DNA of 64,000 bases from Amycolatopsis circi (GTDB taxonomy: Bacteria; Actinomycetota; Actinomycetes; Mycobacteriales; Pseudonocardiaceae): NCBI RefSeq assembly GCF_003385235.1, contig NZ_PQIA01000013.1, positions 97,508 through 161,507 of the forward strand, in the 5' to 3' direction. This document shows, in pieces, positions 1 through 64,000 of this stretch (its first letter is position 1; each line of letters begins with the position of its first letter). The position numbers and the translations under genes were made by a program. Under the pieces are notes generated by a model, which saw nothing but the letters and a program-made list of their open reading frames with translations, was not told where the DNA came from and searched no databases.

Positions 1-1
1 C

Positions 2-676
2 AGCGACATCGATTTCGTCGCGGTCACTGATCGGCGCGCGGAACCCGGCGATGTTGAGGCACTGGCGCAGGCGCACGCCGCCACGGTCGCCCAGTTCCCG
101 AAGCCGCATTTCGACGGATCCGTGCTGACCTGGGCCGATCTCGCCGCCGGACCGGAGGACTGCCCGGACGTTCCGTGCGCGCAGGAAAGCCGGTTCACCG
201 CGGCGGGGCGGGACGGCATCAATCCGGTGCTGTTTTGCGAACTCGCCAGCCGCGGGATCACGCTACGCGGACCGGCATCGTCCGATGTGGACGTTTGGGC
301 GGACCAAGATGCCTTGCGTGCGTTCACTGTCGACAACCTGAGCCGCTATTGGCGGCCGTGGTGGGAGAAGAACCGGCACACCAGCGCGTTGTCGCTCGCG
401 ATCGGCATGAGCCCGTGGTTCCCGGTGTGGGCGGTGCTCGGGGTGAGCCGCCTGCACTATGTGCTGGCCACCGGGGAAATGACGTCCAAATGCGGCGCGG
501 GGCGTTACGCGGCAAGGGAATTCAACTCACGTTGGCAGCGGATCATCGCGGAGAGCTTGAGCCTGCGCACCGGTGGCGCGGAAGGCCGTCGCAGCTACCG
601 CAATCCTTTGGCCCGACGACGCGACACCCTCGCGTTCCTGGACGCCACGATCGACGACGCGCTCGCCCTGGCCTAG
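2..676 (+). CDS. aminoglycoside nucleotidyltransferase-like protein (5' end outside window)
   Basis: This is the 3' part of a gene that begins before the window; the open frame runs from base 2 to a TAG at 674-676. The first residues read SDIDFVAV, which matches the metal-binding GSxSDxD core of the nucleotidyltransferase fold with its beginning missing. The remainder (about 220 residues) is a helical domain like the C-terminal domain of aminoglycoside adenylyltransferases (DUF4111 type), with the segment GAGRYAAREF. Such proteins transfer AMP from ATP to a small molecule, classically streptomycin or spectinomycin. Substrate and resistance role cannot be judged from a fragment. The next gene, on the same strand, is 122 bp away and has its own control region. 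Confidence 0.7.
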   Translation, partial: SDIDFVAVTDRRAEPGDVEALAQAHAATVAQFPKPHFDGSVLTWADLAAGPEDCPDVPCAQESRFTAAGRDGINPVLFCELASRGITLRGPASSDVDVWADQDALRAFTVDNLSRYWRPWWEKNRHTSALSLAIGMSPWFPVWAVLGVSRLHYVLATGEMTSKCGAGRYAAREFNSRWQRIIAESLSLRTGGAEGRRSYRNPLARRRDTLAFLDATIDDALALA

Positions 677-752
677 CGCGCGGATCGGGCCAGGAATGGC
701 CGGAATTACTTGCTTGCGGCCGTGCTCGGGCACACCTAGCCTCGACCTCAAG

Positions 753-784
753 CTAGCACAAACGGGAATATGTACTAGCACAAT
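753..784 (+). promoter_or_regulatory. direct-repeat operator of the decarboxylase gene (probable MocR site)
   Basis: CTAGCACAA occurs at 753-761 and again at 775-783, a spacing of 22 bp or about two helical turns. The second copy lies inside TGTACTAGCACAAT (771-784), and the same 14-mer is found 5 bp upstream of the mocR start at 4603-4616. Paired direct repeats are the usual target layout for MocR-type GntR regulators. The shared word is seen directly; binding is inferred. Confidence 0.65.
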
Positions 785-798
785 ATGGGGAGTGGCTG

Positions 799-2229
799 AT
801 GACGAACGAGCTGGACCGCGGCGGGGTCGCGACGGACGCGGAATCGGCGGCGAGGCTGCTGCACGGTGTGGTGGATCAGCTGGTCGAGGGATGGCGCACG
901 CGGCCGGAGCGTCCGGCGAGCCCAGTGACCGCGGATGCGGCGGAGATCCGCGACTGGCTCGAGAAGTATCCGCTGGAGAAACCGGAAGACCTCGAACAGG
1001 CCGTCCCGGAGGTGCTCGCCGCGCTTGACCGCTGGACCGTGCACACCGACCACCCGGGGTATTTCGGGCTGTTCAACCCGTCCGCGACCTGGGCGGGCGT
1101 GGCCGGAGACCTCATCACCGCGGCGGTCAATCCACAGCTCGCCGCGTGGAGCCACGCGCCGTTCGCGGTCGAGGCCGAACAGCGGTGCATCGACCTCTTC
1201 GCCGGACGGCTCGGCCTCCCGGACACCGCGGGCGGCCACTTCACCAGCGGCGGCGCGGAGGCCAACGCGACCGCGGTGCTGACCGCGCTCACCCACGCGT
1301 TTCCGGAATACAGCACCGGCGGCCTGCGCGCCCTCGATGCCGCGCCGGTGTTCTACGCCGGCGCGGATTCCCATTTGGCCTGGCTGAAAATCGCCCACGC
1401 CGCCGGGCTCGGCCGCGATGCTTGCCGACTGGTGCCGTCCGACGCGAGCGGTCGCCTGAACGTCGATGCGCTCGAAGCGTTGCTCGCCTCAGACCGGCGG
1501 GACGGCAAAGCGCCATTCCTCGTCGTCGCCACCGCCGGGACTACCGGTGCCGGAATGATCGATCCGTTGCCGCGAATCGCCGACGTCGCGCAGGCCGCCG
1601 GGCTGCGATTCCACGTGGACGCGGCGTGGGGCGGAGCCGCCTGTCTGTCGGATCGGCTGCGCGGGGTCCTGGCCGGGATCGAACGCGCGGACACGATCAC
1701 GGTGGACGCGCACAAATGGCTGTCGGTGCCGATGGGCGCGGGGATGTTCTTCACGCGCGACCGGGCTGAGCTGAGTTCGTCGTTCACCGTGTCGACCTCG
1801 TACATGCCGGGGCGGGTCGACGACACCGCCGACCCGTATACGACCAGCACCCAGTGGTCGCGCAGGTTCATCGGGCTCAAGCTGTGGCTGAGTCTGCTGG
1901 CGTACGGGGTTTCCGGCTACAGCGACCAGATCGAACACGACGCGGCGCTCGGACAGGATCTGCGGGACCAGCTGACCGGTGCGGGATGGATCGCCGTCAA
2001 CGACACGCCGCTGCCGATCGTGTGCGCGACTCGCGCCGACGCGCCGGTCGATCCGGAGGAATCCTGGCAGTGGCACAGCGATCTCGCGGAGCGGGTCAAC
2101 GCCACTGGCTCCGCGTGGGTGAGCCCAGTTCGCGTCGCGGGACGGCCGGCGCTGCGGGTGTGCATCATCAGCTGGCGCACGCGGACCGAGGACATCGTGC
2201 GGCTGCGCGAGATTCTGGACCGAGTGTAA
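799..2229 (+). CDS. PLP-dependent group II decarboxylase (aromatic-L-amino-acid/DOPA decarboxylase family)
   Basis: Predicted cytoplasmic enzyme of 476 residues, normal for group II PLP decarboxylases, which remove the carboxyl group from aromatic or acidic amino acids. The PLP lysine is K306 in DAHKWLSVP. The aspartate that pairs with the pyridine nitrogen is D274 in HVDAAWGG. Family signatures GYFGLFNPS and SGGAEANATA are also present. ATG 799 follows GGGGA at 787-791. The upstream 50 bp hold two copies of CTAGCACAA, and the same word lies at the start of the mocR gene at 3260-4597, so control by that regulator is likely. The exact substrate cannot be read from the sequence; tyrosine, tryptophan, DOPA and glutamate are all possible. 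Confidence 0.85.
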   Translation: MTNELDRGGVATDAESAARLLHGVVDQLVEGWRTRPERPASPVTADAAEIRDWLEKYPLEKPEDLEQAVPEVLAALDRWTVHTDHPGYFGLFNPSATWAGVAGDLITAAVNPQLAAWSHAPFAVEAEQRCIDLFAGRLGLPDTAGGHFTSGGAEANATAVLTALTHAFPEYSTGGLRALDAAPVFYAGADSHLAWLKIAHAAGLGRDACRLVPSDASGRLNVDALEALLASDRRDGKAPFLVVATAGTTGAGMIDPLPRIADVAQAAGLRFHVDAAWGGAACLSDRLRGVLAGIERADTITVDAHKWLSVPMGAGMFFTRDRAELSSSFTVSTSYMPGRVDDTADPYTTSTQWSRRFIGLKLWLSLLAYGVSGYSDQIEHDAALGQDLRDQLTGAGWIAVNDTPLPIVCATRADAPVDPEESWQWHSDLAERVNATGSAWVSPVRVAGRPALRVCIISWRTRTEDIVRLREILDRV

Positions 2230-2247
2230 GCGCGGTATGTTGCCTGG

Positions 2248-2643
2248 ATGCGGGTGAGATACCAGGTCGTCGCCTTTGACGCGGCAGATCTCGCTGCGGA
2301 GAGCGCGTTCTGGGCTGGCGTACTCGGCGGCCAGGTGGAGGCGGAAAGCGACTGGCACATGGTCACCGTGGACGGCGCGCCGCGCATCGGCGTGCAACTA
2401 GCACCGGACCACGTACCGCCAGAGTGGCCGGACGGCCCGACCCGGCAACACGTTCACCTCGATCTGTGGGTCGAGGACTTCGCCGAGGCTCACGAGCACG
2501 TCAGGTCGCTCGGGGCTACCTTGCTGAAGGAGGCCGAAGGGAACGCATCCGGCGACGACTTCCAGGTGTACGCCGATCCGGCCGGGCATCCCTTCTGCCT
2601 GTGCTGGCTGCCCGCTGCGCAACCGACTGGTCAGACCGGGTAA
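2248..2643 (+). CDS. VOC-superfamily (glyoxalase-like) protein
   Basis: A 131-residue protein of the vicinal-oxygen-chelate fold (Glyoxalase_6 type), with two beta-alpha-beta modules. A characteristic middle segment is HVHLDLWVED, and the end FQVYADPAGHPFCLCW is typical of small actinobacterial VOC proteins. Members bind or modify small molecules, and many have no known reaction. It starts 18 bp after the decarboxylase stop and may be cotranscribed. Its last ~20 codons form the first copy of a decayed tandem repeat that continues to 3331, where the C-terminal coding sequence recurs three times without the rest of the gene. Function unknown. Confidence 0.75.
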   Translation: MRVRYQVVAFDAADLAAESAFWAGVLGGQVEAESDWHMVTVDGAPRIGVQLAPDHVPPEWPDGPTRQHVHLDLWVEDFAEAHEHVRSLGATLLKEAEGNASGDDFQVYADPAGHPFCLCWLPAAQPTGQTG

Positions 2644-3331
2644 CCACGGCCGTCATCCCGCAGGATCGCGTGCGTCGCCGCGGCCTCCTTCGCAACTTAG
2701 CCCCGCCCCGGCCAGGAATCCTTCTCCCGGTGCTGGCTGGCCGCTGACCAACCGGACTGGTCAGGCCCGGGTAACCGCGCCCGTCCTCCCGCGGACTCGC
2801 GGACAGCGTCACTGCGAACTCCTCCGGACCCCCCCGCAAGCTGACCCAATGCCTGGGACTTAAGGCGGCGCTGTGGGTGCGGTTCGAAGTGTGCCTGTCC
2901 TGGTCGTGGGGGTGGGCGAGGCCGGCACGGGGTTTGCTGTCCGTGAGGGGAAGCGGCTAAGTGGGCGTAGGTCGGGCATTTCGGCGGAAGTGACGTCCTT
3001 TGTGGACGGTAGGTAGGCGTGAAGCCGCGCCGCTTAAGTCCCTGGCATTGGCAAGCTGACCCCGCCGGACGCCCCTTCCGCCGGTGCTGGCTGGCCGCCG
3101 AACAACCGGACTGGTCAGGCAGGTAACCGCGCCCGTCGTCCCGCAGACTCCCGGACAGAGCCGCCGCGAACTCCCTCCAGAACGCCACCGGCCGGACGTA
3201 TAAGCCACCCCGCCCGGGCAGCCCTTCTGCCCGTGCTGGCTGGTCGCCGACCGGGCCGGTCAAGCCGGGTAACCACGCCCGTCACCCTGCAGAATCGCGT
3301 GCAGCGTCGCCGCGAACTCCTCCGCTTCGGC
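2577..3331. repeat. four degenerate tandem copies of the VOC/mocR 3'-3' junction
   Basis: No intact gene lies between 2644 and 3259. Four diverged copies start near 2577, 2701, 3060 and 3208. Each carries on + the end of a VOC gene (core TGCTGGCTG, then GGTAACC) and on - the end of a mocR gene (core DGRGYP). Copy 1 is the live VOC 3' end and copy 4 the live mocR 3' end. Copies 3 and 4 still read open VOC tails, for example PFCPCWLVADRAGQAG before TAA at 3270-3272; copy 2 has lost the aligned stop. After removal of the 206-bp insertion and one 9-bp duplication, the units are about 125-148 bp long. Confidence 0.8.
2846..3051. mobile_element. 206-bp MITE-like element with inverted repeats and 9-bp target duplication
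   Basis: The ends are inverted repeats. The left end begins CCAATGCCTGGGACTTAAG (2846-2864), and the reverse complement of the right end reads CCAATGCCAGGGACTTAAG (3033-3051), with one mismatch in 19 and the match continuing as CGGCGC after a one-base indel. The element is flanked on both sides by CAAGCTGAC (2837-2845 and 3052-3060), a 9-bp target-site duplication. It has no credible ORF, so it must be mobilised in trans. It sits in the linker between copies 2 and 3 of the tandem repeat. The parent transposon is not in the window. Confidence 0.8.
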
Positions 3332-4597
3332 AGGCGACAGGCTCGCGAAGGTCACCCGAAGGCCCGGCGCGACGTTCGTCCGAAACGCCTCCCCGGTGCG
3401 CACCGCCCAGCCTCGTGCGAGGAGTGCCTGCGCCACCGCGCCCTCGGCCGGAGTCTGGATCCAGCCGTTGAACCCGGACCGGCCGGACAGCGTGATTCCG
3501 CGCCGCCCCAACGCATCCGCAAGAGCTTGCCGCCGGTCGCGGTAGGTCTCGCGGGCCGTGGTGAGCAGCTTGGGAGTCGCGGGATCGAGGAGGAGGGTCA
3601 CAGCCAGTTCCTGCAGGAGATGGCTCGCCCAGCCCGCGCCGACCTGCTGCCGCCGGTGCACCCGGTCCACGGTGAGCCGGTCGCCGGTGATGACGCTGAG
3701 CCGGAGGTCCGGGCCTAGGTACTTGGTCACCGAGCGGATCACCGCCCAGTGCCGGAAATCTCCTTGCCCAGCAACGGTTACCGATTCCGAGCCAGCGACG
3801 GCGGCAGCGTGGTCGTCCTCGATCACCAGGACGTTTTCGTGACGCTGGAACACTTTCCGCAGCTCCGAAGCCCGTTCCGGACTGAGTGCGGCACCGGTGG
3901 GATTCTGTGCGCGCGGCGTGAGAACGCACGCCGCCGGGCGCTGTTCGAGCGCACGTTGCAGGAGGTCGGCACACAGGCCGTCGTCGTCGACCGGCACTGC
4001 GATCGGGCGCAAGCCCAGTGCGGATACGAGATCCAGGACGCCGCCGAAGGCTGGATCCTCGACGAGCACGGTGTCACCGGGCCACAGGTGTGCCTGCAGC
4101 ACGCGCTCGATGGCGTCCATCGCGCCACCGGCGACCGCGAGGTGTTCGGCGGCGAGACCGTCGCGTTCGAAGTCGAGGCGGAACCAGTCCAGCAGGGCGG
4201 GCAGGTTGCCGGATTCGCCGTAGAGCCATTGCCGTCCGGACAGGTTGGCGAGTGCGGGCTGCAGCGGCGGGAGCAGCGCGGGGTCGGGGTTGCCGTCGGC
4301 AAGGTCGCGTACGCCTGGCCCGACCGGGGCGCCGAGTGCGCGGTTCTTCGGCGCGGTCCGTTCAAGCACACGGGTCCCGGCACGGCCGGAGGCTGCGACG
4401 AGACCGCGGTTGCGCAGCGTCCGATAGGCAGCGTTGACGGTCGCCGGGCTCACCGAGAGCCGCGCGGCAAGCTCGCGCACGGTGGGCAGCCGCGCGCCGG
4501 CCGCCAGCCTTCCGGCGGAGATGGCACCCTCAACCGACAGCGCGATCTCAGCGGCCGTCCGGCCGGACAACGCCGCAGCCTCGATCGGGTCAGTCAT
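3260..4597 (-). CDS. MocR-type transcriptional regulator (GntR HTH fused to aminotransferase-like domain)
   Basis: A 445-residue one-component regulator. Residues ~1-75 are a GntR winged helix (TVRELAARLSVSPATVNAAYR); the rest is a fold-type I aminotransferase domain that binds PLP and senses an amino compound. The domain keeps NPTG in TPRAQNPTGAALS and the PLP lysine K292 in SVTKYLGPDLRLS, so PLP should bind covalently. MocR proteins usually control a nearby PLP or amine gene, and here the shared word TGTACTAGCACAAT links it to the decarboxylase at 799-2229. The copy at 4603-4616 overlaps its own promoter region, so it is probably autoregulated. Its last ~20 codons are the fourth unit of the tandem junction repeat. 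Confidence 0.9.
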   Translation of the reverse strand: MTDPIEAAALSGRTAAEIALSVEGAISAGRLAAGARLPTVRELAARLSVSPATVNAAYRTLRNRGLVAASGRAGTRVLERTAPKNRALGAPVGPGVRDLADGNPDPALLPPLQPALANLSGRQWLYGESGNLPALLDWFRLDFERDGLAAEHLAVAGGAMDAIERVLQAHLWPGDTVLVEDPAFGGVLDLVSALGLRPIAVPVDDDGLCADLLQRALEQRPAACVLTPRAQNPTGAALSPERASELRKVFQRHENVLVIEDDHAAAVAGSESVTVAGQGDFRHWAVIRSVTKYLGPDLRLSVITGDRLTVDRVHRRQQVGAGWASHLLQELAVTLLLDPATPKLLTTARETYRDRRQALADALGRRGITLSGRSGFNGWIQTPAEGAVAQALLARGWAVRTGEAFRTNVAPGLRVTFASLSPAEAEEFAATLHAILQGDGRGYPA

Positions 4598-4602
4598 CTG
4601 TC

Positions 4603-4616
4603 TGTACTAGCACAAT
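4603..4616. promoter_or_regulatory. MocR box at the mocR promoter
   Basis: TGTACTAGCACAAT is an exact copy of the word at 771-784 upstream of the decarboxylase. It ends 5 bp before the mocR ATG. Read on the - strand, a TTGACC at 4631-4636 lies about 18 bp upstream of the TGCTAG in the box, so bound protein would cover the -10 region. Only one CTAGCACAA copy is visible here, against two at the decarboxylase. Confidence 0.6.
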
Positions 4617-4647
4617 CAGGGAAATCCTGTGGTCAACCGCCGCGGGG

Positions 4648-4669
4648 TTGACCTTCAAGCTGCTTGAAG
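4648..4669 (+). promoter_or_regulatory. MerR-type promoter: -35 box with 17-bp palindrome in the spacer
   Basis: TTGACC (4648-4653) is followed by a perfect palindrome, CTTCAAGC-T-GCTTGAAG (4653-4669), placed where MerR regulators bind between overlong -35/-10 elements. A -10 would fall near 4671-4678 and transcription would begin close to the GTG at 4685, so the mRNA may be leaderless. The palindrome is certain; the start site is inferred. Confidence 0.7.
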
Positions 4670-4684
4670 CCTGATGATGGGCAG

Positions 4685-5716
4685 GTGCCCGACCTGCTCA
4701 CCATTGGTGCGTTCGCCCGCCGCTGCGGCCTGACCGCCAGCGCGCTGCGCTTCTACGCCGATTCCGGCCTCGTGCGACCGGTCCGGGTCGACGAGGAATC
4801 CGGCTACCGCTACTACTCCCCCGGCCAGATCTCGGCGGCACTGCTCGTCCGGCGGTTGCGGGAGATCGGCCTGCCACTGGAGCGAGTCGGTGCGGTCCTC
4901 GCCGCCGATCCGGCCGAAGCGTCGCGGATCATCGACGACCACGTCGCCGGGTTGGTATCTCAGGTGCAGCAGGCGCGCGAAACCGCGGCGGCGGTGAAAG
5001 CGACGCTGGGTTCGACGGCCTCGGCGCCGTCAGTCCAGGTCACCGGGCCGGTGTTCGCCGCTGCCGTCGAGCAGGTGCTGACCGCGACGACTCAGGACCC
5101 GCAGGTGCTCAACGGCGTGCACCTGGAAGTCTCTCCCGAGGCGATTGTGCTCACCGCCACCGACCGATACCGGCTCTCGACCCGCACGTTGGTCCCCGCC
5201 GAACCGAGTGCGTCCAGTTGGAGCGCGACCATCGATGCCGACGACCTGCGGCTCGCGATGCCGTGGACGCGCCGTCAGCACGAACTGCACCTGAGCGTCC
5301 ACGGCGGGGAGTTCCGCTTCCAGGGCGACAGCACGGTCCGGGCCTGCCGCACTGTTGCCGACGAGTTCCCCGACTACCGGCTGATGCTCACTTCGCTGCC
5401 AGAAGTCCTTACCCGGGCAGTGATATCTCGCAACGCGCTGGTGGGATGTCTGGAACGCCAAAACACCGCGCAGGTCCAGCTAGACCTCTCCGCCGCGGCC
5501 GTCAGGGTGGGGGCCGAATCCATCCCCGCCGACGTCGCGGGACCGCCGATCTCGCTCTCCTTCGCCGTGAGCACGCTGCACCCGGCGATCAGCACAGCCG
5601 TCGGCCCGGACGTGATGCTGGACGTCGCGGGCCCGCACCTGCCGGTCGTCGTGCGCTCCGCCGACGACGGCGACCTGACCACCCTTGCCATGCCAGTGAA
5701 AGGAAACGGCAGATGA
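4685..5716 (+). CDS. MerR regulator fused to a two-domain DNA-polymerase sliding-clamp (DnaN-like) module
   Basis: From GTG 4685 the protein has 343 residues. Residues ~1-70 are a MerR helix-turn-helix (LLTIGAFARRCGLTASALRF, then SGYRYYSP), followed by a helical linker to ~115. The rest resembles domains 2 and 3 of the beta clamp: ATDRYRLSTRTL matches the clamp TDGHRL region, DEFPDYRLML the FPDYR segment, and the end LAMPV the clamp MPM/MPV terminus. Clamp domain 1 appears replaced by the DNA-binding part. MerR proteins respond to ligands bound by the C-terminal module, so the clamp fold probably acts as sensor. TTG 4664 is an alternative start but lies inside the operator palindrome. It overlaps the next gene by ATGA. 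Confidence 0.85.
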   Translation: MPDLLTIGAFARRCGLTASALRFYADSGLVRPVRVDEESGYRYYSPGQISAALLVRRLREIGLPLERVGAVLAADPAEASRIIDDHVAGLVSQVQQARETAAAVKATLGSTASAPSVQVTGPVFAAAVEQVLTATTQDPQVLNGVHLEVSPEAIVLTATDRYRLSTRTLVPAEPSASSWSATIDADDLRLAMPWTRRQHELHLSVHGGEFRFQGDSTVRACRTVADEFPDYRLMLTSLPEVLTRAVISRNALVGCLERQNTAQVQLDLSAAAVRVGAESIPADVAGPPISLSFAVSTLHPAISTAVGPDVMLDVAGPHLPVVVRSADDGDLTTLAMPVKGNGR

Positions 5717-6198
5717 CGGACACCATGGCCGAGATCACCGCCGCGGTGACGCAGGGCCGAACGGGCTCGACGGATGCCGCTCGGGCGCGTCTGCAGGAAC
5801 TGTGGGACGAGATCGGACCGGGCGGTGATCCGTTCTACCGCTGCGTTCTGTCGCACTACCAGGCAGATCTGTTCGCTGACCCGGCAGAGGCACTGGTCTG
5901 GGATATCAGAGCCTTGGACGCCGCGGCGACGGTGACCGACGAGCAGGTGCAAGCCCACGACGCCGGGGCCCAAATCGCAGGCTTCTACCCGTCGCTGCAC
6001 CTGAACCTGGCCGACAACTTCCGTCGCCTCGGGTCATTCTCCGCGGCGGCAGAGCAGATCAAGGCAGCGCGAAATCGACAGGACGCGCTAGCCGACGACG
6101 CGTACGGTGCGATGATCCGACAGGCGATCGACGGTGTCGCGGAAGCCATCGAACGCCGGTCTACCGAACGACGCACGACGGCACCAGGAGTCGAATAG
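5713..6198 (+). CDS. small helical (TPR-like) protein of the MerR-clamp operon
   Basis: A 161-residue, all-helical, soluble protein with repeat-like helices (SLHLNLADNFRRLGSFSAAAEQI) resembling a short tetratricopeptide array. No catalytic motif is visible. ATG 5713 overlaps the stop of the MerR-clamp gene by 4 bp, so the two are almost certainly translationally coupled. The frame is open further upstream but that part is a shadow of the MerR gene. Its TAG is directly followed by the next start. The tight coupling suggests a protein-protein adaptor for the clamp-like regulator or the kinase-like product; this is inference. Function unknown. Confidence 0.75.
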   Translation: MTDTMAEITAAVTQGRTGSTDAARARLQELWDEIGPGGDPFYRCVLSHYQADLFADPAEALVWDIRALDAAATVTDEQVQAHDAGAQIAGFYPSLHLNLADNFRRLGSFSAAAEQIKAARNRQDALADDAYGAMIRQAIDGVAEAIERRSTERRTTAPGVE

Positions 6199-7104
6199 TT
6201 GGAGCAATGGCTGTCGGACTGGTGCCTCGCGCACCTCGGCACCGCACCGGTGGAGGTCCTGTTCGAGGTGCGACAGGTCTCGACAGTGCACGGCCTCCGT
6301 CTCGAGGACGGCCGGAAGGTCGTGGTCAAAGCCAGACCGGATGACGACCGCGCCGAGTCGTGCGTCGCTGCGCAATCTCAACTCGCTGAGCGGGGCTTTC
6401 CTTGCGCACGACCGCTAACGCCCGCCGTCGCTGTCGGTTCCCTGGCCGTACACGCCGAGGAGTACCGCCCTGGCGGCGAAGTGATTTCCGGGGATTCGCC
6501 GGAGGTCGCCACGCGCTATGCCGAGGTGTTCGCTTTGCTGCTGGCGACTCTCGAGGCAATTTCCGTCAAGCCGCCGCTGCCGAACCCCCGCTGGCTGCGC
6601 TGGGATCACCAGGACCCCGGTCTGTGGCCAGCAATCGACTTCCTGGACGAGCGAGATCAGCGCTTAGTCCCCGAGGAGGTAACCAAAACCGCCGACCGAG
6701 CGCGACGCCGACTGCTCGCGGCCGATCTGCCGAACGTACTTGGCCACGGCGATTTCGAAGCGCAGAACCTCCGCTGGGATATCAACGGAGGCTGGACGGT
6801 ACATGACTGGGACAGCCTGGCATGGCAACCGGAAGCAGCGCTGGCAGGAGCGGCAAGCGGGATGTTCCCGAGTACCATTCCGCCGACGCTCGCGCCGATC
6901 GAAAGCTCCGCAGCGTTCCTAGAGTCCTATCAGGACTTCCGTGGCCGTCGATTCAGCCAGGCCGAACAGGAAGTCGCGTGGGCGGCGAGCGTGTGGCCAG
7001 CCGCGCACAACGCCCGATGGGAAGCACTGCATGGTGACCCGCAGATCTGTGGCGAAGCGCTGCGGGAGCAGGAGGCGGAACGTCTTCGCCTGGCGAACGC
7101 CTGA
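6199..7104 (+). CDS. aminoglycoside phosphotransferase (APH)-family kinase
   Basis: A 301-residue member of the APH/choline-kinase fold, which phosphorylates hydroxyls of small molecules with ATP. The Brenner motif is present as H183-G-D185-x4-N190 (GHGDFEAQN) and the metal-binding aspartate as D203 in VHDWDSLAW; the N lobe has VVVKAR as the ATP-contacting lysine strand. TTG 6199 follows the stop of the previous gene without any gap, which implies translational coupling; no later start keeps the N lobe whole. Third gene of the MerR-clamp operon, ending at a strong terminator hairpin. The acceptor could be an antibiotic or an amine. Confidence 0.85.
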   Translation: MEQWLSDWCLAHLGTAPVEVLFEVRQVSTVHGLRLEDGRKVVVKARPDDDRAESCVAAQSQLAERGFPCARPLTPAVAVGSLAVHAEEYRPGGEVISGDSPEVATRYAEVFALLLATLEAISVKPPLPNPRWLRWDHQDPGLWPAIDFLDERDQRLVPEEVTKTADRARRRLLAADLPNVLGHGDFEAQNLRWDINGGWTVHDWDSLAWQPEAALAGAASGMFPSTIPPTLAPIESSAAFLESYQDFRGRRFSQAEQEVAWAASVWPAAHNARWEALHGDPQICGEALREQEAERLRLANA

Positions 7105-7117
7105 GACTCGGGTGGGA

Positions 7118-7159
7118 TCCGGGCGGTTGCCGCACTGGGGGACGCCGCAACCGCCCGGA
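7118..7159. terminator. bidirectional terminator hairpin between convergent genes
   Basis: Perfect 13-bp arms (TCCGGGCGGTTGC at 7118-7130, complement at 7147-7159) with a 16-nt loop fill the gap between the APH gene stop (7104) and the convergent serine-hydrolase stop (7164). There is no clear U-tract, as is common in actinobacteria. Confidence 0.75.
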
Positions 7160-7163
7160 GGCG

Positions 7164-8273
7164 TTACCTGATGTCGCGGACCAGCGCGCCCACGATCGCG
7201 TCTATCCGGTCCGACTGGGCCTTCGAGTAGTCCGCGGTGTCGATGAACACCGTCACCGAGCGTTTCCCGTCCTCGGTCACCGCGTTGCGGAAGTCGTGGC
7301 CGCTGGCCATGCCGCCGCTGTGGCCCCACGTCGGGAAGTTCGGCGTCAGTTCATAGCGTTGCAGACCCAGGCCGTATCCCTCGCCGCCGTCGTCCAGGAC
7401 GGTCTTCTTCATTTCCGTCAGCAAGGCGGCGGGCAGGAGTTTTCCGCCGAGCAGCGAGGTCCAGAATTTCGTCGTGTCCGCGCCGGTGGAAATCAATTCG
7501 CCGGATGCGTCTGCTTCGGAGACGTTCCATTCCGTGGTGTCGACGCCGTCGGTGTACGACCGCAGGTCCGGTTCGTCGATCGTGGTTTCGTCGCCGGGCC
7601 AGTAGGTTTCGTGCAGACAGAGCGGTTTGATGATCCGTTCGGTCAGTTCGGTGCCGATGCTGCGGCCGGTCACCTTCGTGACCACCATGCCCGCCAGGTT
7701 GTAATTTGTGTTGGAATAAGCGAAGCCGGACGGGGCGCGGTCAGGCGGGGCAAGGGAAAGAGCCTGTTCGACTGTCCGGATCGGGTCGAAGTGTTCCCAG
7801 CGGTGCGCTTGATCGTCTTCCCAGAACGGCGCGTCCAGGTAGTCCGGCAGGCCGCTCGTTTGCTGCAGCAGCTGCCGGATGGTGATCTTGCGGCCGTCGT
7901 AGCGGGCGGTACGGATCAGGCCGGGCAGGTAGTGGTCGACGGTTTCGTCCAGGCTGACTTTGCCCTCGGCGACCAATTGCAGGACGACGACCGCGGTCCA
8001 CGTTTTGGTGTCGCTGCCGATTCTGGAGTGTTCGTCGCCGGTGATCGTGCGGCCGGTCTCGACGTCAGCCATTCCGACGCCGCCTCTCCACAGACCGCAG
8101 TCCGGGCTCTGCACGGTCAGCACGATTCCGGGTAGACCGACCTTTTTTAGTCCGTCGAGCGCGGTTTGGACGGGTTTGGCGGAACACGAGGCCGCTGAGG
8201 CCGTGGTCGCCGGCGCGACCACCAATGCTGCGGTCACTGCCACTGCCGCGGCGGCGCCAGTCCAAGCTCGCAT
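7164..8273 (-). CDS. secreted serine hydrolase (class C beta-lactamase / D,D-peptidase family)
   Basis: A 369-residue exported enzyme. A signal peptide (residues 1-28, cleavage near TASAA) precedes a beta-lactamase-fold domain with the SxxK pair S87-D-T-K90 (RIGSDTKTWT), the YSN motif (FAYSNTNYN) and HSGG (WGHSGGMASG) as the third box. These enzymes act as D-alanyl-D-alanine carboxypeptidases, D-aminopeptidases or esterases. ATG 8273 is preceded by GAAGGAGA. A longer reading overlaps the racemase gene and is not needed. It is 23 bp downstream of the racemase and probably the last gene of the GNAT-racemase-hydrolase operon, which suggests it releases D-amino-acid-containing fragments outside the cell. 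Confidence 0.85.
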   Translation of the reverse strand: MRAWTGAAAAVAVTAALVVAPATTASAASCSAKPVQTALDGLKKVGLPGIVLTVQSPDCGLWRGGVGMADVETGRTITGDEHSRIGSDTKTWTAVVVLQLVAEGKVSLDETVDHYLPGLIRTARYDGRKITIRQLLQQTSGLPDYLDAPFWEDDQAHRWEHFDPIRTVEQALSLAPPDRAPSGFAYSNTNYNLAGMVVTKVTGRSIGTELTERIIKPLCLHETYWPGDETTIDEPDLRSYTDGVDTTEWNVSEADASGELISTGADTTKFWTSLLGGKLLPAALLTEMKKTVLDDGGEGYGLGLQRYELTPNFPTWGHSGGMASGHDFRNAVTEDGKRSVTVFIDTADYSKAQSDRIDAIVGALVRDIR

Positions 8274-8296
8274 GTCGTCTCCTTCTGCTGGAATCT

Positions 8297-9406
8297 TCAG
8301 ACTGCGAAGAGTGTTTGCGAAGCGACGGTGTGCTGGCGCAGTGCCACCGGATCGACAGCGACGCCGCCGCCCGGTCCGTCCGGAATGGACAGACAACCGT
8401 CTTCGAGTTCGAACGGCGCGGTGAGATCGGTGGCGTAGTAACGGCTCGACGCTGAGATATCATTGGGTAGCACGAAACCGGGCAGCGCGGCGAGGGCGAG
8501 GTTCTGCGCGCGGCCGATCCCGGTTTCGAGCATTCCTCCGCACCACACCGGGATTCCGTGCGCTGCACACACGTCGTGGATCCGTCGCGCTTCAAGGTAT
8601 CCGCCGACGCGGCTGGGCTTGACGTTGATGATCCGGCACGCTCCCAGCCGGATCGCGAACGCGGCGTCGCGGGCGGAGCAGATCGATTCGTCCAGGCAGA
8701 TCGGGGTGCGCAGCAGTTTCGCGAGTTCGACGTGCCCGCCGAGGTCGTCCGCGGCGAGCGGTTGTTCGAGCTGGACCAGGCCGAACTCGTCCAGCCGGCG
8801 CAGATGCTCGGCGTCGGAGAGGGAGTAGGCGGTGTTCGCGTCGGCCTGCAACACCAGGCCGGGGCCGAACTCGGTGCGGACCGCGCGCACGGGTTCGAGG
8901 TCCCAGCCGGGTTCGATCTTCAGTTTGATCCGGACGTATCCCTCGGCCAGATACCCGGCGACGGTGTCGATCAACTCCGGCACGGTGTCGGTTATTCCGA
9001 CGGAAACTCCAGCCGCGATCCGATCGCGCACGCCGCCGAGATAAGTCGACAACGGCATCGCGTAGGCGCGGCATTCGGCATCGAGGATCGCGGTTTCGAG
9101 CAGGGCTTTCGCCAGCGGGTTGCCCTTGACCGGAGCCATCGCGCCCGCGACCCGGGCGGCCGTCAAGCGCGGCAGGGCGGTGACGCGCGGGACGAGATGG
9201 TCGCGCAGGATCCGTTCGGCCCCAACGGCGAACTCCGCGCTGTACACCGGTTCCGGATCGCCGCCGAATTCTGCCCAGCCTTCGCTGACGTCGGTCACCA
9301 CATGCAGCAGAAGGGTGTTGCGTTCGGTGTCCACCGAACACGAAGTCCGAAATGGACGGACGAGCGGGAGGCTGACCTCGATCAGGTCGATCCGTTCGAT
9401 TTTCAC
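8297..9406 (-). CDS. N-acyl/N-succinylamino-acid racemase of the enolase superfamily (OSBS/NSAR family)
   Basis: At 369 residues it has the length of Amycolatopsis N-acylamino-acid racemase and keeps the active-site numbering: acid/base lysines K163 (KLKIEPGW) and K263 (INVKPSRVGG), and Mg2+ ligands D189, E214 and D239 (CLDES). The conserved C-terminal GGMLETG is present. The family catalyses o-succinylbenzoate synthesis in menaquinone formation, racemisation of N-acylamino acids, or both. No other men genes are nearby. The partner upstream, overlapping by GTGA, is a GNAT acyltransferase, the pairing used in Geobacillus to convert D- to L-amino acids through N-succinyl intermediates. I therefore favour racemase. 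Start is GTG. Confidence 0.85.
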   Translation of the reverse strand: MKIERIDLIEVSLPLVRPFRTSCSVDTERNTLLLHVVTDVSEGWAEFGGDPEPVYSAEFAVGAERILRDHLVPRVTALPRLTAARVAGAMAPVKGNPLAKALLETAILDAECRAYAMPLSTYLGGVRDRIAAGVSVGITDTVPELIDTVAGYLAEGYVRIKLKIEPGWDLEPVRAVRTEFGPGLVLQADANTAYSLSDAEHLRRLDEFGLVQLEQPLAADDLGGHVELAKLLRTPICLDESICSARDAAFAIRLGACRIINVKPSRVGGYLEARRIHDVCAAHGIPVWCGGMLETGIGRAQNLALAALPGFVLPNDISASSRYYATDLTAPFELEDGCLSIPDGPGGGVAVDPVALRQHTVASQTLFAV

Positions 9407-10257
9407 GCCCGCGCCCCTTCAGTCAAGTGGTACCAGCCGGACCGGCTGAACCCGGTCGCCGTACAGCCCTCGGCGAACAACGGCACGAAGGCGTCCCGGA
9501 TCGCGTAGCGCCACTCCGCGCCCAGCCGCGCGTTCAAGCGCCGGAGGCCCACGATGTCAGCCGGTACCCGGCACCAATAGCCGGAACTGTCGCGAACCAG
9601 AAACGGCTCGCCGTCGGGGGCGCGACGCGGGTCGACCTCCGCGGTCGCCAGGTCGGGGCCGGAAAGCTGGGCCGGAGCCGGTTTCCGCAGCGGCCATACC
9701 GCGGTGAACCGGTCGGTTTCGTCCGCTCCGTTGACGCCGTCCTCGATCTGGCCGTAGAAGTCCACTGTGTACTCGGTCCCGTGTGCGCCGAGTTTTGCCA
9801 GGTTGAAATGCGCGTTGCGGCTCACCAGCGGATCGAAGGTCCAGACCATGGTTTCCGCGCCTTGGTCGAGCGCCCACACCCGCTGGGCCTGCTTGAGCGC
9901 GAAGCCCACTCCGCGGTCGCTCGCGCGTGCGGCGGCGATCAGCGAATAGACCGCGCGGGTCACGGGCGGGCAGAAAATCAACGCCGAGGCAGCAAGGATG
10001 CCGTTGTCATCAGCCGTGTAATGCACCGCGCCGCCCGCGTGGACGACGGCGCGCAATGCGTCGGTGCCGAACGGGGCCTGGGTTTCCGGCGTTTGCCAGA
10101 CCTGGGCGAGGAACCGCGACACCGCTTCGAGCGTCCGGACGTCGTCGGCCAGCCGGATCCGGACTCCTGCCCGGTTCGCGGCGCGCAGTGCGGTCGAGAC
10201 GGCCGCGTCCGGGGCCGGAGGGAGTACGGTCGCGGGTGCGCCTGGTGGAACGTGCAT
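9403..10257 (-). CDS. GNAT-family N-acyltransferase (COG3375-like), partner of the racemase
   Basis: A 284-residue predicted GNAT protein. The acyl-CoA-binding region is recognisable as ASDRGVGFALKQAQR (motif A: R-G-x-G-x-A), followed by TMVWTFDPLVSRNAHFNLAKLGA, a hallmark of the COG3375 group often found beside NSAR/OSBS enzymes. In the Geobacillus kaustophilus pathway such a protein succinylates D-amino acids before racemisation and desuccinylation. It overlaps the racemase start by 4 bp and is the first gene of the operon, divergent from pucR with about 90 bp between starts. ATG 10257 is chosen with GAGG upstream. The acyl donor is inferred. Confidence 0.75.
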   Translation of the reverse strand: MHVPPGAPATVLPPAPDAAVSTALRAANRAGVRIRLADDVRTLEAVSRFLAQVWQTPETQAPFGTDALRAVVHAGGAVHYTADDNGILAASALIFCPPVTRAVYSLIAAARASDRGVGFALKQAQRVWALDQGAETMVWTFDPLVSRNAHFNLAKLGAHGTEYTVDFYGQIEDGVNGADETDRFTAVWPLRKPAPAQLSGPDLATAEVDPRRAPDGEPFLVRDSSGYWCRVPADIVGLRRLNARLGAEWRYAIRDAFVPLFAEGCTATGFSRSGWYHLTEGARA

Positions 10258-10349
10258 GCTGACAGCCTCGCGGCCGGATCGTCCGGATGCGTGCAGTGCC
10301 GGTCCAGAGATTCCGCGGATGTTTTGTGCGTCTGGCTAAAGAGGTGAAG

Positions 10350-11924
10350 ATGCTCGATCCGGAGACGCCCGATCTGGGGCAGGTCCTCGACGCTCTCGGC
10401 GCTTCGCTGCTGCAGCCGGTCACCCCGATGCCGGACCGGCCCGTGCCGGTGTCCGGCGTGCTCATCCACGAGCGGCGCAGCGTCGCACCGCCGGGGCAGG
10501 ACACGATCCTGCTCGCGGTCGGGGCCGATCCGGCCCAAGCGAAAGATCTCATCTACTCGGCGGTGGGATATGCGGCGCTGGTGGTGAAAAGCTTCGGCGA
10601 GCCTCTCACCGAGTTGTCCGACGTCGCGCGCGACGCCGGGGTGGTGCTGCTCGCCGCCGACGAAGCCGTGCCCTGGCACCACCTGGAAGCGATGATCTCC
10701 TCAGCGCTCGCACCAGCCGTGCGCACGCCCGGTGCGCCGGCCGCTGGTGATCTGTTCGCGCTGGCCAACGCCATCGCCGGGATGGTCGGCGGCGCGACCA
10801 CCATCGAAGATCCCAACCGGCGGATCCTGGCGTATTCGACACTGCCTGGCCAGCCCATCGACGACGGCCGCCAGCAGGGCATCCTCGGATTGCAGGTGCC
10901 GGAGGTGCCGGTTTTCTACGACGACCAGTACCGCGAACTGGCGCGAGCGCGACGGACCTGCCGGTTCCCCTCGCTGCCGGGCGGACTGCCGCGGCTCGGC
11001 GTCGCGGTGCGGGCGGGCAGCGAGATGCTCGGGTCGATCTGGGTGGTCGACGCGGAGGACAGCCTCGACGAGGCGGCCGAACAAGCGCTGTTCAACGCCG
11101 CCGAGATCGCCGCGCTGCACCTGCTGGCCGCGCGGACGGCGGTCGACGTGGTCCGTCGTCGGCGCGCTGACCTGCTGCAACGCCTGTTGGCCGACCCGAG
11201 CAGCGTCACCGCCGTCGCCCCGCAACTCGGCTTGGACCCGGACGCGCCAGCCGCGGTCGCCGCGTTCACTGTCACCGATCCCGAAGACGTGCTGGCCGCT
11301 CATGCGGCGACGCGGCTGGCCGATCTGGTGAGCCTGCACTGCGAGGCGCACTACGGCAGGCACGGCTGCGCGCTGATCGACGGGACGGTCTACGCGCTGC
11401 TCCCCAAGGGGCCGACGCACCGCGAGCTGGTCGCGGACATCGCCCAGCACGCGCACGGGGCGCTGCGGATGCCGGTGCAAGCCGGGCTCGGGTCGACAGT
11501 CCCCGGTCTCCGGTCGATCGCTTCCTCCCGGGCCGACGCGGATCTGGTTCTGCGGACGCTGGCGGAACGACGCACTTCGCCGGAACCGTGCCAGGTAGCG
11601 GCGATCGAGGAAGTCTGGGCCGGGGCGACGTTGTCGGTGCTGGCGCAGTTGCTGGCCGGGGACGACGCCTTGCCGCGGCGGTTGGGTCCGGCCGTGCGAG
11701 CGCACGACGTCGAGCACGGGACCACTTACGCGCCGACGATCCTGGCGTATCTCGACACGAACGGCGACATCGCGGCCGCGTCGGCGCGGTTGTCGGTGCA
11801 TCCGAACACGATCCGGTACCGCCTTTCCCGGGCGGAGGAGATCTTCGGGTTCGATCTGGCGGATCCGGACGAGCGGCTCGTGCTGTGGCTGCGGTTGCGG
11901 CTGGGAGATCAGCTCGGCTGGTAG
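10350..11924 (+). CDS. PucR/CdaR-family transcriptional regulator
   Basis: From ATG 10350 (GAGG at 10341-10344) the protein has 524 residues. The C-terminus is the PucR-type helix-turn-helix domain (NGDIAAASARLSVHPNTIRY, then LWLRLRL at the end), preceded by a GGDEF-like CdaR domain and an N-terminal sensor region. These regulators respond to small metabolites such as purines, amino acids or sugar acids and usually activate an adjacent catabolic operon. It is divergent from the GNAT-racemase-hydrolase operon and convergent with the amidohydrolase/Opp operon, so it is the obvious candidate controller of both. The effector is unknown. Confidence 0.85.
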   Translation: MLDPETPDLGQVLDALGASLLQPVTPMPDRPVPVSGVLIHERRSVAPPGQDTILLAVGADPAQAKDLIYSAVGYAALVVKSFGEPLTELSDVARDAGVVLLAADEAVPWHHLEAMISSALAPAVRTPGAPAAGDLFALANAIAGMVGGATTIEDPNRRILAYSTLPGQPIDDGRQQGILGLQVPEVPVFYDDQYRELARARRTCRFPSLPGGLPRLGVAVRAGSEMLGSIWVVDAEDSLDEAAEQALFNAAEIAALHLLAARTAVDVVRRRRADLLQRLLADPSSVTAVAPQLGLDPDAPAAVAAFTVTDPEDVLAAHAATRLADLVSLHCEAHYGRHGCALIDGTVYALLPKGPTHRELVADIAQHAHGALRMPVQAGLGSTVPGLRSIASSRADADLVLRTLAERRTSPEPCQVAAIEEVWAGATLSVLAQLLAGDDALPRRLGPAVRAHDVEHGTTYAPTILAYLDTNGDIAAASARLSVHPNTIRYRLSRAEEIFGFDLADPDERLVLWLRLRLGDQLGW

Positions 11925-11930
11925 GGCTGC

Positions 11931-11976
11931 GTCGTGAGTGTTTATCCCGGTTCTAACCGTGATAGGCACTCACGAC
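11931..11976. repeat. gene-end palindrome 1 (possible bidirectional terminator)
   Basis: Outer arms GTCGTGAGTG (11931-11940) and CACTCACGAC (11967-11976) enclose an inner CGGTT-CT-AACCG. It lies between convergent pucR and the amidohydrolase gene and contains the latter's stop codon. It is one of five related elements; the outermost pairs differ from the other copies but remain complementary. Confidence 0.75.
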
Positions 11977-13541
11977 GCCCGCCGCACCGCTCGCCCGGCC
12001 AGCACCCCTGTCGGTTTGCCGTCCTGCAGCGCGGGCTGGCCGTTCACCAGCACGTGCCGCATCCCGTCCGCGTACCGGTGCGGGTCCAAGTAAGTCGCGT
12101 TGTCCTGCACTGCTGCCGGGTCGAACACCGCCACGTCCGCGAACGCGCCCGGCCGCAGCACGCCGCGGTCGACCAGGCGCAGGTTCGAGGCGGGCAGGCT
12201 CGTCATTCGCCGCACCGCTTCTTCTAGCGGCAGTACGCCTTCCCGCACCCACGGTCCGAGCACTCGTGCGAAGGCACCGTACGTCCGGGGATGGGTGGAC
12301 GTATCCGTGAACGGTGCCTCCGCCGCGATCGCCTCGGAGTCTGTGCACACCGAAACCCACGGCTGTTTCAGCGCGCGCCGCGTGTCCGCCTCCGAGGCGG
12401 TGAACTCGGCGACCATCAGCTTCGGTTCGGCCGCGACGAGGTCCAGCAGGGTGTCGAGCGGGTCCGGGCCGCGGCTGGCCTCGGCGAGGGTCTGGCCCGG
12501 CCGCACTGAAGCAGAACCGACGCCCAGCAGCAGGATTCCTTCCGCGCCACCAGATCCGAGGTAGAGGTTCTCCCAGTCCTGCCTGGGGTCGAGGATGGCT
12601 GCCTTGATCTCCTCGCGGATCGACGGGCTGCCGAACCGCGCGGCCAGCTCGCCGCCTTCGTGGAAGCGCGGCGGGATGAAGGCGGAGAGGAACGTGGAAC
12701 CGGCGTCGTACGGGTAGATGTCCGCGGTGATGCCGAGCCCCTCGGCGCGCGCCTGATGTATCCGTTCCAGCACGGTGGACATCAACGGCCAGTTCTGTTG
12801 TCCAGAAGCCTTCAGGTGATATATCTCTGCGCGCGCAGAGGTTTCCCGGGCGATCCGGATGAGTTCGTCGACCGACTCCACCAGGCGGGCCGACTCGCTG
12901 CGGATGTGCGAGATGTACAGCGCGTCGTGCTTGGCCAGCACTCGTGCGTACGCGATCAGTTCCTCGGTGGACGCGTAGCTGCCCGGCGCGTAGATCAACG
13001 CCGAACCCACGCCGAGTGCGCCCGCCGTCAGTTCTTCGTCCAGCAAAGCGCAGGCGGCGGTCAGTTCGTCGTCGGTGAGCGGGCGGTCTTCGTTGCCCGC
13101 GAAGGGCATTCGCAGGTTCTCCGCGCCGACGAAGCTGCCGATGTTGAGCCCGGTACCGCTCAGATCGGTCAGGAAGTCGTCGAGCCGGGGCCAACTGGTC
13201 CGCATGCCGAACAACGGCGGCTCGGCGGCGGCGAGGTCCGTCATCCGGCCGGTGACCGGGCCCATCGAGCGGCCTTCGCCGAAGATCTCAGTGGTGATGC
13301 CCTGATATATGTCTGATAGTCCGCGCGGGTCCAGCTGGAGGGTCTCGTAGGCGTGGCTGAGCACGTTGATGAATCCCGGTGCCACCACGCATCCCTCGGC
13401 GTCCAGGACCGGAGCGTCGGCGTCCCGGACGTCGCCGATCGCCTCGATCCGGTCCCCGGCGATCGCTACGTCCGCGCGGCGGGCGGCGGTTCCGGTGCCG
13501 TCGAGTACTGAACCACCTCGGAGGACGAGATCGGCGGACAT
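11970..13541 (-). CDS. amidohydrolase of the N-acyl-D-amino-acid deacylase group
   Basis: A 523-residue metal-dependent amidohydrolase annotated by family as D-aminoacylase, which would release free D-amino acids from N-acyl derivatives. The composite beta-sandwich starts at residue 1 (LVLRGGSVLDGTG) and the barrel follows at ~60. The canonical HxH after APGF is not present: here the text is APGFINVLSHAYETL, with a single histidine. Other family marks remain, namely GITTEIFGEG, IYHLKASGQ and STHPRTYGAF. ATG 13541 has AAGGAAAGG upstream. It is the last gene of the serine-hydrolase/Opp operon, which supports action on imported peptides or acyl-amino acids. The changed metal site makes the exact reaction uncertain. 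Confidence 0.75.
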   Translation of the reverse strand: MSADLVLRGGSVLDGTGTAARRADVAIAGDRIEAIGDVRDADAPVLDAEGCVVAPGFINVLSHAYETLQLDPRGLSDIYQGITTEIFGEGRSMGPVTGRMTDLAAAEPPLFGMRTSWPRLDDFLTDLSGTGLNIGSFVGAENLRMPFAGNEDRPLTDDELTAACALLDEELTAGALGVGSALIYAPGSYASTEELIAYARVLAKHDALYISHIRSESARLVESVDELIRIARETSARAEIYHLKASGQQNWPLMSTVLERIHQARAEGLGITADIYPYDAGSTFLSAFIPPRFHEGGELAARFGSPSIREEIKAAILDPRQDWENLYLGSGGAEGILLLGVGSASVRPGQTLAEASRGPDPLDTLLDLVAAEPKLMVAEFTASEADTRRALKQPWVSVCTDSEAIAAEAPFTDTSTHPRTYGAFARVLGPWVREGVLPLEEAVRRMTSLPASNLRLVDRGVLRPGAFADVAVFDPAAVQDNATYLDPHRYADGMRHVLVNGQPALQDGKPTGVLAGRAVRRAS

Positions 13542-13573
13542 CGTTTTCCTTTCCTTGGGCGTGCGGGGCAGGA

Positions 13574-14557
13574 TCAGACGTGCAGACATGCGGTTTCGTG
13601 GCCGCCAGTCGTGACCAGCGGCGGGTCGGTGCGTTCGCAGTCGTCGGCGCCGATCGGACAGCGCGACCGGAACCGGCAGCCGGGCGGGATGTCGACCGGG
13701 TTCGGTGTCTCGCCGGTGAGCAGCTGCGGTTTCGCCTGATGCTCCCGGTCGCGTCGCGGGACCGCCGACAGCAGCGCCTTCGTATAGGGATGTCGCGGAT
13801 TGTGTACGACTTCCCGCGCCGGTCCCTGTTCGACGATCCGGCCCAGATACATCACCACGATCCGGTCGGCGAAATGCGCGGCCGTCGACAGATCGTGGGT
13901 GATCATCAGGATCGCGGTGTCCTGCTCCTTGCGCAGAGTGTCCAAAAGGGACAGCACACCGGCGCGCACCGAGACGTCCAACATGGACACTGGCTCGTCG
14001 GCGAGCAGGACGTCCGGGTCGAGCACGAGCGCGGCGGCGATGGCGACGCGCTGGCGTTGGCCGCCGGACAGTTCATGCGGGTAGCGGTCCAGGAACGCTT
14101 GCGCCGGCGAGAGACCGCTGCGTTCCAGTGCGTCCTCGGCAAGCGCGGCCCGTTCCGCTTTGGACCCGCCGATGCCGTGGATCAGCATCGGCTCGGCGAG
14201 GATGTCCCGCACCCGGCACAGCGGGTCGAGCGATTCGTACGGGTCCTGGTAGATCATCTGGACCTGTCTCCGGACCGGCCGCAACCGGCGTTCCGACAGT
14301 CCGGTGATCTCGTCGCCTTCCAGCCGGACAGTGCCGCCGGTCGGGGGAATCAGGCCGCAGATCGCTGCCGCCGTGGTGGATTTCCCGCACCCGGACTCGC
14401 CGACGACGGCGACCATCTCACCGCGTCCCAGCCGGAAGCTGATGCCGTCCACGGCATGCACGACACTGCGCGGCCGCCGTGTCAGCGCGCCTGCGACGCC
14501 GCGGCGCATCGGGTAGTGGATCGAGAGGTCGTCGACCTCCAGCAGCGCCTCGGTCAT
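13574..14557 (-). CDS. Opp/Dpp ABC transporter ATPase (OppF/DppF type)
   Basis: A 327-residue nucleotide-binding subunit of a peptide/nickel-type importer. It has Walker A GESGCGKST, signature LSGGQRQRVAIA, Walker B LLADEP and the C-terminal oligopeptide-transporter extension with a cysteine cluster (CRFRSRCPIGADDCERTDPP) typical of OppF/DppF. ATG 14557 overlaps the stop of the upstream ATPase gene by ATGA. With the other four genes it forms a complete Opp system: binding lipoprotein, two permeases, two ATPases. The following amidohydrolase starts 32 bp downstream. Confidence 0.9.
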   Translation of the reverse strand: MTEALLEVDDLSIHYPMRRGVAGALTRRPRSVVHAVDGISFRLGRGEMVAVVGESGCGKSTTAAAICGLIPPTGGTVRLEGDEITGLSERRLRPVRRQVQMIYQDPYESLDPLCRVRDILAEPMLIHGIGGSKAERAALAEDALERSGLSPAQAFLDRYPHELSGGQRQRVAIAAALVLDPDVLLADEPVSMLDVSVRAGVLSLLDTLRKEQDTAILMITHDLSTAAHFADRIVVMYLGRIVEQGPAREVVHNPRHPYTKALLSAVPRRDREHQAKPQLLTGETPNPVDIPPGCRFRSRCPIGADDCERTDPPLVTTGGHETACLHV

Positions 14558-15519
14558 GCCGTCACCACGCTCTCGGTGCGGAAACACGCCGCGCGATGCC
14601 CCGGACCGGTCGCGGTGAGCAGCGGCAACTCGGCAGCACAGCGGTCCATCGGGGCATCGCACCGCGGACGAAACGGGCAGCCGACGATCTCGGTGTCCAG
14701 CCGCGGTGGAGCGCCGGGAATGGACACGACCGGTTCGTCGCCGTAGAGATCAGGAGTGGCGGAGAACAGCAGCCGCGTATAGGGATGCTGCGACTCCCAG
14801 CTCAACTGATCCGCCGGGCCCTCTTCTACCATCTTTCCGGCGTACATTACCGCGGCACGGTGACAGAATTGAGATACCAACGGCAGGTCGTGGGTGACCA
14901 GGACGAGCGCCATGCCGAGTTCGTCGGTCAGCCGGGTCAGCAGTTCCAGGATCTGCGCCTGCACCATCACGTCGAGCGCGGTGGTCGGTTCGTCAGCGAG
15001 AAGCACCTTCGGCTCACAGGCCAGCGCCATCGCGATCGCCAGCCGCTGCCGCATGCCGCCGGAGAACTCGTGCGGATACCGATTCGCTGCCGCGGCTGGA
15101 ATACCAACCAGCTCGAGCAGCTCGCGCGCTCGCTCGCGCGCCTTGGCTCGGCGGCCCATGCCGTGGCACAGCATCGGTTCGGCGATCTGCCAGCCGACCG
15201 TCTTGACCGGGTTGAGCGCGTTCATCGCGCCCTGGAACACCATCGCGATGTCCCGCCACCGGTGCCCGCGCACGGTTTCCTCGCCGCCTGCCAGGATCTC
15301 GGTGCCGCCGATGGAAACGCTGCCCGCCACAGTCGCGGTCGACGGCAGCAACCCCAGCAACGCCAGGATCGTCGTCGACTTCCCGCAGCCGGATTCGCCG
15401 ACCAGCCCGTACCGTTCGCTCGGGGCCAGCGAGAAGCTCACCCCGTTCACCGGATGCACCTGACCGCCGTCCGGCAGGTCGAACCACACGTGCAAATCCT
15501 TGCACTCCAAGATGTTCAT
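14554..15519 (-). CDS. Opp/Dpp ABC transporter ATPase (OppD/DppD type)
   Basis: A 321-residue ATPase subunit with Walker A GESGCGKSTT, signature FSGGMRQRLAIAMAL, Walker B LLADEPTTALDVM and the OppD C-terminal extension (GCPFRPRCDAP). It pairs with the OppF-type subunit encoded directly downstream to power peptide uptake. ATG 15519 overlaps the permease stop by ATGA. A long upstream reading in the same frame runs through the permease gene and is not real. Confidence 0.9.
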   Translation of the reverse strand: MNILECKDLHVWFDLPDGGQVHPVNGVSFSLAPSERYGLVGESGCGKSTTILALLGLLPSTATVAGSVSIGGTEILAGGEETVRGHRWRDIAMVFQGAMNALNPVKTVGWQIAEPMLCHGMGRRAKARERARELLELVGIPAAAANRYPHEFSGGMRQRLAIAMALACEPKVLLADEPTTALDVMVQAQILELLTRLTDELGMALVLVTHDLPLVSQFCHRAAVMYAGKMVEEGPADQLSWESQHPYTRLLFSATPDLYGDEPVVSIPGAPPRLDTEIVGCPFRPRCDAPMDRCAAELPLLTATGPGHRAACFRTESVVTA

Positions 15520-16445
15520 CGGGCGTCCGCTCCCCTTCCGGCCAGTACCCGCACTCGCCACCGACGGCCGGACAAATGGGAAACCTTGAGCCGCGGGTTC
15601 AGTGCGTCCTCGATGGCCCGGCCCAGCAGGAAGCAGCCGATGCTCACCGCGGCGATCACGAATCCGTCCGGCACGATCGCCCACCAAGCCCCAGAACTGA
15701 TCGCGGTGCGGGCGAAAGCGTGTTCCAGGATCGTGCCCCAAGTCGTGACGCTCGGGTCTTCCAAACCGAGAAATGCCAACGCGGTCTCCAGGTAAATCGC
15801 GACCGAAACGGTCAGCACGGTGTTGGCGATCAGCAGCGGCCCCGCCTGCGGCAGGATGTGCCGCACGATCACCCGTGTGTTGCTCGCGCCGAGGCCGCGC
15901 GCTCGCTTGACGTAAGCCCGTTCGCGCAGCGACATCACCTCCGCGCGCACGATCCGCGCCGTCGTCGTCCATTCCAGCAGGCCGATCACCAGGATCACGT
16001 GGAACAGGCTCGGCCCCCACACCGCGGCGATCACCATGGCCAGCACCAGATCCGGCAGCACGAGCAGCACGTCGGTGATCCGCATCAGCACCGCGTCGAC
16101 CCAGCCGCCGAAGTAGCCGGACAGGATCCCGACCGTGCCTCCGAGCAGCATCGCGACGAGCGTCGCGGCGAACCCGACGACGAGCGACGTCTGTCCGCCG
16201 CGCATGAGCAGCGACAGCATGTCCACGCCGCCGTCGTCGCAGCCGAGCCAATGGTGCGCGGACGGCGGTTCGAACACCGCGCAGGACCGTTCGGTGATGC
16301 TGTAGGGCGCGAGGTAGGGCGAAAAAATCGCCATCACCACGAAAAACCCGAGAATGACGAGACCGGCGACCGCGGATTTGTGCTCCCGCAGCACTTTGCG
16401 AAAGATTCCGGTGCGGCGTAATTCGGCCGGGGCGACAGTGGTCAT
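15516..16445 (-). CDS. Opp/Dpp ABC transporter permease (OppC/DppC type)
   Basis: A 309-residue inner-membrane permease. An N-terminal OppC-N segment with one helix (LVILGFFVVMAIFSPYLAPY) precedes a five-helix BPD_transp_1 domain. The ATPase-contacting EAA loop is visible around AYVKRARGLGASNTRVIVRH. It forms the channel together with the OppB-type permease encoded just upstream. Start and stop overlap neighbours by 4 bp on both sides, which shows tight operon structure. Confidence 0.9.
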   Translation of the reverse strand: MTTVAPAELRRTGIFRKVLREHKSAVAGLVILGFFVVMAIFSPYLAPYSITERSCAVFEPPSAHHWLGCDDGGVDMLSLLMRGGQTSLVVGFAATLVAMLLGGTVGILSGYFGGWVDAVLMRITDVLLVLPDLVLAMVIAAVWGPSLFHVILVIGLLEWTTTARIVRAEVMSLRERAYVKRARGLGASNTRVIVRHILPQAGPLLIANTVLTVSVAIYLETALAFLGLEDPSVTTWGTILEHAFARTAISSGAWWAIVPDGFVIAAVSIGCFLLGRAIEDALNPRLKVSHLSGRRWRVRVLAGRGADAR

Positions 16446-17407
16446 GCGCTTACTCTCCGATCAAGGCGGAAGTAGACCAGGTCGGCGAGGAAGTTCAGCA
16501 GGATCACCGACACCGTCAGGAGCAGGAATCCGCCTTGCACCATCGGGTAGTCGCGCTGGCTGAGCGCGGTGTAGGTGGCCATGCCGATGCCCGGCCAGCT
16601 GAAGATCACCTCGATCAGCACCGCGCCGCCGACGACGTAGCCGAGGTCGAGCGCGATCATGGTGACCATTGGCAGCATCGCGTTCCGCGCTGCGTGCTGC
16701 CAGACGACCCGCCGGTCCGAGAGGCCCTTCGCCCGCGCGGTGAGCACGTAGTCCTCGCCGAGGGTTTCCAGCATCGAGGACCGCACTACCAGCGTGTAGC
16801 CGCCGTATGCGGTGAGGATGAGCGTGATCGTCGGCAGCACCATGTGACTCGCCACGTCGCCGACGTTCTGCCAGAACGGCGGATTGTCGAAGAGGAACAG
16901 GTCCGACATCCCGCCGGCCGGAAGTATCCCAGCGAACAGGATCAGCAATACCAACCCGAGCCACTGGGACGGGAACGAGTACACCAGCGTCGCCACTCCG
17001 GTGTTGAGGTGGTCCAGCGCGGAGTTGCGCCGCCACGCCGCGATCACCCCGGACAGGATGCCGAGCACGATCGCGCCGAGCGTCCCGACGCCGGCCAGCA
17101 GCACGGTGTTCTTGAGGTCCTCGACCAGCAGATGCGTCACTGGCTGCTGGTAGGTGAACGACACCCCGAGGTCACCGTGCAGCAGGTTCTTGAGGTAGAT
17201 CAGGTATTGGTCCCATTTGGACTTGTCGAGTCCAAAGCGGACCATCAGCGCGTGCTGCAGTTCCGGGGTCGCGTGCGGTACCCGGGACAGGTTGGTCACC
17301 GCGTCGCCGGGCAGTACGCGAAAGAGGAAGAAGTTCGCGGTGACAGTGAGAAAGATGGTCACCACAGTGAAAACGCCGCGGCGGAGCAGATAGTCGAGAC
17401 TGCGCAT
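16442..17407 (-). CDS. Opp/Dpp ABC transporter permease (OppB/DppB type)
   Basis: A 321-residue permease with the N-terminal helix and conserved opening of OppB proteins (FFLFRVLPGDAVTNL) and an EAA loop (DYVLTARAKGLSDRRVVWQH). Six transmembrane helices are expected. It lies 4 bp after the binding-protein stop and overlaps the OppC-type gene, in the usual order of peptide importers. Confidence 0.9.
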   Translation of the reverse strand: MRSLDYLLRRGVFTVVTIFLTVTANFFLFRVLPGDAVTNLSRVPHATPELQHALMVRFGLDKSKWDQYLIYLKNLLHGDLGVSFTYQQPVTHLLVEDLKNTVLLAGVGTLGAIVLGILSGVIAAWRRNSALDHLNTGVATLVYSFPSQWLGLVLLILFAGILPAGGMSDLFLFDNPPFWQNVGDVASHMVLPTITLILTAYGGYTLVVRSSMLETLGEDYVLTARAKGLSDRRVVWQHAARNAMLPMVTMIALDLGYVVGGAVLIEVIFSWPGIGMATYTALSQRDYPMVQGGFLLLTVSVILLNFLADLVYFRLDRRVSA

Positions 17408-17411
17408 CGGG

Positions 17412-19064
17412 TCAGCCCGCCTTTCGCACCGACAGCAGCGGGAGCTTCGACTCCGAGGAGAATGAGGCCCCGCCGACCGGGGTCAGGCCGGTCCAGGACG
17501 GAGAGTGCGCCTCGATGGCATCCGGGTAGTCGAGCACCAGCAGCGGACGCTCGCGCGCGGCCAGCTGCTGCATCCGGTTCACGACGTCGTGCCGGTCGGC
17601 GGGGTTCATCGCCTCGCCCTGCTCGCCGTAGAGGCCGTCCCATTCCTTGCTGCAGTAGCCGGTGTCGTTGAGGATGCCCTGACTGGCGCAGGTGAGGTAG
17701 TTGAGCGTGTCGTCCGGGTCGCTGGTGCCGCCGCTCCAGCCCCACATCGTCATCGCGAAGTCCTGCGATTTGTTCGCCATGGCCGCCTCGTTGGCCGCCG
17801 CGTTGTCCAGCAGCCGCGGTTCGAGCCGGATGCCGAGCTGGGCGAAGTCCCCGCGGATGATCTGGAACGAACGCAATCCGGCCCCGCCGTAGGTGTCCTC
17901 GGGCAGGATGATCGGGTAGTCCATCGGATGGTCGCTCGCGATCCGGACTCCGTCCGGGCCGCGCCGGTACCCGGCTTGGTCGAGCAGCCGGTTGGCCAGG
18001 CCGAGGTCGAACGACGGCGGCTTGATCGAGCTGTCCGTCCAGTCCGCGGTGCCGGGCGCGATCACCGCACCGCCTGGTTTGCCGTGGCCGAGCAATGAGG
18101 TCTTCACGATCTCGGCCCGGTTGATCGCGTGATCGAGCGCTTCGCGCAGCAGCGGGTTCGTCAATTCCCGATGTGCCGCTTGCTGTTGCGGGTTCGCGTT
18201 GACGGTGATGCTGTCGAATCGCATCCCTGGCGAGGAAAGCACCTTGAACCCGGAAGCTTCGAGATTGCCGACCGAGGTGGCTGGCACGCTTTGCACGGCA
18301 TCGAGCTGGTGGCTCTTCAACGCGGTGATCATCGCGTCGTCGGTGCTGAAGAACTGGATGCCGAACCCGGCGATGTGCGGTTTCGGGCCGTAGTAAGCGG
18401 GATTCCGCTTGAACAGTGCGATCTGTTTAGGCTGGTGTTTGACCAGGACGAACGGGCCGCCGGACACGATGGGCGCGGTGTTCGGGAACGTGGTCAGCGC
18501 GTCGCCGTTGCCTTCGGTGTACTTCTGCCAGAGGTGCCGCGGCAGGATCGGGACGCTCATCAGTCTGCTTAGGACATTCGACACCGGGTTGGCGTAGTGC
18601 AGCACCACGGTGTTCGCGTCGGGTGCGGTCGCGCTGTCGAGGTTGACCACGTAGTTGGCGAGACCCGCCGTCGGACCGTCCTGGAATTTCGCGATCGTGC
18701 TGAGGGTCCACGCGACATCAGCGGCGGTGAGCGGTTCGCCGTCGGACCACTTGGCTCCGGCATGGGTGTGGAAGGTCCAGGTTTGGCCGTCCTCGGAGGT
18801 GGTCCAGTCCGTGGCGAATTCGGGGACGTACTTGTCGTTCGGATCGAGCTGGACCAGGGTCGGGTAAATCTGCTCGAACACCGAAAAAGTCATGCTGACC
18901 ACGGAAACGAACGGGTTCAGCGAATCGATCGGCTGGTTGGCGCCGAAGCGGAAGACGCCGCCGTCGGCGGTCTCGCTCTCGGCCTGGCCGCACGCGGTGA
19001 CGCCGCCGGCGGCCAGCACCGCGGCCAGCAGCGCCGCTGCCGCGCGGCGGAAACGGTTTCTCAT
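17412..19064 (-). CDS. peptide-binding lipoprotein of the Opp/Dpp importer (SBP_bac_5 family)
   Basis: A 550-residue extracellular substrate-binding lipoprotein. The signal peptide ends in the lipobox VTAC with the lipidated cysteine at position 25. The mature part has the SBP_bac_5 pattern with TWTFHTHAGAKWSDGEPLTA, the classic signature of dipeptide/oligopeptide-binding proteins. ATG 19064 is preferred over TTG 19067. It stands between a serine hydrolase gene (10 bp upstream) and the permease genes (4 bp downstream), so the importer is probably fed with products of that hydrolase. Ligand specificity cannot be derived. Confidence 0.9.
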   Translation of the reverse strand: MRNRFRRAAAALLAAVLAAGGVTACGQAESETADGGVFRFGANQPIDSLNPFVSVVSMTFSVFEQIYPTLVQLDPNDKYVPEFATDWTTSEDGQTWTFHTHAGAKWSDGEPLTAADVAWTLSTIAKFQDGPTAGLANYVVNLDSATAPDANTVVLHYANPVSNVLSRLMSVPILPRHLWQKYTEGNGDALTTFPNTAPIVSGGPFVLVKHQPKQIALFKRNPAYYGPKPHIAGFGIQFFSTDDAMITALKSHQLDAVQSVPATSVGNLEASGFKVLSSPGMRFDSITVNANPQQQAAHRELTNPLLREALDHAINRAEIVKTSLLGHGKPGGAVIAPGTADWTDSSIKPPSFDLGLANRLLDQAGYRRGPDGVRIASDHPMDYPIILPEDTYGGAGLRSFQIIRGDFAQLGIRLEPRLLDNAAANEAAMANKSQDFAMTMWGWSGGTSDPDDTLNYLTCASQGILNDTGYCSKEWDGLYGEQGEAMNPADRHDVVNRMQQLAARERPLLVLDYPDAIEAHSPSWTGLTPVGGASFSSESKLPLLSVRKAG

Positions 19065-19074
19065 CAAGGGCCGC

Positions 19075-20418
19075 CTAGGGCGTGAAGGTGCGGTAGAGCG
19101 GGCATCCGGAGTAGTCGGCGCGGACCGCGACCCCGTCGAGCACGACGTCGAACTTCAGCCGCTCCGGAAGTCGTTCGTCCTCGCCTACGCGGAAAGACCC
19201 GTCCGGGAGCGGGATCAGTTCCTCCGGCGGTCCACCGGTGATCGACACCCACAGCCGGTTGTCGTGGGCATAGACGTGCAAATTGGACAGCCATGGGTTG
19301 TGGCAGCGGTAGTGTCCGACGATCTCGGCCCATCGTGCAGGCGGGTCTTCCGGCGTCGGCAGGGCCGGACGCTTCCGTTCTGGCGGCGCGAATTCCGGCA
19401 CCGGCTCGCTGTTGCGGGCGGCTCGGGTCGCGGCGATGAGGTGGACGACGGTCTCCTGCCACGGGCCGGTGCCGTTGGCCAGCACGACGGCCCCGATTCC
19501 GGCGTCGACGTCGCACGCGATCGCCGCGTAGTAGCCGCTCATGCCGCCGGTGTGCCAGACGTGCGGACGCCCGTCGAACTCGCCGATCATCATGCCGAGG
19601 CCGTACGAGCAGCCTTCCTCTTCGATCCGGATCGCGGGAGTGCAGAGGTCGCTTACGGTTGATCCGCCGCTCAGCAGCAGGCGCAGCCACGCGGTCAGGT
19701 CGCGCGCGGTCGAGACAACGCTGCCGTCCGCGGTGGCGGTTTCGATCCAGGTGGCCGGGACGACGCCGTCCTCGCGGACCGGGACGCGGTCGTCGTAGCG
19801 CGGTTCGTATCCGACGGCACTGCGGGCTCGTATCTCATGGGTGATCGCTGGTATGGCAGCTGGCATCCCCAGTTCGACCAGGAAGTCGCCCAGAAGTTCC
19901 TGATACGGCCGTTGGTATATCGCTTCCAGCACCAGCCCGAGCGCCTTGTAGCCGGAGTTCGAGTAGTGGAACCAGGTCCCCGGCGGCGTCGTGGCTTCGG
20001 TGTCGCGCAGTGCCCACACCTCGAAGGCGGAGTCACCGGAGACGTCAGTGCCCGCGACGATCCCGGCGGTATGCGACATCAGGTGGCGCACGGTGATCGG
20101 CGCGTGCGCGGAACGGACGGAAAACCACGGCAGGTAGTCGGTCACCGGTCGGTCCAGGTCGACCAGCCCGGCGTCGCCCGCCCGCAGCAGCAGCGCGGAC
20201 GTCATGCCTTTGGAGATCGAACCGATCTGGAACAGCGTGTCCTCGGACGTCGGCTTGGCGGCGGCCAGATCGGCGTGTCCGAACGCACCGGACGCGAGGA
20301 TCCCGTCGCGGCCGGTGACCGCCATCGAGAGCCCGACAGCGAAAGACTTCTCGTGCAACGCGGTGCGACAGGCCTGGTAAAGCGTCTCGTCCACGGCCTG
20401 GGGCTGGGGCGGCGTCAT
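19075..20418 (-). CDS. serine hydrolase (beta-lactamase / D-aminopeptidase family)
   Basis: A 447-residue protein without an obvious signal peptide. The beta-lactamase domain holds S67-I-S-K70 (QIGSISKGMTS), the tyrosine motif YSN (FHYSNSGYK) and HTGG (WHTGGMSGYYA); a ~100-residue C-terminal beta domain follows. Such two-part enzymes include D-aminopeptidases and esterases of the DAP/PbpX type. ATG 20418 has GGAGG about 13 bp upstream. It is the first gene of an operon continuing through the peptide importer to the amidohydrolase, which suggests hydrolysis of peptides or acyl-amino acids containing D-residues. Substrate is inferred from context. Confidence 0.85.
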   Translation of the reverse strand: MTPPQPQAVDETLYQACRTALHEKSFAVGLSMAVTGRDGILASGAFGHADLAAAKPTSEDTLFQIGSISKGMTSALLLRAGDAGLVDLDRPVTDYLPWFSVRSAHAPITVRHLMSHTAGIVAGTDVSGDSAFEVWALRDTEATTPPGTWFHYSNSGYKALGLVLEAIYQRPYQELLGDFLVELGMPAAIPAITHEIRARSAVGYEPRYDDRVPVREDGVVPATWIETATADGSVVSTARDLTAWLRLLLSGGSTVSDLCTPAIRIEEEGCSYGLGMMIGEFDGRPHVWHTGGMSGYYAAIACDVDAGIGAVVLANGTGPWQETVVHLIAATRAARNSEPVPEFAPPERKRPALPTPEDPPARWAEIVGHYRCHNPWLSNLHVYAHDNRLWVSITGGPPEELIPLPDGSFRVGEDERLPERLKFDVVLDGVAVRADYSGCPLYRTFTP

Positions 20419-20554
20419 CTGCTGGAACCTCCGGGACCTCGGTGTCCCGACCACGGCGGGTCGATGGGCGCCAGTATCGATCCCGCCGGATCGCGGCAGC
20501 CTTGGACGAGAGCCCAGAGATTCGGCCCCGGCCTTGTGCCGGTCGCCAAAGCAG

Positions 20555-20590
20555 TGCCCGGACCGCCCGCACAAGGCGGCGGCCCGGGCA
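20555..20590 (-). terminator. probable terminator of the GH92 gene
   Basis: A G+C-rich imperfect hairpin (GCCCGGACCGCC at 20556-20567 against GGCGGCGGCCCGGGC) lies immediately after the GH92 stop at 20601. The rest of 20419-20600 must hold the promoter of the serine-hydrolase/Opp operon; I see no clear operator there. Confidence 0.5.
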
Positions 20591-20600
20591 TCCAGTCAGG

Positions 20601-23186
20601 TCAGCGGGGCAGCGCCCACTTCTGCGCGGGGCTGTTGTTGCAGGTGTAGAGCTGCAGCTGGGTGAATTCCTTGGTGCTGCTGTTCGGATCGTCGAGGCAG
20701 AGGCCGGAGTGCGGGTTCCGCAGCGAACCGTTGTCCTCGACCCACTGCTGGGCGCCGGTGTTGTTGCAGGTGTAGAGCTGGATGCGGGTGCCGTTCGTGG
20801 TGCCGGAATTGTCGGCGTCGAGGCACTTGCCGTGGACGCGCAGCGTGTGGTCGGTGCCGATCACCCAGTCCTGCGCGTACGTCGAATCGCAGCCGTAGAG
20901 CTGGATCGGGTTGCCGTCAGTGACCTTCGAGAACGCGTTGTCGATGCACAGGCTCGACGACACTCCGGCGACGATCGGGCCGACACGCGGGCTCGCCGGG
21001 GCCGGGCTGTCTCCGGGGTAGGACGGCGGCGCGGCCGTCGGATCCGCCGCCCACGCTTTGTTGGCCGTGGTGCCGAGGGTGAAGCTGAGCGTGCCGCCAT
21101 TGCTGATGTCCGGTGCGTACGCCTTGCTCCAGGCCGTGCCATTCCACGACGCGTCCTGGACGTACGGCGCGTTGTCCGCCGCGCCGTTGCCGTTGACGGT
21201 GAGGGTCTTGCCGGACGGGAGCGTGACGACGGCTTGGCTGAAGACCGGCGAGCCCAGCGCGAGGTCGGCGGTGCCCGGGGTTTCCGGGAACATGCCGAGC
21301 GCGGACCAGACATACCAGGCGCTCATGGTGCCGAGGTCGTCGTTGCCGCCGCCGAGACCGTCCGGGGTGTTGTGCCAGATCTTGCCCTGGATCGCCCGGA
21401 CCGTTTCCTGCGTCCGGTACGGCGCGCCGGTGTAGTCGTACTCCCAGGGCAGTTCGATGCTGGGCTCGTTGCCCATCCAGGCGAGGCCGTCGGCCCCGTC
21501 GAAGGTGCGCAGGACGTTGTCCAGGTAGTGGTTCATCACGGTCGGGCCGCCCTTGGCGCGGGTCAGTCCGGCCAGGTCGAACGGCACCATGCCGGTGTAG
21601 ATGAACGACGTGCCCTCGACCATGCTCTTGCCGTTCGTCGGGTCGAAGTCGAGCGGCCAGTTGCCGTCGGCGTTGCGGGCCTGGACGAAACCGGACTGCG
21701 GGTTGAGCAGGTTGCGCCAGTTCTGCGCGCGATTGCGGTATGTGCGCTGGTTTGCGGTGTCGCCGAGTGCGCCGGCGAAGGCGGACAGGGCGAAGTCGGC
21801 GGTGTTGTATTCCAAAGTGGTCGCTGCGGGACCGTAAGCGTTGCAGCAGCCGAAGTTTCCGTCGTGCGGGAGGTAGCCGAGACTGTCGAGGTAATTCAGG
21901 CCCGGGCGGTTGTTGTTCGGTTTAGCCGCTTCGGCGACGAGGCCCTTGAGGGCGTCGGCGGTGTCGAAGTCGCGGGCACCGAAGGCGTAGTAGTCGGCGA
22001 CGATGGCTGCGGCGGGATCGCCGACCATGACGTACGACTCGCCGTTGTTTTCCGACCACTTGGGGAAGATCCCGGTCTGGCGGTAATCGTCCACCATGGA
22101 CTGTGCGGTGTCGGACGCGACCTTCGGCGCCAGCAGCGCTTCCAGCTGCGCCTGGGCGCGATAGATATCCCAACCTGAGTAGTTGGCATACACCGCGTCG
22201 TGTCCCGCGTCGACAGTGTGCGTTTTGCCGTCGAAACCGGGGTATTGACGGTTGACGTCGCTGAGCACGTTGGGATGCAGCAGCGAGTGGTACAGCGCGG
22301 TGTAGAACATCGTTTGCTGGTCCGACGTTCCACCGGTGATCTTGATCTTGCCGAGTTGGTCGTTCCACGCTTGCGCGGTGGCGGCACGGGTGCCGTCGAA
22401 GTCCCAGCCGGGGTTCTCCGCGGTCCGGTTCGCGACCGCGTTGGCTGCCGACACGTAGCTCACGCCGACTTTCGCCTGCACCATCTGGTTTCCGGTGGTG
22501 TCGAAGGTGACCGAACGGCTGCCGCCGCTTGCGAACGGACGGTCGAAGAGCAGGTCGAAGTAGACGGTGTAGCTGTTGGCCGCGCCGCAGAACGCGCCGC
22601 TGGTGACCTGCCCGCGCACCTCGGTGTTCGACACGACGGAGAACTGCGCGTTGCTGGGCCGGTTCTGGCTTCCGTCCACTTTGAACACGAGGTTCGACTG
22701 ATTTCCGGCGGGAAAGGTGAACCGGCCCATGCCGCTGCGGGTGGTGGCGGTCAGTTCGGTGTTGACGCCGTTGTCGAGCTTGACTCGGTAATACCCGGCG
22801 GACGCGGATTCGTTGCTGTGCTGGAAGTTTACGTTCGCGGACGGGTTCACTCCGCCGACGGTCGGGAGGATCGGCAGGTCGCCCGCCGCGCCGCAGCCGG
22901 GGCCCGCGATGTGGGTCAGGCTGAACCCGGTGATCGTCGAATCGTGGTACTCGTAGCCTCCGCCGGGCGGCCGGGAAGTGGTGTCCGGACTCCATTGGAC
23001 CATTCCGAACGGGGCGTCCGCGCCGGGAAAATCGTTGGCCTGATTAGTGGTTCCGACGAATGGGTTGACCAGACTGGCCGGATCGGCTGCCGCACGCGGT
23101 CCGGCCGCTTGAGCTGGTCCGGAACACAATCCGGCGACGGTAACGGCCGTTGCCAGCGCGCAGCTCACTCTCGCTCGAACTTTCAT
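20601..23186 (-). CDS. secreted GH92 alpha-mannosidase with C-terminal ricin-type lectin domain
   Basis: An 861-residue secreted enzyme. The signal peptide ends near residue 28. Residues ~38-720 are a glycoside hydrolase family 92 domain, recognised by VNPFVGTTNQANDFPGADAP near the start and MGNEPSIELPWEY near the C-terminal part. GH92 enzymes are Ca2+-dependent exo-alpha-mannosidases, mostly alpha-1,2, acting on N-glycans or fungal mannan. A ~125-residue ricin B-type lectin domain follows, with three repeats each carrying a QLY and a QxW motif. ATG 23186 has AAAAGGA at a good distance; GTG 23189 would add one residue. The likely role is extracellular degradation of fungal or yeast glycoprotein. 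Confidence 0.92.
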   Translation of the reverse strand: MKVRARVSCALATAVTVAGLCSGPAQAAGPRAAADPASLVNPFVGTTNQANDFPGADAPFGMVQWSPDTTSRPPGGGYEYHDSTITGFSLTHIAGPGCGAAGDLPILPTVGGVNPSANVNFQHSNESASAGYYRVKLDNGVNTELTATTRSGMGRFTFPAGNQSNLVFKVDGSQNRPSNAQFSVVSNTEVRGQVTSGAFCGAANSYTVYFDLLFDRPFASGGSRSVTFDTTGNQMVQAKVGVSYVSAANAVANRTAENPGWDFDGTRAATAQAWNDQLGKIKITGGTSDQQTMFYTALYHSLLHPNVLSDVNRQYPGFDGKTHTVDAGHDAVYANYSGWDIYRAQAQLEALLAPKVASDTAQSMVDDYRQTGIFPKWSENNGESYVMVGDPAAAIVADYYAFGARDFDTADALKGLVAEAAKPNNNRPGLNYLDSLGYLPHDGNFGCCNAYGPAATTLEYNTADFALSAFAGALGDTANQRTYRNRAQNWRNLLNPQSGFVQARNADGNWPLDFDPTNGKSMVEGTSFIYTGMVPFDLAGLTRAKGGPTVMNHYLDNVLRTFDGADGLAWMGNEPSIELPWEYDYTGAPYRTQETVRAIQGKIWHNTPDGLGGGNDDLGTMSAWYVWSALGMFPETPGTADLALGSPVFSQAVVTLPSGKTLTVNGNGAADNAPYVQDASWNGTAWSKAYAPDISNGGTLSFTLGTTANKAWAADPTAAPPSYPGDSPAPASPRVGPIVAGVSSSLCIDNAFSKVTDGNPIQLYGCDSTYAQDWVIGTDHTLRVHGKCLDADNSGTTNGTRIQLYTCNNTGAQQWVEDNGSLRNPHSGLCLDDPNSSTKEFTQLQLYTCNNSPAQKWALPR

Positions 23187-23213
23187 CACGCGTCCTTTTC
23201 AGTCGGGTTTTGT

Positions 23214-24746
23214 TCAGCTGATCGGCACACCGCTGGCGACCCGGCCGCGATCGATCCAGCTGCCGTGTCCGTCGCCGCCTTCCCATGAATAGACGGAAGC
23301 AGCATTGGCGGATTTGTCGACGAGCAGGTAATCGGCATTGCCGCCGCCAGTGAAATCGGCGAAGGCGACGGCACTGGAATCCGTGGTGACGCCGGTGGCC
23401 ACCTGGCCTCGCGAATACCAACCGCCTTGCTCGTCGCCGCCGCGATTGAAGAACGCGTTGACCGCACCGCCCGGGGCGATCGTCACGTAGTCGGCCCGGC
23501 CGTCGCCGTCGAAGTCGGCGAAGCGCACGCTGCTGACGTCGGTGGTCGTGCCGCCGGCGACCTGGCCTCGGCCGAGCCAGCCGCCGCGACCGTCGCCGCC
23601 GCGGTTGAGATAGGCGGTGACCGCGCCGTTCTGCCCGATGGTCAGGTAATCGGCGCGCCCGTCACCGTCGAAGTCCGCGAACCAGACGCGGCTCGGATCG
23701 GCGGTGGTGCCAGTCGCGACCTGGCCCAGCGACTGCCAGCCGCCGTGGCCGTCCCCGCCGCGGTTGAGGTAGACGATCACCGCACCGTTCGGTTCGAGCA
23801 GGAGGTAATCGGCGCGGCCGTCACCGTCGAAATCGGCGAACCGGACTCGCGCCGGGTCTGTGGTGAGCCCGGTAGCGATTTGGCCGAGCGGCTGCCAGCC
23901 GCCGTGGCCATCGCCGCCGCGATTCAGATAAACGCTGACCGCGCCGTTCTGCGCGACAGTCAGGTAATCCGCGCGTCCGTCGCCATCGAAATCAGCCCAG
24001 CGGACTTTTCCGGTACCGCCGGATTCAGTTCCGGCACCGAGCGGCGGATGGCCAGTGAACAAGCCCTCGGTGTACGCCTGGCTGAGCGCGCCGGAAAAAC
24101 TATCCGCCATTCGTCGGTACCCGGCATCGTTCGGATGCAGGTGGTCGACCATTTCCCCGGAAGTGAGCGCAGGTGGCTCGACGTAGCGGAATCGGTGCCC
24201 TGCTTGGGTTTCATCGGCTTCGAAGCCGCGCGCGACGAAATTGAACGCTGCGACCCGGCTTTCCAATCCTGCCGACGTCGGGATCAAACCCAGCAGCAGG
24301 ACGGCGACGTTCGGCCGGTCGGCGTAAATCCGGTCGAGCAAGGTGTGCAGGCGAGCCGGTGCGTTGGCGACGTCGATGCCTCGGTCGAGGTCGTTGATGC
24401 CGAGGTGCAGCAGCACGACGTCCGGCCGGTCGAACTCGAGCCAGCCGTCGATGCCCGCGGCGACCTGGTCGATCGTGTAGCCGCTGTGGCCCTCGTTGGC
24501 CGGATCGGGCAGGCTGCCGTTGGTCTGAGTGCCGACAAACCGAGGCGAGTAACGGGATTCTCCGGACAGCATTGTCCACAGTGGAGCCCTGTACGACGAC
24601 ACGGTGGCGCTGCCCGCTCCGGCGGTGATCGAATCGCCGAGCGGCATGATCCGCACCGCTTGGCCGAGCGGTGCCGCTTCGGCGGACTGCGTCGGCACCG
24701 CGGCGGCCGCGAGCACTAGGGCAGCGAGAAATCGACGAAGCAGCAT
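23214..24746 (-). CDS. secreted SGNH/GDSL hydrolase with five FG-GAP repeats
   Basis: A 510-residue secreted protein. The signal peptide (1-25) is followed by an SGNH esterase domain with the nucleophile S39 in LGDSITAG, block III HLGINDL and the catalytic D-x-x-H in VDHLHPND. Residues ~245-510 are five repeats of about 53 residues with the FG-GAP/VCBS core FADFDGDGRADYL. These form a propeller-like substrate-binding module with Ca2+ loops. The repeats are visible in the DNA at about 159-bp period (23255-24005), with the last copy most diverged (DFTGGGNADY). GGAGG precedes ATG 24746. It lies 27 bp upstream of the GH92 gene, so both may be cotranscribed; deacetylation of a polysaccharide is plausible. 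Confidence 0.88.
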   Translation of the reverse strand: MLLRRFLAALVLAAAAVPTQSAEAAPLGQAVRIMPLGDSITAGAGSATVSSYRAPLWTMLSGESRYSPRFVGTQTNGSLPDPANEGHSGYTIDQVAAGIDGWLEFDRPDVVLLHLGINDLDRGIDVANAPARLHTLLDRIYADRPNVAVLLLGLIPTSAGLESRVAAFNFVARGFEADETQAGHRFRYVEPPALTSGEMVDHLHPNDAGYRRMADSFSGALSQAYTEGLFTGHPPLGAGTESGGTGKVRWADFDGDGRADYLTVAQNGAVSVYLNRGGDGHGGWQPLGQIATGLTTDPARVRFADFDGDGRADYLLLEPNGAVIVYLNRGGDGHGGWQSLGQVATGTTADPSRVWFADFDGDGRADYLTIGQNGAVTAYLNRGGDGRGGWLGRGQVAGGTTTDVSSVRFADFDGDGRADYVTIAPGGAVNAFFNRGGDEQGGWYSRGQVATGVTTDSSAVAFADFTGGGNADYLLVDKSANAASVYSWEGGDGHGSWIDRGRVASGVPIS

Positions 24747-24841
24747 GGCAGCTTCCTCCGGCACGGCAAAGCGGACGGAACCCGTTCAGGCGAGCGATGC
24801 GAGTCCGGAACCGGGGTTGCGCTCCGGCGACGAGACCATGG

Positions 24842-25737
24842 TCAGCCCGCGATGACAACCATGTCAACGGACTGGTCCAGACATGTCTTTGTCAGAAAAT
24901 CCCGGCCGCGGGAAGCCGTTCGGAATTCGGTGCGAAACACCCGAAGGAAGTCCGCCGTCCAGCGGAATCGGCTCACCATCCGGGGGAACCGGCGCACCTG
25001 AGGATCCGGGACCTGGTCGTACGCCTTCAACACCGCTTCGGACCCGCGCGGCCGCAGAACAGGGTTCCAACGTGGGATATCAGACTCGGCCCGGATCGCC
25101 GTCCAGTAGGCCGGGCAGGGATACCAGCGCGGCGGCAACACTTTTTTCAGCACCTGGGTGGCTCGGGCGGTCAGCGCACCGGACGGGAAATGCCCGGTCA
25201 ACCGGTGCAGCAACTAAGATACCTCTGCCTCCCGCAGATACCTCAGCAGTCCCTCGGCGAGGATCAGAGTCGGCCGATCGGCCGGAATCTCGTCCAGCCA
25301 CCCGGAATCGGTCACCGACGCGGCGATCGTCCGGTAGCCGTCGTCGGCGGAGTACAGCTTCCGGCGAAGCGCGATGACGTCCGGCAGGTCGACGTCGAAC
25401 CACCGCACGCCGGACGGCGGATCGAGCCGGAATGCGCGGCTGTCCATCCCGCAGGCCCGCTGCAGCACGGTCGCCTTCGGGTGCTAGTGCAGGAATTCCG
25501 TCGCCCACGTGTCGAACTGCCACGCCCGCAACGCGACTCCGGACCGGCCGCGGCCCGCCCGCGGACGATGGAAGCCTTGTCGAGCTTCGCCCAGTCGTAG
25601 TCGATCCGCTCGACCGCCTCGCCCGCAAGCCGGTCGCCGAGGATGGGCTGCGAATCCCGCGCGTCCAGTGCGCGGAGGAACAGCGTCACGAGCATCGTTG
25701 ACTGCACACCAGTGAGATCCACCCGCCCCGTAGTCAC
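24842..25737 (-). pseudogene. decayed SAM-dependent methyltransferase (leucine carboxyl methyltransferase-like)
   Basis: Remains of a ~295-residue class I methyltransferase of the PPM1/LCM family. The N-terminus is intact from GTG 25737 (TGVQSTMLVTLFLRALDARD). The frame shifts in a G+C run near 25545-25565. After it come an in-frame TAG at 25484-25486 (between FLH and HPKATVLQ), the SAM-binding region (RACGMDSRAFRLDPP, DVDLPDVIALRR), a second TAG at 25214-25216 and the intact tail to 24842. Three lesions in a recognisable gene indicate loss of function. Family members methylate small metabolites or protein termini; nothing here shows the former target. Confidence 0.85.
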
Positions 25738-25846
25738 CAGTGAGGGCTTACGGGGATCTGTCCTTTGCGGAATGCGCGGAACGGTCCCGAAATCCGCTAG
25801 CCGAGGTCCTAGTGCAGCTATCCCCGGCGACCGTAACGTCCTCACC

Positions 25847-26740
25847 GTGTCGAAAGAAGTGCAACCCGAGCGGATCGACGGCCAGACCGTCGCGATCACC
25901 GGGGCCACGTCCGGAATCGGTTTCTACGCCGCCTCGCAACTGGCCGAACTCGGAGCCCGCGTACTCGTCCTCGGCCGGTCGGAATCCCGGGGCCGCGCAG
26001 CGGTTTCCGCACTCCCGAATCCGGAGCAGCACGAGTTCCTCCAGCTGGACCTATCCGACCGGACGTCGATCGCCCGGGTCGGCGACCACCTCGGCGAGTT
26101 GCCGCGGCTCGACGCACTCGTGCTGAACGCCGGTGTCGTCGCGGGAGCGTTCGGTCCCGGCCCAGCGCACCGGATCGGCGCGTTCGGGGTCGAGGAGATC
26201 GTCGGGATCAACCATCTCGCGCACGCGGAACTGCTGCGGCGCACGCTCCCGACAGTCAAGCGGGTGGTCAGTCTCGGGAGCATGCTGACCCGCAAGATCC
26301 CGTTCGATCGCGAGAATTGGCTGTCCGAAAGGCATTACCGGGCACGGGTCGCGTACGCAATGTCCAAGCACGCGGTGGAGATCTTCGGCTTCGAACTACA
26401 GCGGCGGCTTGCTGAGATATCAGTGCAGTCGGTTGTCGTACACCCGGGCGGGGCGATCGACGCACTCACGCTAGGGCGGCCCGGAGCGCGGGCGGCCCGT
26501 GCGGTGTTCCGCGGAGTCGTGCAGGGGAAGGATCAGGCAGCCCGGCCGGTCGTCGCCGCGGTCGCCTCGCCGGAGTTACGCGGCGGCGAATACCTCGGTC
26601 CGCATCGGACCGCGCACGCGGAGGTGCAACAGCCGGTGACGACGAGCCGCGATCCGGAGCTGGGCGGGTGGCTCTGGACGGAGACCGAACGGCTGCTCGG
26701 CGCGCGGATCCCGACCGAGCCGCGTCACCCGATCGGGTAG
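25847..26740 (+). CDS. short-chain dehydrogenase/reductase
   Basis: A 297-residue Rossmann-fold oxidoreductase. The cofactor site TGATSGIGF, the stabilising LNAG motif and the catalytic Y170-x3-K174 (YAMSKHA) with serine in SLGSM are all present, so it should be active. The pattern is close to the retinol-dehydrogenase/WW-domain oxidoreductase-like group, often NADP+-dependent. Start GTG 25847 is chosen because the fold begins soon after; the longer frame runs over the promoter region of the dead methyltransferase. The gene stands alone between the pseudogene and an araC-type gene. Substrate unknown. Confidence 0.85.
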   Translation: MSKEVQPERIDGQTVAITGATSGIGFYAASQLAELGARVLVLGRSESRGRAAVSALPNPEQHEFLQLDLSDRTSIARVGDHLGELPRLDALVLNAGVVAGAFGPGPAHRIGAFGVEEIVGINHLAHAELLRRTLPTVKRVVSLGSMLTRKIPFDRENWLSERHYRARVAYAMSKHAVEIFGFELQRRLAEISVQSVVVHPGGAIDALTLGRPGARAARAVFRGVVQGKDQAARPVVAAVASPELRGGEYLGPHRTAHAEVQQPVTTSRDPELGGWLWTETERLLGARIPTEPRHPIG

Positions 26741-26785
26741 AAAACCTCGCGGGGCCGCTCGTTAACCACCAGCTAGCCTTGAGCC

Positions 26786-27745
26786 GTGGACGATCCGGCG
26801 GTTCTGGACGCCTTGGCGCAGCGGCTGGCGCGGATCGGCGAGCGCCGGGATCTCGACGTCCCCGCGCTGCTCCGCCGCCTCGGCATCCGGCCGGACCGCA
26901 CCGGCGTCACCCGTCGGCAGGTCTCGGACCTCACCCGCGAACTGTGGCTCCAGACCGACGACGAACTCTTCGCCCTCGGCCCCAGAGCCCCGCGCGGACT
27001 GTTCCGGCTGGTAGTCCGGTCGATAGCCCCCGCGCCCGACCTGCGGGCCGTCCTGGGCCGCCTGGAAGAAGCCGCCGAGGTCCTGCCCGGCATGCCCGCC
27101 GTCGCGGTGCGCGCGGCAGCTCCGCTGGTCGAGGTGGAGATCGACGTCCGCCAGCTCGACGATCCCGACCACGTCGCGGCCGAACTGGTCGCCATCGTCG
27201 TCCACCGGCTGCTGAGCTGGCTCACCGGCCAACGCATCGACCTGCGCGAACTCCGCCTTCCGTGGCCGAAGCCGGACCACGCGCCGCATTACGAGCTGGT
27301 CTTCGGCCGCCATCCGCAGTTCGACGCCGACGCGCTGGTCCTCGCCTTCGACGCCAAACTCCTGCCCGCCCCAGTGCTCCGCAGCGAGGCGGAGCTGGCC
27401 GAGTTCCTGGAGGACCAGCCCGAGGTCTCGCTCGCCACCCGCGACTACGGCTCGTCCCACGCGGACCAGGTCCGCGCCATCGTCGAGCAGGGCACCACCG
27501 CGCCGGAGGACATCGCCGCGCGGCTCGGGATCAGTGCCCAGCACCTGCGTCGGTTGTTGCGTGCGGAGGAGACGTCGATCGGCGAGATCCGGGACGCTGT
27601 CCGCCGGGACGCGGCGATCGCCAGCCTCCGCCGGGGCGACGAATCCATCGAGAAATTGGCTCAGCGGCTGGGTTTTTCCGAAGCCAGCGCGTTTCGGCGG
27701 GCGTTTCGCCGGTGGACCGGGCGAGCACCCGGCGACTACCGCTAA
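26786..27745 (+). CDS. AraC-family transcriptional regulator (OruR-like N-terminus)
   Basis: A 319-residue regulator. The N-terminal ~200 residues resemble the arabinose-binding-like domain of OruR/ArgR-type AraC proteins. The C-terminus contains two helix-turn-helix motifs (RLGISAQHLRRLLRAEE and KLAQRLGFSEASAFRRAF), ending with the typical RRWTGRAPGDYR. GTG 26786 is the only fitting start. It follows the SDR gene by 45 bp on the same strand and may regulate it. Its stop overlaps the convergent GAF/Fis gene by 4 bp. The effector is unknown. Confidence 0.85.
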   Translation: MDDPAVLDALAQRLARIGERRDLDVPALLRRLGIRPDRTGVTRRQVSDLTRELWLQTDDELFALGPRAPRGLFRLVVRSIAPAPDLRAVLGRLEEAAEVLPGMPAVAVRAAAPLVEVEIDVRQLDDPDHVAAELVAIVVHRLLSWLTGQRIDLRELRLPWPKPDHAPHYELVFGRHPQFDADALVLAFDAKLLPAPVLRSEAELAEFLEDQPEVSLATRDYGSSHADQVRAIVEQGTTAPEDIAARLGISAQHLRRLLRAEETSIGEIRDAVRRDAAIASLRRGDESIEKLAQRLGFSEASAFRRAFRRWTGRAPGDYR

Positions 27746-29370
27746 CCCGGCACCCGCAACGCCCGCATCCGCGCATACAACGTCGTCCGCGAAATCCCCA
27801 ACGTGCTCGCCGCCCGCACCTTGTTCCCGCCGGCCGACCGCAGCGCCGCCACGATCGCGTTTCGTTCCGCCCGCTCGATCGGCGCCAGCTCATGTCCCGA
27901 GGCGTCCGCCACCAGCGCGGGTGGCAGGTCCGTCGGGCTGATCGCGCCGACCGACCGTTTGCGGATCGCCTGGCTCAGCACGCCGCGCAGTTCCGGCAGG
28001 TTCCCGGGCCAGTCGTAGGAGCCGAGGATGCGCAGCGCCCCCGGCGTGATGTTGTGCGTGCGCGCGGCCCCGAGTTCGGCCAGCATTCGCGCGGCGACCT
28101 CGGGAAAGTCCGGCCGGTGCGCCAGCGGCAGCAGTTCGACGTTCTCCCCGCACGACGCGATCAGCGCGCGCTCCGGTCCGGTCAGGCCCTCGCGCGGTCC
28201 GGTCGTCAGCACGAGATGCGGGCCGACGCCGCGGGCGGCATGGGTGGCGACCAGGTCGACCAGTTCAGCGGGCAGGAGGTCCGCGCCGTCGACGCAGATG
28301 CTGCCGGTGCCGGTCTCGACCGCGGCGGTGAACCGCGCGGCCCAGGCCGCCGACCCGCCGAGCACGGCTTCCGAGCCGGTCAACGTGACGCACGGTTCCT
28401 CGGGCACGCGCAGCCGCGCCTCGGTGGTGCGGCCGGTCCCGGGCGGGCCCGAGATGTGCACGTGCCCGGCCACCGGGCCGGGCACGACAGCAGCGCGACG
28501 TCGCGCCCGCCGGGTCTCGTCCGCGCTCAGCGGGTGGATCTCGACCAGCACTCCGCCGCGCGCGCCGGCCACCGGTTCGGCCCGGACCCGCGCGCGCTGG
28601 CCGGAGCGCAGTTCGGTCTCCATTTCGGACGGTCGGCTCGCGTCGCCCGCGAGGTTCCACAGCAGCGCGACGTCCGCGCCTTCCAGCAGGTCCGCCGCGG
28701 CTTGGTTGCACAGCAACAGGTCCGGGCCGATCGCGACCACCGGCCGGGTCGGGCGCGACGTCGCCTGGAACGCGGCCAGCAGCGACCGTTCGGACACGCG
28801 GCTGCCTTCCAGCAGCTGCCGTTCTATCTCCTCGACCGCTTTCGCGACCAGCGGCGCGAGCAGCGGGTTCGCCTCGGCGGCCAGCAGCGTGATGTCGAGC
28901 GCGCCCTCGAGCCGCCGCGTGACCGGGTGGAAAATCGGGTGCCCGTAACAGCTGAAACCGCGCAGTGCCTCGGCGTAGTGCTCCTCCCCGTGCACGACGA
29001 TGCTCGACCGGGTTTCCAGCGCCGTGCCCGGGCCGGTGGTCCCGACCTCGTCCTCCAGCAGGCAGGTGCCGACCCCGATGCCGAGCTGGTCGAGACAGTC
29101 TTCGACGGCGCGGTCGGCGCTCCACCGGTGCACGAGCCTGCCGTCGTGGTCGACGAGCACAGTGGACATCGCGGTGCCGGCGAGCCGCTCGTCGAGGTCC
29201 TCCAGCACCGGAGCGGCCGCCGCGAGCAGCTTGCTGGCCGGGTCGACCTCCGCGGACCGCAGGCCGAGCAGCGCGGTTTCGGGGCGCACTCCGGCGAGCG
29301 ACGCACGGCGCCAGGACTGGGCGATCGGTTCCCGCAGCACCACGCTGCGCGAGGACGTCATCGAGCTCAC
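27742..29370 (-). CDS. AcoR-like GAF/Fis regulator with a degenerate AAA+ domain
   Basis: A 542-residue regulator. An N-terminal GAF sensor region (~40-200) is followed by a reduced AAA+-like segment (ISGPPGTGRTTEARLRV in place of a normal Walker A) and a C-terminal Fis helix-turn-helix (KVRAASTLGISRTTLYARM). The GAFTGA loop that contacts sigma-54 is absent, and actinomycetes generally lack sigma-54, so it probably works with ordinary sigma factors. GTG 29370 has GGAG 6 bp upstream; ATG 29361 is possible. It is divergent from the iorB-like gene 175 bp away and is the likely controller of that operon. Ligand unknown. Confidence 0.82.
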   Translation of the reverse strand: MSSMTSSRSVVLREPIAQSWRRASLAGVRPETALLGLRSAEVDPASKLLAAAAPVLEDLDERLAGTAMSTVLVDHDGRLVHRWSADRAVEDCLDQLGIGVGTCLLEDEVGTTGPGTALETRSSIVVHGEEHYAEALRGFSCYGHPIFHPVTRRLEGALDITLLAAEANPLLAPLVAKAVEEIERQLLEGSRVSERSLLAAFQATSRPTRPVVAIGPDLLLCNQAAADLLEGADVALLWNLAGDASRPSEMETELRSGQRARVRAEPVAGARGGVLVEIHPLSADETRRARRRAAVVPGPVAGHVHISGPPGTGRTTEARLRVPEEPCVTLTGSEAVLGGSAAWAARFTAAVETGTGSICVDGADLLPAELVDLVATHAARGVGPHLVLTTGPREGLTGPERALIASCGENVELLPLAHRPDFPEVAARMLAELGAARTHNITPGALRILGSYDWPGNLPELRGVLSQAIRKRSVGAISPTDLPPALVADASGHELAPIERAERNAIVAALRSAGGNKVRAASTLGISRTTLYARMRALRVPG

Positions 29371-29545
29371 GCGGATCTCCACCTTCGTTGGTGACGCGGA
29401 GGACCATAACCATCGCTCTCCGCTGACGCTGTACAGAAGTTGAACAATTGGCGCCCAGTTCACCCGGCAAGGTGGTTGCCCACCACCACACGCGTGCACG
29501 TGATGCGATCCGGCACGCACTCGTTCCCTCGAAAGGGGAGGCAAC

Positions 29546-31882
29546 GTGACTCTCAGTCACTCCGAGCCGGACACCGGGAAGGAGCGCGGGGGCGTTTCCC
29601 GGCGTGGATTCCTCGGTTACGTCGTCGCGGCCGGAACCCTCGTCGTGGCCGCGGACGTCGGGCTCGCCAGCCCCGCGGCAGCAGCCGTTCCCTCCGCTCC
29701 GCAGCCGCCCGAGCTGTACGACCTCAACGACGCGCTCACCGACGCCGGGCTTCCGACGTCGCAGCTGATCACCGTCACCATCAACAAGGACGGCAGCGCC
29801 TCGTTCGAGATCCCGCGCGCCGAAGTCGGCCAGGGCATCACCACCTCGACCGCGATGATCATCGCCGAGGAACTGGACCTGCCGGTCGAGAAGGTGCACG
29901 TCACGCTCGCCCCGGCGCGCCCGGAACTGCTGTTCAACCAGCTCACCGGCGGGTCGAACACCACGGTTTCGACCTACACGCCGATCCGCGTCGCCGCCGC
30001 GATCGCCAAGCAGCAGCTGCTCGAAGCGGCGGCGATCCTGCTCGGCGGCACCGCCGAGCGGTTCATCGTCAAGGGCGGCATCGTCACCGCACCGAACGGC
30101 AAGACCGCGACGTACGGCGAACTGGCGACGAAGGCCGCGTCCAGCACCACCAAGCAGGTGCAGCTGGACCCGAGCAAGCTCAAGGGCTCCAGCGAGTTCA
30201 CGGTGCTCGGCAAACCGCAGACCCGGCTCGACGCGCTCGACATCGTGACCGGCAAGAAGCAGTTCGCGATGGACCTGGACGTCCCCGGCGCGCTGCCGAC
30301 GATGATCTGCCGTCCGCCGACGCTCAACGGCACGCCGAAGGGCATTCGCAACAAGGCCGACGTGCTGAAGCTGCCCGGCGTCACCGACGTCGCGATCATC
30401 CCGACCGGGGTCGCGGTCCGCGCGGAGACGTTCGGCCAGTGCATCGACGGCGTGCGCGCGCTGCAGGTCGACTGGGGTCCCGGCAGTGTCGAGGGCCAGG
30501 ACGACGAAGCCGTGCTCGCCAATCTGCGCCGCGCGGAGCTTCCGCTTGCGGTGCCGAAGGTTCCGATTCTGACCAAGACGGTCGAGGCGGATTTCGAGTT
30601 CATGTTCCGCTCGAGCGCCGCGCTGGAGCCGTACTGCGCCGTCGCCGACGTCCGCGACGGCAGCGCGGAGATCTGGGCCGGGCTCAAGTCGCCGATCGTT
30701 TCCCAGGGCGAGGTCGCGCAGGCGATCGGATTGCCGCAGGGCAAGGTGAAGGTCCACGTCGTCACCGGCGGCGGTTCCTTCGGCCACAAGCTGTTCGGCA
30801 ACCACGCCATCGAAGCGGCGCAGGCGTCGAAGGCGTTCGGCAAGCCGGTGCGGCTGATGTGGCACCGCGCCGACGAGCCGCGCCAAGGCCGGCTGCACCC
30901 GATGGCGACGTCGCGGATCCGGGCCACCGTGCTCGCCGGTAACGTGCTCACCTTCGAGCAGCGGCACACCTCGGTCGAGACGTCGTTCCGGCACGGGCTC
31001 GGCGAAATGCTCACCTCGGTCGCCACCAAACTGCCGACCGGACTGGGCAACCTCGGCGTCGCCGAGGCGGTTTTCGTGCTGAGCCAGGAAATGCCGTACA
31101 ACTTCGGAGTCGTCGACCAGACACTCACCGAAACCGACCAGCGGTTCAACACCGGGTCGATGCGCAACGTCTACTCGCCCGACGTCGGCTGCGCCAACGA
31201 GCTGGTCGTCGACATGCTCGCCAAGGCGATGGGCAAGGACCCGTACGACTTCCGGATGGAATTCCTCAAGAACGACAAGGTAAAGGGCGTACTGCGCAAG
31301 GTCGCCGAGGTCGGCGGCTGGGGCAAGAAGATGGCGCCGGGCACCGCGCAGGGCATCGCGATCCACAAGGAGTACAAGGGCGCGAGCGCCTGCCTCGTGG
31401 AAATCGACTGCCGCCCGGAGACGGTCAACCGCAAGATCCGCGACGGCGTCGCCGGTCCGCGCGTGACGAAGGCGGTCATCGCGCTCGACGCCGGGCTGGT
31501 GATCAACCCGCGCGGCCTCGAGGCGCAGATCATGGGCGGTTTCGCCGACGGGCTGGCGCTGGCGCTGACCAGCAGCGTCCACCTGAAGGACGGGCATTTC
31601 CTGGAAGCCAGCTGGGACAACTACTTCTATACCCGGCAGTGGAACATCCCGCAGGACTTCACCGCGATCGCGATGCCGTCCAACGGCGAGCAGCCGGGCG
31701 GCGCGGGCGAAGCGGGCGTGGCCTGTTCCGTCGCGGCCGTCGCGTGCGCGTACGCCCGAGCGACCGGGAAGGTCCCGAAGCGGTTCCCGATCAACCACGA
31801 CGACCCCATCAGTTTCGAGGTCAAGTCGTTTGTCCCGCCCGTTCCCGAATCGCCGACCGACGGCCTGAGCCACACCTACTGA
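29546..31882 (+). CDS. molybdenum hydroxylase large subunit (isoquinoline 1-oxidoreductase beta/aldehyde dehydrogenase type)
   Basis: A 778-residue molybdopterin-binding subunit of the xanthine oxidase superfamily, IorB-like. A Tat signal is evident (SRRGFLGYVVAAG, then a cleavage site near ASPAAAA), so it is exported folded with cofactor. Two Ald_Xan_dh_C2-like halves are recognisable, including GGGSFGHKLFGNHA and the C-terminal GGAGEAGV, whose glutamate (about E722) is the expected catalytic base. Such enzymes hydroxylate N-heterocycles or oxidise aldehydes. GTG 29546 follows GGGGAGG. The 2Fe-2S subunit is encoded 8 bp downstream. No cofactor maturation genes lie nearby. Confidence 0.9.
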   Translation: MTLSHSEPDTGKERGGVSRRGFLGYVVAAGTLVVAADVGLASPAAAAVPSAPQPPELYDLNDALTDAGLPTSQLITVTINKDGSASFEIPRAEVGQGITTSTAMIIAEELDLPVEKVHVTLAPARPELLFNQLTGGSNTTVSTYTPIRVAAAIAKQQLLEAAAILLGGTAERFIVKGGIVTAPNGKTATYGELATKAASSTTKQVQLDPSKLKGSSEFTVLGKPQTRLDALDIVTGKKQFAMDLDVPGALPTMICRPPTLNGTPKGIRNKADVLKLPGVTDVAIIPTGVAVRAETFGQCIDGVRALQVDWGPGSVEGQDDEAVLANLRRAELPLAVPKVPILTKTVEADFEFMFRSSAALEPYCAVADVRDGSAEIWAGLKSPIVSQGEVAQAIGLPQGKVKVHVVTGGGSFGHKLFGNHAIEAAQASKAFGKPVRLMWHRADEPRQGRLHPMATSRIRATVLAGNVLTFEQRHTSVETSFRHGLGEMLTSVATKLPTGLGNLGVAEAVFVLSQEMPYNFGVVDQTLTETDQRFNTGSMRNVYSPDVGCANELVVDMLAKAMGKDPYDFRMEFLKNDKVKGVLRKVAEVGGWGKKMAPGTAQGIAIHKEYKGASACLVEIDCRPETVNRKIRDGVAGPRVTKAVIALDAGLVINPRGLEAQIMGGFADGLALALTSSVHLKDGHFLEASWDNYFYTRQWNIPQDFTAIAMPSNGEQPGGAGEAGVACSVAAVACAYARATGKVPKRFPINHDDPISFEVKSFVPPVPESPTDGLSHTY

Positions 31883-31890
31883 GGAGCACG

Positions 31891-32367
31891 ATGAGCAAGC
31901 ACACCTTCATCCTCAACGGGAAGCCGGTGTCCGTCGACGTCGACGACAATGTGCGGCTGCTGTGGGTCCTGCGCGACGTCCTCGGCGTCCGCGGGCCGAA
32001 GTACGGCTGCGGCATCAACGTCTGCAAGGCCTGCACGTCGCACTTCAACGGCAAGGCGTTCAACCCGTGTTCGGTGCGGGTCGCCGACATCAAGGCCACC
32101 GACGAGATCACCACGATCGAGGGCCTGCCGGACACGGTGAAGGCCGACCTGCACCCGATGCAGGAAGCCTGGCTGGAGAACGACGTCGCGCAGTGCGGCT
32201 ACTGCCAGCCCGGCCAGATCATGGCGGCGGTCGCGAAGGTCAAGGAGGCCAAGGCGAAGGGCCGCGAGATCAACGACGCCGACCTGGACGAGATCCGCAA
32301 CGTCTGCCGCTGCGGCACGTACTCCCGGATCCGCGAGGCCATCAAGGCTGGGGCGGCGAAGATGTAA
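31891..32367 (+). CDS. 2Fe-2S subunit of the molybdenum hydroxylase (IorA-like)
   Basis: A 158-residue electron-transfer subunit. The N-terminal plant-type ferredoxin cluster is formed by C40-x4-C45-x2-C48-x11-C60 (YGCGINVCKAC). The second cluster sits in the helical domain, with QCGYCQPGQIM and VCRCGTYSRI. The motif CKAC replaces the more usual CGAC. It has no signal peptide, so it would travel through Tat with the large subunit. GAGGAG precedes ATG 31891 right after the large-subunit stop. The 3' end overlaps the convergent EamA transporter gene by 26 bp. Confidence 0.92.
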   Translation: MSKHTFILNGKPVSVDVDDNVRLLWVLRDVLGVRGPKYGCGINVCKACTSHFNGKAFNPCSVRVADIKATDEITTIEGLPDTVKADLHPMQEAWLENDVAQCGYCQPGQIMAAVAKVKEAKAKGREINDADLDEIRNVCRCGTYSRIREAIKAGAAKM

Positions 32368-33310
32368 GGGCTCGTGAGTGTTCATCCCGGTTAGAACCGG
32401 GATGAACACTCACGAGACCCCGCGCCGTCCCCACACCGCCACCCAGCATCATCGCCGCCCCGAGCAGCTGGGCCAGCCCCAGCGCCTGCCCCAGCAACAG
32501 CCACGCGAGCGCTGCCGCAACGAGGGGCTCGGCCAGCGCCAGCACTCCGGCCAGGGCGACCGGCAGTCCGCCCAGCGCGTGCAGTCCGGCCAAGTACGGC
32601 AGCACGGTGCCGAAGACGGCCAGAATCAGCAAAGCCAGCCACACCGGGATCGTCGTATCGCCCAGCGCCGCCGGGTTTGACGCGATCTTGAGAGTCCATA
32701 ATGGACTTACGGCGAGGGTTGCCAGCGCCCCGATCACCAGTCCCGCAGCCGTCATCCCGAGCGGATCGTGCCGCTGCGCCCCGCGTTCGCCGAGCAGGAA
32801 ATATCCGGCGGAACAGACCGCCGACGCTAATCCCGCGGCGACGCCAAGAAAGTCCAGCCGCGCGCCAGGTCCGAGCCCGGCGATCAGCACCAGTCCGGCG
32901 ATCGCCAGCGCGATTCCCAGCCACACCGCCACCGGCAGCCGCGTTCGCCGGACGACGCGCACCCACAGCGCGACCAGCACCGGCGACAGGTTCACCAGCA
33001 CCATCGCCACCGCGACCGGAATCCTCGACACCGCAACGAAAAAGAACAGTTGGACGCCCGCGACGCCGAGGAATCCGTAGCCCAGCGGCAGCCATAGTTC
33101 AGCGCGCCGGAACCGCAACGCTCGCGGACGCAGCAGCGCGACGGCGGGGGTCAGCAGGACCGCGGCCAGCCCGATCCGCACCGCGGTGACCGCCGCCGGG
33201 CTCCAACCCGCGTCCAGGACCGCCTTGGCGAGCGGACCGGAACTCGCGAACAGCACCCAGGAGACCAGGCTCAGCCCGGTCGCCCGCGCGGTACCGCCCC
33301 GGTCGGCCAT
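32342..33310 (-). CDS. EamA-family (DMT superfamily) exporter
   Basis: A 322-residue membrane protein with ten predicted transmembrane helices in two EamA repeats. The second repeat ends in LALAEPLVAAALAWLLLGQ, the typical conserved end of RhaT/EamA transporters. These carry metabolites or amino-acid-like compounds out of the cell. ATG 33310 is clear. The last ~30 residues (after GGGVGTARG) are unlike family members because the reading passes through gene-end palindrome 2 into the antisense of iorA. An original stop has probably been lost or displaced by the repeat. Confidence 0.85.
   Translation of the reverse strand: MADRGGTARATGLSLVSWVLFASSGPLAKAVLDAGWSPAAVTAVRIGLAAVLLTPAVALLRPRALRFRRAELWLPLGYGFLGVAGVQLFFFVAVSRIPVAVAMVLVNLSPVLVALWVRVVRRTRLPVAVWLGIALAIAGLVLIAGLGPGARLDFLGVAAGLASAVCSAGYFLLGERGAQRHDPLGMTAAGLVIGALATLAVSPLWTLKIASNPAALGDTTIPVWLALLILAVFGTVLPYLAGLHALGGLPVALAGVLALAEPLVAAALAWLLLGQALGLAQLLGAAMMLGGGVGTARGLVSVHPGSNRDEHSRALTSSPPQP
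32371..32416. repeat. gene-end palindrome 2 (perfect, 22-bp arms)
   Basis: A perfect inverted repeat with only 2 nt between the arms, 32371-32392 and 32395-32416, with core CCGGTT-AG-AACCGG and outer CTCGTGAGTG. It lies 3 bp after the iorA-like stop. It also falls inside the 3' coding part of the convergent EamA gene, whose last residues therefore come from the repeat. Confidence 0.85.
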
Positions 33311-33445
33311 GTCCGCATTCTGCGTCCCGGCCCGGCTGCCGAGCCACCGGTTTTCCGGGTGCGACGCGGGTCACATCCGGAGTTGTCACATCCGGCGGGC
33401 GGCCGGCATCTCATGGGCATCCGCTTCACCGCACTGGAGGATCCG

Positions 33446-33925
33446 ATGAACGCACGCTTCGACATGATGACCAACGACCTCGGCAAATCGCTCGGCAAGC
33501 GGTTCGCCGGGCTGAGCATGCTCTTGCGCAATTCGTCGCTGCCGACGCCCACGCAGGAGCTGGTTTCGCTGCGGGCCAGCCAGATCAACGGCTGCGGCTT
33601 CTGCACCGACATGCACACCAAGGACGCCGCCGCGGCGGGCGAGACCGCCGAACGGCTCCACCTGGTGGCGGTCTGGCGCGAGGCGACCGTGTTCACTCCC
33701 GCCGAGCGGGCCGCGCTCGCGCTGACGGAGGAGGGCACCCGGATCGCAGACGCCGGCGACGTTTCCGACGCGACGTGGGCGCAGGCGCGCGAGCACTACG
33801 ACGACGATCAGCTCGCCGCGCTGGTCATGCTGATCGGGCTGATCAACGCGGCCAACCGGATGAACGTCATCGTGCGCACGCCGGCCGGGCAGTACCAGCC
33901 GGGGCAGTTCGCGAACGCCGGCTGA
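33446..33925 (+). CDS. AhpD-like / carboxymuconolactone decarboxylase-family protein
   Basis: A 159-residue helical protein with the alkylhydroperoxidase AhpD-core active site C50-G-F-C53-x3-H57 (GCGFCTDMHTKDA). It probably reduces peroxides or disulfides with these two cysteines. GGAGG at 33436-33440, 5 bp before ATG 33446, decides the start; an upstream ATG at 33414 has no ribosome site. It stands alone between the EamA gene (divergent) and the lipoyl-domain gene (convergent). The reductant and physiological substrate are unknown. Confidence 0.85.
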   Translation: MNARFDMMTNDLGKSLGKRFAGLSMLLRNSSLPTPTQELVSLRASQINGCGFCTDMHTKDAAAAGETAERLHLVAVWREATVFTPAERAALALTEEGTRIADAGDVSDATWAQAREHYDDDQLAALVMLIGLINAANRMNVIVRTPAGQYQPGQFANAG

Positions 33926-34018
33926 GGCGAACACGGGACGCCGCCGGGCAACGGTGGGACTCGGCGGCGACCCGTGCGCTTACCAGGCACGGGGTGACCC
34001 GTGCGTCTTCGCGGGCGC

Positions 34019-34252
34019 TCACTCGATCCGGGCGATCGGCGCGCCCTGCTTCACCACCTCGCCCTCCCCCACCAGAAACCGCACCACACCAGCGGCCGGA
34101 GCCGGTACCTCCGCGTCGACCTTGTCCACCGCGACCTCCGCGAGCAGCTCGCCCTCGCGGACGGTCGCGCCGTCCGTCGCGAACCAGGTGGCGAGGACTC
34201 CCTCGCCGTCCGGGTCGTTGTCGGACAGGACGGGGAACGGGACGTCGGTCAT
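34019..34252 (-). CDS. free-standing lipoyl-domain protein
   Basis: A 77-residue protein that is only a biotinyl/lipoyl domain, with the modified lysine K44 in AVDKVDAEVPAP. In normal 2-oxoacid dehydrogenase complexes this domain is the first ~80 residues of E2, followed by a binding domain and an acyltransferase. Here the ORF stops after the lipoyl fold. It overlaps the E1 beta gene by ATGA and completes an E1 alpha-E1 beta-lipoyl operon. It probably acts as a mobile lipoyl carrier that works with an E2 or other acceptor encoded elsewhere. No frame continues with an acyltransferase domain downstream, so this is not a frameshifted E2. Confidence 0.85.
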   Translation of the reverse strand: MTDVPFPVLSDNDPDGEGVLATWFATDGATVREGELLAEVAVDKVDAEVPAPAAGVVRFLVGEGEVVKQGAPIARIE

Positions 34253-35283
34253 GCGCCCACCAGGTCGAGGACGGCCTGACGGATCCGCACCGGTGTCGGC
34301 AGCACCGCGTACTCCAGCGGTCGCGCGTACGGGATCGGCACGTCGGGCACCGCTACGCGCACGGCTGGGGCGCGCAGCAGACTCGGGTCCCGCTCGACGA
34401 CGCGGGCGATCACCTCGCCGGACAGGCCGAACGACAGGTAATCCTCGTCTACCACCAGCAATCGGCCGGTTTTGCCGACTGAGTCGAGGATCGTGTCGGT
34501 GTCCAGCGGGACCAGGCTCCGGAGGTCCACTACCTCGCAGTCGACGCCCTGACCGGCGAGATCGTCGGCGACGTCCAACGCGTGGTGGACCGAGAGCGAC
34601 AGCGTCACGATGGTGACGTCGCTGCCGGGGCGCACGACGTTCGCCTTGCCGATCGGGACCTCGTGGTCGCCTTCCGGAACCAGGCCGATCGACCGGCGGT
34701 TCTTCGCCATCCACGGCAATCCCATGACGCCCTTGTGGAACAGGTACACCACCGGGTTGTCGTCGCGGATCGCGGAGGTCATCAGGCCCTTGGCGTCGGA
34801 GGGATTGCTCGGCACGACGACCTTCATCCCGGGCAGGTGCGCGAATGTTCCCCATAGGCACTGGGAATGTTGCGCACCGTCGGAGTAGCCACCGCCGACC
34901 GCGGCCGTCAGCACCATCGGCACCGACACGTTCCCGCCGGACTCGTAGTGGATTTTGGCCATGTGGTTGTAGATCTGGTCCATGCACACGCCGAAGAAGT
35001 CGACGAACATCAGCTCGACGACCGGCCGCAGTCCCTCGACCGCCGCGCCGATCGCGGTGCCGATGAACGCGGTTTCGGAGATCGGCGTGTCGAGCACCCG
35101 GCGCGGGCCGAACTGGTCGAGCAATCCCGTGGTGGAGCTGAAGATCCCGCCGTAGGACCCGACGTCCTCGCCGAGCACGAACACCCGCTCGTCGCGTTCC
35201 ATTTCCTGCGCGATGGCCTCGACCATGGCCTTCGCGGTGCTGAGTTTCCGCCCGGCGGGCGCGGAGGGTTCGGTGAGCGTCAT
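34249..35283 (-). CDS. 2-oxoacid/acetoin dehydrogenase E1 component, beta subunit
   Basis: A 344-residue thiamine-diphosphate enzyme subunit. It opens with MVEAIAQEMERDERVFVLGEDV, typical of E1 beta, and has the conserved stretch PISETAFIGTAIGAA and a transketolase C-terminal domain. ATG 35283 has GAGGAGAAG upstream; the longer ORF is not needed. With E1 alpha (24 bp upstream) it forms the alpha2-beta2 decarboxylase that transfers an acyl or acetaldehyde unit to a lipoyl lysine. Sequence style fits acetoin or branched-chain/pyruvate dehydrogenases; substrate cannot be fixed from the sequence. Confidence 0.9.
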   Translation of the reverse strand: MTLTEPSAPAGRKLSTAKAMVEAIAQEMERDERVFVLGEDVGSYGGIFSSTTGLLDQFGPRRVLDTPISETAFIGTAIGAAVEGLRPVVELMFVDFFGVCMDQIYNHMAKIHYESGGNVSVPMVLTAAVGGGYSDGAQHSQCLWGTFAHLPGMKVVVPSNPSDAKGLMTSAIRDDNPVVYLFHKGVMGLPWMAKNRRSIGLVPEGDHEVPIGKANVVRPGSDVTIVTLSLSVHHALDVADDLAGQGVDCEVVDLRSLVPLDTDTILDSVGKTGRLLVVDEDYLSFGLSGEVIARVVERDPSLLRAPAVRVAVPDVPIPYARPLEYAVLPTPVRIRQAVLDLVGA

Positions 35284-35306
35284 TGCTGCTTCTCCTCGCT
35301 GTGTCG

Positions 35307-36287
35307 TCAGGCTCGCGCGAACACGAAATCCAGCGCGGTGGCGGGGTCCGGCTCGGGGCTTTCTTTGGCGAACGCGATCGCTGCTTCGACTCGTTCGCTG
35401 GCCGCTGTTGTGCATTCCGCGACTTTCGCGTCGTCGAGATCGCCGTCGGCGCGCAGCTGGTTCTCATAAGTGGGCAACGGATCCCGGCCGGGCACACCGT
35501 CCAAATCGGACCGATAGCCCTGTGCGTCGCCCTCGAAGTGGCCCCACAGCCGCAGCGTGTGCACCTCGATCAGACTGGGTCCTTCGCCAGCGCGAGCCCG
35601 CGCGACCGCCTGACCCGCCGCTTCGTGGACCGCCTCGACCGAGTTGTCCTCGACGCGCACGCCCGGAATCCCGTACCCCGCGGCGCGGTCCGCGTTCGAC
35701 GTGACGCACGTGGACGCGCTGCGCGGCACCGAGATGCCCCAGTCGTTGTCCTCCACCACGAAGATCACCGGCAGCCGCCACAGCGCCGCGAGGTTGAGCG
35801 ATTCGTGGAACGCGCCTTGGTTCGCCGCGCCCTCGCCGGTGACCGCCACCGCGACCCGGTCCGTCCCGCGCCGCTGGAACGCGAGCGCCTGCCCGAGCGC
35901 GGGCGGGTAGCCCTCGGCGATGATGCCGGAGCAGGAGAAGTGCACGGCGGGGTCGAACAGGTGCATATGCCCGCCGCGGCCGCTGCCCAGTCCAGTTGTC
36001 CGGCCAAATATCTCAGCGGTCATCCGGTGCAGGTCGACGCCGTGCGCGACGGCGAAGTGATGCGGCCGATGCGTCGCGGTGACCGCGTCGTCGCCGGTGA
36101 GGTGCGCGCAGACGCCCGCCGCCACCGGTTCCTGCCCCGCGGAGAGGTGCATCTCGCCGGGGACGAGTCCCGCACCGATGTCGAAGACGGGTTTCTTGTC
36201 GGCGTGGTACTCGCGGAGGATGGCCTCCTCGTAGGTGCGGATCAGGACCATCGTGCGGTACAGGGCCAGCCTGTCCTGCGCTTCCAT
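35307..36287 (-). CDS. 2-oxoacid/acetoin dehydrogenase E1 component, alpha subunit
   Basis: A 326-residue thiamine-diphosphate-binding subunit. The ThDP/Mg motif is present as TGEGAANQGAFHESLNLAA (a G-E-G variant of GDG...N), and the active-site region reads THRPHHFAVAHGVD. The alpha subunit decarboxylates a 2-oxoacid or cleaves acetoin. ATG 36287 is followed by EAQDRLALYRTMVLIRTYEE, the usual E1 alpha beginning. It is the first gene of the E1 alpha-E1 beta-lipoyl operon, with an IclR gene on the same strand 89 bp upstream as probable regulator. Confidence 0.9.
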   Translation of the reverse strand: MEAQDRLALYRTMVLIRTYEEAILREYHADKKPVFDIGAGLVPGEMHLSAGQEPVAAGVCAHLTGDDAVTATHRPHHFAVAHGVDLHRMTAEIFGRTTGLGSGRGGHMHLFDPAVHFSCSGIIAEGYPPALGQALAFQRRGTDRVAVAVTGEGAANQGAFHESLNLAALWRLPVIFVVEDNDWGISVPRSASTCVTSNADRAAGYGIPGVRVEDNSVEAVHEAAGQAVARARAGEGPSLIEVHTLRLWGHFEGDAQGYRSDLDGVPGRDPLPTYENQLRADGDLDDAKVAECTTAASERVEAAIAFAKESPEPDPATALDFVFARA

Positions 36288-36376
36288 GGGACCTCCCGTT
36301 CGCTCTGGAGGCCACTTTCGCCGGGCGCGGTCCGGCGGACAACGGGCTGGATTTCAGATGGTGATAACTGGCCGGT

Positions 36377-37114
36377 TCAGCGGGTGACGGCCAGTGCTCG
36401 CGACACCCGCTGAGCAGCCCGACGCAACGACTGCAACGGCGCAGAGCCGAGCCGCCGCGCAGGCAGGGAGATCGCGACCGCACCCAACGCACCCGGCGTA
36501 CGGACCGTCGTCGCCAAACACGCAGTACCGAGCAAATACTCCTCACGATCATTGAAAACATCACCGCTCTGCGACAACCGCTGCTCCAAGACCCGGCTGT
36601 CGGTGATGGTGTGCGGCGTGAGGTCCGCCAGCTGGTGCCGCGACAGATAATCCCGGCGGCCCTCGCTGTCGAGGCCGGACAGGATGCACTTGCCGAACGC
36701 CGTCGCGTGCGCCGATTCGTGCACGCCAACCCACAGGTCGACCGACGGCGCGGTCGGGCCGTCGGCGATGTCGATGAGCTTGATGTCTCCGTCGGCGTAC
36801 AGCGAGAGGTAGGCCGCGCCGTGCACCTCGTCTCGCAGGGCACGCAGCACCGGGCGGATCTTCGGCAGCAGCGCGTGCAGCGAGGTGTGCTGGCGCAGTT
36901 CGCTGACTTGGCTGCCGAGCGCGTAACCGTCGTCGAGTTTGCAGAGGTAGCCCTCGTGGACGAGGGTGCGCAGCAGGTGATACGTCGTGGGCAGCGGCAG
37001 CCCGACGGTGCGCGCGAGCACCTTGGCCGGCACCGGCCGTTCGCTCGCGCCGACCGCGTCGAGCAGGTGCAGCGCGCGCTGTACGGACCCGATCAAGGTC
37101 GGCTCAGCCGCCAT
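36377..37114 (-). CDS. IclR-family transcriptional regulator
   Basis: A 245-residue regulator with an N-terminal winged helix (SVQRALHLLDAVGASERPVP, then KVLARTVGLPLPTTYHLLRT) and a C-terminal IclR effector domain that ends in AISLPARRLG. It starts at ATG 37114 with GGGAGG 8 bp upstream; GTG 37123 overlaps that site. IclR proteins usually sense aromatic or carboxylic metabolites and control an adjacent catabolic operon. The E1 alpha-E1 beta-lipoyl operon follows immediately on the same strand, so that is its likely target. Confidence 0.88.
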   Translation of the reverse strand: MAAEPTLIGSVQRALHLLDAVGASERPVPAKVLARTVGLPLPTTYHLLRTLVHEGYLCKLDDGYALGSQVSELRQHTSLHALLPKIRPVLRALRDEVHGAAYLSLYADGDIKLIDIADGPTAPSVDLWVGVHESAHATAFGKCILSGLDSEGRRDYLSRHQLADLTPHTITDSRVLEQRLSQSGDVFNDREEYLLGTACLATTVRTPGALGAVAISLPARRLGSAPLQSLRRAAQRVSRALAVTR

Positions 37115-37187
37115 CGCCGTCACCTCCCTGCCGGCTCCAGCATGCGCTAAGGCTCTGACCTGGGCAAGAGCAGTTCCGCCGGACGGA

Positions 37188-38915
37188 TCACGGGTTTCCG
37201 CAGAAGGTCCGTTCGGCGACGAACGGGTCCGGCGGCACGGTCACTCCGGTCCGGTGCACGGCTCCGGTGAGGTTGGCCCAGAACCGGCCCGGCGACATCG
37301 GCTCGCGTGTCGAGCGCTGGATCTCCGCCAGATCCCCGCAGCTCAGCGCGTGCCGGGCGGCGGCGACCTGGTCCGCGGTGATGTCCGCGCGCATGGCGAA
37401 GTTGCCAGGGCTGAGGACCGGGGCTTCCGGGTCCGCGTAATCCGCCAGCAGCCACGCGTTGCTCAACGGTTTCGAGTGTCCCGGTTTCACCGTCGGGAAT
37501 TCGAACCGCGCGCCGATCGGGTTGGCCAGGCCCCAGAAGTCGACGACACCGACATCCACCGGTGACATGGCACCGACCGTCCCCAGATATACCCCGATGA
37601 CCATCGACTTCGACGGGACGTCCTCGCGCAGGCGCGCGGTGAGGATGTGCTCGCGCGGGTCTTCGTAGATCAGGGTGCGCGGGCTGACCGCGTCGTTGAG
37701 ATATCTCATCCTCGGCGTGAAATCCGCCGATTCGGTGGGATACAGCTGGCCGGTCCAGGCGTGGTAGTAGCCGCGTTCGTCGTCGATGAGCTTGCCGTCT
37801 TGCGGGACGAACTGTCCGATGCTGGCGCAGAGAACTGCCCAGGCCAGCAGGACGGCGCCGATCACGCGGGTGTTCTTCGCCGCCGGGAGCACGAGCACCG
37901 GCAGCATCAGCAGGAAGAAGATCGGCAGCACCATGCGCGCGTGCATGTAGTCGCCGCCGACCTTCAGCAGGTATCCCAGCGACAGCACACCGGCGACCAC
38001 CGGGGTGAGGGCGACGATCCGATCGGTGCTTTGTTTCCGCAGCACCCCGGCGAGCAGGACGGTGCAGAGCACCAGCGGCAGCCACAGCAGGTACGGGTTC
38101 GCGAAGTCGCCGACGTAACCGAATCCGCGTGCCCAGAAGGATTCGCTCGCGTTCTTGGTGAGCGCGGGCATCGGCACGAGGATGCCGTAGAAGCCCATCC
38201 GGAAGATCTCGTAACCGACCGGCAGCGCCCCGGCGGCGGCCACCGCGGCGAAGGCGACTCGCCAGGTCGGCTTTGTCACGACCCAGAGTGCTACCAGGAA
38301 CACCGCTGCGACCAACGTTTGTTCGGGACGGACCAGCGGGCCCAATCCCATCACGAACGCCGCTGTGACAACGAGTTTGCCCGGCTTGCTGCCGCGCAGT
38401 CGCACAAGCAGCCACCAGCACAGCGCCATCCAGAACGTGTTGAGCCCGGTCTCCAGCCCGGACGTCGCGTACTGCCACACCGGCCGCACGCCCAGCAGCA
38501 CGAGGACGCCACACGGCACCATGGCCGCGACGTGCCCGCCGTGCAACCGGGTCGTCGCGCTGACGGCGAAGCCGAACCCGGCGGCGGTGAGCAGCAGGCC
38601 GAGCATCCAGGACAGCGTCGAGGTGTCCGACTGGCCGAACACGAATCCGGCGAACGCGAGCAGCCATTGCCACAGCGTGCTCGTGGACGCCTCGGCTCGT
38701 TCGCCGAGGTTGTAGACCGGACCGTTTCCCGCGAGGATCTGCTCGACGATTCTGGTGAAGATGAGAGCGTCGTCGCAGATCCAGCGGGTGAAATAGCCGA
38801 GAATGGCGATCAGCAGGATGGACCCGATGACGATCCAGCTATTTCTTCGCCTGTTGTTTCGGATGGAAATCGGCTGATTTACGGCGTGCGGAAGTACCCT
38901 TGGCATGGTGTTCAT
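37188..38915 (-). CDS. GT-C arabinofuranosyltransferase-like membrane protein (AftB-like)
   Basis: A 575-residue membrane protein with about ten helices followed by an extracytoplasmic C-terminal domain. The first periplasmic loop carries RWICDDALIFTRIVEQI and then NLGERAEASTSTLWQW, a segment strongly reminiscent of AftB, the GT89 enzyme that adds terminal beta-1,2 arabinofuranose to arabinogalactan from decaprenyl-phosphoarabinose. The D-D pair is the expected GT-C catalytic motif. ATG 38915 has GAGGAC upstream. Arabinogalactan is a wall polymer of Pseudonocardiaceae and mycobacteria, so the assignment fits the organism. Acceptor specificity is inferred. Confidence 0.75.
   Translation of the reverse strand: MNTMPRVLPHAVNQPISIRNNRRRNSWIVIGSILLIAILGYFTRWICDDALIFTRIVEQILAGNGPVYNLGERAEASTSTLWQWLLAFAGFVFGQSDTSTLSWMLGLLLTAAGFGFAVSATTRLHGGHVAAMVPCGVLVLLGVRPVWQYATSGLETGLNTFWMALCWWLLVRLRGSKPGKLVVTAAFVMGLGPLVRPEQTLVAAVFLVALWVVTKPTWRVAFAAVAAAGALPVGYEIFRMGFYGILVPMPALTKNASESFWARGFGYVGDFANPYLLWLPLVLCTVLLAGVLRKQSTDRIVALTPVVAGVLSLGYLLKVGGDYMHARMVLPIFFLLMLPVLVLPAAKNTRVIGAVLLAWAVLCASIGQFVPQDGKLIDDERGYYHAWTGQLYPTESADFTPRMRYLNDAVSPRTLIYEDPREHILTARLREDVPSKSMVIGVYLGTVGAMSPVDVGVVDFWGLANPIGARFEFPTVKPGHSKPLSNAWLLADYADPEAPVLSPGNFAMRADITADQVAAARHALSCGDLAEIQRSTREPMSPGRFWANLTGAVHRTGVTVPPDPFVAERTFCGNP
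37697..37708. repeat. TGAGATAYC word (representative, palindromic copy)
   Basis: TGAGATATCTCA here is a perfect palindrome inside the AftB-like gene. The 9-mer TGAGATAYC starts on the + strand at 2255, 8453, 14870, 26413, 37697, 44168, 45795, 47160 and 57031. On the - strand it is found only at 4954-4962 and as the second half of this palindrome. A near copy on - is at 36007-36015. Confidence 0.6.
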
Positions 38916-38938
38916 GTGAAAGTCCTCGCTAAAGAGTG

Positions 38939-39910
38939 CTATGCGGTATGGCGACGGTAGTCGGAGATTCCGGACGCGATCAGCGCCACGATGCCCGCGC
39001 CCACCAGCGACACCTGCACTAGCTCCAGTACCTCGAAGTCGGCCGCGGCCATGGCGGCTTTGAGGACAAGCGACTGGATCAGCACGAGCGCACAGCACGC
39101 CGCGAGCGAGAACGACCAGGCGGGAGAGCGTCGCCGGAAAGCGAAATAGGCCGGAATAACGAGCGCCGCCGCCCACGCAAACCAAGAAAGCCCGCGCAGT
39201 TCTGATTCACCGAAGAAGCCGAAGTAGAGTGCCGAAGCCGTGACCCCGAGCAAAGCAAGCCACCATTTCCGCGCGGACGGCAGCGGTGCGCTGAGGTGGA
39301 ATCCGGCGATCATCAGCAGCAGCGGCAGCCATTGCGGGATGAAATAGCCCAGCAGATCGGGGCTGAAACTGAAGGAATACTGATACAAGAAGGCTGCGAA
39401 TCCGGCGATCAGCACAATGCCGGCGGCTGCTCGCGCGGTCCGACGTCGCCCGGCGAAGAGGAGCGCGAGAGGCACGACGGCCGCGACGGCCAACGCGACG
39501 TCGCGCCAGATTTGCTGGGCAGACTGCGCGGCGTAGAGCGACATGGCGGCTTCGACCGGGGATCCGGGTGCCGCGTAGAGGCGGCTTGTCCGAGAAAAGC
39601 CGAGTGCGTCGTATAAATCGTGACCGAGAGAGAGGGCGCCTTTCATGACTCCCCAGAGGAGCCCGAGCAGCGCGACCAGGCGAACGGTGTCGCCGAAAGC
39701 GACCACACGAGCCGGGGCTGAGCCAGCGGCCAATCGAGCGCGCAGGCCCAGACCCAGCATCGAGAGCAGTTCGCGAGCTTCCGCGAGGCGCCCGCCGCCG
39801 GCCTCCCGCGCGTCGAGCAGGGCGCCGACCAATTCTTCCTCGCGGTCGGCGCGGTACCAACAGGGAAGAAGCCGCACCATCCGGCGGCACTGGAGTTCTG
39901 GAGCGGTCAT
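38939..39910 (-). CDS. polytopic membrane protein of unknown function, paired with PadR
   Basis: A 323-residue protein with a short cytoplasmic N-terminal helical region (RLLPCWYRADREEELVGALL) resembling the opening of PadR-associated HAAS-type membrane proteins, followed by about eight hydrophobic helices. GGAG precedes ATG 39910. The PadR gene ends 91 bp upstream on the same strand; such PadR/membrane-protein pairs are common in actinobacteria and are usually co-regulated. No transporter or enzyme motif is visible. It lies 23 bp before the AftB-like gene and may be cotranscribed with it. Confidence 0.7.
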   Translation of the reverse strand: MTAPELQCRRMVRLLPCWYRADREEELVGALLDAREAGGGRLAEARELLSMLGLGLRARLAAGSAPARVVAFGDTVRLVALLGLLWGVMKGALSLGHDLYDALGFSRTSRLYAAPGSPVEAAMSLYAAQSAQQIWRDVALAVAAVVPLALLFAGRRRTARAAAGIVLIAGFAAFLYQYSFSFSPDLLGYFIPQWLPLLLMIAGFHLSAPLPSARKWWLALLGVTASALYFGFFGESELRGLSWFAWAAALVIPAYFAFRRRSPAWSFSLAACCALVLIQSLVLKAAMAAADFEVLELVQVSLVGAGIVALIASGISDYRRHTA

Positions 39911-40001
39911 GATCCGCTCCGTATTCCAGCCGACCGATCGACGCACCGGCAAGAGCGGAACAAGACCCGCACCAACTGACCGCACTGAAGCTCGGGAGCG
40001 A

Positions 40002-40346
40002 TCATGCCCCGCCCCCGAGCGCCCAGCCCCGCGCCCGCAGCACCGAATCCGCCGCGGCGGCGTTCGCAGCCAACCGTCGGGCTTGTTCGGCCAAAATCCG
40101 GCCACCGAGGTCAGTCAGCCGGTAATACCGGCGCAGCCGGCCCTGGTGGATCTCCTCTTTGTCCCGCTCCGCCCATCCGTCGGCCACCAGCCGGTCGAGC
40201 ACGCCGTACAGCGTGCCGACCCGCAGGCGGACCCGGTTTTCCGACAGCTTCTCGACGGCCTGGACGATGCCGTAGCCGTGTTTGGGCTCGTCGGCGAGTG
40301 CGGTGAGGATCAGGAAGACCTGCTCCGACATGCCTCGTTCGGTCAC
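40002..40346 (-). CDS. PadR-family transcriptional repressor
   Basis: A 114-residue winged-helix repressor: MSEQVFLILTALADEPKHGY is the standard PadR opening and RVGTLYGVLDRLVADGW the recognition-helix region. GTG 40346 adds the usual TERG prefix; ATG 40331 is an alternative without a good ribosome site. A large A+T-rich palindrome (40351-40379) starts 5 bp upstream of the GTG and is almost certainly its own operator. The downstream membrane-protein gene is the likely co-regulated target. Confidence 0.88.
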   Translation of the reverse strand: MTERGMSEQVFLILTALADEPKHGYGIVQAVEKLSENRVRLRVGTLYGVLDRLVADGWAERDKEEIHQGRLRRYYRLTDLGGRILAEQARRLAANAAAADSVLRARGWALGGGA

Positions 40347-40350
40347 CCGT

Positions 40351-40379
40351 CCATATATATCACGTCGCGATATATATGG
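40351..40379. promoter_or_regulatory. PadR operator palindrome
   Basis: CCATATATAT (40351-40360) and ATATATATGG (40370-40379) are perfect 10-bp arms around a 9-bp spacer. PadR proteins bind ATAT-containing dyads of this kind. It abuts the padR start codon and would also overlap a -10 element, so autorepression is expected. Confidence 0.8.
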
Positions 40380-40396
40380 GTGTCCGAGCCAACGGG

Positions 40397-40798
40397 CTAA
40401 AGCTCGGCGACGGCGGTCCCCTCCAACTCGACCAGCAAGGTCGGGATCGCCAGCCGGGTCACGCCGAGCATCGTGGTCGACGGGGCGACCCCGGCCGCAG
40501 CCAGCCGTGCCGCGAGGACGCCGTAGTGCTGGAAAAGCTGGTCGACGTCGGTCGTGTAGACGTTGAACCGGACCAGGTTTCCCAACGACATGCCCGCTTC
40601 GGCGAGTACCGCTTCCAGGTTGTCCAGGCTCAACGCCACCTGCTTCGCCAGGTCCCCGGCGTGCTGCGGGTCGCCGTCGCCGTTCATCGCGGTCTGCCCC
40701 GCGCAGTACAGGGTCCGGACCGGCCCGGACACCAGTTCGCCCTGGTTGTATCCCATCGCCGTCGACCACGCCCACGGGTTGACAGTCGTTCGCTCCAC
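40397..40798 (-). CDS. RidA-family (YjgF/YER057c) protein
   Basis: A 133-residue small protein of the Rid family. It shows VVSGPVRTLYCAGQTAMNGDG near the N-terminus (shown here only as the region around residues 20-40) and the trimer-forming C-terminal FNVYTTDVDQLFQHYGVL. RidA enzymes hydrolyse reactive enamine/imine intermediates such as 2-aminoacrylate. Whether this member keeps the active arginine of true RidA is uncertain. GTG 40798 is placed 6 bp after GGAG; GTG 40801 is alternative. It is divergent from a WYL regulator with a palindromic site between, so it is probably regulated by it. Confidence 0.82.
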   Translation of the reverse strand: MERTTVNPWAWSTAMGYNQGELVSGPVRTLYCAGQTAMNGDGDPQHAGDLAKQVALSLDNLEAVLAEAGMSLGNLVRFNVYTTDVDQLFQHYGVLAARLAAAGVAPSTTMLGVTRLAIPTLLVELEGTAVAEL

Positions 40799-40847
40799 CA
40801 CTTGCTCCGTTCACGTTCTCAGCAGTACGCGGAGCAGCTTGGCAAGC

Positions 40848-40874
40848 AATACGCGACATCCTGTGTCGTGTATT
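40848..40874. promoter_or_regulatory. operator palindrome between ridA-like gene and WYL regulator
   Basis: AATACGCGACA (40848-40858) and TGTCGTGTATT (40864-40874) form an inverted repeat with 10 of 11 positions paired and a 5-bp spacer. It lies 16 bp upstream of the WYL start and 49 bp from the RidA start, where a divergent regulator would be expected to bind. Confidence 0.65.
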
Positions 40875-40890
40875 AGGTAGAGTTTTCGCC

Positions 40891-41865
40891 ATGCGCGCCG
40901 ACCGGTTGGTCTCGCTGGTCCTGCTGTTGCGCCAGCGCGGTCGGCTGTCCGCGGCCACCCTCGCCCGCGAACTGGAAGTCTCCACTCGCACTGTGCTGCG
41001 CGACATCGACGCACTGTCCGCGGCGGGCGTGCCGGTCTACGCCGAGCGCGGCCGCAACGGCGGATTCGCGCTGCTGCCCGGATTCCAGACCGAACTCACC
41101 GGCCTGAACCACGACGAAGCGCTTGCCTTGCTGGTCGCCGGATCTCGCCGCGGCGCGCAGGCGTTCGGCCTCGGTTCGGCGCTCGCTTCGGCCATGCTCA
41201 AAGTGGTCGACGCGCTGCCGGAAAGCCATCGGTCCACCGCCGCGGGCGTGGCCGAGCGATTGCTCATCGACCCGGAGATCGACCTCCTCTCGCGCCGCGC
41301 GGTCGCCGAGGAAGTGCCCGACGCTGTGGTCGCCGAGATCCGCCGCGCGGTGTTCGCCGGACACCAGGTCCGCATTCGCTACCAAGCGGTGAATCAGACT
41401 CCGAAATGGCGCACAGTGCACCCGATTGGACTGGTCACCGTGCGAGAGCAGGGATATTTGCTCGCCACCCGCGACGGCGAAGACCGGACCTACCGGCTGT
41501 CCCGCGTGTTGGCCGCCGAAGAACTCGACGAACCCGCGCAGCGGCCCGATCGAGTCGACCTGGGCCGGGCCTGGCAGGAACGCAGCACGCGGTTCCGGAG
41601 CGGCGGCGACCAAATCGTCGCGCTAGTCCGAATTCGCCCGAAGCAGCGGGGAGAATTGGCGCGCACCGCGCTCGCCATTCACGCCGAAAAAACCGGTCCG
41701 GACGGGTGGATTCAGCTGGAGGCGACTTTCCAGGATTCCCGGCACGCCGAATGGGCGCTCTGGCAGCACGCGACGAACGCGGAAGTCCTTGCGCCGCAAT
41801 CGTTGCGTACCGTGCTGCACGACCGCGCCGCCGCGATCACCGCCACCTACTCGGGGCCCGCCTGA
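40891..41865 (+). CDS. WYL-domain transcriptional regulator (YafY type)
   Basis: A 324-residue regulator. Residues 1-60 form an HTH_11 winged helix (LLLRQRGRLSAATLARELEV, then TRTVLRDIDALSAAGVPVYA). The middle part contains the WYL domain (HQVRIRYQAV, WRTVHPIGLVTVREQGYLLA), where the classic W-Y-L triad is only partly kept, and a WCX-like C-terminal extension follows. WYL domains bind nucleotides or small ligands. ATG 40891 is the clear start. Divergent from the RidA-family gene, with a palindrome between them. Confidence 0.87.
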   Translation: MRADRLVSLVLLLRQRGRLSAATLARELEVSTRTVLRDIDALSAAGVPVYAERGRNGGFALLPGFQTELTGLNHDEALALLVAGSRRGAQAFGLGSALASAMLKVVDALPESHRSTAAGVAERLLIDPEIDLLSRRAVAEEVPDAVVAEIRRAVFAGHQVRIRYQAVNQTPKWRTVHPIGLVTVREQGYLLATRDGEDRTYRLSRVLAAEELDEPAQRPDRVDLGRAWQERSTRFRSGGDQIVALVRIRPKQRGELARTALAIHAEKTGPDGWIQLEATFQDSRHAEWALWQHATNAEVLAPQSLRTVLHDRAAAITATYSGPA

Positions 41866-41984
41866 CCTGTCCGCAACGGCACTGCCAGCACCTTCCGTAG
41901 TTGTGCGGATACCTACTCACTGGTAAGTTACCCGCCAGTCGTGATCCACATCATGGTTCGAACTTCATGGTTCAAAGGGGAGTC

Positions 41985-43292
41985 ATGATCCGGAAACCCG
42001 TCCGTGCGCTGATCGCCGCCGCCGCTCTCGCGATCACGTCCGCCGTCGCGCTGCCCGCCGCGGCTTCGGCTGATTCCTTCTACAGTTACGACGGCAGCAC
42101 GCCGCTCTCGTCGTACGCCCCGGGCACCGTATTGAAGACGCGGACGTTGACATATCACGTCTTCGGCTTCCCGACTCCAGTACAGGCCACGCAGCTGCTC
42201 TACCGGACCGCCGACGCACAGGGCAACCCCACCGCGAACGTCACCTCGGTCGTCCGGAACCCGCTGGGCGGCAACGGAAAAGCCATCTCCTACCAATCCG
42301 CGTACGACTCGCTCGCCCCCGAGGACGCCCCGTCCCGCGCGATCGCGGGCGACGTCCGGCTCGGCGGCGTGCTGCCGAACGCCGAGTCGGTGCTCATCGC
42401 GCCGGCGCTCGCGCTCGGGTACAGCGTCGTCATCCCGGACACCGAAGGCCCGACCGCCGATTTCGCCGCGGGCCCGGAATACGGTCAGACCACTTTGGAC
42501 TCCATCCGCGCCGCGACGCACGCGTCCGGCACCGGGATGACCGGATCCACCAAATTCGGCCTCCTCGGCTATTCCGGCGGTGCGATCGCGACCGGCTGGG
42601 CGTCGGCGATCGCCGGGAGCTACGCGCCGGAAGTCGAGAAGAACCTCGTCGGTTTCGCCGAGGGCGGAGTGCTCGTCGACCCCGCGCACAACCTCAAGTA
42701 CGTCAGCGGCAGTCCGATCTGGTCTGGCGTGATCCCGATGGCGCTGATCGGCGTCTCGCGCGGTTACGGCATCGATCTCAAGCCGTACGCCAGCGAGTAC
42801 GGCCTGAAAGTGCTCGCCGAGCTTGAGCACGCGTCGATCGCCGACGCGCTCGGCCACTACCCCGGGCTGACCTGGCAGAAGCTGGTCAAGCCGGAGTACG
42901 CGGACCCGGATTCGGTGCCGCCGTTCGTCGACGCGGTCAACAAGGTGAACATCGGCTCGGCCGCGACGCCGTCGATTCCCGGATTCATCGGGCAGGCCAA
43001 CAACGGCGCGCTCGAAGGCACCGTCAGCAACGAGCCAGGCATCGGCACCGGCGACGGCGTGATGGTGGCCGGGGACGTCCGCGCGCTCGCGAATCAGTAC
43101 TGCACAAGCGGAAACACCTCGATCAAGTACACGCAGTACGACGCGCTCAGCCACGCCACCGCGCTCCCGGTGTGGGCGCCGACCGCGATCGCCTGGCTCG
43201 GCGACCGGTTCGCGGGCAAGGCCGCGCCGTCCAGCTGCGGACGCATCCCGGCGGGGAACTCGCTGGACCCGGAGCAGCACACCGGGTCCTGA
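41985..43292 (+). CDS. secreted lipase (secretory lipase / LIP family)
   Basis: A 435-residue secreted alpha/beta hydrolase. The signal peptide ends near ASADS (residue ~28). The nucleophile is S197 in the elbow GYSGG (LLGYSGGAIATGW), and the domain matches the secretory lipase family known from Candida lipase A and actinobacteria, which hydrolyses triacylglycerols or steryl/mycolyl-type esters. AAAGGGGAG at 41975-41982 marks ATG 41985; the longer ORF starts in the promoter region. A hairpin at 43301-43337 ends the transcript. Confidence 0.88.
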   Translation: MIRKPVRALIAAAALAITSAVALPAAASADSFYSYDGSTPLSSYAPGTVLKTRTLTYHVFGFPTPVQATQLLYRTADAQGNPTANVTSVVRNPLGGNGKAISYQSAYDSLAPEDAPSRAIAGDVRLGGVLPNAESVLIAPALALGYSVVIPDTEGPTADFAAGPEYGQTTLDSIRAATHASGTGMTGSTKFGLLGYSGGAIATGWASAIAGSYAPEVEKNLVGFAEGGVLVDPAHNLKYVSGSPIWSGVIPMALIGVSRGYGIDLKPYASEYGLKVLAELEHASIADALGHYPGLTWQKLVKPEYADPDSVPPFVDAVNKVNIGSAATPSIPGFIGQANNGALEGTVSNEPGIGTGDGVMVAGDVRALANQYCTSGNTSIKYTQYDALSHATALPVWAPTAIAWLGDRFAGKAAPSSCGRIPAGNSLDPEQHTGS

Positions 43293-43300
43293 CTGAGCGA

Positions 43301-43337
43301 CGGTTCGGCGGCGAGCGTCACCGTCGTCGCCGAACCG
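43301..43337 (+). terminator. terminator hairpin after the lipase gene
   Basis: CGGTTCGGCG (43301-43310) and CGCCGAACCG (43328-43337) form 10 perfect pairs, beginning 8 bp after the lipase stop. Confidence 0.7.
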
Positions 43338-43411
43338 CCCGCACACTGAGCACGTCCGCCCGGCCTGCCCCGAGGGCCTCGACCGCCGCGGACCCAGGCA
43401 TGCGCAGGTTG

Positions 43412-43463
43412 GGCCTCGTGAGTGTTTACGCCGGTTAGAACCGGCATCGGCACTCACGAGGCC
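43412..43463. repeat. gene-end palindrome 3
   Basis: Outer arms GGCCTCGTGAGTG (43412-43424) and CACTCACGAGGCC (43451-43463) surround an inner GCCGGTT-AG-AACCGGC. It lies between the lipase gene and the truncated LLM gene and supplies the stop codon (TCG TGA) of the latter. Confidence 0.78.
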
Positions 43464-43714
43464 AATCGGTCCAGCTGCCGCACCACGTCGTCGGCCTCCT
43501 CGTGGTCCTCCAGCTCGAACAGCACCCGGTCAACCCCCGCCTCCGCGTACTCCGCCAGCTTCTCCGGATCAGCCCCGTACAGCGTCACCGGCACCTGACG
43601 ACCCGCCCGCTCCCACAGTTCCGTGATCCGCGTGCGCAGGACGTCGATCGGGTACAGCGGCAGCGGGAGCCAGCCGTCGCCGCGGCTGAGCACCCGGTCC
43701 AACACCTTTACCCC
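43454..43714 (-). pseudogene. 3' remnant of an LLM-class flavin-dependent oxidoreductase gene
   Basis: Only the last ~85 codons of a luciferase-like monooxygenase remain. The recognisable tail is KVLDRVLSRGDGWLPLP followed by VPVTLYGADPEKLAEYAEAG, which in full-length F420- or FMN-dependent LLM proteins is the end of a ~290-residue barrel. The 5' three quarters are missing and the sequence passes at about 43705-43715 into the middle of a TetR gene on the other strand. It has no plausible start near the junction and must be non-functional. Confidence 0.8.
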
Positions 43715-44170
43715 CACCCCCCTCGACAAGATCGCGAAGGCCGCGGGCGTCAGCGCGCGCACGCTCTACCGGCACTTCCCGACCAAGGACGACCTGCTGA
43801 CCGCGGTGCTGGAGGACTACTTCGCCGAGCAAGCGGAGCCGATCCGCAGCCGGGTCGAGGCCGAGCCGGATCCGCGCCGGGCACTGGAAATCGTGCTGGA
43901 GAGCGGAGTCGCCGCGGGATCCTGGCGCTGGTCAACGGAAACGCCCTCGCGGCCGAGATCGCCGGACGGCATCTGGGAGCGTTCGGCGAGGCGCTGTCCC
44001 GCGCGCAGGAATCCGGCGAGGTGCGCGCAGACCTGACTCTCGAAGATCTCCACTGCCTGATCACCATGGTGACCGCGGTCGCGGGCACGCACTGGCCCCG
44101 TTATCTCGCCCTGCTGCTCGACGGACTTTCTCCAGCGGCCGTCAGTGCTCCACTACCGAACGCCGGTTGA
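43706..44170 (+). pseudogene. 5'-truncated, frameshifted TetR-family regulator gene
   Basis: The reading begins inside the helix-turn-helix (LDKIAKAAGVSARTLYRHF), so the first helix and start are gone. It continues through DDLLTAVLEDYFAEQ, then shifts frame near 43915-43925. The second frame gives GILALVNGNALAAEIAGRHL and a normal TetR ligand domain to the TGA at 44168-44170. Truncation plus frameshift mean the gene is dead. Its missing 5' end abuts the missing 5' end of the LLM remnant, as expected if a former divergent gene pair suffered one central deletion. Confidence 0.8.
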
Positions 44171-44181
44171 GATATCACGAA

Positions 44182-44219
44182 GAAAGCCCCTGCCCGCACG
44201 CCGGCGGACAGGGGCTTTC
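44182..44219. terminator. bidirectional terminator hairpin
   Basis: GAAAGCCCCTG (44182-44192) and CAGGGGCTTTC (44209-44219) form an 11-bp perfect stem. The A/T-containing outer pairs give a short U-tract in both directions. It serves the convergent ends of the TetR remnant and the YncE/phosphoesterase gene. Confidence 0.85.
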
Positions 44220-44236
44220 CCTTAGCTGCTAACGAA

Positions 44237-46975
44237 TCAGCCGTCAGATTCGGCCGACGGAATGAACGCCCCCGGCACCTGGTCCGGCGCGAAGATCTTG
44301 TCCTCGCCCGGATACGGCTGGGTCCACCCGTGCACCTGGTACCACGTGAAGTGGTCCATCTGCGCGGGGTTGGCGTAGTCCGCCGTGGCGTTCGGGCCGG
44401 TCAGCTTCTGCTGCGACTGCCATTGCTGCCACTGCTGCGCCAGTTGCTGCTTGTCCGCGGGCACCGCCGCCGACGCCGCCGCGGTGGACGCCGTCGGGAC
44501 GTTGTCCGTGCCGCACGACGGCGGGGTCTTCAGGCCCGCGGTCAGCGACGTCTGGTTCGGCACCGCAGTGAACGGCGTGGTGTCCGGCTTCTGCGTGAAC
44601 GCGGTCGCCATCGGGGTGGCCGCGCTGTCCTTCTGGTTCATCGGGTGGATCCCGAGGATCTGCTCGATGGTGCGGATCATGGTGATCTGCGAGTAGTACC
44701 GGCTGTCGGTCGCGCCGTGCTGGGCGTACGGGCTGATGACCTGGATCGGCGCCCGGTGCCCGTCGACGTGGTCCAGCCCGGCCTGGGAGTCGTCCTCGAC
44801 CACGAAGATCGCCGAGTCCTTCCAGTACTGGCTGTGCGAGATCTTGTCGACGATCTTGCCGACGGCCAGGTCGTTGTCGGCGACCTGCGCGGCCGGGCTC
44901 GGCGGCCCGCCGGTGTGGTCGCTCGACAGCCAGAACATGTTCAGGTTGGCCGGGCCGTTCTTCTCGAAGTCGTTCTTCCAGATCTCGTACCGGTACTGGT
45001 CGGGCACGTCGGTGTCGAACTTCGGGAAGCCCGGCACCGAAACGCTGTTCAGCGACGGGATCGGCGACGACGAGACCAGCGGGTACGCGGTCGGCTCGCC
45101 GGTCGCGGCCATGTTCTTCGAGTCGCAGTACAGGTTCTGCCAGCTCGCGCCCGCGGGCTTGGCCAGGAACTGCTGGAACTCCCCGAAGTCGCGGACGGTC
45201 TTGCCCGCCGCCTGCGCCCCGCTCCACAGGAAGCCGCTGCGCTGGTGGCCCAGCGCGTCGTCCTCGGTGTCGTAGCTGCGCTTGTACTCGCCGGCGGAGG
45301 ACTCGGTGTACTCCGGGTTGTCCGCCTGCATCAGCCAGTTGTGGCCCTCGGCCGAGTTCGTGCCGATGTCATAGGTGTTGTCGTACAAGCCGAACTGGTC
45401 GGCCAGCGCGTGCTGGTTCGGCGTGACCGCCTTGCCGAACTGCGCCAGCGCCGGGTTTCCGTTGCCCTTCTGCATGTCGCCGAAGAGCTGGTCGTACGTC
45501 CGGTTTTCCTTGACCAGCAAGAAAACGTGCTTGATCGTGGACGGGTCGCCGAGGCGCTGCGGCACCGGAACCGGCTTGACGTTGCGGTTGCCGTTCGCCT
45601 TCTGCACCGACCCCGGCGTCCAGCCGTTCTGCTTGAACACCTGAGCCGTCTGCGTCCAGGTCTGCCAGTCGGTCGGCAGGGTGAACCGCTGCAGGCTCGA
45701 CGTGGTGTCGTGCGTGGCGTGCCCGGCCGCGGTGGTCGGGCGGCGGGCGTCGATGCCGCGGGTGTTCGCGACAAGGATGTTATTGCCCGACGCTGAGATA
45801 CCAGACGGGAAGTAGTCCGTCGGCAGCAGTCCGATGAAGGCGGCGGGGGCCTGCGGGAACCAGTAGCGGTAGACCGCGACCGCGTTCGCCCGGCCGAGGG
45901 TCACCAGCAGGTGGCCGTCGTCGGTGAGCGCGATGTCGGTCGGCTCGTAACCGACCTGCGCCTCCGGCCACGGCTGCGTCGCGATGGTCTGCACCACGAC
46001 GTTGCGCTGCGCGTCGATCACCGAAACGCTGTCGCCGCCGGTGTTCGCCACGAACAGGGTGTTGTTCTTGGCGCGCAACGCGGTCGGGTGCAGCCCGACG
46101 TCGATGCTCTTGACCGGAGCGGCCGGGTTCGCCAGGTCGATCACACTGACCGTGCCGGTAGTCGCGGCCCCGGTCTTCGGGTCGGCGACGACGTCGGTGC
46201 CGTACGAGTTGATCGTGGTGTCGCCCGGCTTCGCCGCGCGGCCGCCCTCGTTGCTGACGTAGATCCGGTTGCCGATCCGGACCAGCGCGCGCGGCGCGTT
46301 GCCGACGGTCCAGCTCTGCTTGATCTGGCCGCTGGCCGCGTCGATCGCGACGACCCGGTTCTGGCCGTTCACCGCGGAGTACACAGTGGACCCGTCCGGG
46401 GAGAAGATCGCGCCCGCGGCGAGGGAATGCTTGGCCCCGTCAGCGGGAATCGCAACCCAGGTCGGGTTGGCGACGGTGCCGTCCGGGTTCACGTCGAACT
46501 TGCGGTAGCCGTCGATCTGGCCCAGCCACAGCGTTTTGCCGTCCGGCGAGTACGACGGGCCTTCCTGGCCGACGTCGTTGCCGGGCAGCTGCAGGTCGGC
46601 CTTCTTGTCCTTGCCGACGAGCTGCTGCACCTTCCAGCTCTTCAGGTCGACGATGGTCAGCGCGATGCCGCCGTCGGTGGTCAGCGCGGCGAGGTGGCTG
46701 CCGTCCGGGCTGACCGTCGAGGACATGATCTTGCCGTTCGGCAGGACCAGCCGCTCGCCGATCGGCTTGAGGTACTGGTCGCTGGAGATGGTCAGGCCGT
46801 TTTGGGTTTCCTGGCCGACCTGGTCGTTGCCGAACTGCTTGGTGGAGGCGAGGCCGATGCCCGAGCCCGCGGCGACGAGAGCGACCGCGGTCGCCCCCGC
46901 CGTGACGAAGCGCAGCTTGCGGGATCTGCGGAGTTCTTTCTTCCCGCCACGCCTGCGACGGCGCGTTACTTGCAT
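44237..46975 (-). CDS. bifunctional YncE-type beta-propeller / phosphoesterase (alkaline phosphatase superfamily) protein
   Basis: A 912-residue exported protein. An arginine-rich N-terminus and a single hydrophobic helix (residues ~25-45) suggest a signal peptide or membrane anchor. Residues ~50-430 are a seven-bladed propeller with YncE-like repeats (LFVANTGGDSVSVIDAQRN). Residues ~470-850 are a PF04185-type phosphoesterase (HVFLLVKENRTYDQLFGDM), related to phospholipase C and acid phosphatases. Substrates could be phospholipids or wall phosphodiesters. ATG 46975 lies 4 bp after an ABC permease gene, so it is the third gene of an exporter operon, which points to a joint envelope function. 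Confidence 0.85.
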   Translation of the reverse strand: MQVTRRRRRGGKKELRRSRKLRFVTAGATAVALVAAGSGIGLASTKQFGNDQVGQETQNGLTISSDQYLKPIGERLVLPNGKIMSSTVSPDGSHLAALTTDGGIALTIVDLKSWKVQQLVGKDKKADLQLPGNDVGQEGPSYSPDGKTLWLGQIDGYRKFDVNPDGTVANPTWVAIPADGAKHSLAAGAIFSPDGSTVYSAVNGQNRVVAIDAASGQIKQSWTVGNAPRALVRIGNRIYVSNEGGRAAKPGDTTINSYGTDVVADPKTGAATTGTVSVIDLANPAAPVKSIDVGLHPTALRAKNNTLFVANTGGDSVSVIDAQRNVVVQTIATQPWPEAQVGYEPTDIALTDDGHLLVTLGRANAVAVYRYWFPQAPAAFIGLLPTDYFPSGISASGNNILVANTRGIDARRPTTAAGHATHDTTSSLQRFTLPTDWQTWTQTAQVFKQNGWTPGSVQKANGNRNVKPVPVPQRLGDPSTIKHVFLLVKENRTYDQLFGDMQKGNGNPALAQFGKAVTPNQHALADQFGLYDNTYDIGTNSAEGHNWLMQADNPEYTESSAGEYKRSYDTEDDALGHQRSGFLWSGAQAAGKTVRDFGEFQQFLAKPAGASWQNLYCDSKNMAATGEPTAYPLVSSSPIPSLNSVSVPGFPKFDTDVPDQYRYEIWKNDFEKNGPANLNMFWLSSDHTGGPPSPAAQVADNDLAVGKIVDKISHSQYWKDSAIFVVEDDSQAGLDHVDGHRAPIQVISPYAQHGATDSRYYSQITMIRTIEQILGIHPMNQKDSAATPMATAFTQKPDTTPFTAVPNQTSLTAGLKTPPSCGTDNVPTASTAAASAAVPADKQQLAQQWQQWQSQQKLTGPNATADYANPAQMDHFTWYQVHGWTQPYPGEDKIFAPDQVPGAFIPSAESDG

Positions 46976-46979
46976 GTCC

Positions 46980-48338
46980 TCATCCCTTCGTGGAGGAGAG
47001 CAGTTCGACGTTGCCGTCGAACTGCCACAGCGGGTTGGGCCGGTCCCCTTCCGGGGTCCGCACCTGGAAGTAGCCGTTCACTTCCTTCGGTCCGTCGCCG
47101 TCGGCGACATACCGCCCGTCCGAGGTGACATCGAGCTGGTAGATCGCCTGCCCGGTCGCTGAGATACCAGGGAGATGCCAGGTGACGACGCAACGCCAGT
47201 CGTTGCCGGGGCCTTCGGCCTCGACGAGGCCGCCGCCCTTGGTGCATTCCGTGCTGGCCGCGAGTTGCTCCTCGGTGACGTCCGGACGGTGCAGTTGTGC
47301 GGCCTGGATGCGGTAGAGGTGCGCGAATTCGGTGGACAGCGACTGCTGCAGCTTGGCCTGGTCAATGCCCGAACCCGACGCCGGCGTAGCGACCGCGACG
47401 ACTGCCACCGTGACGCCGACCAGCGCGGCCAGCGGCAGCAAGCCCGCGGTTAGTACACGACGACCGGCACCGTCATATGTCAGATCGGTGAAGTCGCGTC
47501 TCACGAACAGCACGTAGGCCAGCGCAGTCGCGACCGCTGCCCATACCAGGCTCACCCCGACGCCGATCAGCAGCGGACCGAGCTGGGCCGGGTCGGTGAA
47601 GAGACCGTTCCACGAGATGAACGCGTACGTCGGCAGCGCGAGCCGGACGACGACCGGCAGCGGCAGCAACTGCGCCACCGCCATCACGAGCGCGACCACC
47701 GCGGGCAGCAGCAAGCCCATCGGCGACCGTCCTAACGCGACAGAGCCGAGCAGACCGATCCCAGCCAGGGCAAGGGTCGGGGCGAGCACGCAGATCCAGG
47801 CGAGGATGACCTTCACCGCCGCGTCGCCGGAAGAAAGCAGGTGTCCGTCGAGCCCGATCAGCGGCTGCCCGCCGACCGCGACGAGACCGCCGACCGCGCT
47901 GGACACCGCCAATCCGAGGACCAGCAACAAGATCACCGTGAGGCTGGCGAGCGCTTTCGACACGAAAATCCGCCGGTACGACCGCATTGCCACCAGCAGG
48001 TGCCGCCAGGTGCCGAGCCGGTCCTCGGCGGCGAAGACGTCTCCGGCGACCAGCGAGGTCAGCAGCGGAAGCGCGTAGCTGCCTGCGAAACCGAGCAACA
48101 CGAGCGGCCCGGCCCAGCCAGTCTCGTTCATCAGGCGGCCGAACAGGGTGTCCACCGGCAGGTCGCTCTGCTGGCTGACCGCGGCGACGAACACCGCGGG
48201 CGCGAGCCAGCAAGCGAGCAGCAGCACCCGGATCCGCCACTGCGACAACAGCTTCACCAGCTCGAACCGGTATCCGCGGCCCAGCCCGACCGGACGGACG
48301 GAGGCCTGCTGCTCGGCCGGAGCCTCGGTGACGGTCAT
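46980..48338 (-). CDS. ABC-2-like membrane permease with extracellular domain
   Basis: A 452-residue membrane protein with about six helices typical of ABC-2 exporters (ACWLAPAVFVAAVSQQS, VAGDVFAAEDRLGTWRHLLV). A ~100-residue C-terminal extracytoplasmic domain follows the last helix. It overlaps the ATPase gene by ATGA and is its obvious partner. The extracytoplasmic part (SDGRYVADGDGPKEVNGYFQ) is unusual for simple ABC-2 permeases and may contact the exported protein encoded just downstream. Substrate unknown. Confidence 0.8.
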   Translation of the reverse strand: MTVTEAPAEQQASVRPVGLGRGYRFELVKLLSQWRIRVLLLACWLAPAVFVAAVSQQSDLPVDTLFGRLMNETGWAGPLVLLGFAGSYALPLLTSLVAGDVFAAEDRLGTWRHLLVAMRSYRRIFVSKALASLTVILLLVLGLAVSSAVGGLVAVGGQPLIGLDGHLLSSGDAAVKVILAWICVLAPTLALAGIGLLGSVALGRSPMGLLLPAVVALVMAVAQLLPLPVVVRLALPTYAFISWNGLFTDPAQLGPLLIGVGVSLVWAAVATALAYVLFVRRDFTDLTYDGAGRRVLTAGLLPLAALVGVTVAVVAVATPASGSGIDQAKLQQSLSTEFAHLYRIQAAQLHRPDVTEEQLAASTECTKGGGLVEAEGPGNDWRCVVTWHLPGISATGQAIYQLDVTSDGRYVADGDGPKEVNGYFQVRTPEGDRPNPLWQFDGNVELLSSTKG

Positions 48339-49264
48339 CGCTTGTCCTCCTGCTCCGTCAGCTCCAGGAAAGCCGCCTCCAGCGGCGAAACGACCGGAGC
48401 CAGTTCCCGAACACCGATGCCCTTGCCGACGACGCGCGCGACGAGGTCGTCCAGGGCGGGCACCAAACCGCTCACCACCAGGACGTCGGCCTGTCCACGA
48501 GGCGTTTGGGTGTCGTCGATCCGCAGGCCGGGCACGTTCTCGGCGATCTCGCGCGCGGCCTTCTGGTCCGAGGTCACCAGGCGGTAGGCCAGCTCACGGT
48601 CCTCAGCGGACAGTTTCGCCAGCGGGCCGGTGAAAACGACGCAGCCCGCGAACAGGATGGTGACCTCCGAGCAGAGCGCTTCGAGGTCGTCCATCCGGTG
48701 GCTGGACAGCACCACCGCGGTCCCCTCGTCGGCGAGCCGGGTGAGCACGCCGTGCACGTGTTTCTTGCCCGCCGGATCGAGACCGTTGGCGGGTTCGTCG
48801 AGGACCAGCAACCGCGGTTTGGTCAGCAACGCGGCGGCGAGGCCGAGGCGCTGGCGCATGCCGAGGGAGAACCCGCGCGCCCGGTCGTCGGCGACGTCGG
48901 TGAGCCCGACCTGCGCGAGAAGGTCGTCGAGGTCGACGGTCTGTCCGCGCAGCGAGGCCAGCGCGGCCAGATTCTGCCGCGCGGTGAGCGAGGGGTACAG
49001 CCCCGGCCCGTCGACGAACCCGGAGATGCCGTCCGGGGTGGCGAGCGCGCGGCCGACCGGGCGGCCGAGGATCTCGAGTTCGCCCTCGTCGGCGACCGCG
49101 AGCCCGAGCAGCAGTCCGAGCAGCGTTGTCTTGCCCGCGCCGTTCGGTCCGACGAGCCCGTGGATCTCGCCGTAAGCCACGTCGAGATCGACGCCGTCGA
49201 GCGCGATCACGTCGCCGAAACACTTGGTGATCGCGCGGGCCCGCACCGCGTCGCTGGTTTTCAT
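48335..49264 (-). CDS. ABC exporter ATPase
   Basis: A 309-residue nucleotide-binding subunit of the CcmA/drug-export type: Walker A GPNGAGKTT, signature FSLGMRQRLGLA, Walker B LLVLDEPANGLDP and the usual C-terminal extension. ATG 49264 starts the operon ATPase-permease-YncE/phosphoesterase. The gap to the next gene upstream (49265-49395) must contain the promoter, although I see no clear operator there. Confidence 0.9.
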   Translation of the reverse strand: MKTSDAVRARAITKCFGDVIALDGVDLDVAYGEIHGLVGPNGAGKTTLLGLLLGLAVADEGELEILGRPVGRALATPDGISGFVDGPGLYPSLTARQNLAALASLRGQTVDLDDLLAQVGLTDVADDRARGFSLGMRQRLGLAAALLTKPRLLVLDEPANGLDPAGKKHVHGVLTRLADEGTAVVLSSHRMDDLEALCSEVTILFAGCVVFTGPLAKLSAEDRELAYRLVTSDQKAAREIAENVPGLRIDDTQTPRGQADVLVVSGLVPALDDLVARVVGKGIGVRELAPVVSPLEAAFLELTEQEDKR

Positions 49265-49395
49265 GAATCCCCACTTTCCGAAGCCGTGAGGAACTTAGGC
49301 ACGACAAGTGACAGGCGAACCCGCGCCAGGTTGAACGTTGGGGAAACCCCGTGCGCCGCAGCCGGTTTCACCACCGACAATCGGACAAAACGGGA

Positions 49396-50349
49396 TCAAT
49401 CGCGCGGGCGCAAAGTGTCCGAGATCTCCCGGACCAGCGCATAGGACCGTTTCCGCTCCGCGTGGTCGTGAATCGGGGTGGTGATCATCAGTTCTTCCGC
49501 ACCGGTTTCGTCGATGACTGTGCGCAACGAATTCCGCAGCGCCGCCGGGGCTCCGGCCAGCACCGGGCCGGGGCCGACGGCCGGGTCCACGACCGCGTCT
49601 TCCGGGCGCGGCAACAAGATCCGCTCACCGCGCGAACGGCTCAACGCCTTAGCCCGAATGGACCTGGCGAGCCATTCGGCCCGCTCCTCGGTCGCGGCGG
49701 CGACCACCGCGACGCTGACCACAATGGACGGCTCAGCGATCAGGCCCGGACGGAAGTTCTCGCGGTAGCTGCAGGTCGCGGCGGCGGCTTCGGCGGGGCG
49801 GAGGTGGTAGGCGAACGCGTACGGCAGGCCTAGTTCGGCGGCGAGGGGTGCGCTGGCGGTGCTTGAGCCGAGGAGCCAGAGGTCCGGCACGTTTCCTTGT
49901 GCGGGAGTTGCGCGCAGCGGCTGGTCCGAGTCGGAGAAGTAGGTCAACAACTCCTTGACGCGGCCGGGAAAGCTGTCCGCTGGGCCGGGGTTCAGCGCGT
50001 CGGCCACTTGGTGCGGACCGCCGAGCGCGCGGCCGAGTCCGAGATCGATCCGGCCCGGATGGAACGCGGCGAGCGTGCCGAACTGCTCGGCGACGACGAG
50101 CGGCGGATGGTTGAGCAGGAGGACGCCGCCCGCGCCGACGCGGATCCTTTTCGTGGCATCCGCGACGCGGGCGGCTGCCACGGCAGGCGCGGAACTCGCG
50201 ACACCACGCATGCTGTGGTGTTCGGGCAACCAGTAGCGGTGATATCCCAGCTCGTCGGCCAGTTCGGCGAGGTCGACCGTGCGGCGCAACGCCTCCCGCG
50301 CGGTCGACCCCGCGACGATCGGCGATGTGTCCAGCACTGAAACCCGCAC
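49396..50349 (-). CDS. LLM-class flavin-dependent monooxygenase (MsnO8/YhbW-like)
   Basis: A 317-residue luciferase-like barrel protein. VSVLDTSPIVAGSTAREAL at the start and RYWLPEHHSMRGVASSAPAV in the first third are characteristic of the MsnO8-type subgroup; the flavin pocket segment IRVGAGGVLLLNHPPLVVAE is also present. It would use reduced FMN or F420. GTG 50349 is chosen since the fold begins at once; the longer frame adds an unrelated prefix. It is a single gene between the ABC operon and the APC permease. Substrate unknown. Confidence 0.85.
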   Translation of the reverse strand: MRVSVLDTSPIVAGSTAREALRRTVDLAELADELGYHRYWLPEHHSMRGVASSAPAVAAARVADATKRIRVGAGGVLLLNHPPLVVAEQFGTLAAFHPGRIDLGLGRALGGPHQVADALNPGPADSFPGRVKELLTYFSDSDQPLRATPAQGNVPDLWLLGSSTASAPLAAELGLPYAFAYHLRPAEAAAATCSYRENFRPGLIAEPSIVVSVAVVAAATEERAEWLARSIRAKALSRSRGERILLPRPEDAVVDPAVGPGPVLAGAPAALRNSLRTVIDETGAEELMITTPIHDHAERKRSYALVREISDTLRPRD

Positions 50350-50424
50350 CCGGCCATCATCCCCAACCAGGTGCGGTCCGACAACCGGACCGCCCACGTC
50401 TCAAGTGGACGGTCCAGCCGCGGC

Positions 50425-51822
50425 TTACGAGGTCTCCCGCACCGGCGCGGGCGCGGTCTCCTCTTCCTCCTCCACCGCCTCGCTCAGCTGCCAGCCGCCC
50501 CGGCGGCGCAGCACCACGAGGTAATACCCCAAGGCCAGCAACGCGATCGCCCCGGTGACGATGAGACTCGGCCGTCCGATCACCGGGTCGGTCGCGTTCA
50601 CGTACAGCACGAACGCCAGCGCGATCAACGCCACCACCGGCGCGATCGGGAAGCCGGGCATCCGGTATTTCGCCCCGGCCGTCGCACCGGAACGACGGCC
50701 CAAGATGGCACCGAGGCACAGCGCCGCGTACACGACGACGATCGACGTGCTGGTCACGACTGTCAGGATCTGCGGGTCCACAAAGCACAGTGCGGCGGCG
50801 ACGAATCCGGTCGCCAGCGTCGCGACCCACGGGGTGCCGAACTTCGGGTGCACCGCGGAGAGCGCGCGGTTCATCGCCTTCGGCCACGCGCGGTCGCGGC
50901 CGCTGCTGAACACCAGCCGGGAGCTGATCAGCACGATCGCGAGGACCGCGTTGATGATGGCGAGCGCGACCGCGAGGCTCAGCACGGTGTCGAGGGTGGT
51001 GCCGCCGCGGGACTGCACGAAGTACGACAACATGTTGGGAGAGCTGAACAAAGTGCCCAGATCCGGCGCGCCCATCAGCACCGCGGTGACCGGGATCAGC
51101 TCGGCCAGCACGGTGACCCCGAGTCCCATGAGGACAGCGCGTGCCACCCCGCGTCCGGCGTCCTTGGTTTCCTCTCCGAAGTAGACCGCCGAGCCGTAAC
51201 CGTTGTAGGCGAAGATCGCGATCGCCGTCGCGATCATCACCGCGCTGATCGTCGCAGGGCCGCCGCCCGGGGCGACCGGATGCGCGAGCAAGTCGCTGAA
51301 CGGACGGGCCGGCTTGACCAGCCCGAGCACCGCGACCACGGCCAGCGCCAGCAGCTCCACCGCGAGGAAAATGCCGGTGACCCAGGCGTTCAGCTTGATG
51401 TCGAACACCGCGACGATCGCGGCGAGCACGCACGTCACCGCCGCCACGACCGCCGGGGACACGCCGGGCAGCACCACGCTCAGGTAGGTGCCGACGCCGA
51501 GCGCGATCACCGCGACGATCAGCACCTGCGTCACGATCATGATGCCCAGCACCATGAATCCGGGCAGTTTGCCCAGCGTGCGGGCGGCGATCGTGTACTC
51601 GCCGCCCGCGGACGGGAAGGCCGAGCCCAGTTCGGCGTACACGAAGGCCATGAAGATGCCGACTACGGCGGCGGCGAGGAAGGCGTAGAAGGCGCCCGAT
51701 CCGGCGCCGGCGAGGACGCCCGGCGCGATGACGAACACCGAGGACGCCGGGCTGATCGCGGAAAGCGTGATCAGCAGCATGCCGAGGGTGCGCAACCCGC
51801 GGCGCAAGACGGGGGTGGACAA
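50425..51822 (-). CDS. APC-superfamily amino acid permease
   Basis: A 465-residue transporter with twelve predicted membrane helices. The first helix region reads ISPASSVFVIAPGVLAGAGS and the next AYAELGSAFPSAGGEYTIA-like segment (here VYAELGSAFPSAGGEYT) is the classic APC motif. It probably imports amino acids or related amines. Start is TTG 51822 with GGAGG 6 bp upstream; no ATG fits. It is divergent from the TetR/peptidase pair, with a palindrome in between, so the three genes probably form one regulon for uptake and use of an amino-acid derivative. Confidence 0.88.
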   Translation of the reverse strand: MSTPVLRRGLRTLGMLLITLSAISPASSVFVIAPGVLAGAGSGAFYAFLAAAVVGIFMAFVYAELGSAFPSAGGEYTIAARTLGKLPGFMVLGIMIVTQVLIVAVIALGVGTYLSVVLPGVSPAVVAAVTCVLAAIVAVFDIKLNAWVTGIFLAVELLALAVVAVLGLVKPARPFSDLLAHPVAPGGGPATISAVMIATAIAIFAYNGYGSAVYFGEETKDAGRGVARAVLMGLGVTVLAELIPVTAVLMGAPDLGTLFSSPNMLSYFVQSRGGTTLDTVLSLAVALAIINAVLAIVLISSRLVFSSGRDRAWPKAMNRALSAVHPKFGTPWVATLATGFVAAALCFVDPQILTVVTSTSIVVVYAALCLGAILGRRSGATAGAKYRMPGFPIAPVVALIALAFVLYVNATDPVIGRPSLIVTGAIALLALGYYLVVLRRRGGWQLSEAVEEEEETAPAPVRETS

Positions 51823-51855
51823 CGCTGGCCTCCATCAAGTCGTTGCTCAAGTACG

Positions 51856-51878
51856 TTGTTTGAATGGAACTCAAATAA
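51856..51878. promoter_or_regulatory. probable TetR operator in the APC/TetR divergent region
   Basis: TTGTTTGA (51856-51863) and TCAAATAA (51871-51878) are inverted with one mismatch and a 7-bp spacer. A related half-site, TTGTTCAAAG, occurs near 51969-51978 just upstream of the TetR start. The region is much richer in A+T than its surroundings. Confidence 0.6.
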
Positions 51879-51986
51879 CCAGCCGGGCGTTCAGCTAAGG
51901 CCCTCGCGCCCGTCACGTCAAGGGTTCAGCAGGTCTCGATCCGTCCGGGGGTTGCGTTTTTCGAGATTTGTTCAAAGAATCAAGGC

Positions 51987-52598
51987 ATGGCAAGACCGAG
52001 CAAGGCCCCCGAGCGGCGGGCGGAACTGGTGGCCGCGGCGCGGCACACGGTCGTCGAACGCGGCGTGCTGAACCTGAAGCTGCGCGACGTCGCGGACCAC
52101 GCCGGCATGTCGCCGGGTTCCCTGTTGTACTACTACCCTTCCCTGAGCGACCTGCTCGAAGACGTGCAGCAGGAGGCCGTCGAACGCTTCTGCGTCGCGC
52201 GCGAAGCCGCGGTGGCCGCCGAGGCCGACCCGCGAGCCCGGATGCGCGCGATGATCCGCAGCGGACTGCCGAACGGCAAGAACGACGAACTGTGCGTGCT
52301 GCTCTACGAACTGGGCACCATCGCCCGCCGCGAACCGGCGTACGCCGCACGGCACATCGCGTTGTACGAACGCCAGGTCCGCGGATATGTCGGAATCCTG
52401 GAAGCCGGTGCCGCGACCGGGATTTTCGACCTGACCGACGACCCGGTCACCATCGCCCGCAACCTCGTCACCCTCGAAGACGGGTACGGACTGCACCTGA
52501 CTCAGGCAGTGCCGCCGCTCGACCGATCCGTCGCCGAGGCGGCAGTGCTGTCCTACGCCCGCGTTTCGACCCGATGCTCCCTGGAGGACCCCGCATGA
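51987..52598 (+). CDS. TetR-family transcriptional regulator (BetI-like)
   Basis: A 203-residue regulator with an N-terminal helix-turn-helix (VADHAGMSPGSLLYYYPSL) and the long-helix C-terminal ligand domain of the BetI/TetR_C_6 type. ATG 51987 fits the usual N-terminus. It is divergent from the APC permease gene and overlaps the P1 peptidase start by ATGA, so it most likely controls both, through the palindrome at 51856-51878. The inducer is probably the transported or processed amino-acid derivative. Confidence 0.87.
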   Translation: MARPSKAPERRAELVAAARHTVVERGVLNLKLRDVADHAGMSPGSLLYYYPSLSDLLEDVQQEAVERFCVAREAAVAAEADPRARMRAMIRSGLPNGKNDELCVLLYELGTIARREPAYAARHIALYERQVRGYVGILEAGAATGIFDLTDDPVTIARNLVTLEDGYGLHLTQAVPPLDRSVAEAAVLSYARVSTRCSLEDPA

Positions 52599-53662
52599 CC
52601 CGCGCCCGCGACCTAGGACTCGCCCTCGGCGGCAAGCCCGGCCCGCACAACGCGATCACTGATATCCCAGGCGTCGAGGTCGGATACACCACCCTGATCG
52701 ACGGAGATTCGGTGCGGACCGGGGTCACCGCGATCCTGCCGCGCGGCCGTTCCCGGTTCGATGTGCCTTGCTCCGCAGGCACTTTTTCGTTGAACGGCAA
52801 CGGAGAAATGACCGGCCGCGCCTGGCTGGCCGAGACCGGCTCGCTGACCCTGCCGGTCCTGATCACCAGCACCCACTCCGTCGGACAGTGCCATCGGGGC
52901 ACGATCGACTGGGTAGTGCGGGAACGCCCGGACGCCGCGGCGGAGTGGCTGCTGCCGGTTGTCGCGGAGACGTGGGACGGGTACCTCAACGACGTCAACG
53001 CCCCGACCATCCGGACCGACCACGCCGTCGCCGCCATCGATGCGGCTGCCTCCGGCCCTATCGCCGAGGGTTCCGTAGGCGGCGGCACCGGGATGACCTG
53101 CTACGGGTTCAAGGGCGGTACCGGGACTTCATCGCGGGTTGTCGCTCATGGTTCGGACAGTTATACGGTCGGGGCCCTGGTGCAGGCGAACTTCGGGAGC
53201 CGCCCGGAACTCACTGTGGCCGGGTCGCACCTAGGCGCCGAGCTTCTTGACGACAACCCGATGGCCGACACGAACTGGCTCGCTCCGGCGGGCGCGGGGT
53301 CGGTGATCGTCGTGATCGGGACTGATGCGCCGCTGTTGCCTGGGCAGTGCACCGCGCTGGCCCGCCGAGTGCCGCTGGGGTTGGCTCGCACCGGGACCAC
53401 CGGGTCGCACTTCTCGGGTGACCTGTTCCTGGCTTTCAGCACGGCTAACGCGGGCGCTTTGACCAGCCACTTCCCCCGGCCGGACGATGAGCCTTACGAG
53501 AGCATGCGGTTCATTCCGTGGGGTGCGATCGACCCGTTCTTCGAGGCCGTGGTGCAGGCGGTCGAGGAGGCGGTGCTGAATGCGCTGGTGGCCAACGAGG
53601 AGATGGTCGGGCATCGGGGGCACCGGGTCCCGGCGCTTCCCTTGGCGCGCTGGGGAGCCTAG
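52595..53662 (+). CDS. P1-family peptidase (DmpA / L-aminopeptidase-D-esterase family)
   Basis: A 355-residue N-terminal-nucleophile hydrolase of MEROPS family P1, which cleaves itself into two chains and then acts as aminopeptidase or D-amidase on short peptides or beta-peptides. Family signatures are DIPGVEVGYTTL at the start, GSVGGGTGM in the middle and FSGDLFLAFSTAN around the expected self-cleavage serine. Classical members have Gly-Ser at the cleavage site; here the serine of SGD is preceded by Phe (GSHFSGD). GGAGG at 52583-52587 supports ATG 52595. Coupled to the TetR gene; probably processes a compound brought in by the APC permease. Confidence 0.85.
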   Translation: MTRARDLGLALGGKPGPHNAITDIPGVEVGYTTLIDGDSVRTGVTAILPRGRSRFDVPCSAGTFSLNGNGEMTGRAWLAETGSLTLPVLITSTHSVGQCHRGTIDWVVRERPDAAAEWLLPVVAETWDGYLNDVNAPTIRTDHAVAAIDAAASGPIAEGSVGGGTGMTCYGFKGGTGTSSRVVAHGSDSYTVGALVQANFGSRPELTVAGSHLGAELLDDNPMADTNWLAPAGAGSVIVVIGTDAPLLPGQCTALARRVPLGLARTGTTGSHFSGDLFLAFSTANAGALTSHFPRPDDEPYESMRFIPWGAIDPFFEAVVQAVEEAVLNALVANEEMVGHRGHRVPALPLARWGA

Positions 53663-53675
53663 AGCAGGCGCGGCG

Positions 53676-53722
53676 GGCTCGCCCGGGCGCTTGGCTGACC
53701 ACGCGCCGCGCCCGGGCGAGCC
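53676..53722 (+). terminator. terminator hairpin after the P1 peptidase gene
   Basis: Perfect 15-bp arms, GGCTCGCCCGGGCGC (53676-53690) and its complement (53708-53722), around a 17-nt loop, starting 14 bp after the stop codon. Confidence 0.78.
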
Positions 53723-53759
53723 GGGGCTTCCGCACTACAGACCCGCCCCCGCCGAGAAA

Positions 53760-53809
53760 GCCTCGTGAGTGCCTGTCGCGGTTCTAACCGGGATGGGCAC
53801 TCACGAGGC
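53760..53809. repeat. gene-end palindrome 4
   Basis: Outer arms GCCTCGTGAGTG (53760-53771) and CACTCACGAGGC (53798-53809) enclose an inner CGGTT-CT-AACCG. It lies between the P1 peptidase terminator and the convergent stop at 53821; unlike three other copies it does not contain a stop codon in use. Confidence 0.75.
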
Positions 53810-53820
53810 CAACCCACCAG

Positions 53821-54537
53821 CTACCGGTCGCGACGCTCCGCGTCCCTCATCTTCAACGCTGGCGTTTCACCCAGCCGCAAGATGCCGATCGCTTGGTTGC
53901 TGACCTGGGCCCCGTTCGCCACCGAGTGCAGGATGCCGTTGTACACGAGGTCCCAGATTCGTCGATCCAGTTGCAACTCGTGCGAGCTGCGGGAAAATCC
54001 GCCGTCTTTGTTGTAAAGCCAGAGATGGAAGGTTGTTCCCCCGTAGGACGCGTCGATCTTGGTCAGGTAGTACAGGTCCAGCCAGACTCGTTTCTTCATG
54101 CCCCACCTCGAGCGTTCCACCAGCAGCCAGTCGGCGCCCGCCGCGTAGGTCAAATACGTGAACGGGCTGGTCGTCAGGAACGTGAATACCGCGATGACGA
54201 CCCAAAGCTGCCAGTACTTGAACGCGCTCAAGCCCATGCCGCGAACCAGGGAGACACCTGCCACCAACACCAGCATCAATGCCAGACCTACGACAGCACC
54301 CATGACCTTCCCGCTTCGGCTCTCTCGATGCCAGGCCAGCGCAGGTCCCTTGCCGGGAGGGGGATCCGGCCGGAAGGAGGGACGATTCTCCCGGGTTGGG
54401 TCGGCGTAACGCGGCTGCCGCTCTCCTCCGAAGTAGCTGAGGCCGTGCGGCGGAAACGGTTCACCGGTCCGCGGGTCCGGCCGCGGAGGAAGACCGGCCG
54501 ATCCACCGGCACCGTCTGGAGTAGATGCGTCTGTCAT
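53821..54537 (-). CDS. membrane protein at the end of the type VII-like cassette
   Basis: A 238-residue protein. The first ~85 residues are proline-rich and disordered (GLPPRPDPRTGEPFPPHG). Two membrane helices follow (VMGAVVGLALMLVLVAGVSL and WQLWVVIAVFTFLTTSPFTY), then a ~90-residue cytoplasmic domain ending in LRLGETPALKMRD. AGGAAG upstream supports ATG 54537. It starts 16 bp after the putative T7SS-exported protein gene and is probably cotranscribed. By position it could be an immunity or anchoring partner of that protein, but nothing in the sequence proves it. Confidence 0.65.
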   Translation of the reverse strand: MTDASTPDGAGGSAGLPPRPDPRTGEPFPPHGLSYFGGERQPRYADPTRENRPSFRPDPPPGKGPALAWHRESRSGKVMGAVVGLALMLVLVAGVSLVRGMGLSAFKYWQLWVVIAVFTFLTTSPFTYLTYAAGADWLLVERSRWGMKKRVWLDLYYLTKIDASYGGTTFHLWLYNKDGGFSRSSHELQLDRRIWDLVYNGILHSVANGAQVSNQAIGILRLGETPALKMRDAERRDR

Positions 54538-54553
54538 GAATGCGACTTCCTGC

Positions 54554-55789
54554 TTATTTCGGCACGAGCCAGTCGGCGACAGCTTGACCGCCGATAGCAC
54601 CTGCGATTCCGCCGGCCGTGCCGGCGACGAAAGACCCGACCGGCCCCAGCGGGGAACCGAAGACGGCACCAGCACCCGCGCTCGCTAGAGCCGCACCCGC
54701 CGCGCCTCCGACTATCAGCCCGCCGGAGTCCGCGACAGCTTTGCCCCAGGACTGTTCGCCGCTAGCCGCTCCAATCGACTCGTTCACCACAGTCAGGGCA
54801 CTGCCGACGTAAGGCATTCCTTTGAGGAGCTTCTGTCCGGTCCTCAAGCCCAGACTCGCTTCTTCCGGGAGAACATGAACACTGTCTTTTCCGGGATACT
54901 TCGCGATCCAATCGCGGACTTTCTCCGGGACCTTGTCGACGTACTGCTGAAACTGCCGCGCCCGAGTCTCGTACGCAGCCTTGTTGTCCCGGGCTTTGCC
55001 GGCGGCCCACGCCAGGTCCTCCTTGTTGAGCGCTGTCAGGCTGACGCGCGTGCCGTGGGCCCAGTCGTCAAAGAACTGGGCGCTGGCCGCGGACCGCTGC
55101 GCGTTGAGAAGCGCTTCCTTACGCGGGTTTTCGAACGAACTGATGTAGCCGTTGACCCGCGCGATGGTGGTGGTGCCTACCACGTAGGCGTCGATGTCGA
55201 GCCGACCTGACGGCGGCTGGAGCGCATGTTGGAGCGCCCGGTGCGCGTTCCCTTCGGTGGTGCGAGCGGCGTCGACGATCGCCTTGCACTCGTTGTATGC
55301 GGCGACTTTGCCGTTGTACTGGAAGACGAGGGTGTTGTACTGCTTGATGTCGCCTTGGTAGGTGCCGACCGCCCGGGTCGCGCCGCCTGCGGTGCACACT
55401 TCGACCGGAGTGCCCGGTTTGTTCACGGGGATCGGGTCGGGCTCGACGATGAACGGGCCGTCGACCCGTAGTCCTCCTGCGTGCGCGTGGGCGAGAGCGT
55501 CGTTCATTCGAGCGGTCACCGCGTCCAGCGACGCCGCGAACTCGCGGAGGCCGCGCTCGGCGGTCTCCGCCCACCTGGCCATGTCGTCCGCGGCGACGTC
55601 GATGTTGGCGATCGACTCTTGGAACGCCTGGCTCGAAGGTCCGTGCCAGCCCGCCTCGGCAGCGCTGCGTGCGGCGCGGACATTGCCCGCGGCGCGATGC
55701 CCTGCCTCGGCGACGGTGCGCAGCCAGTCGGCGGCGGCAACGCAGGTGCCGGACGAGCCGTTCACGGTGGTGTTGAGCGCCTGTCCCAT
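54554..55789 (-). CDS. putative type VII-secreted protein with WXG-like N-terminal domain
   Basis: A 411-residue protein. The first ~110 residues are a helical hairpin like WXG100/PPE proteins, with the turn GWHGPSS. A middle domain (~130-330) is helical and of unknown kind. The C-terminal ~60 residues are a glycine-rich hydrophobic stretch (GGLIVGGAAGAALASAGAGA) that ends in AVADWLVPK and resembles glycine-zipper membrane-inserting segments of polymorphic toxins. There is no Sec signal. GGGGAAG precedes ATG 55789. It lies between a small EspC-like gene and a membrane protein. Export by an ESX-type system encoded elsewhere is inferred. Confidence 0.7.
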   Translation of the reverse strand: MGQALNTTVNGSSGTCVAAADWLRTVAEAGHRAAGNVRAARSAAEAGWHGPSSQAFQESIANIDVAADDMARWAETAERGLREFAASLDAVTARMNDALAHAHAGGLRVDGPFIVEPDPIPVNKPGTPVEVCTAGGATRAVGTYQGDIKQYNTLVFQYNGKVAAYNECKAIVDAARTTEGNAHRALQHALQPPSGRLDIDAYVVGTTTIARVNGYISSFENPRKEALLNAQRSAASAQFFDDWAHGTRVSLTALNKEDLAWAAGKARDNKAAYETRARQFQQYVDKVPEKVRDWIAKYPGKDSVHVLPEEASLGLRTGQKLLKGMPYVGSALTVVNESIGAASGEQSWGKAVADSGGLIVGGAAGAALASAGAGAVFGSPLGPVGSFVAGTAGGIAGAIGGQAVADWLVPK

Positions 55790-55802
55790 GCTGACTTCCC
55801 CT

Positions 55803-56150
55803 TCAGCCGTGGACGTGTGTTTCCCGCTGCGTATCAGGATCGTCGGCGTGTCGGTCGTTGAGCTTGAGCTGCCCGGCGTGGGTGTTTTCGATGTCGTCGT
55901 AGGCACCGCTGGCAGCGTGCACCTTCTCCGCCGCGCCACCGGCCGCGCCAGCCGCGCCGACGCCCATTTTCACCAGGTCGTCCAGCACAGTACCTACGAT
56001 CGCGGATGACGCGCCCGCGTCGACTCCGCGCACGACCTTCGAGGTGACATCGTCGAGAACCTTCTCGCCCTCGCGGAGCCGGCCGACGATGCCGTCGAGC
56101 GCTCCCTCGGTGAAGCTGTAGCCGGTCGTGTCCCCATAGGGCGCGGACAT
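55803..56150 (-). CDS. small helical WXG100/EspC-like protein
   Basis: A 115-residue protein in the size range of ESX-secreted partners. It begins with a short polar region and continues as helices (GALDGIVGRLREGEKVLDDV). After an alanine/glycine stretch it carries Y84-D-D-I-E88, which fits the YxxxD/E export signal of type VII substrates. It lies 13 bp upstream of the larger WXG-like gene, with which it may form a heterodimer. Assignment rests on size, motif and neighbourhood. Confidence 0.65.
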   Translation of the reverse strand: MSAPYGDTTGYSFTEGALDGIVGRLREGEKVLDDVTSKVVRGVDAGASSAIVGTVLDDLVKMGVGAAGAAGGAAEKVHAASGAYDDIENTHAGQLKLNDRHADDPDTQRETHVHG

Positions 56151-56152
56151 GC

Positions 56153-56830
56153 CTATTCCCCTCCGATCACTGACCGAGATGTCCAGTCGTGCACGGGTGC
56201 GGCATGCCGGGACTCCTCCGCGAGCACGGGATTGAGCAATACCCCGTGCGCTCCCGCCTCGTCCGCGACGGCTTCGAGGTCATCGCCGTTGACCGCGACC
56301 CAGGGTTGAAACGGTCCGCATCCCGCGGCCAGCAGCTCTGGCGAGGTGTAGGCCAGCAGCATCGGCCGACCAGCGCGAACCGGCTGCAGTTCTAGTTCCA
56401 CCACCTGCTGACCGGCCCGGACCGGACGGGAGGGCACGTAGAACCGGCCGTCCGGTTCAGCTAAAGGCTCGGCTCGCTCCAGCGGAGACTGTTCTCGGCC
56501 GTCGACCTCCGGGTACCGCGGCGCGAGGTCGAGAACGGCGTCGAAGACCACGATGCCGATTCCCAGCTCACGGCATGCTTCGAGCAGCCGGTCCCGGGCG
56601 ACCTGCGTCCACGGCTGTCCGCTCCCGCAGGCATCGACCAGCCGGTCAAGCGACGAATACGCCGCGACCGCGAACTCGTTCCTCTCGGTACGACGGACCT
56701 CAAGCTCGCCCGGTTGATCCGCTGCTCCGGAAGTGACCAGTACGAACACCAGATCCGGCAACCGCTCCGGCACGTCGTCGAGACGTACGAGCGCCTGGAC
56801 AACGTTGGACGCGTCGGAGTGACCCGCCAT
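56153..56830 (-). CDS. SseB-like (SAV_915-type) protein
   Basis: A 225-residue soluble protein made of two similar halves. Each half ends in a short segment of the type QPWTQV or QPWVAV followed by LLEACRELGIGIVVFDAVLD or the corresponding VADEAGAHGVLLNPV, as in SseB N-terminal-domain proteins of actinobacteria that are often encoded beside ESX-type genes. ATG 56830 follows a purine-rich GGGGG site. It opens the four-gene cassette. No enzymatic motif; a chaperone-like role for the secreted partners is conceivable but unproven. Confidence 0.7.
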   Translation of the reverse strand: MAGHSDASNVVQALVRLDDVPERLPDLVFVLVTSGAADQPGELEVRRTERNEFAVAAYSSLDRLVDACGSGQPWTQVARDRLLEACRELGIGIVVFDAVLDLAPRYPEVDGREQSPLERAEPLAEPDGRFYVPSRPVRAGQQVVELELQPVRAGRPMLLAYTSPELLAAGCGPFQPWVAVNGDDLEAVADEAGAHGVLLNPVLAEESRHAAPVHDWTSRSVIGGE

Positions 56831-57022
56831 CCCTACCCCCTGCACCAGCGACAGTGCGTGGTCGAGCAGTCACTGTAGTGGCGAAACCAGGGAATTGTCA
56901 GCAGGACCAAAACAGCCATCGTCCGATAGACGCACGCGACCAGCGGATATGTGCCGCGACATGCCCGCAGATGTCACCTCGCAGTGCCCGCACTGACCCC
57001 TTGCCCGACCCGCCAGGATCGT

Positions 57023-57038
57023 ATATCTTTTGAGATAT
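57023..57038. promoter_or_regulatory. GntR operator upstream of the meta-cleavage operon
   Basis: ATATCT-TTTG-AGATAT is a perfect inverted repeat 38 bp before the first ATG of the operon. FCD-type GntR regulators bind short A+T-rich dyads like this, and such a regulator is encoded as the second gene. The remaining part of 56831-57075 shows no other clear signal. Confidence 0.7.
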
Positions 57039-57075
57039 CTTCCTCTCCCGACGACATCCGGGCAGGTCAACCCCC

Positions 57076-58521
57076 ATGAGTCCCGCATCGAGCACCACCC
57101 CGCCGGAGCGGCCGGGCAAGGTCATCGCGCTTCATTTGAACTACCCGTCCCGCGCGAAGCAACGCGGGAGGACCCCGGCGAAGCCCTCGTACTTCGTCAA
57201 GCCCACCACCTCGATCAGCGCCTCCGGCACCCCCATCGAGCGTCCGGCGGGCACCGAACTCCTCGCCTTCGAGGGCGAGATCGCGCTCATCATCGGCAAG
57301 CAGGCCCGCCACGTCACCCCTGACCAAGGCTGGGACCACGTCGAGAGCATCACCGCCGCCAACGACTTCGGCGTATACGATCTGCGGCACGCGGACGGCG
57401 GTTCCAACCTCCGTTCCAAGGGCGGCGACGGCTTCACTCCCCTCGGCCCGGCCACGATTCCCGCCGCGGAGGTCGATCCCCGGAACCTCCGCGTGCGCAC
57501 CTGGGTAAACGGCGAACTCGTCCAGGACGACACCACCGAGGACCTCATCTTCGACTTCGGCACCCTCGTCGCCGACCTCTCCCAGCTGAGCACCCTCGAA
57601 CCCGGCGACGTCATCCTCACCGGGACGCCGGCCGGATCGTCCGTCGTGAAGCCGGGCGACACCGTCGAAGTCGAGGTCAGCCACGGCGACCTGACCACCG
57701 GCCGCCTGGTCACGCCGGTCACGGAGGGCACCACGCCGCTCCCGAAGTTCAGCGCTCAGCCCAAAATCGACGACAACCAGCGCGAGCAGGCTTACGGCGA
57801 CAGGGAATCCGCAGGACTCCCAGCGGAATTCGTGCTCACCGAGGAACTCAAGACCAAGCTCACCAGCGTAGGCACGGCGACCCTTTCCGCCCAGCTGCGC
57901 AAGAACGGCTACAACCACGTCTCCATCGACGGCCTCGGCTCCACCCGTCCGGACACGAAACTCATCGGCCGCGCGAGGACTCTCCGCTACGTCCCCTTCC
58001 GCGAGGACCTCTTCAAATCCCACGGCGGCGGCTTCAACGCCCAGAAACGCGCCATCGACTCGCTCAACCCCGGCGACGTCCTGGTCATGGAAGCCCGCGG
58101 CGAAAAGGGAACCGGCACGATCGGCGACATCCTCGCTCTCCGCGCGCAGGTCCGCGGAGCAGCGGGAATCGTCACCGACGGCGGCGTTCGCGACCTGGCG
58201 GCGGTGGCGGCGCTGGACATCCCGACCTACCACTCCGGTCCGCACCCGGCGGTGCTCGGTCGCCGCCACGTTCCCTGGGACGTCGACATCACCATCGCTT
58301 GCGGCGGAGCAACAGTTCAGCCGGGCGACGTGATCGTCGGCGATTCCGACGGTATCCTCGTGATTCCGCCGCACCTGGTGGAAAAAATCGCGGACGCGGC
58401 CATCGAACAGGAACGCCAGGAAACGTTCATCGCGGAGCAGGTCGCGAACGGCGAAAGCGTCGACGGCCTCTATCCGATGAACGAGCACTGGAAGGCCAGG
58501 TACGCCCAGTGGCGCCCGTAG
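57076..58521 (+). CDS. fumarylacetoacetate hydrolase-like enzyme fused to an RraA/aldolase-like domain
   Basis: A 481-residue two-domain protein. Residues ~1-230 are an FAH-fold domain (LAFEGEIALIIGKQARHV, GDVILTGTPAGSS), the fold of HpaG, which decarboxylates and isomerises ring-cleavage products of homoprotocatechuate. Residues ~265-470 are an RraA/MenG-like domain (GAAGIVTDGGVRDLAAV, then DIPTYHSG), a fold shared by RraA and class II 4-hydroxy-2-oxoacid aldolases/decarboxylases. E. coli HpaG instead has two FAH halves. The fusion starts at ATG 57076, has no strong ribosome site, and overlaps gntR by 13 bp. Its products should feed or come from the dioxygenase/dehydrogenase encoded downstream. 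Confidence 0.85.
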   Translation: MSPASSTTPPERPGKVIALHLNYPSRAKQRGRTPAKPSYFVKPTTSISASGTPIERPAGTELLAFEGEIALIIGKQARHVTPDQGWDHVESITAANDFGVYDLRHADGGSNLRSKGGDGFTPLGPATIPAAEVDPRNLRVRTWVNGELVQDDTTEDLIFDFGTLVADLSQLSTLEPGDVILTGTPAGSSVVKPGDTVEVEVSHGDLTTGRLVTPVTEGTTPLPKFSAQPKIDDNQREQAYGDRESAGLPAEFVLTEELKTKLTSVGTATLSAQLRKNGYNHVSIDGLGSTRPDTKLIGRARTLRYVPFREDLFKSHGGGFNAQKRAIDSLNPGDVLVMEARGEKGTGTIGDILALRAQVRGAAGIVTDGGVRDLAAVAALDIPTYHSGPHPAVLGRRHVPWDVDITIACGGATVQPGDVIVGDSDGILVIPPHLVEKIADAAIEQERQETFIAEQVANGESVDGLYPMNEHWKARYAQWRP

Positions 58522-59183
58522 CCGGCGAGAGCAAATCCCAGCGCGCGTACCGCTGGATCAAGGACCGGATCGCCGACCGGACTTTCGGTCCTGGCTATCG
58601 CTTGGTGCTGGGGCAAATCGCCAAGGAACTGGACGTCAGCGTCGTCCCGGTGCGCGAAGCGATCCGGCTGCTCGAAGCCGAAGGGCTGGTCACGTTCGAG
58701 CGGAACGTCGGCGCGCAGGTGGTGATGGTCGACGAGACCGCGTACGAGCACACCATGCAAACCCTTGCCCTGGTGGAAGGTTTCGCCACTTCGCTGTCCG
58801 CGCCGAAACTGTCCACTGAGGACATCGAACGGGCGCGCGCGGTCAACGAGCAGATGCGGCTGTCGCTGGAGAACTTCGAGCCGCACCGGTTCACCGAGCT
58901 GAACCAAGAGTTCCATTCAGTCCTTTTCGAACCGTGCCCGAACCCGCACGTGCTCGACCTCGTGCACCGCGGCTGGCATCGGCTGGCCTCGCTGCGCGAT
59001 TCGACGTTCAGCTTCGTCCCGGGCCGCGCGCACGAATCGGTCAAGGAACACGAACAACTGCTGGTGCTGATCGAGCAGAACGCCGACCCGCTCGAACTCG
59101 AGCTGGCCGCGCGCCGGCACCGCACCGCCACCCTCGACGCCTACCTCGACCGGCGGGCCGCCCCGCCCGCCGAAGCTCCCTAG
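58509..59183 (+). CDS. GntR-family regulator (FCD subfamily) of the meta-cleavage operon
   Basis: A 224-residue regulator. Winged helix at ~10-75 (RLVLGQIAKELDVSVVPVRE, then LEAEGLVTFERNVGAQV) and an FCD ligand domain with its metal-binding histidine pattern around ELNQEFHSVL and HESVKEHEQLL. GTG 58509 lies within the end of the FAH-RraA gene, so translation is coupled. It is encoded inside the operon it presumably controls, through the palindrome at 57023-57038; the inducer may be an aromatic acid or a ring-cleavage product. Confidence 0.87.
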   Translation: MAPVAGESKSQRAYRWIKDRIADRTFGPGYRLVLGQIAKELDVSVVPVREAIRLLEAEGLVTFERNVGAQVVMVDETAYEHTMQTLALVEGFATSLSAPKLSTEDIERARAVNEQMRLSLENFEPHRFTELNQEFHSVLFEPCPNPHVLDLVHRGWHRLASLRDSTFSFVPGRAHESVKEHEQLLVLIEQNADPLELELAARRHRTATLDAYLDRRAAPPAEAP

Positions 59184-59198
59184 GAAGGACCCCACCCC

Positions 59199-60143
59199 AT
59201 GAGGTTCCGCAGTACCCCGAACGCCATCACCGGCTCGATCGCGCCGCTGATGACCCCGTTCCTCGACACTGGAGAGGTCGACCACGAGAGCCTGGCCAAC
59301 CTGGTCAACTGGCAGATCGCGTCCGGTTCGCACGGCGTTTCGATCGGCGGCTCGACCGGCGAACCCGGCGCGATGACGGTGGCCGAGCGCGCGGAGACGA
59401 TCCGCACGGTCGCCAAGGCGGTGGGCGACAAGGTGCCGTTCATGCCCGGCACCGGTTCGGCGAAGCTCGACGAGACGCTGGAGCTGACCTCCGAGGCGCG
59501 CGACGCGGGCATCGACGCGGCGCTGATCATCACCCCGTACTACGCGCGCCCCACCCAGGAAGCGCTCTACAGCTGGTACGCCACGGTCGCGAAGGAATTC
59601 CCGGACCTGCCGATCGTCGCCTACAACGTGCCGAGCCGGACGTCGGTCGACCTCGCCCCGGAGACGGTCGCGCGGCTGTTCCGCGATTTCGACAACTTCG
59701 TCGGGATCAAGGAGACCACCAAGGACTTCGAGCACTTCTCCCGCGTACTTCACTTGTGCGGCAAGGAATTGCTCGTCTGGTCGGGCATCGAACTGCTGTG
59801 CCTGCCGCTGCTTTCCCTCGGCGGCAACGGTTTCGTGAGCGCCACGGCCAACATCGCCCCGGCCGCCAGCGCCGAGATGTACCGCGCGTGGACCGAGGGC
59901 GACTTCGACCGCGCCCGCGAGATCCACTACGGCCTGCACCCGCTGGTCGACCTGCTGTTCGTCGAGACCAACCCGGCGCCGGGCAAGTGGGTGCTGGAGC
60001 AGCGCGGGCTCATCCGCTCGGGCTTCGTGCGCCCGCCGCTGATCACCCCGACCGAACCGGGCATCGCCCGGATCACCGAACTGATGCGCCAGGGCGAGCA
60101 GTACCTCTCGCCCGTCGACGGCTTCACCGTGGAAGGAAAGTGA
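59199..60143 (+). CDS. DapA-family aldolase (dihydrodipicolinate synthase-like)
   Basis: A 314-residue class I aldolase of the DapA/NAL superfamily. The Schiff-base lysine is K171 in VGIKETTKD, the tyrosine sits in YNVPSRTSVDL, and the pyruvate-binding motif is GGSTGEPG. True DapA makes lysine precursors, but relatives cleave or form 4-hydroxy-2-oxoacids. In this operon the expected job is the last step, splitting 4-hydroxy-2-oxoheptanedioate into pyruvate and succinate semialdehyde, in place of HpaI. AGGAAGGA precedes ATG 59199. The role is inferred from neighbours. Confidence 0.8.
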   Translation: MRFRSTPNAITGSIAPLMTPFLDTGEVDHESLANLVNWQIASGSHGVSIGGSTGEPGAMTVAERAETIRTVAKAVGDKVPFMPGTGSAKLDETLELTSEARDAGIDAALIITPYYARPTQEALYSWYATVAKEFPDLPIVAYNVPSRTSVDLAPETVARLFRDFDNFVGIKETTKDFEHFSRVLHLCGKELLVWSGIELLCLPLLSLGGNGFVSATANIAPAASAEMYRAWTEGDFDRAREIHYGLHPLVDLLFVETNPAPGKWVLEQRGLIRSGFVRPPLITPTEPGIARITELMRQGEQYLSPVDGFTVEGK

Positions 60144-60145
60144 CC

Positions 60146-61654
60146 ATGACCGCGCACTACGTTCCGGAGAACCTGCCGGAGCACATCCGCCACTACATCG
60201 GCGGAGCGCCGGCCGACAGCGTCTCGGGCGAGACCTTCGAGGTGCTCGACCCGGTCACGAACAAGCCGTACCTGACGGCTTCGGCGGGCAAGGCCGAGGA
60301 CGTCGACCTCGCCGTCGCCGCGGCGAAGGAAGCCTTCGACCACGGTCCGTGGCCGAAAATGCTGCCGCGCCAGCGCGCCCGGATCCTCAACAAGATCGCC
60401 GATCTCGTCGAGAGCCGCGACGCCCGGCTGGCCGAGCTGGAAACCTTCGACACCGGCCTCCCGATCAAGCAGGCGCTCGGCCAGGCGCAGCGCGCGGCGG
60501 AGAACTTCCGCTTCTTCGCCGACCTGATCGTCGCGCAGGCCGACGACACCTACAAGGTGCCCGGCCGCCAGGTCAACTACGTCAACCGCAAGCCGGTCGG
60601 CGTCGCCGGGCTGATCACGCCGTGGAACACGCCGTTCATGCTGGAGAGCTGGAAGCTCGCGCCGGCGCTGGCGTCCGGCTGCACCGTGGTGCTGAAGCCC
60701 GCGGAGTTCACGCCGCTGTCGGCGAGCCTGTGGGCGGACATCTTCCGCGAGGCCGGCGTGCCGGACGGGGTTTTCAACCTCGTCAACGGCCTCGGCGAGG
60801 AAGCGGGCGACGCGCTGGTCAAGCACCCGGACGTCCGGCTGATCTCGTTCACCGGCGAAACCACCACCGGCGAAACGATCTTCCGCAACTGCGCGCCCGG
60901 GCTCAAGGGCATGTCGATGGAACTGGGCGGCAAGTCCCCGGCCGTCGTGTTCGCCGACGCGGACTTCGAAGCGGCGCTGGACTCCACGCTGTTCGGCGTA
61001 TTCTCGCTCAACGGCGAACGCTGCACGGCGGGCAGCCGGATCCTCGTCGAGCGCCCGATTTACGAGGAGTTCTGCACCCGGTACGCCGAGCGCGCCCGCA
61101 ACATCGTGGTCGGCAACCCGCACGACCCGGCCACCGAGGTCGGCGCGCTGGTTCACCCGGAGCACTTCGACAAGGTGATGAGCTACGTCGAAATCGGCAA
61201 GACAGAAGGGAAACTGCTCGCCGGCGGCGGCCGTCCGGAAGGTCTCGAAACCGGGAACTACGTGGCCCCGACGGTGTTCGCCGACGTGAAGCCGGACGCG
61301 CGGATCTTCCAGGAGGAGATTTTCGGCCCGGTCGTGGCGATTACGCCGTTCGACACCGACGAGGAAGCGCTGGAGCTGGCCAACAGCGTCAAGTACGGCC
61401 TGGCCGCCTACGTCTGGACCGCTGACCTCACCCGCGCGCACAACTTCGCGCAGAGCATCGACGCCGGCATGGTCTGGCTGAACTCGCACAACGTGCGCGA
61501 CCTGCGCACGCCGTTCGGCGGGGTCAAGGCGTCCGGCCTCGGCCACGAAGGCGGCTACCGCTCGATCGACTTCTACACCGAACAGCAGGCCGTGCACATC
61601 ACGCTCGGCGACGTGCACACGGCGCGCTTCGGGGCCGGGAAGGACAAGGCATGA
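60146..61654 (+). CDS. hpaE: 5-carboxymethyl-2-hydroxymuconate semialdehyde dehydrogenase (HpaE-like)
   Basis: A 502-residue NAD-dependent aldehyde dehydrogenase. Catalytic C293 lies in NGERCTAGSR, the general base glutamate in MELGGKSPAV, and the cofactor-binding region is ITPWNTPFMLESWKLAPALA. Dense similarity to HpaE/HpcC enzymes and position directly before an unmistakable homoprotocatechuate dioxygenase give the specific assignment: oxidation of the ring-cleavage semialdehyde to the dicarboxylate. ATG 60146 follows GGAAGGAAAG and lies 2 bp after the DapA-like stop; a longer reading that begins in gntR is a shadow. It overlaps the dioxygenase start by ATGA. Confidence 0.88.
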   Translation: MTAHYVPENLPEHIRHYIGGAPADSVSGETFEVLDPVTNKPYLTASAGKAEDVDLAVAAAKEAFDHGPWPKMLPRQRARILNKIADLVESRDARLAELETFDTGLPIKQALGQAQRAAENFRFFADLIVAQADDTYKVPGRQVNYVNRKPVGVAGLITPWNTPFMLESWKLAPALASGCTVVLKPAEFTPLSASLWADIFREAGVPDGVFNLVNGLGEEAGDALVKHPDVRLISFTGETTTGETIFRNCAPGLKGMSMELGGKSPAVVFADADFEAALDSTLFGVFSLNGERCTAGSRILVERPIYEEFCTRYAERARNIVVGNPHDPATEVGALVHPEHFDKVMSYVEIGKTEGKLLAGGGRPEGLETGNYVAPTVFADVKPDARIFQEEIFGPVVAITPFDTDEEALELANSVKYGLAAYVWTADLTRAHNFAQSIDAGMVWLNSHNVRDLRTPFGGVKASGLGHEGGYRSIDFYTEQQAVHITLGDVHTARFGAGKDKA

Positions 61655-62703
61655 CCACGACCCCGCCGGACGTCATCCGTTGCGCCTACGCGGAACTCGT
61701 TGTCAGCGACCTGAAAGCGTCGCGAGAGTTCTATGTGGACGTTCTCGGTCTCGTCGTGACCCACGAGGACGACGAAGCGATCTACCTGCGCGCGTTCGAG
61801 GAATACCTGCACCACTCGCTGATCCTGCGCAAGGGTGCGGAGCCGGCGCTGGCCGTGCTCGCGTACCGCGTACGCAGCGAAGCCGAACTCGACGTTGCTG
61901 AGGCGTACTACCGGGAACTCGGCGTGCAGGTGCGCCGCATCCCGGCGGGCACGACGCGTGGCATCGGCGAAGCGGTGCGCGTGCTGGACCCGCTCGGCTT
62001 CCCGATCGAGTTCTTCTACGAGGCCGAGCACGTCGAGCGTTTCACCCAGCGCTACGACGTGCATGGTCCGGGCGCGTTGTCGCGACTGGACCACTTCAAC
62101 GTGAACACGCCGGACGTCCCGGCCGCGCGGAAGTACTACGAGGGCCTCGGCTTCCGGGTGTCGGAAGACATCGTGGACGACGAGGGCACCGTGTACGCGG
62201 CGTGGATGTTCCGCAAACCGACCGTGCACGACGTCGCGCTCACCGGTGGCGCGGGCCCGCGCCTGCACCACATCGCGTTCGCGACGCACGAGCGGCACCA
62301 GATCCTGCACATCTGCGACCACCTCGGCGCGGTGCGGAAATCGGACCAGATCGAGCGCGGCCCGGGCCGGCACGGCGTGTCGAACGCGTTCTATTTGTAC
62401 GTGCGTGACCCGGACGGGCACCGGATCGAGATCTACACCCACGACTATTACACCGGCGACCCGGACAACCCGGTGATCAGCTGGGACGTGCACGACAACC
62501 AGCGCCGCGACTGGTGGGGCAATCCGGTGGTGCCGAGCTGGTACACCGAGGCCTCGCGGGTGCTCGACCTCGACGGGAAGCTCCAGCCCGTCGAGGAGCG
62601 CACCGAAACGAAGGAAATGGACGTGACCATCGGGGCGGACGGGTTCTCCTACACCCGCGCCGACGGCGCCGAACAGGGTTTCAAACTGGGCGAACAAGTC
62701 TAA
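61651..62703 (+). CDS. hpcB: 3,4-dihydroxyphenylacetate (homoprotocatechuate) 2,3-dioxygenase
   Basis: A 350-residue extradiol dioxygenase of the VOC fold, very close to the Brevibacterium/Arthrobacter enzymes. The metal ligands are H148 (LDHFN), H207 (LHHIAF) and E260 (RIEIYTHD), with the same spacing as H155/H214/E267 of the B. fuscum enzyme; the second-sphere histidine is H193 (TVHDVAL). The C-terminal lid (NQRRDWWGNPVVPSWYTEAS) is also conserved. It opens the ring of homoprotocatechuate between C2 and C3 to give the semialdehyde used by HpaE. The gene begins inside the hpaE stop and ends the operon, followed by a strong hairpin. Confidence 0.95.
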   Translation: MTTTPPDVIRCAYAELVVSDLKASREFYVDVLGLVVTHEDDEAIYLRAFEEYLHHSLILRKGAEPALAVLAYRVRSEAELDVAEAYYRELGVQVRRIPAGTTRGIGEAVRVLDPLGFPIEFFYEAEHVERFTQRYDVHGPGALSRLDHFNVNTPDVPAARKYYEGLGFRVSEDIVDDEGTVYAAWMFRKPTVHDVALTGGAGPRLHHIAFATHERHQILHICDHLGAVRKSDQIERGPGRHGVSNAFYLYVRDPDGHRIEIYTHDYYTGDPDNPVISWDVHDNQRRDWWGNPVVPSWYTEASRVLDLDGKLQPVEERTETKEMDVTIGADGFSYTRADGAEQGFKLGEQV

Positions 62704-62713
62704 GGTGCGACCC

Positions 62714-62768
62714 GTCCGTGAAGGGCTCCTTGAGGGACTCTGATTCCCTCAAGGAGCCCTTCACGGAC
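62714..62768. terminator. long perfect hairpin after the dioxygenase gene
   Basis: Two perfect 24-bp arms (62714-62737 and 62745-62768) with a 7-nt loop; core GTGAAGGGCTCCTTGAGGGA. It lies between the operon end and the araC-type gene. It could terminate transcription, but its length and perfection also suit a dispersed genomic repeat. Confidence 0.8.
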
Positions 62769-62803
62769 ACGCAGCGGTACCGGCACTTCGACGGAGAGGT
62801 GAC

Positions 62804-63751
62804 ATGATGACGGCAATCTTGCAGACGCCGACCACGGTCGCGCAGGACTTCACGGAGTTCCGGTCCGCTGTCCTGCGATCGTTCGTGCCGCTGCAGGTGA
62901 GCACCGAGCACCGCGACCGGTTCCACGGCAGGCTGCGCACGCACGAGGCGGGAGAAATCGCGCTCACCGAGATCACCGCGTCGCCGCACGCGGTCGAGCG
63001 CACGCCGGAACTCATCGCCCGCGCGGACCGGCCGTGCTACAAGCTGAGCGTCATGCTGGCCGGCACCGGAATCCTCACCCAGGACGGCCGCGAGGCAGTG
63101 CTGCGGCCCGGCGACGTCGCGCTGTACGACACGAACCGTCCGTATTCGCTCGTGTTCGAAGAGAATTTCCGGACGCTGGTGCTGATGTTCCCGCAACAGC
63201 AGGTTGACCTTCCACGGGATCTGGTTGGTCAGCTCACCGCGGTGCGGATGTCCGGACGCTCCGGGGTCGGGAACGTGGTGGTGCCGTTCCTCGCGCAGCT
63301 GGGCGGGAATCTGGACGTGCTGACGAGCCCGGTGGGGGTGCGGCTGGCGCACAACGCGGTCGACCTGCTGACCACGATGCTGGCCACGGAACTCGACCTG
63401 GACCGCACGGCGGCCGACCCGCACCACGATCTGATGCGGCGGATCCGCAGTTATATCGACGCGAATCTGTCTCGTTCTGATCTTGGTCCCGCGCAGATCG
63501 CCGCGGAGCATTACATCTCGACGCGGCATCTGCATGGGTTGTTCCAGGAGCAGGGGACGACGGTGGCTGGGTGGATTCGGCAGCGGCGGCTGGAGCATTG
63601 CCGCCGGGATCTGCGGGATCCGTTGCTGGCGGCGCGTCCGGTTGCGGCAATCGCGGCGCGGTGGGGGTTTGTGGACGCGGCGCATTTCTCGCGGGTTTTT
63701 CGGGCGGCGTTCGCGCAGTCGCCTAGTGAGTTGCGTGCGCAAGTCTCGTGA
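62804..63751 (+). CDS. AraC-family regulator with AraC-binding-like N-terminal domain
   Basis: A 315-residue activator. The N-terminal ~170 residues are a cupin-like sensor of the PF14525 type (LTQDGREAVLRPGDVALYDT). The C-terminus has two helix-turn-helix motifs (PAQIAAEHYISTRHLHGLF and PVAAIAARWGFVDAAHFSRV) and the usual FRAAFAQSPSELR ending. GGAGAGG at 62793-62799 allows ATG 62804 or 62807. It follows the meta-cleavage operon on the same strand and may control genes for upstream steps such as 4-hydroxyphenylacetate hydroxylation, which are not in the window. The stop codon is part of gene-end palindrome 5. Confidence 0.87.
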   Translation: MMTAILQTPTTVAQDFTEFRSAVLRSFVPLQVSTEHRDRFHGRLRTHEAGEIALTEITASPHAVERTPELIARADRPCYKLSVMLAGTGILTQDGREAVLRPGDVALYDTNRPYSLVFEENFRTLVLMFPQQQVDLPRDLVGQLTAVRMSGRSGVGNVVVPFLAQLGGNLDVLTSPVGVRLAHNAVDLLTTMLATELDLDRTAADPHHDLMRRIRSYIDANLSRSDLGPAQIAAEHYISTRHLHGLFQEQGTTVAGWIRQRRLEHCRRDLRDPLLAARPVAAIAARWGFVDAAHFSRVFRAAFAQSPSELRAQVS

Positions 63752-63792
63752 GTGGCGATCCCGGTTAGAACCGGCATAGGCACTCACGAGAC
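63743..63792. repeat. gene-end palindrome 5
   Basis: Outer arms GTCTCGTGAGTG (63743-63754) and CACTCACGAGAC (63781-63792) surround an inner CCGGTT-AG-AACCGG. It contains the last codons and the TGA of the araC-type gene. Confidence 0.78.
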
Positions 63793-64000
63793 CACTACCC
63801 CGACGGCGCACGATGCGCCGCCTCAGCCCGGCACCCCACGCACCCGCCCGCCCCCGCACGCCCGCTTGGGTGCCCGCCCGCCCGCCTGCCTCTTATCCAC
63901 ATCTCCGATCCCCCCAGACCCCGCCTTCTCTCTTCTGCCCTCTTCGTCTTTCCAAACCACACACACCCCTCCCACTTCTCTACCTCTCCTCCCTCACCAC
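63793..64000. other. contig end: low-complexity tail with sequencing-adapter sequence
   Basis: No gene. From about 63830 the + strand is almost only C and T, unlike the rest of the window. Bases 63886-63904 match the 19-bp Tn5/Nextera mosaic end at 17 of 19 positions. The next 15 bases (63905-63919) match the i7-side adapter at 12 of 15. Eight bases (63920-63927) fit an index, and 63928-63951 match the P7 end at 17 of 24. The tail should be treated as technical sequence. Confidence 0.85.

Follow-up and report, generated by a model that had tools for sequence, protein, structure and literature searches.

What could a transcriptional regulator sense with part of a replication clamp, and what would it switch on in response? 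The question is raised by a locus of Amycolatopsis circi, for which we analysed a window of 64,000 nt (contig NZ_PQIA01000013.1, assembly GCF_003385235.1). The first-pass annotation had described a MerR DNA-binding domain joined to what looked like domains 2 and 3 of the beta clamp, clamp domain 1 seemingly being replaced, followed by a coupled helical protein and an APH-type kinase. A sensor and detoxification operon for clamp-binding compounds had been proposed, or else sensing of replication proteins. The features of the locus are as follows.

4648..4653, + strand: −35-like hexamer TTGACC (from the sequence; TTGA invariant in 79 of 80 relatives)
4653..4669, + strand: operator palindrome CTTCAAG-CTG-CTTGAAG across the promoter spacer (from the sequence and the arm pairing in relatives)
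4673..4678, + strand: −10-like hexamer GATGAT (xAxxxT in 79 of 79 relatives)
4685..5716, + strand: MerR-clamp fusion, 343 aa, GTG start at 4685
4694..4903, + strand: MerR winged helix-turn-helix, residues 4-73 (PF13411, PF00376)
4910..5008, + strand: long helix, residues 76-108, presumed MerR dimer helix (predicted model)
5045..5374, + strand: clamp domain 2, residues 121-230, with TDRYRL and FPDYR (PF02767, fold)
5411..5701, + strand: clamp domain 3, about residues 243-339, with AMPV at its end (weak PF02768, fold)
5713..6198, + strand: TPR-like partner, 161 aa (74 of 80 loci; predicted TPR fold)
6199..7104, + strand: APH-family kinase, outside the core module (PF01636, E = 2.3e-12; 4 of 80 loci)

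The MerR head of the fusion scored above the cut-offs of both PF13411 (MerR_1, E = 1.7e-14, residues 6-73) and PF00376 (E = 7.8e-10). Further along the protein, DNA_pol3_beta_2 (PF02767) matched residues 121-230 with E = 1.3e-10, and DNA_pol3_beta_3 (PF02768) matched residues 261-338 with E = 2.3e-4, at 21.4 bits and hence below its cut-off of 27 bits. The dnaN model TIGR00663 matched residues 116-339 (E = 4.5e-17) with 62 bits, below the equivalog cut-off of 137.65. The clamp fold of domains 2 and 3 was recovered in a predicted model, the motifs TDRYRL, FPDYR and AMPV were all found and clamp domain 1 is absent, so that profile matches and fold bear out the architecture first read from the letters. 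The model also has a long helix at residues 76-108, via which the protein may form a homodimer. An alternative longer frame of the gene, from TTG at 4664, is also open.

A search of 5.8 billion proteins yielded 7997 scored candidates, 1044 of which matched, and the best 120 of these 1044 matches all carried MerR and clamp Pfam domains; many other MerR-clamp fusions thus exist and the fusion is confirmed as real, beyond chance. Public databases name such proteins 'MerR family transcriptional regulator' or 'DNA polymerase III subunit beta family protein', and among the matches listed in the open-licence PMC literature no description of a MerR-clamp fusion was found. With a 22-row profile at 1e-30 we found matches in 32 of 394 genomes of the class (in G484 over the MerR part only). 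A 51-row profile matched in 161 of 296 genomes of the phylum, mostly as clamp-only hits (about positions 114-350, as expected of dnaN) or MerR-only hits; nine of the phylum matches listed span MerR and clamp, all from the window's class. In a tree of the clamp part, clade 1 (39 rows, including the window) groups with clade 2, within which L052 sits on a long branch, and clade 3 falls on the dnaN side of the midpoint. A single fusion event is possible, because one branch of this tree (96/68, not starred) splits all fusions from dnaN, the second clamps and E. coli DnaN. Several clade-3 fusions (L053-L063) end in the canonical clamp terminus MPVRL. One fusion copy is split over two frames with the partner still downstream (L051/L233, G573:C1:1950670-1951718), and the copies L256 and L268 have a decayed look as well.

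The fusion also occurs on plasmids, in 7 of 72,556 records, all typed non-mobilizable. The partner adjoins it in four of the five plasmid copies read (confirmed by sequence), two plasmid copies are flanked by insertion-sequence genes and one lies about 3.6 kb after a plasmid dnaE gene. A phage-borne module was rejected, as 50,697 phage records gave no fusion match at E 1e-8. As to a defence system, the PADLOC models gave nothing beyond a weak mad1 match (1.6e-7) to HTH residues 4-49 alone.

MerR-family regulators bind palindromic operators placed in a promoter spacer of 19-20 bp (PMC1526738). In the window the spacer between TTGACC and GATGAT measures 19 nt (4654-4672), as in 79 of 80 relatives, and the operator arms match in 7 of 7 pairs; the perfect palindrome noticed at first sight does lie in a MerR-type spacer. 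A simple sigma-70 scan, whose spacer limit is 16-18 nt, left this promoter unflagged. Upstream of the fusion a TTGA element followed by YTC was found in 79 of 80 loci, the exception being L137, and an xAxxxT hexamer follows after 19 nt in all 79 of them. The distance from the first T of TTGA to the start codon is exactly 37 nt in 78 loci and 38 in one. Across the 79 relatives a mean of 5.3 of 7 arm pairs is kept, versus 1.9 with shuffled arm letters. Judged by eye, the layout is the same in 12 clade-2 and clade-3 loci and in five plasmid copies; in plasmid copy L325 it fits a GTG start that precedes the annotated ATG. The start codon sits where the transcript would begin, and the fusion mRNA is therefore probably leaderless, starting at about the GTG.

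By analogy with MerR proteins, the fusion would autoregulate its own promoter. Scanning 15 fusion-bearing genomes with a strict operator pattern gave one site each in seven of them, every one at the fusion, and no exact match in the remaining eight; the reversed pattern, used as a control, matched once in total over the 15 genomes. When up to three mismatches were allowed, in a scan of eight genomes, the fusion promoter was matched in seven and three further sites appeared, in three genomes. The module seems to serve its own promoter only.

How much of the operon is conserved was judged from 80 fusion loci. The partner gene overlaps the fusion gene by 4 nt (ATGA) and adjoins it in 74 loci, being missing from six, which upholds both the coupling to a helical protein and a conserved operon, the latter as a two-gene unit of fusion and partner. 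None of the clade-3 loci read had the partner beside the fusion. The window partner reads QADLF, resembling a clamp-binding pentapeptide, where a helix is predicted and where most other partners read LADLY or LADLH. A clamp-binding motif in the partner as a general mechanism was rejected, since Q occurs in only 6 of 74 partners, all from Amycolatopsis.

The kinase is a different matter. If three genes formed a resistance operon and the sensed drug were inactivated by the APH kinase, this would account for the kinase gene directly following the partner in the window and in four loci, all Amycolatopsis (L065, L067, L068, L069). However, the kinase was not found in 76 of 80 loci, a few of which are cut by contig ends and which include the Amycolatopsis loci L064 and L066. 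On an S. atratus plasmid a distant fusion is followed, at about 590 nt, by an APH-family gene, but this has no recognisable similarity to the window's. We consider such an operon highly improbable. With only 4 of 80 loci the kinase was rejected as a core part of the system and is a lineage-specific add-on; for the same reason the detoxification operon put forward in the first-pass annotation is unsupported.

We then asked what the clamp part has retained, using the residues given for clamp subsites I and II in PMC11139829. The alignment comprised 51 fusions (39 of clade 1), picked for diversity and not at random, together with E. coli DnaN and 20 dnaN of fusion-bearing genomes, the reference set leaving out five second clamps. 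In subsite I, L155, T172, R176, P242 and M362 are each found in 97% or more of the 39 rows of clade 1. Position 174 is occupied by Arg, which actinobacterial dnaN also has there, and 175 by Tyr; positions 247 and 360 show conservative changes and 152 and 246 are variable. The gate residues Met362 and Pro363 are present in 51 of 51 fusions. Among columns at least 85% conserved in dnaN, the 39 clade-1 fusions keep 6 of 9 in subsite I, 1 of 3 in subsite II and 19 of 89 in the rest (Fisher 0.008), and the 51 fusions have a mean entropy of 0.75 bits in subsite I, 1.85 in subsite II and 1.81 in the rest. Leaving out positions 152 and 246 gives 6 of 8 columns, p = 0.003 and 0.42 bits; adding them weakens the signal with its direction unchanged. 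In subsite II of clade 1, E. coli N320 is kept in none and Y323 is replaced by T in 85%; in clade 3, N is found in 6 of 7 rows and F in 5 of 7. The claim of a kept domain 2-3 pocket thus stands for subsite I and fails for subsite II in clade 1. E. coli positions 272 and 273, which we take to form the ring (dimer) interface in domain 3, are fixed in the 20 dnaN and kept in 0 of 39 clade-1 fusions; judged from this alignment, the clamp part appears to have lost its ring-interface residues.

A kept subsite I and a lost ring together form the chief argument that the clamp part binds something via subsite I. Packing may account for the conservation of a number of subsite I residues, position 152 of this subsite is itself not retained, and the loss of subsite II in clade 1 means that a full QLxLF peptide or griselimycin ligand cannot be assumed. 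The pocket might even have no role at all, the clamp part being a fossil scaffold that provides stability or another dimer surface or binds a small molecule elsewhere. The loss of 70 of 89 clamp-conserved columns outside the pocket, the altered subsite II and the presence of other conserved stretches outside the listed clamp pocket residues, such as RSADDGDLTT, would suit such a scaffold. However, over the 51 fusions conservation is higher in subsite I than elsewhere and its gate is invariant, and we regard a pocket without a role as unlikely.

The reading that we prefer, with a rough probability of 0.42, is that the window encodes a two-gene module acting as a one-component sensor of clamp-pocket ligands, foreign ones being the more likely, with a self-limited output. 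A ligand would settle in the peptide pocket of the clamp part, and the ligand-bound MerR dimer would then activate the module's own promoter; MerR regulators do so by a ligand-driven untwisting of the promoter. The nature of the ligand is the least certain step: it would be hydrophobic, for example a griselimycin-type peptide or a clamp-binding protein of a phage or plasmid. A foreign clamp blocker is favoured over polymerases of the cell because the module has a patchy distribution, is found on plasmids, is placed twice between insertion-sequence genes and seemingly serves its own promoter only. The output would be more decoy clamp, which might also mop up the ligand in the way that TipA-class regulators sequester drugs, and more TPR partner, which may serve DNA repair or replication in view of the genes adjoining its paralogues. 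A bolder version, which we hold as doubtful, has half a replication clamp turned into a transcription factor whose pocket gauges clamp blockade by antibiotics or by phage or plasmid proteins. It would make the unit a portable two-gene replication-rescue module, its TPR partner drawn from a family whose members are scattered among genes for base excision, translesion synthesis and replication forks.

The partner family had a match in 88 of 394 class genomes. We collected 100 stretches around its members from class genomes, leaving out the window's own, and 99 remained as L276 gave no ORF; for each type of neighbouring gene, Pfam and NCBIfam served to identify one member. In raw counts a uracil-DNA glycosylase gene (ung) adjoins the partner-family gene in 35 of 99 loci, scored upstream on the same strand in 34 of the 35 (L244 is an ORF-calling artefact). 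All 35 fall in one family, f5, which holds Streptomyces, and they therefore count as one event. Within f5 the TPR-like protein stands beside ung in 35 of 37 genomes having any copy (L016-L021 and L030 among the loci); no function was found for it there, and no paper on a TPR gene together with ung was found in the open-licence PMC literature. The MerR-clamp gene itself adjoins in 16 of 99 loci (three broken or decayed), a dnaE2-type polymerase gene lies directly downstream in two and a UvrD_C/PDDEXK gene directly upstream in one. The 45 loci with no seed gene alongside include L264, with an overlapping RNase HI gene downstream, three loci of one genus with convergent ligA, and L190, with Ku two genes up; many of the 45 have neighbours with no DNA role. 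A bacterial proteasome activator gene just precedes the TPR-family gene in six of the 45, all in one family (L252, L257, L258, L260, L261, L270), identified by PF10759 in L252, with whose gene the other five cluster.

These apparent links to repair genes fit the foreign-ligand reading and one based on replication proteins alike. On the latter, what is sensed is how replication fares in the cell itself: at stalled forks, unengaged polymerases, clamp loader or repair factors able to bind the clamp would occupy the decoy, and more of the repair-linked partner would be made. The partner paralogues beside ung, dnaE2, the UvrD-type gene, RNase HI and convergent ligA speak for it, as do clade-2 fusions directly after dnaB in three loci (one decayed), the plasmid copy behind dnaE and the subsite II retained in clade 3. 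However, the fusion is patchy even within its class, two plasmid copies lie between insertion-sequence genes, the operator is found mainly at the fusion's own promoter and clade 1 has lost subsite II. We think it improbable that the cell's own replication is what is read, yet this stays close behind, since the partner family's neighbours largely concern DNA work and the clade-3 pocket is fuller.

If the pocket does sense ligands, as we prefer, the fusion could be used as it stands as a reporter for clamp-binding antibiotics, among which there are anti-tuberculosis leads, and is a natural example of a hub protein's docking site remade as a switch. It would also give a handle on a TPR-like family of undescribed function, members of which are repeatedly found next to repair genes such as ung and dnaE2. 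Among known systems, BlaR1 and MecR1 are membrane receptors for beta-lactams whose sensor domain is related to the drug's target or its relatives; the fusion resembles them in having a target-related sensor domain, but the proteins are unrelated. DnaN has domains 2 and 3 in common with the fusion, as well as the greater part of pocket subsite I; the fusion in contrast has no domain 1, appears to have lost the ring-interface residues and bears a DNA-binding head. The TipA class comprises minimal autoregulated systems in which the sensor sequesters drugs (PMC7762955). Its members TipAL and SkgA likewise have a MerR head, a dimer helix (presumed in the fusion) and a C-terminal sensor domain; the window fusion, with an operator at its own gene, may be autoregulated. 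However, the TipA sensor is TipAS (PF07739), which gave no match in the fusion at E up to 1, whereas the fusion's sensor is a relative of the replicative clamp.

GriR and MypR are second DnaN copies that provide self-resistance in the griselimycin and mycoplanecin clusters (PMC10817943). The fusion, too, is a clamp relative that may face clamp-binding peptides; unlike these DnaN genes of biosynthetic clusters, it is a half-clamp regulator with a partner. The word 'MerR' is absent from the main texts of the two papers on these clusters. DSM 40835 ('S. caelicus'), which produces griselimycin, has been reassigned to S. muensis (PMC10145440; NCBI taxonomy), and S. muensis DSM 103493 has fusion and partner (L122); we do not count this as evidence because many of the 80 loci come from other Streptomyces. 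No peptide-antibiotic cluster was seen among the scanned neighbours of the fusion, which in the window are GntR/MocR regulator, decarboxylase, glyoxalase and beta-lactamase-fold genes. The divergent neighbour at 3260-4597 encodes a MocR-like GntR/aminotransferase regulator that comes close to PtsJ (1.4e-116, below the cut-off). A 47-nt and a 60-nt direct repeat, each present four times, occupy 2591-3324; they lie between the glyoxalase-type and GntR/MocR genes and reach into the 3′ ends of both. The window's genome also carries a divergent second clamp of 367 aa ending in MPMLSR (L305, G000:C65:11549-12532), which by eye lies near MBL-fold-like and transporter-like genes, and second clamps are present in G461, G450, G393 and G553 (L301-L304) as well.
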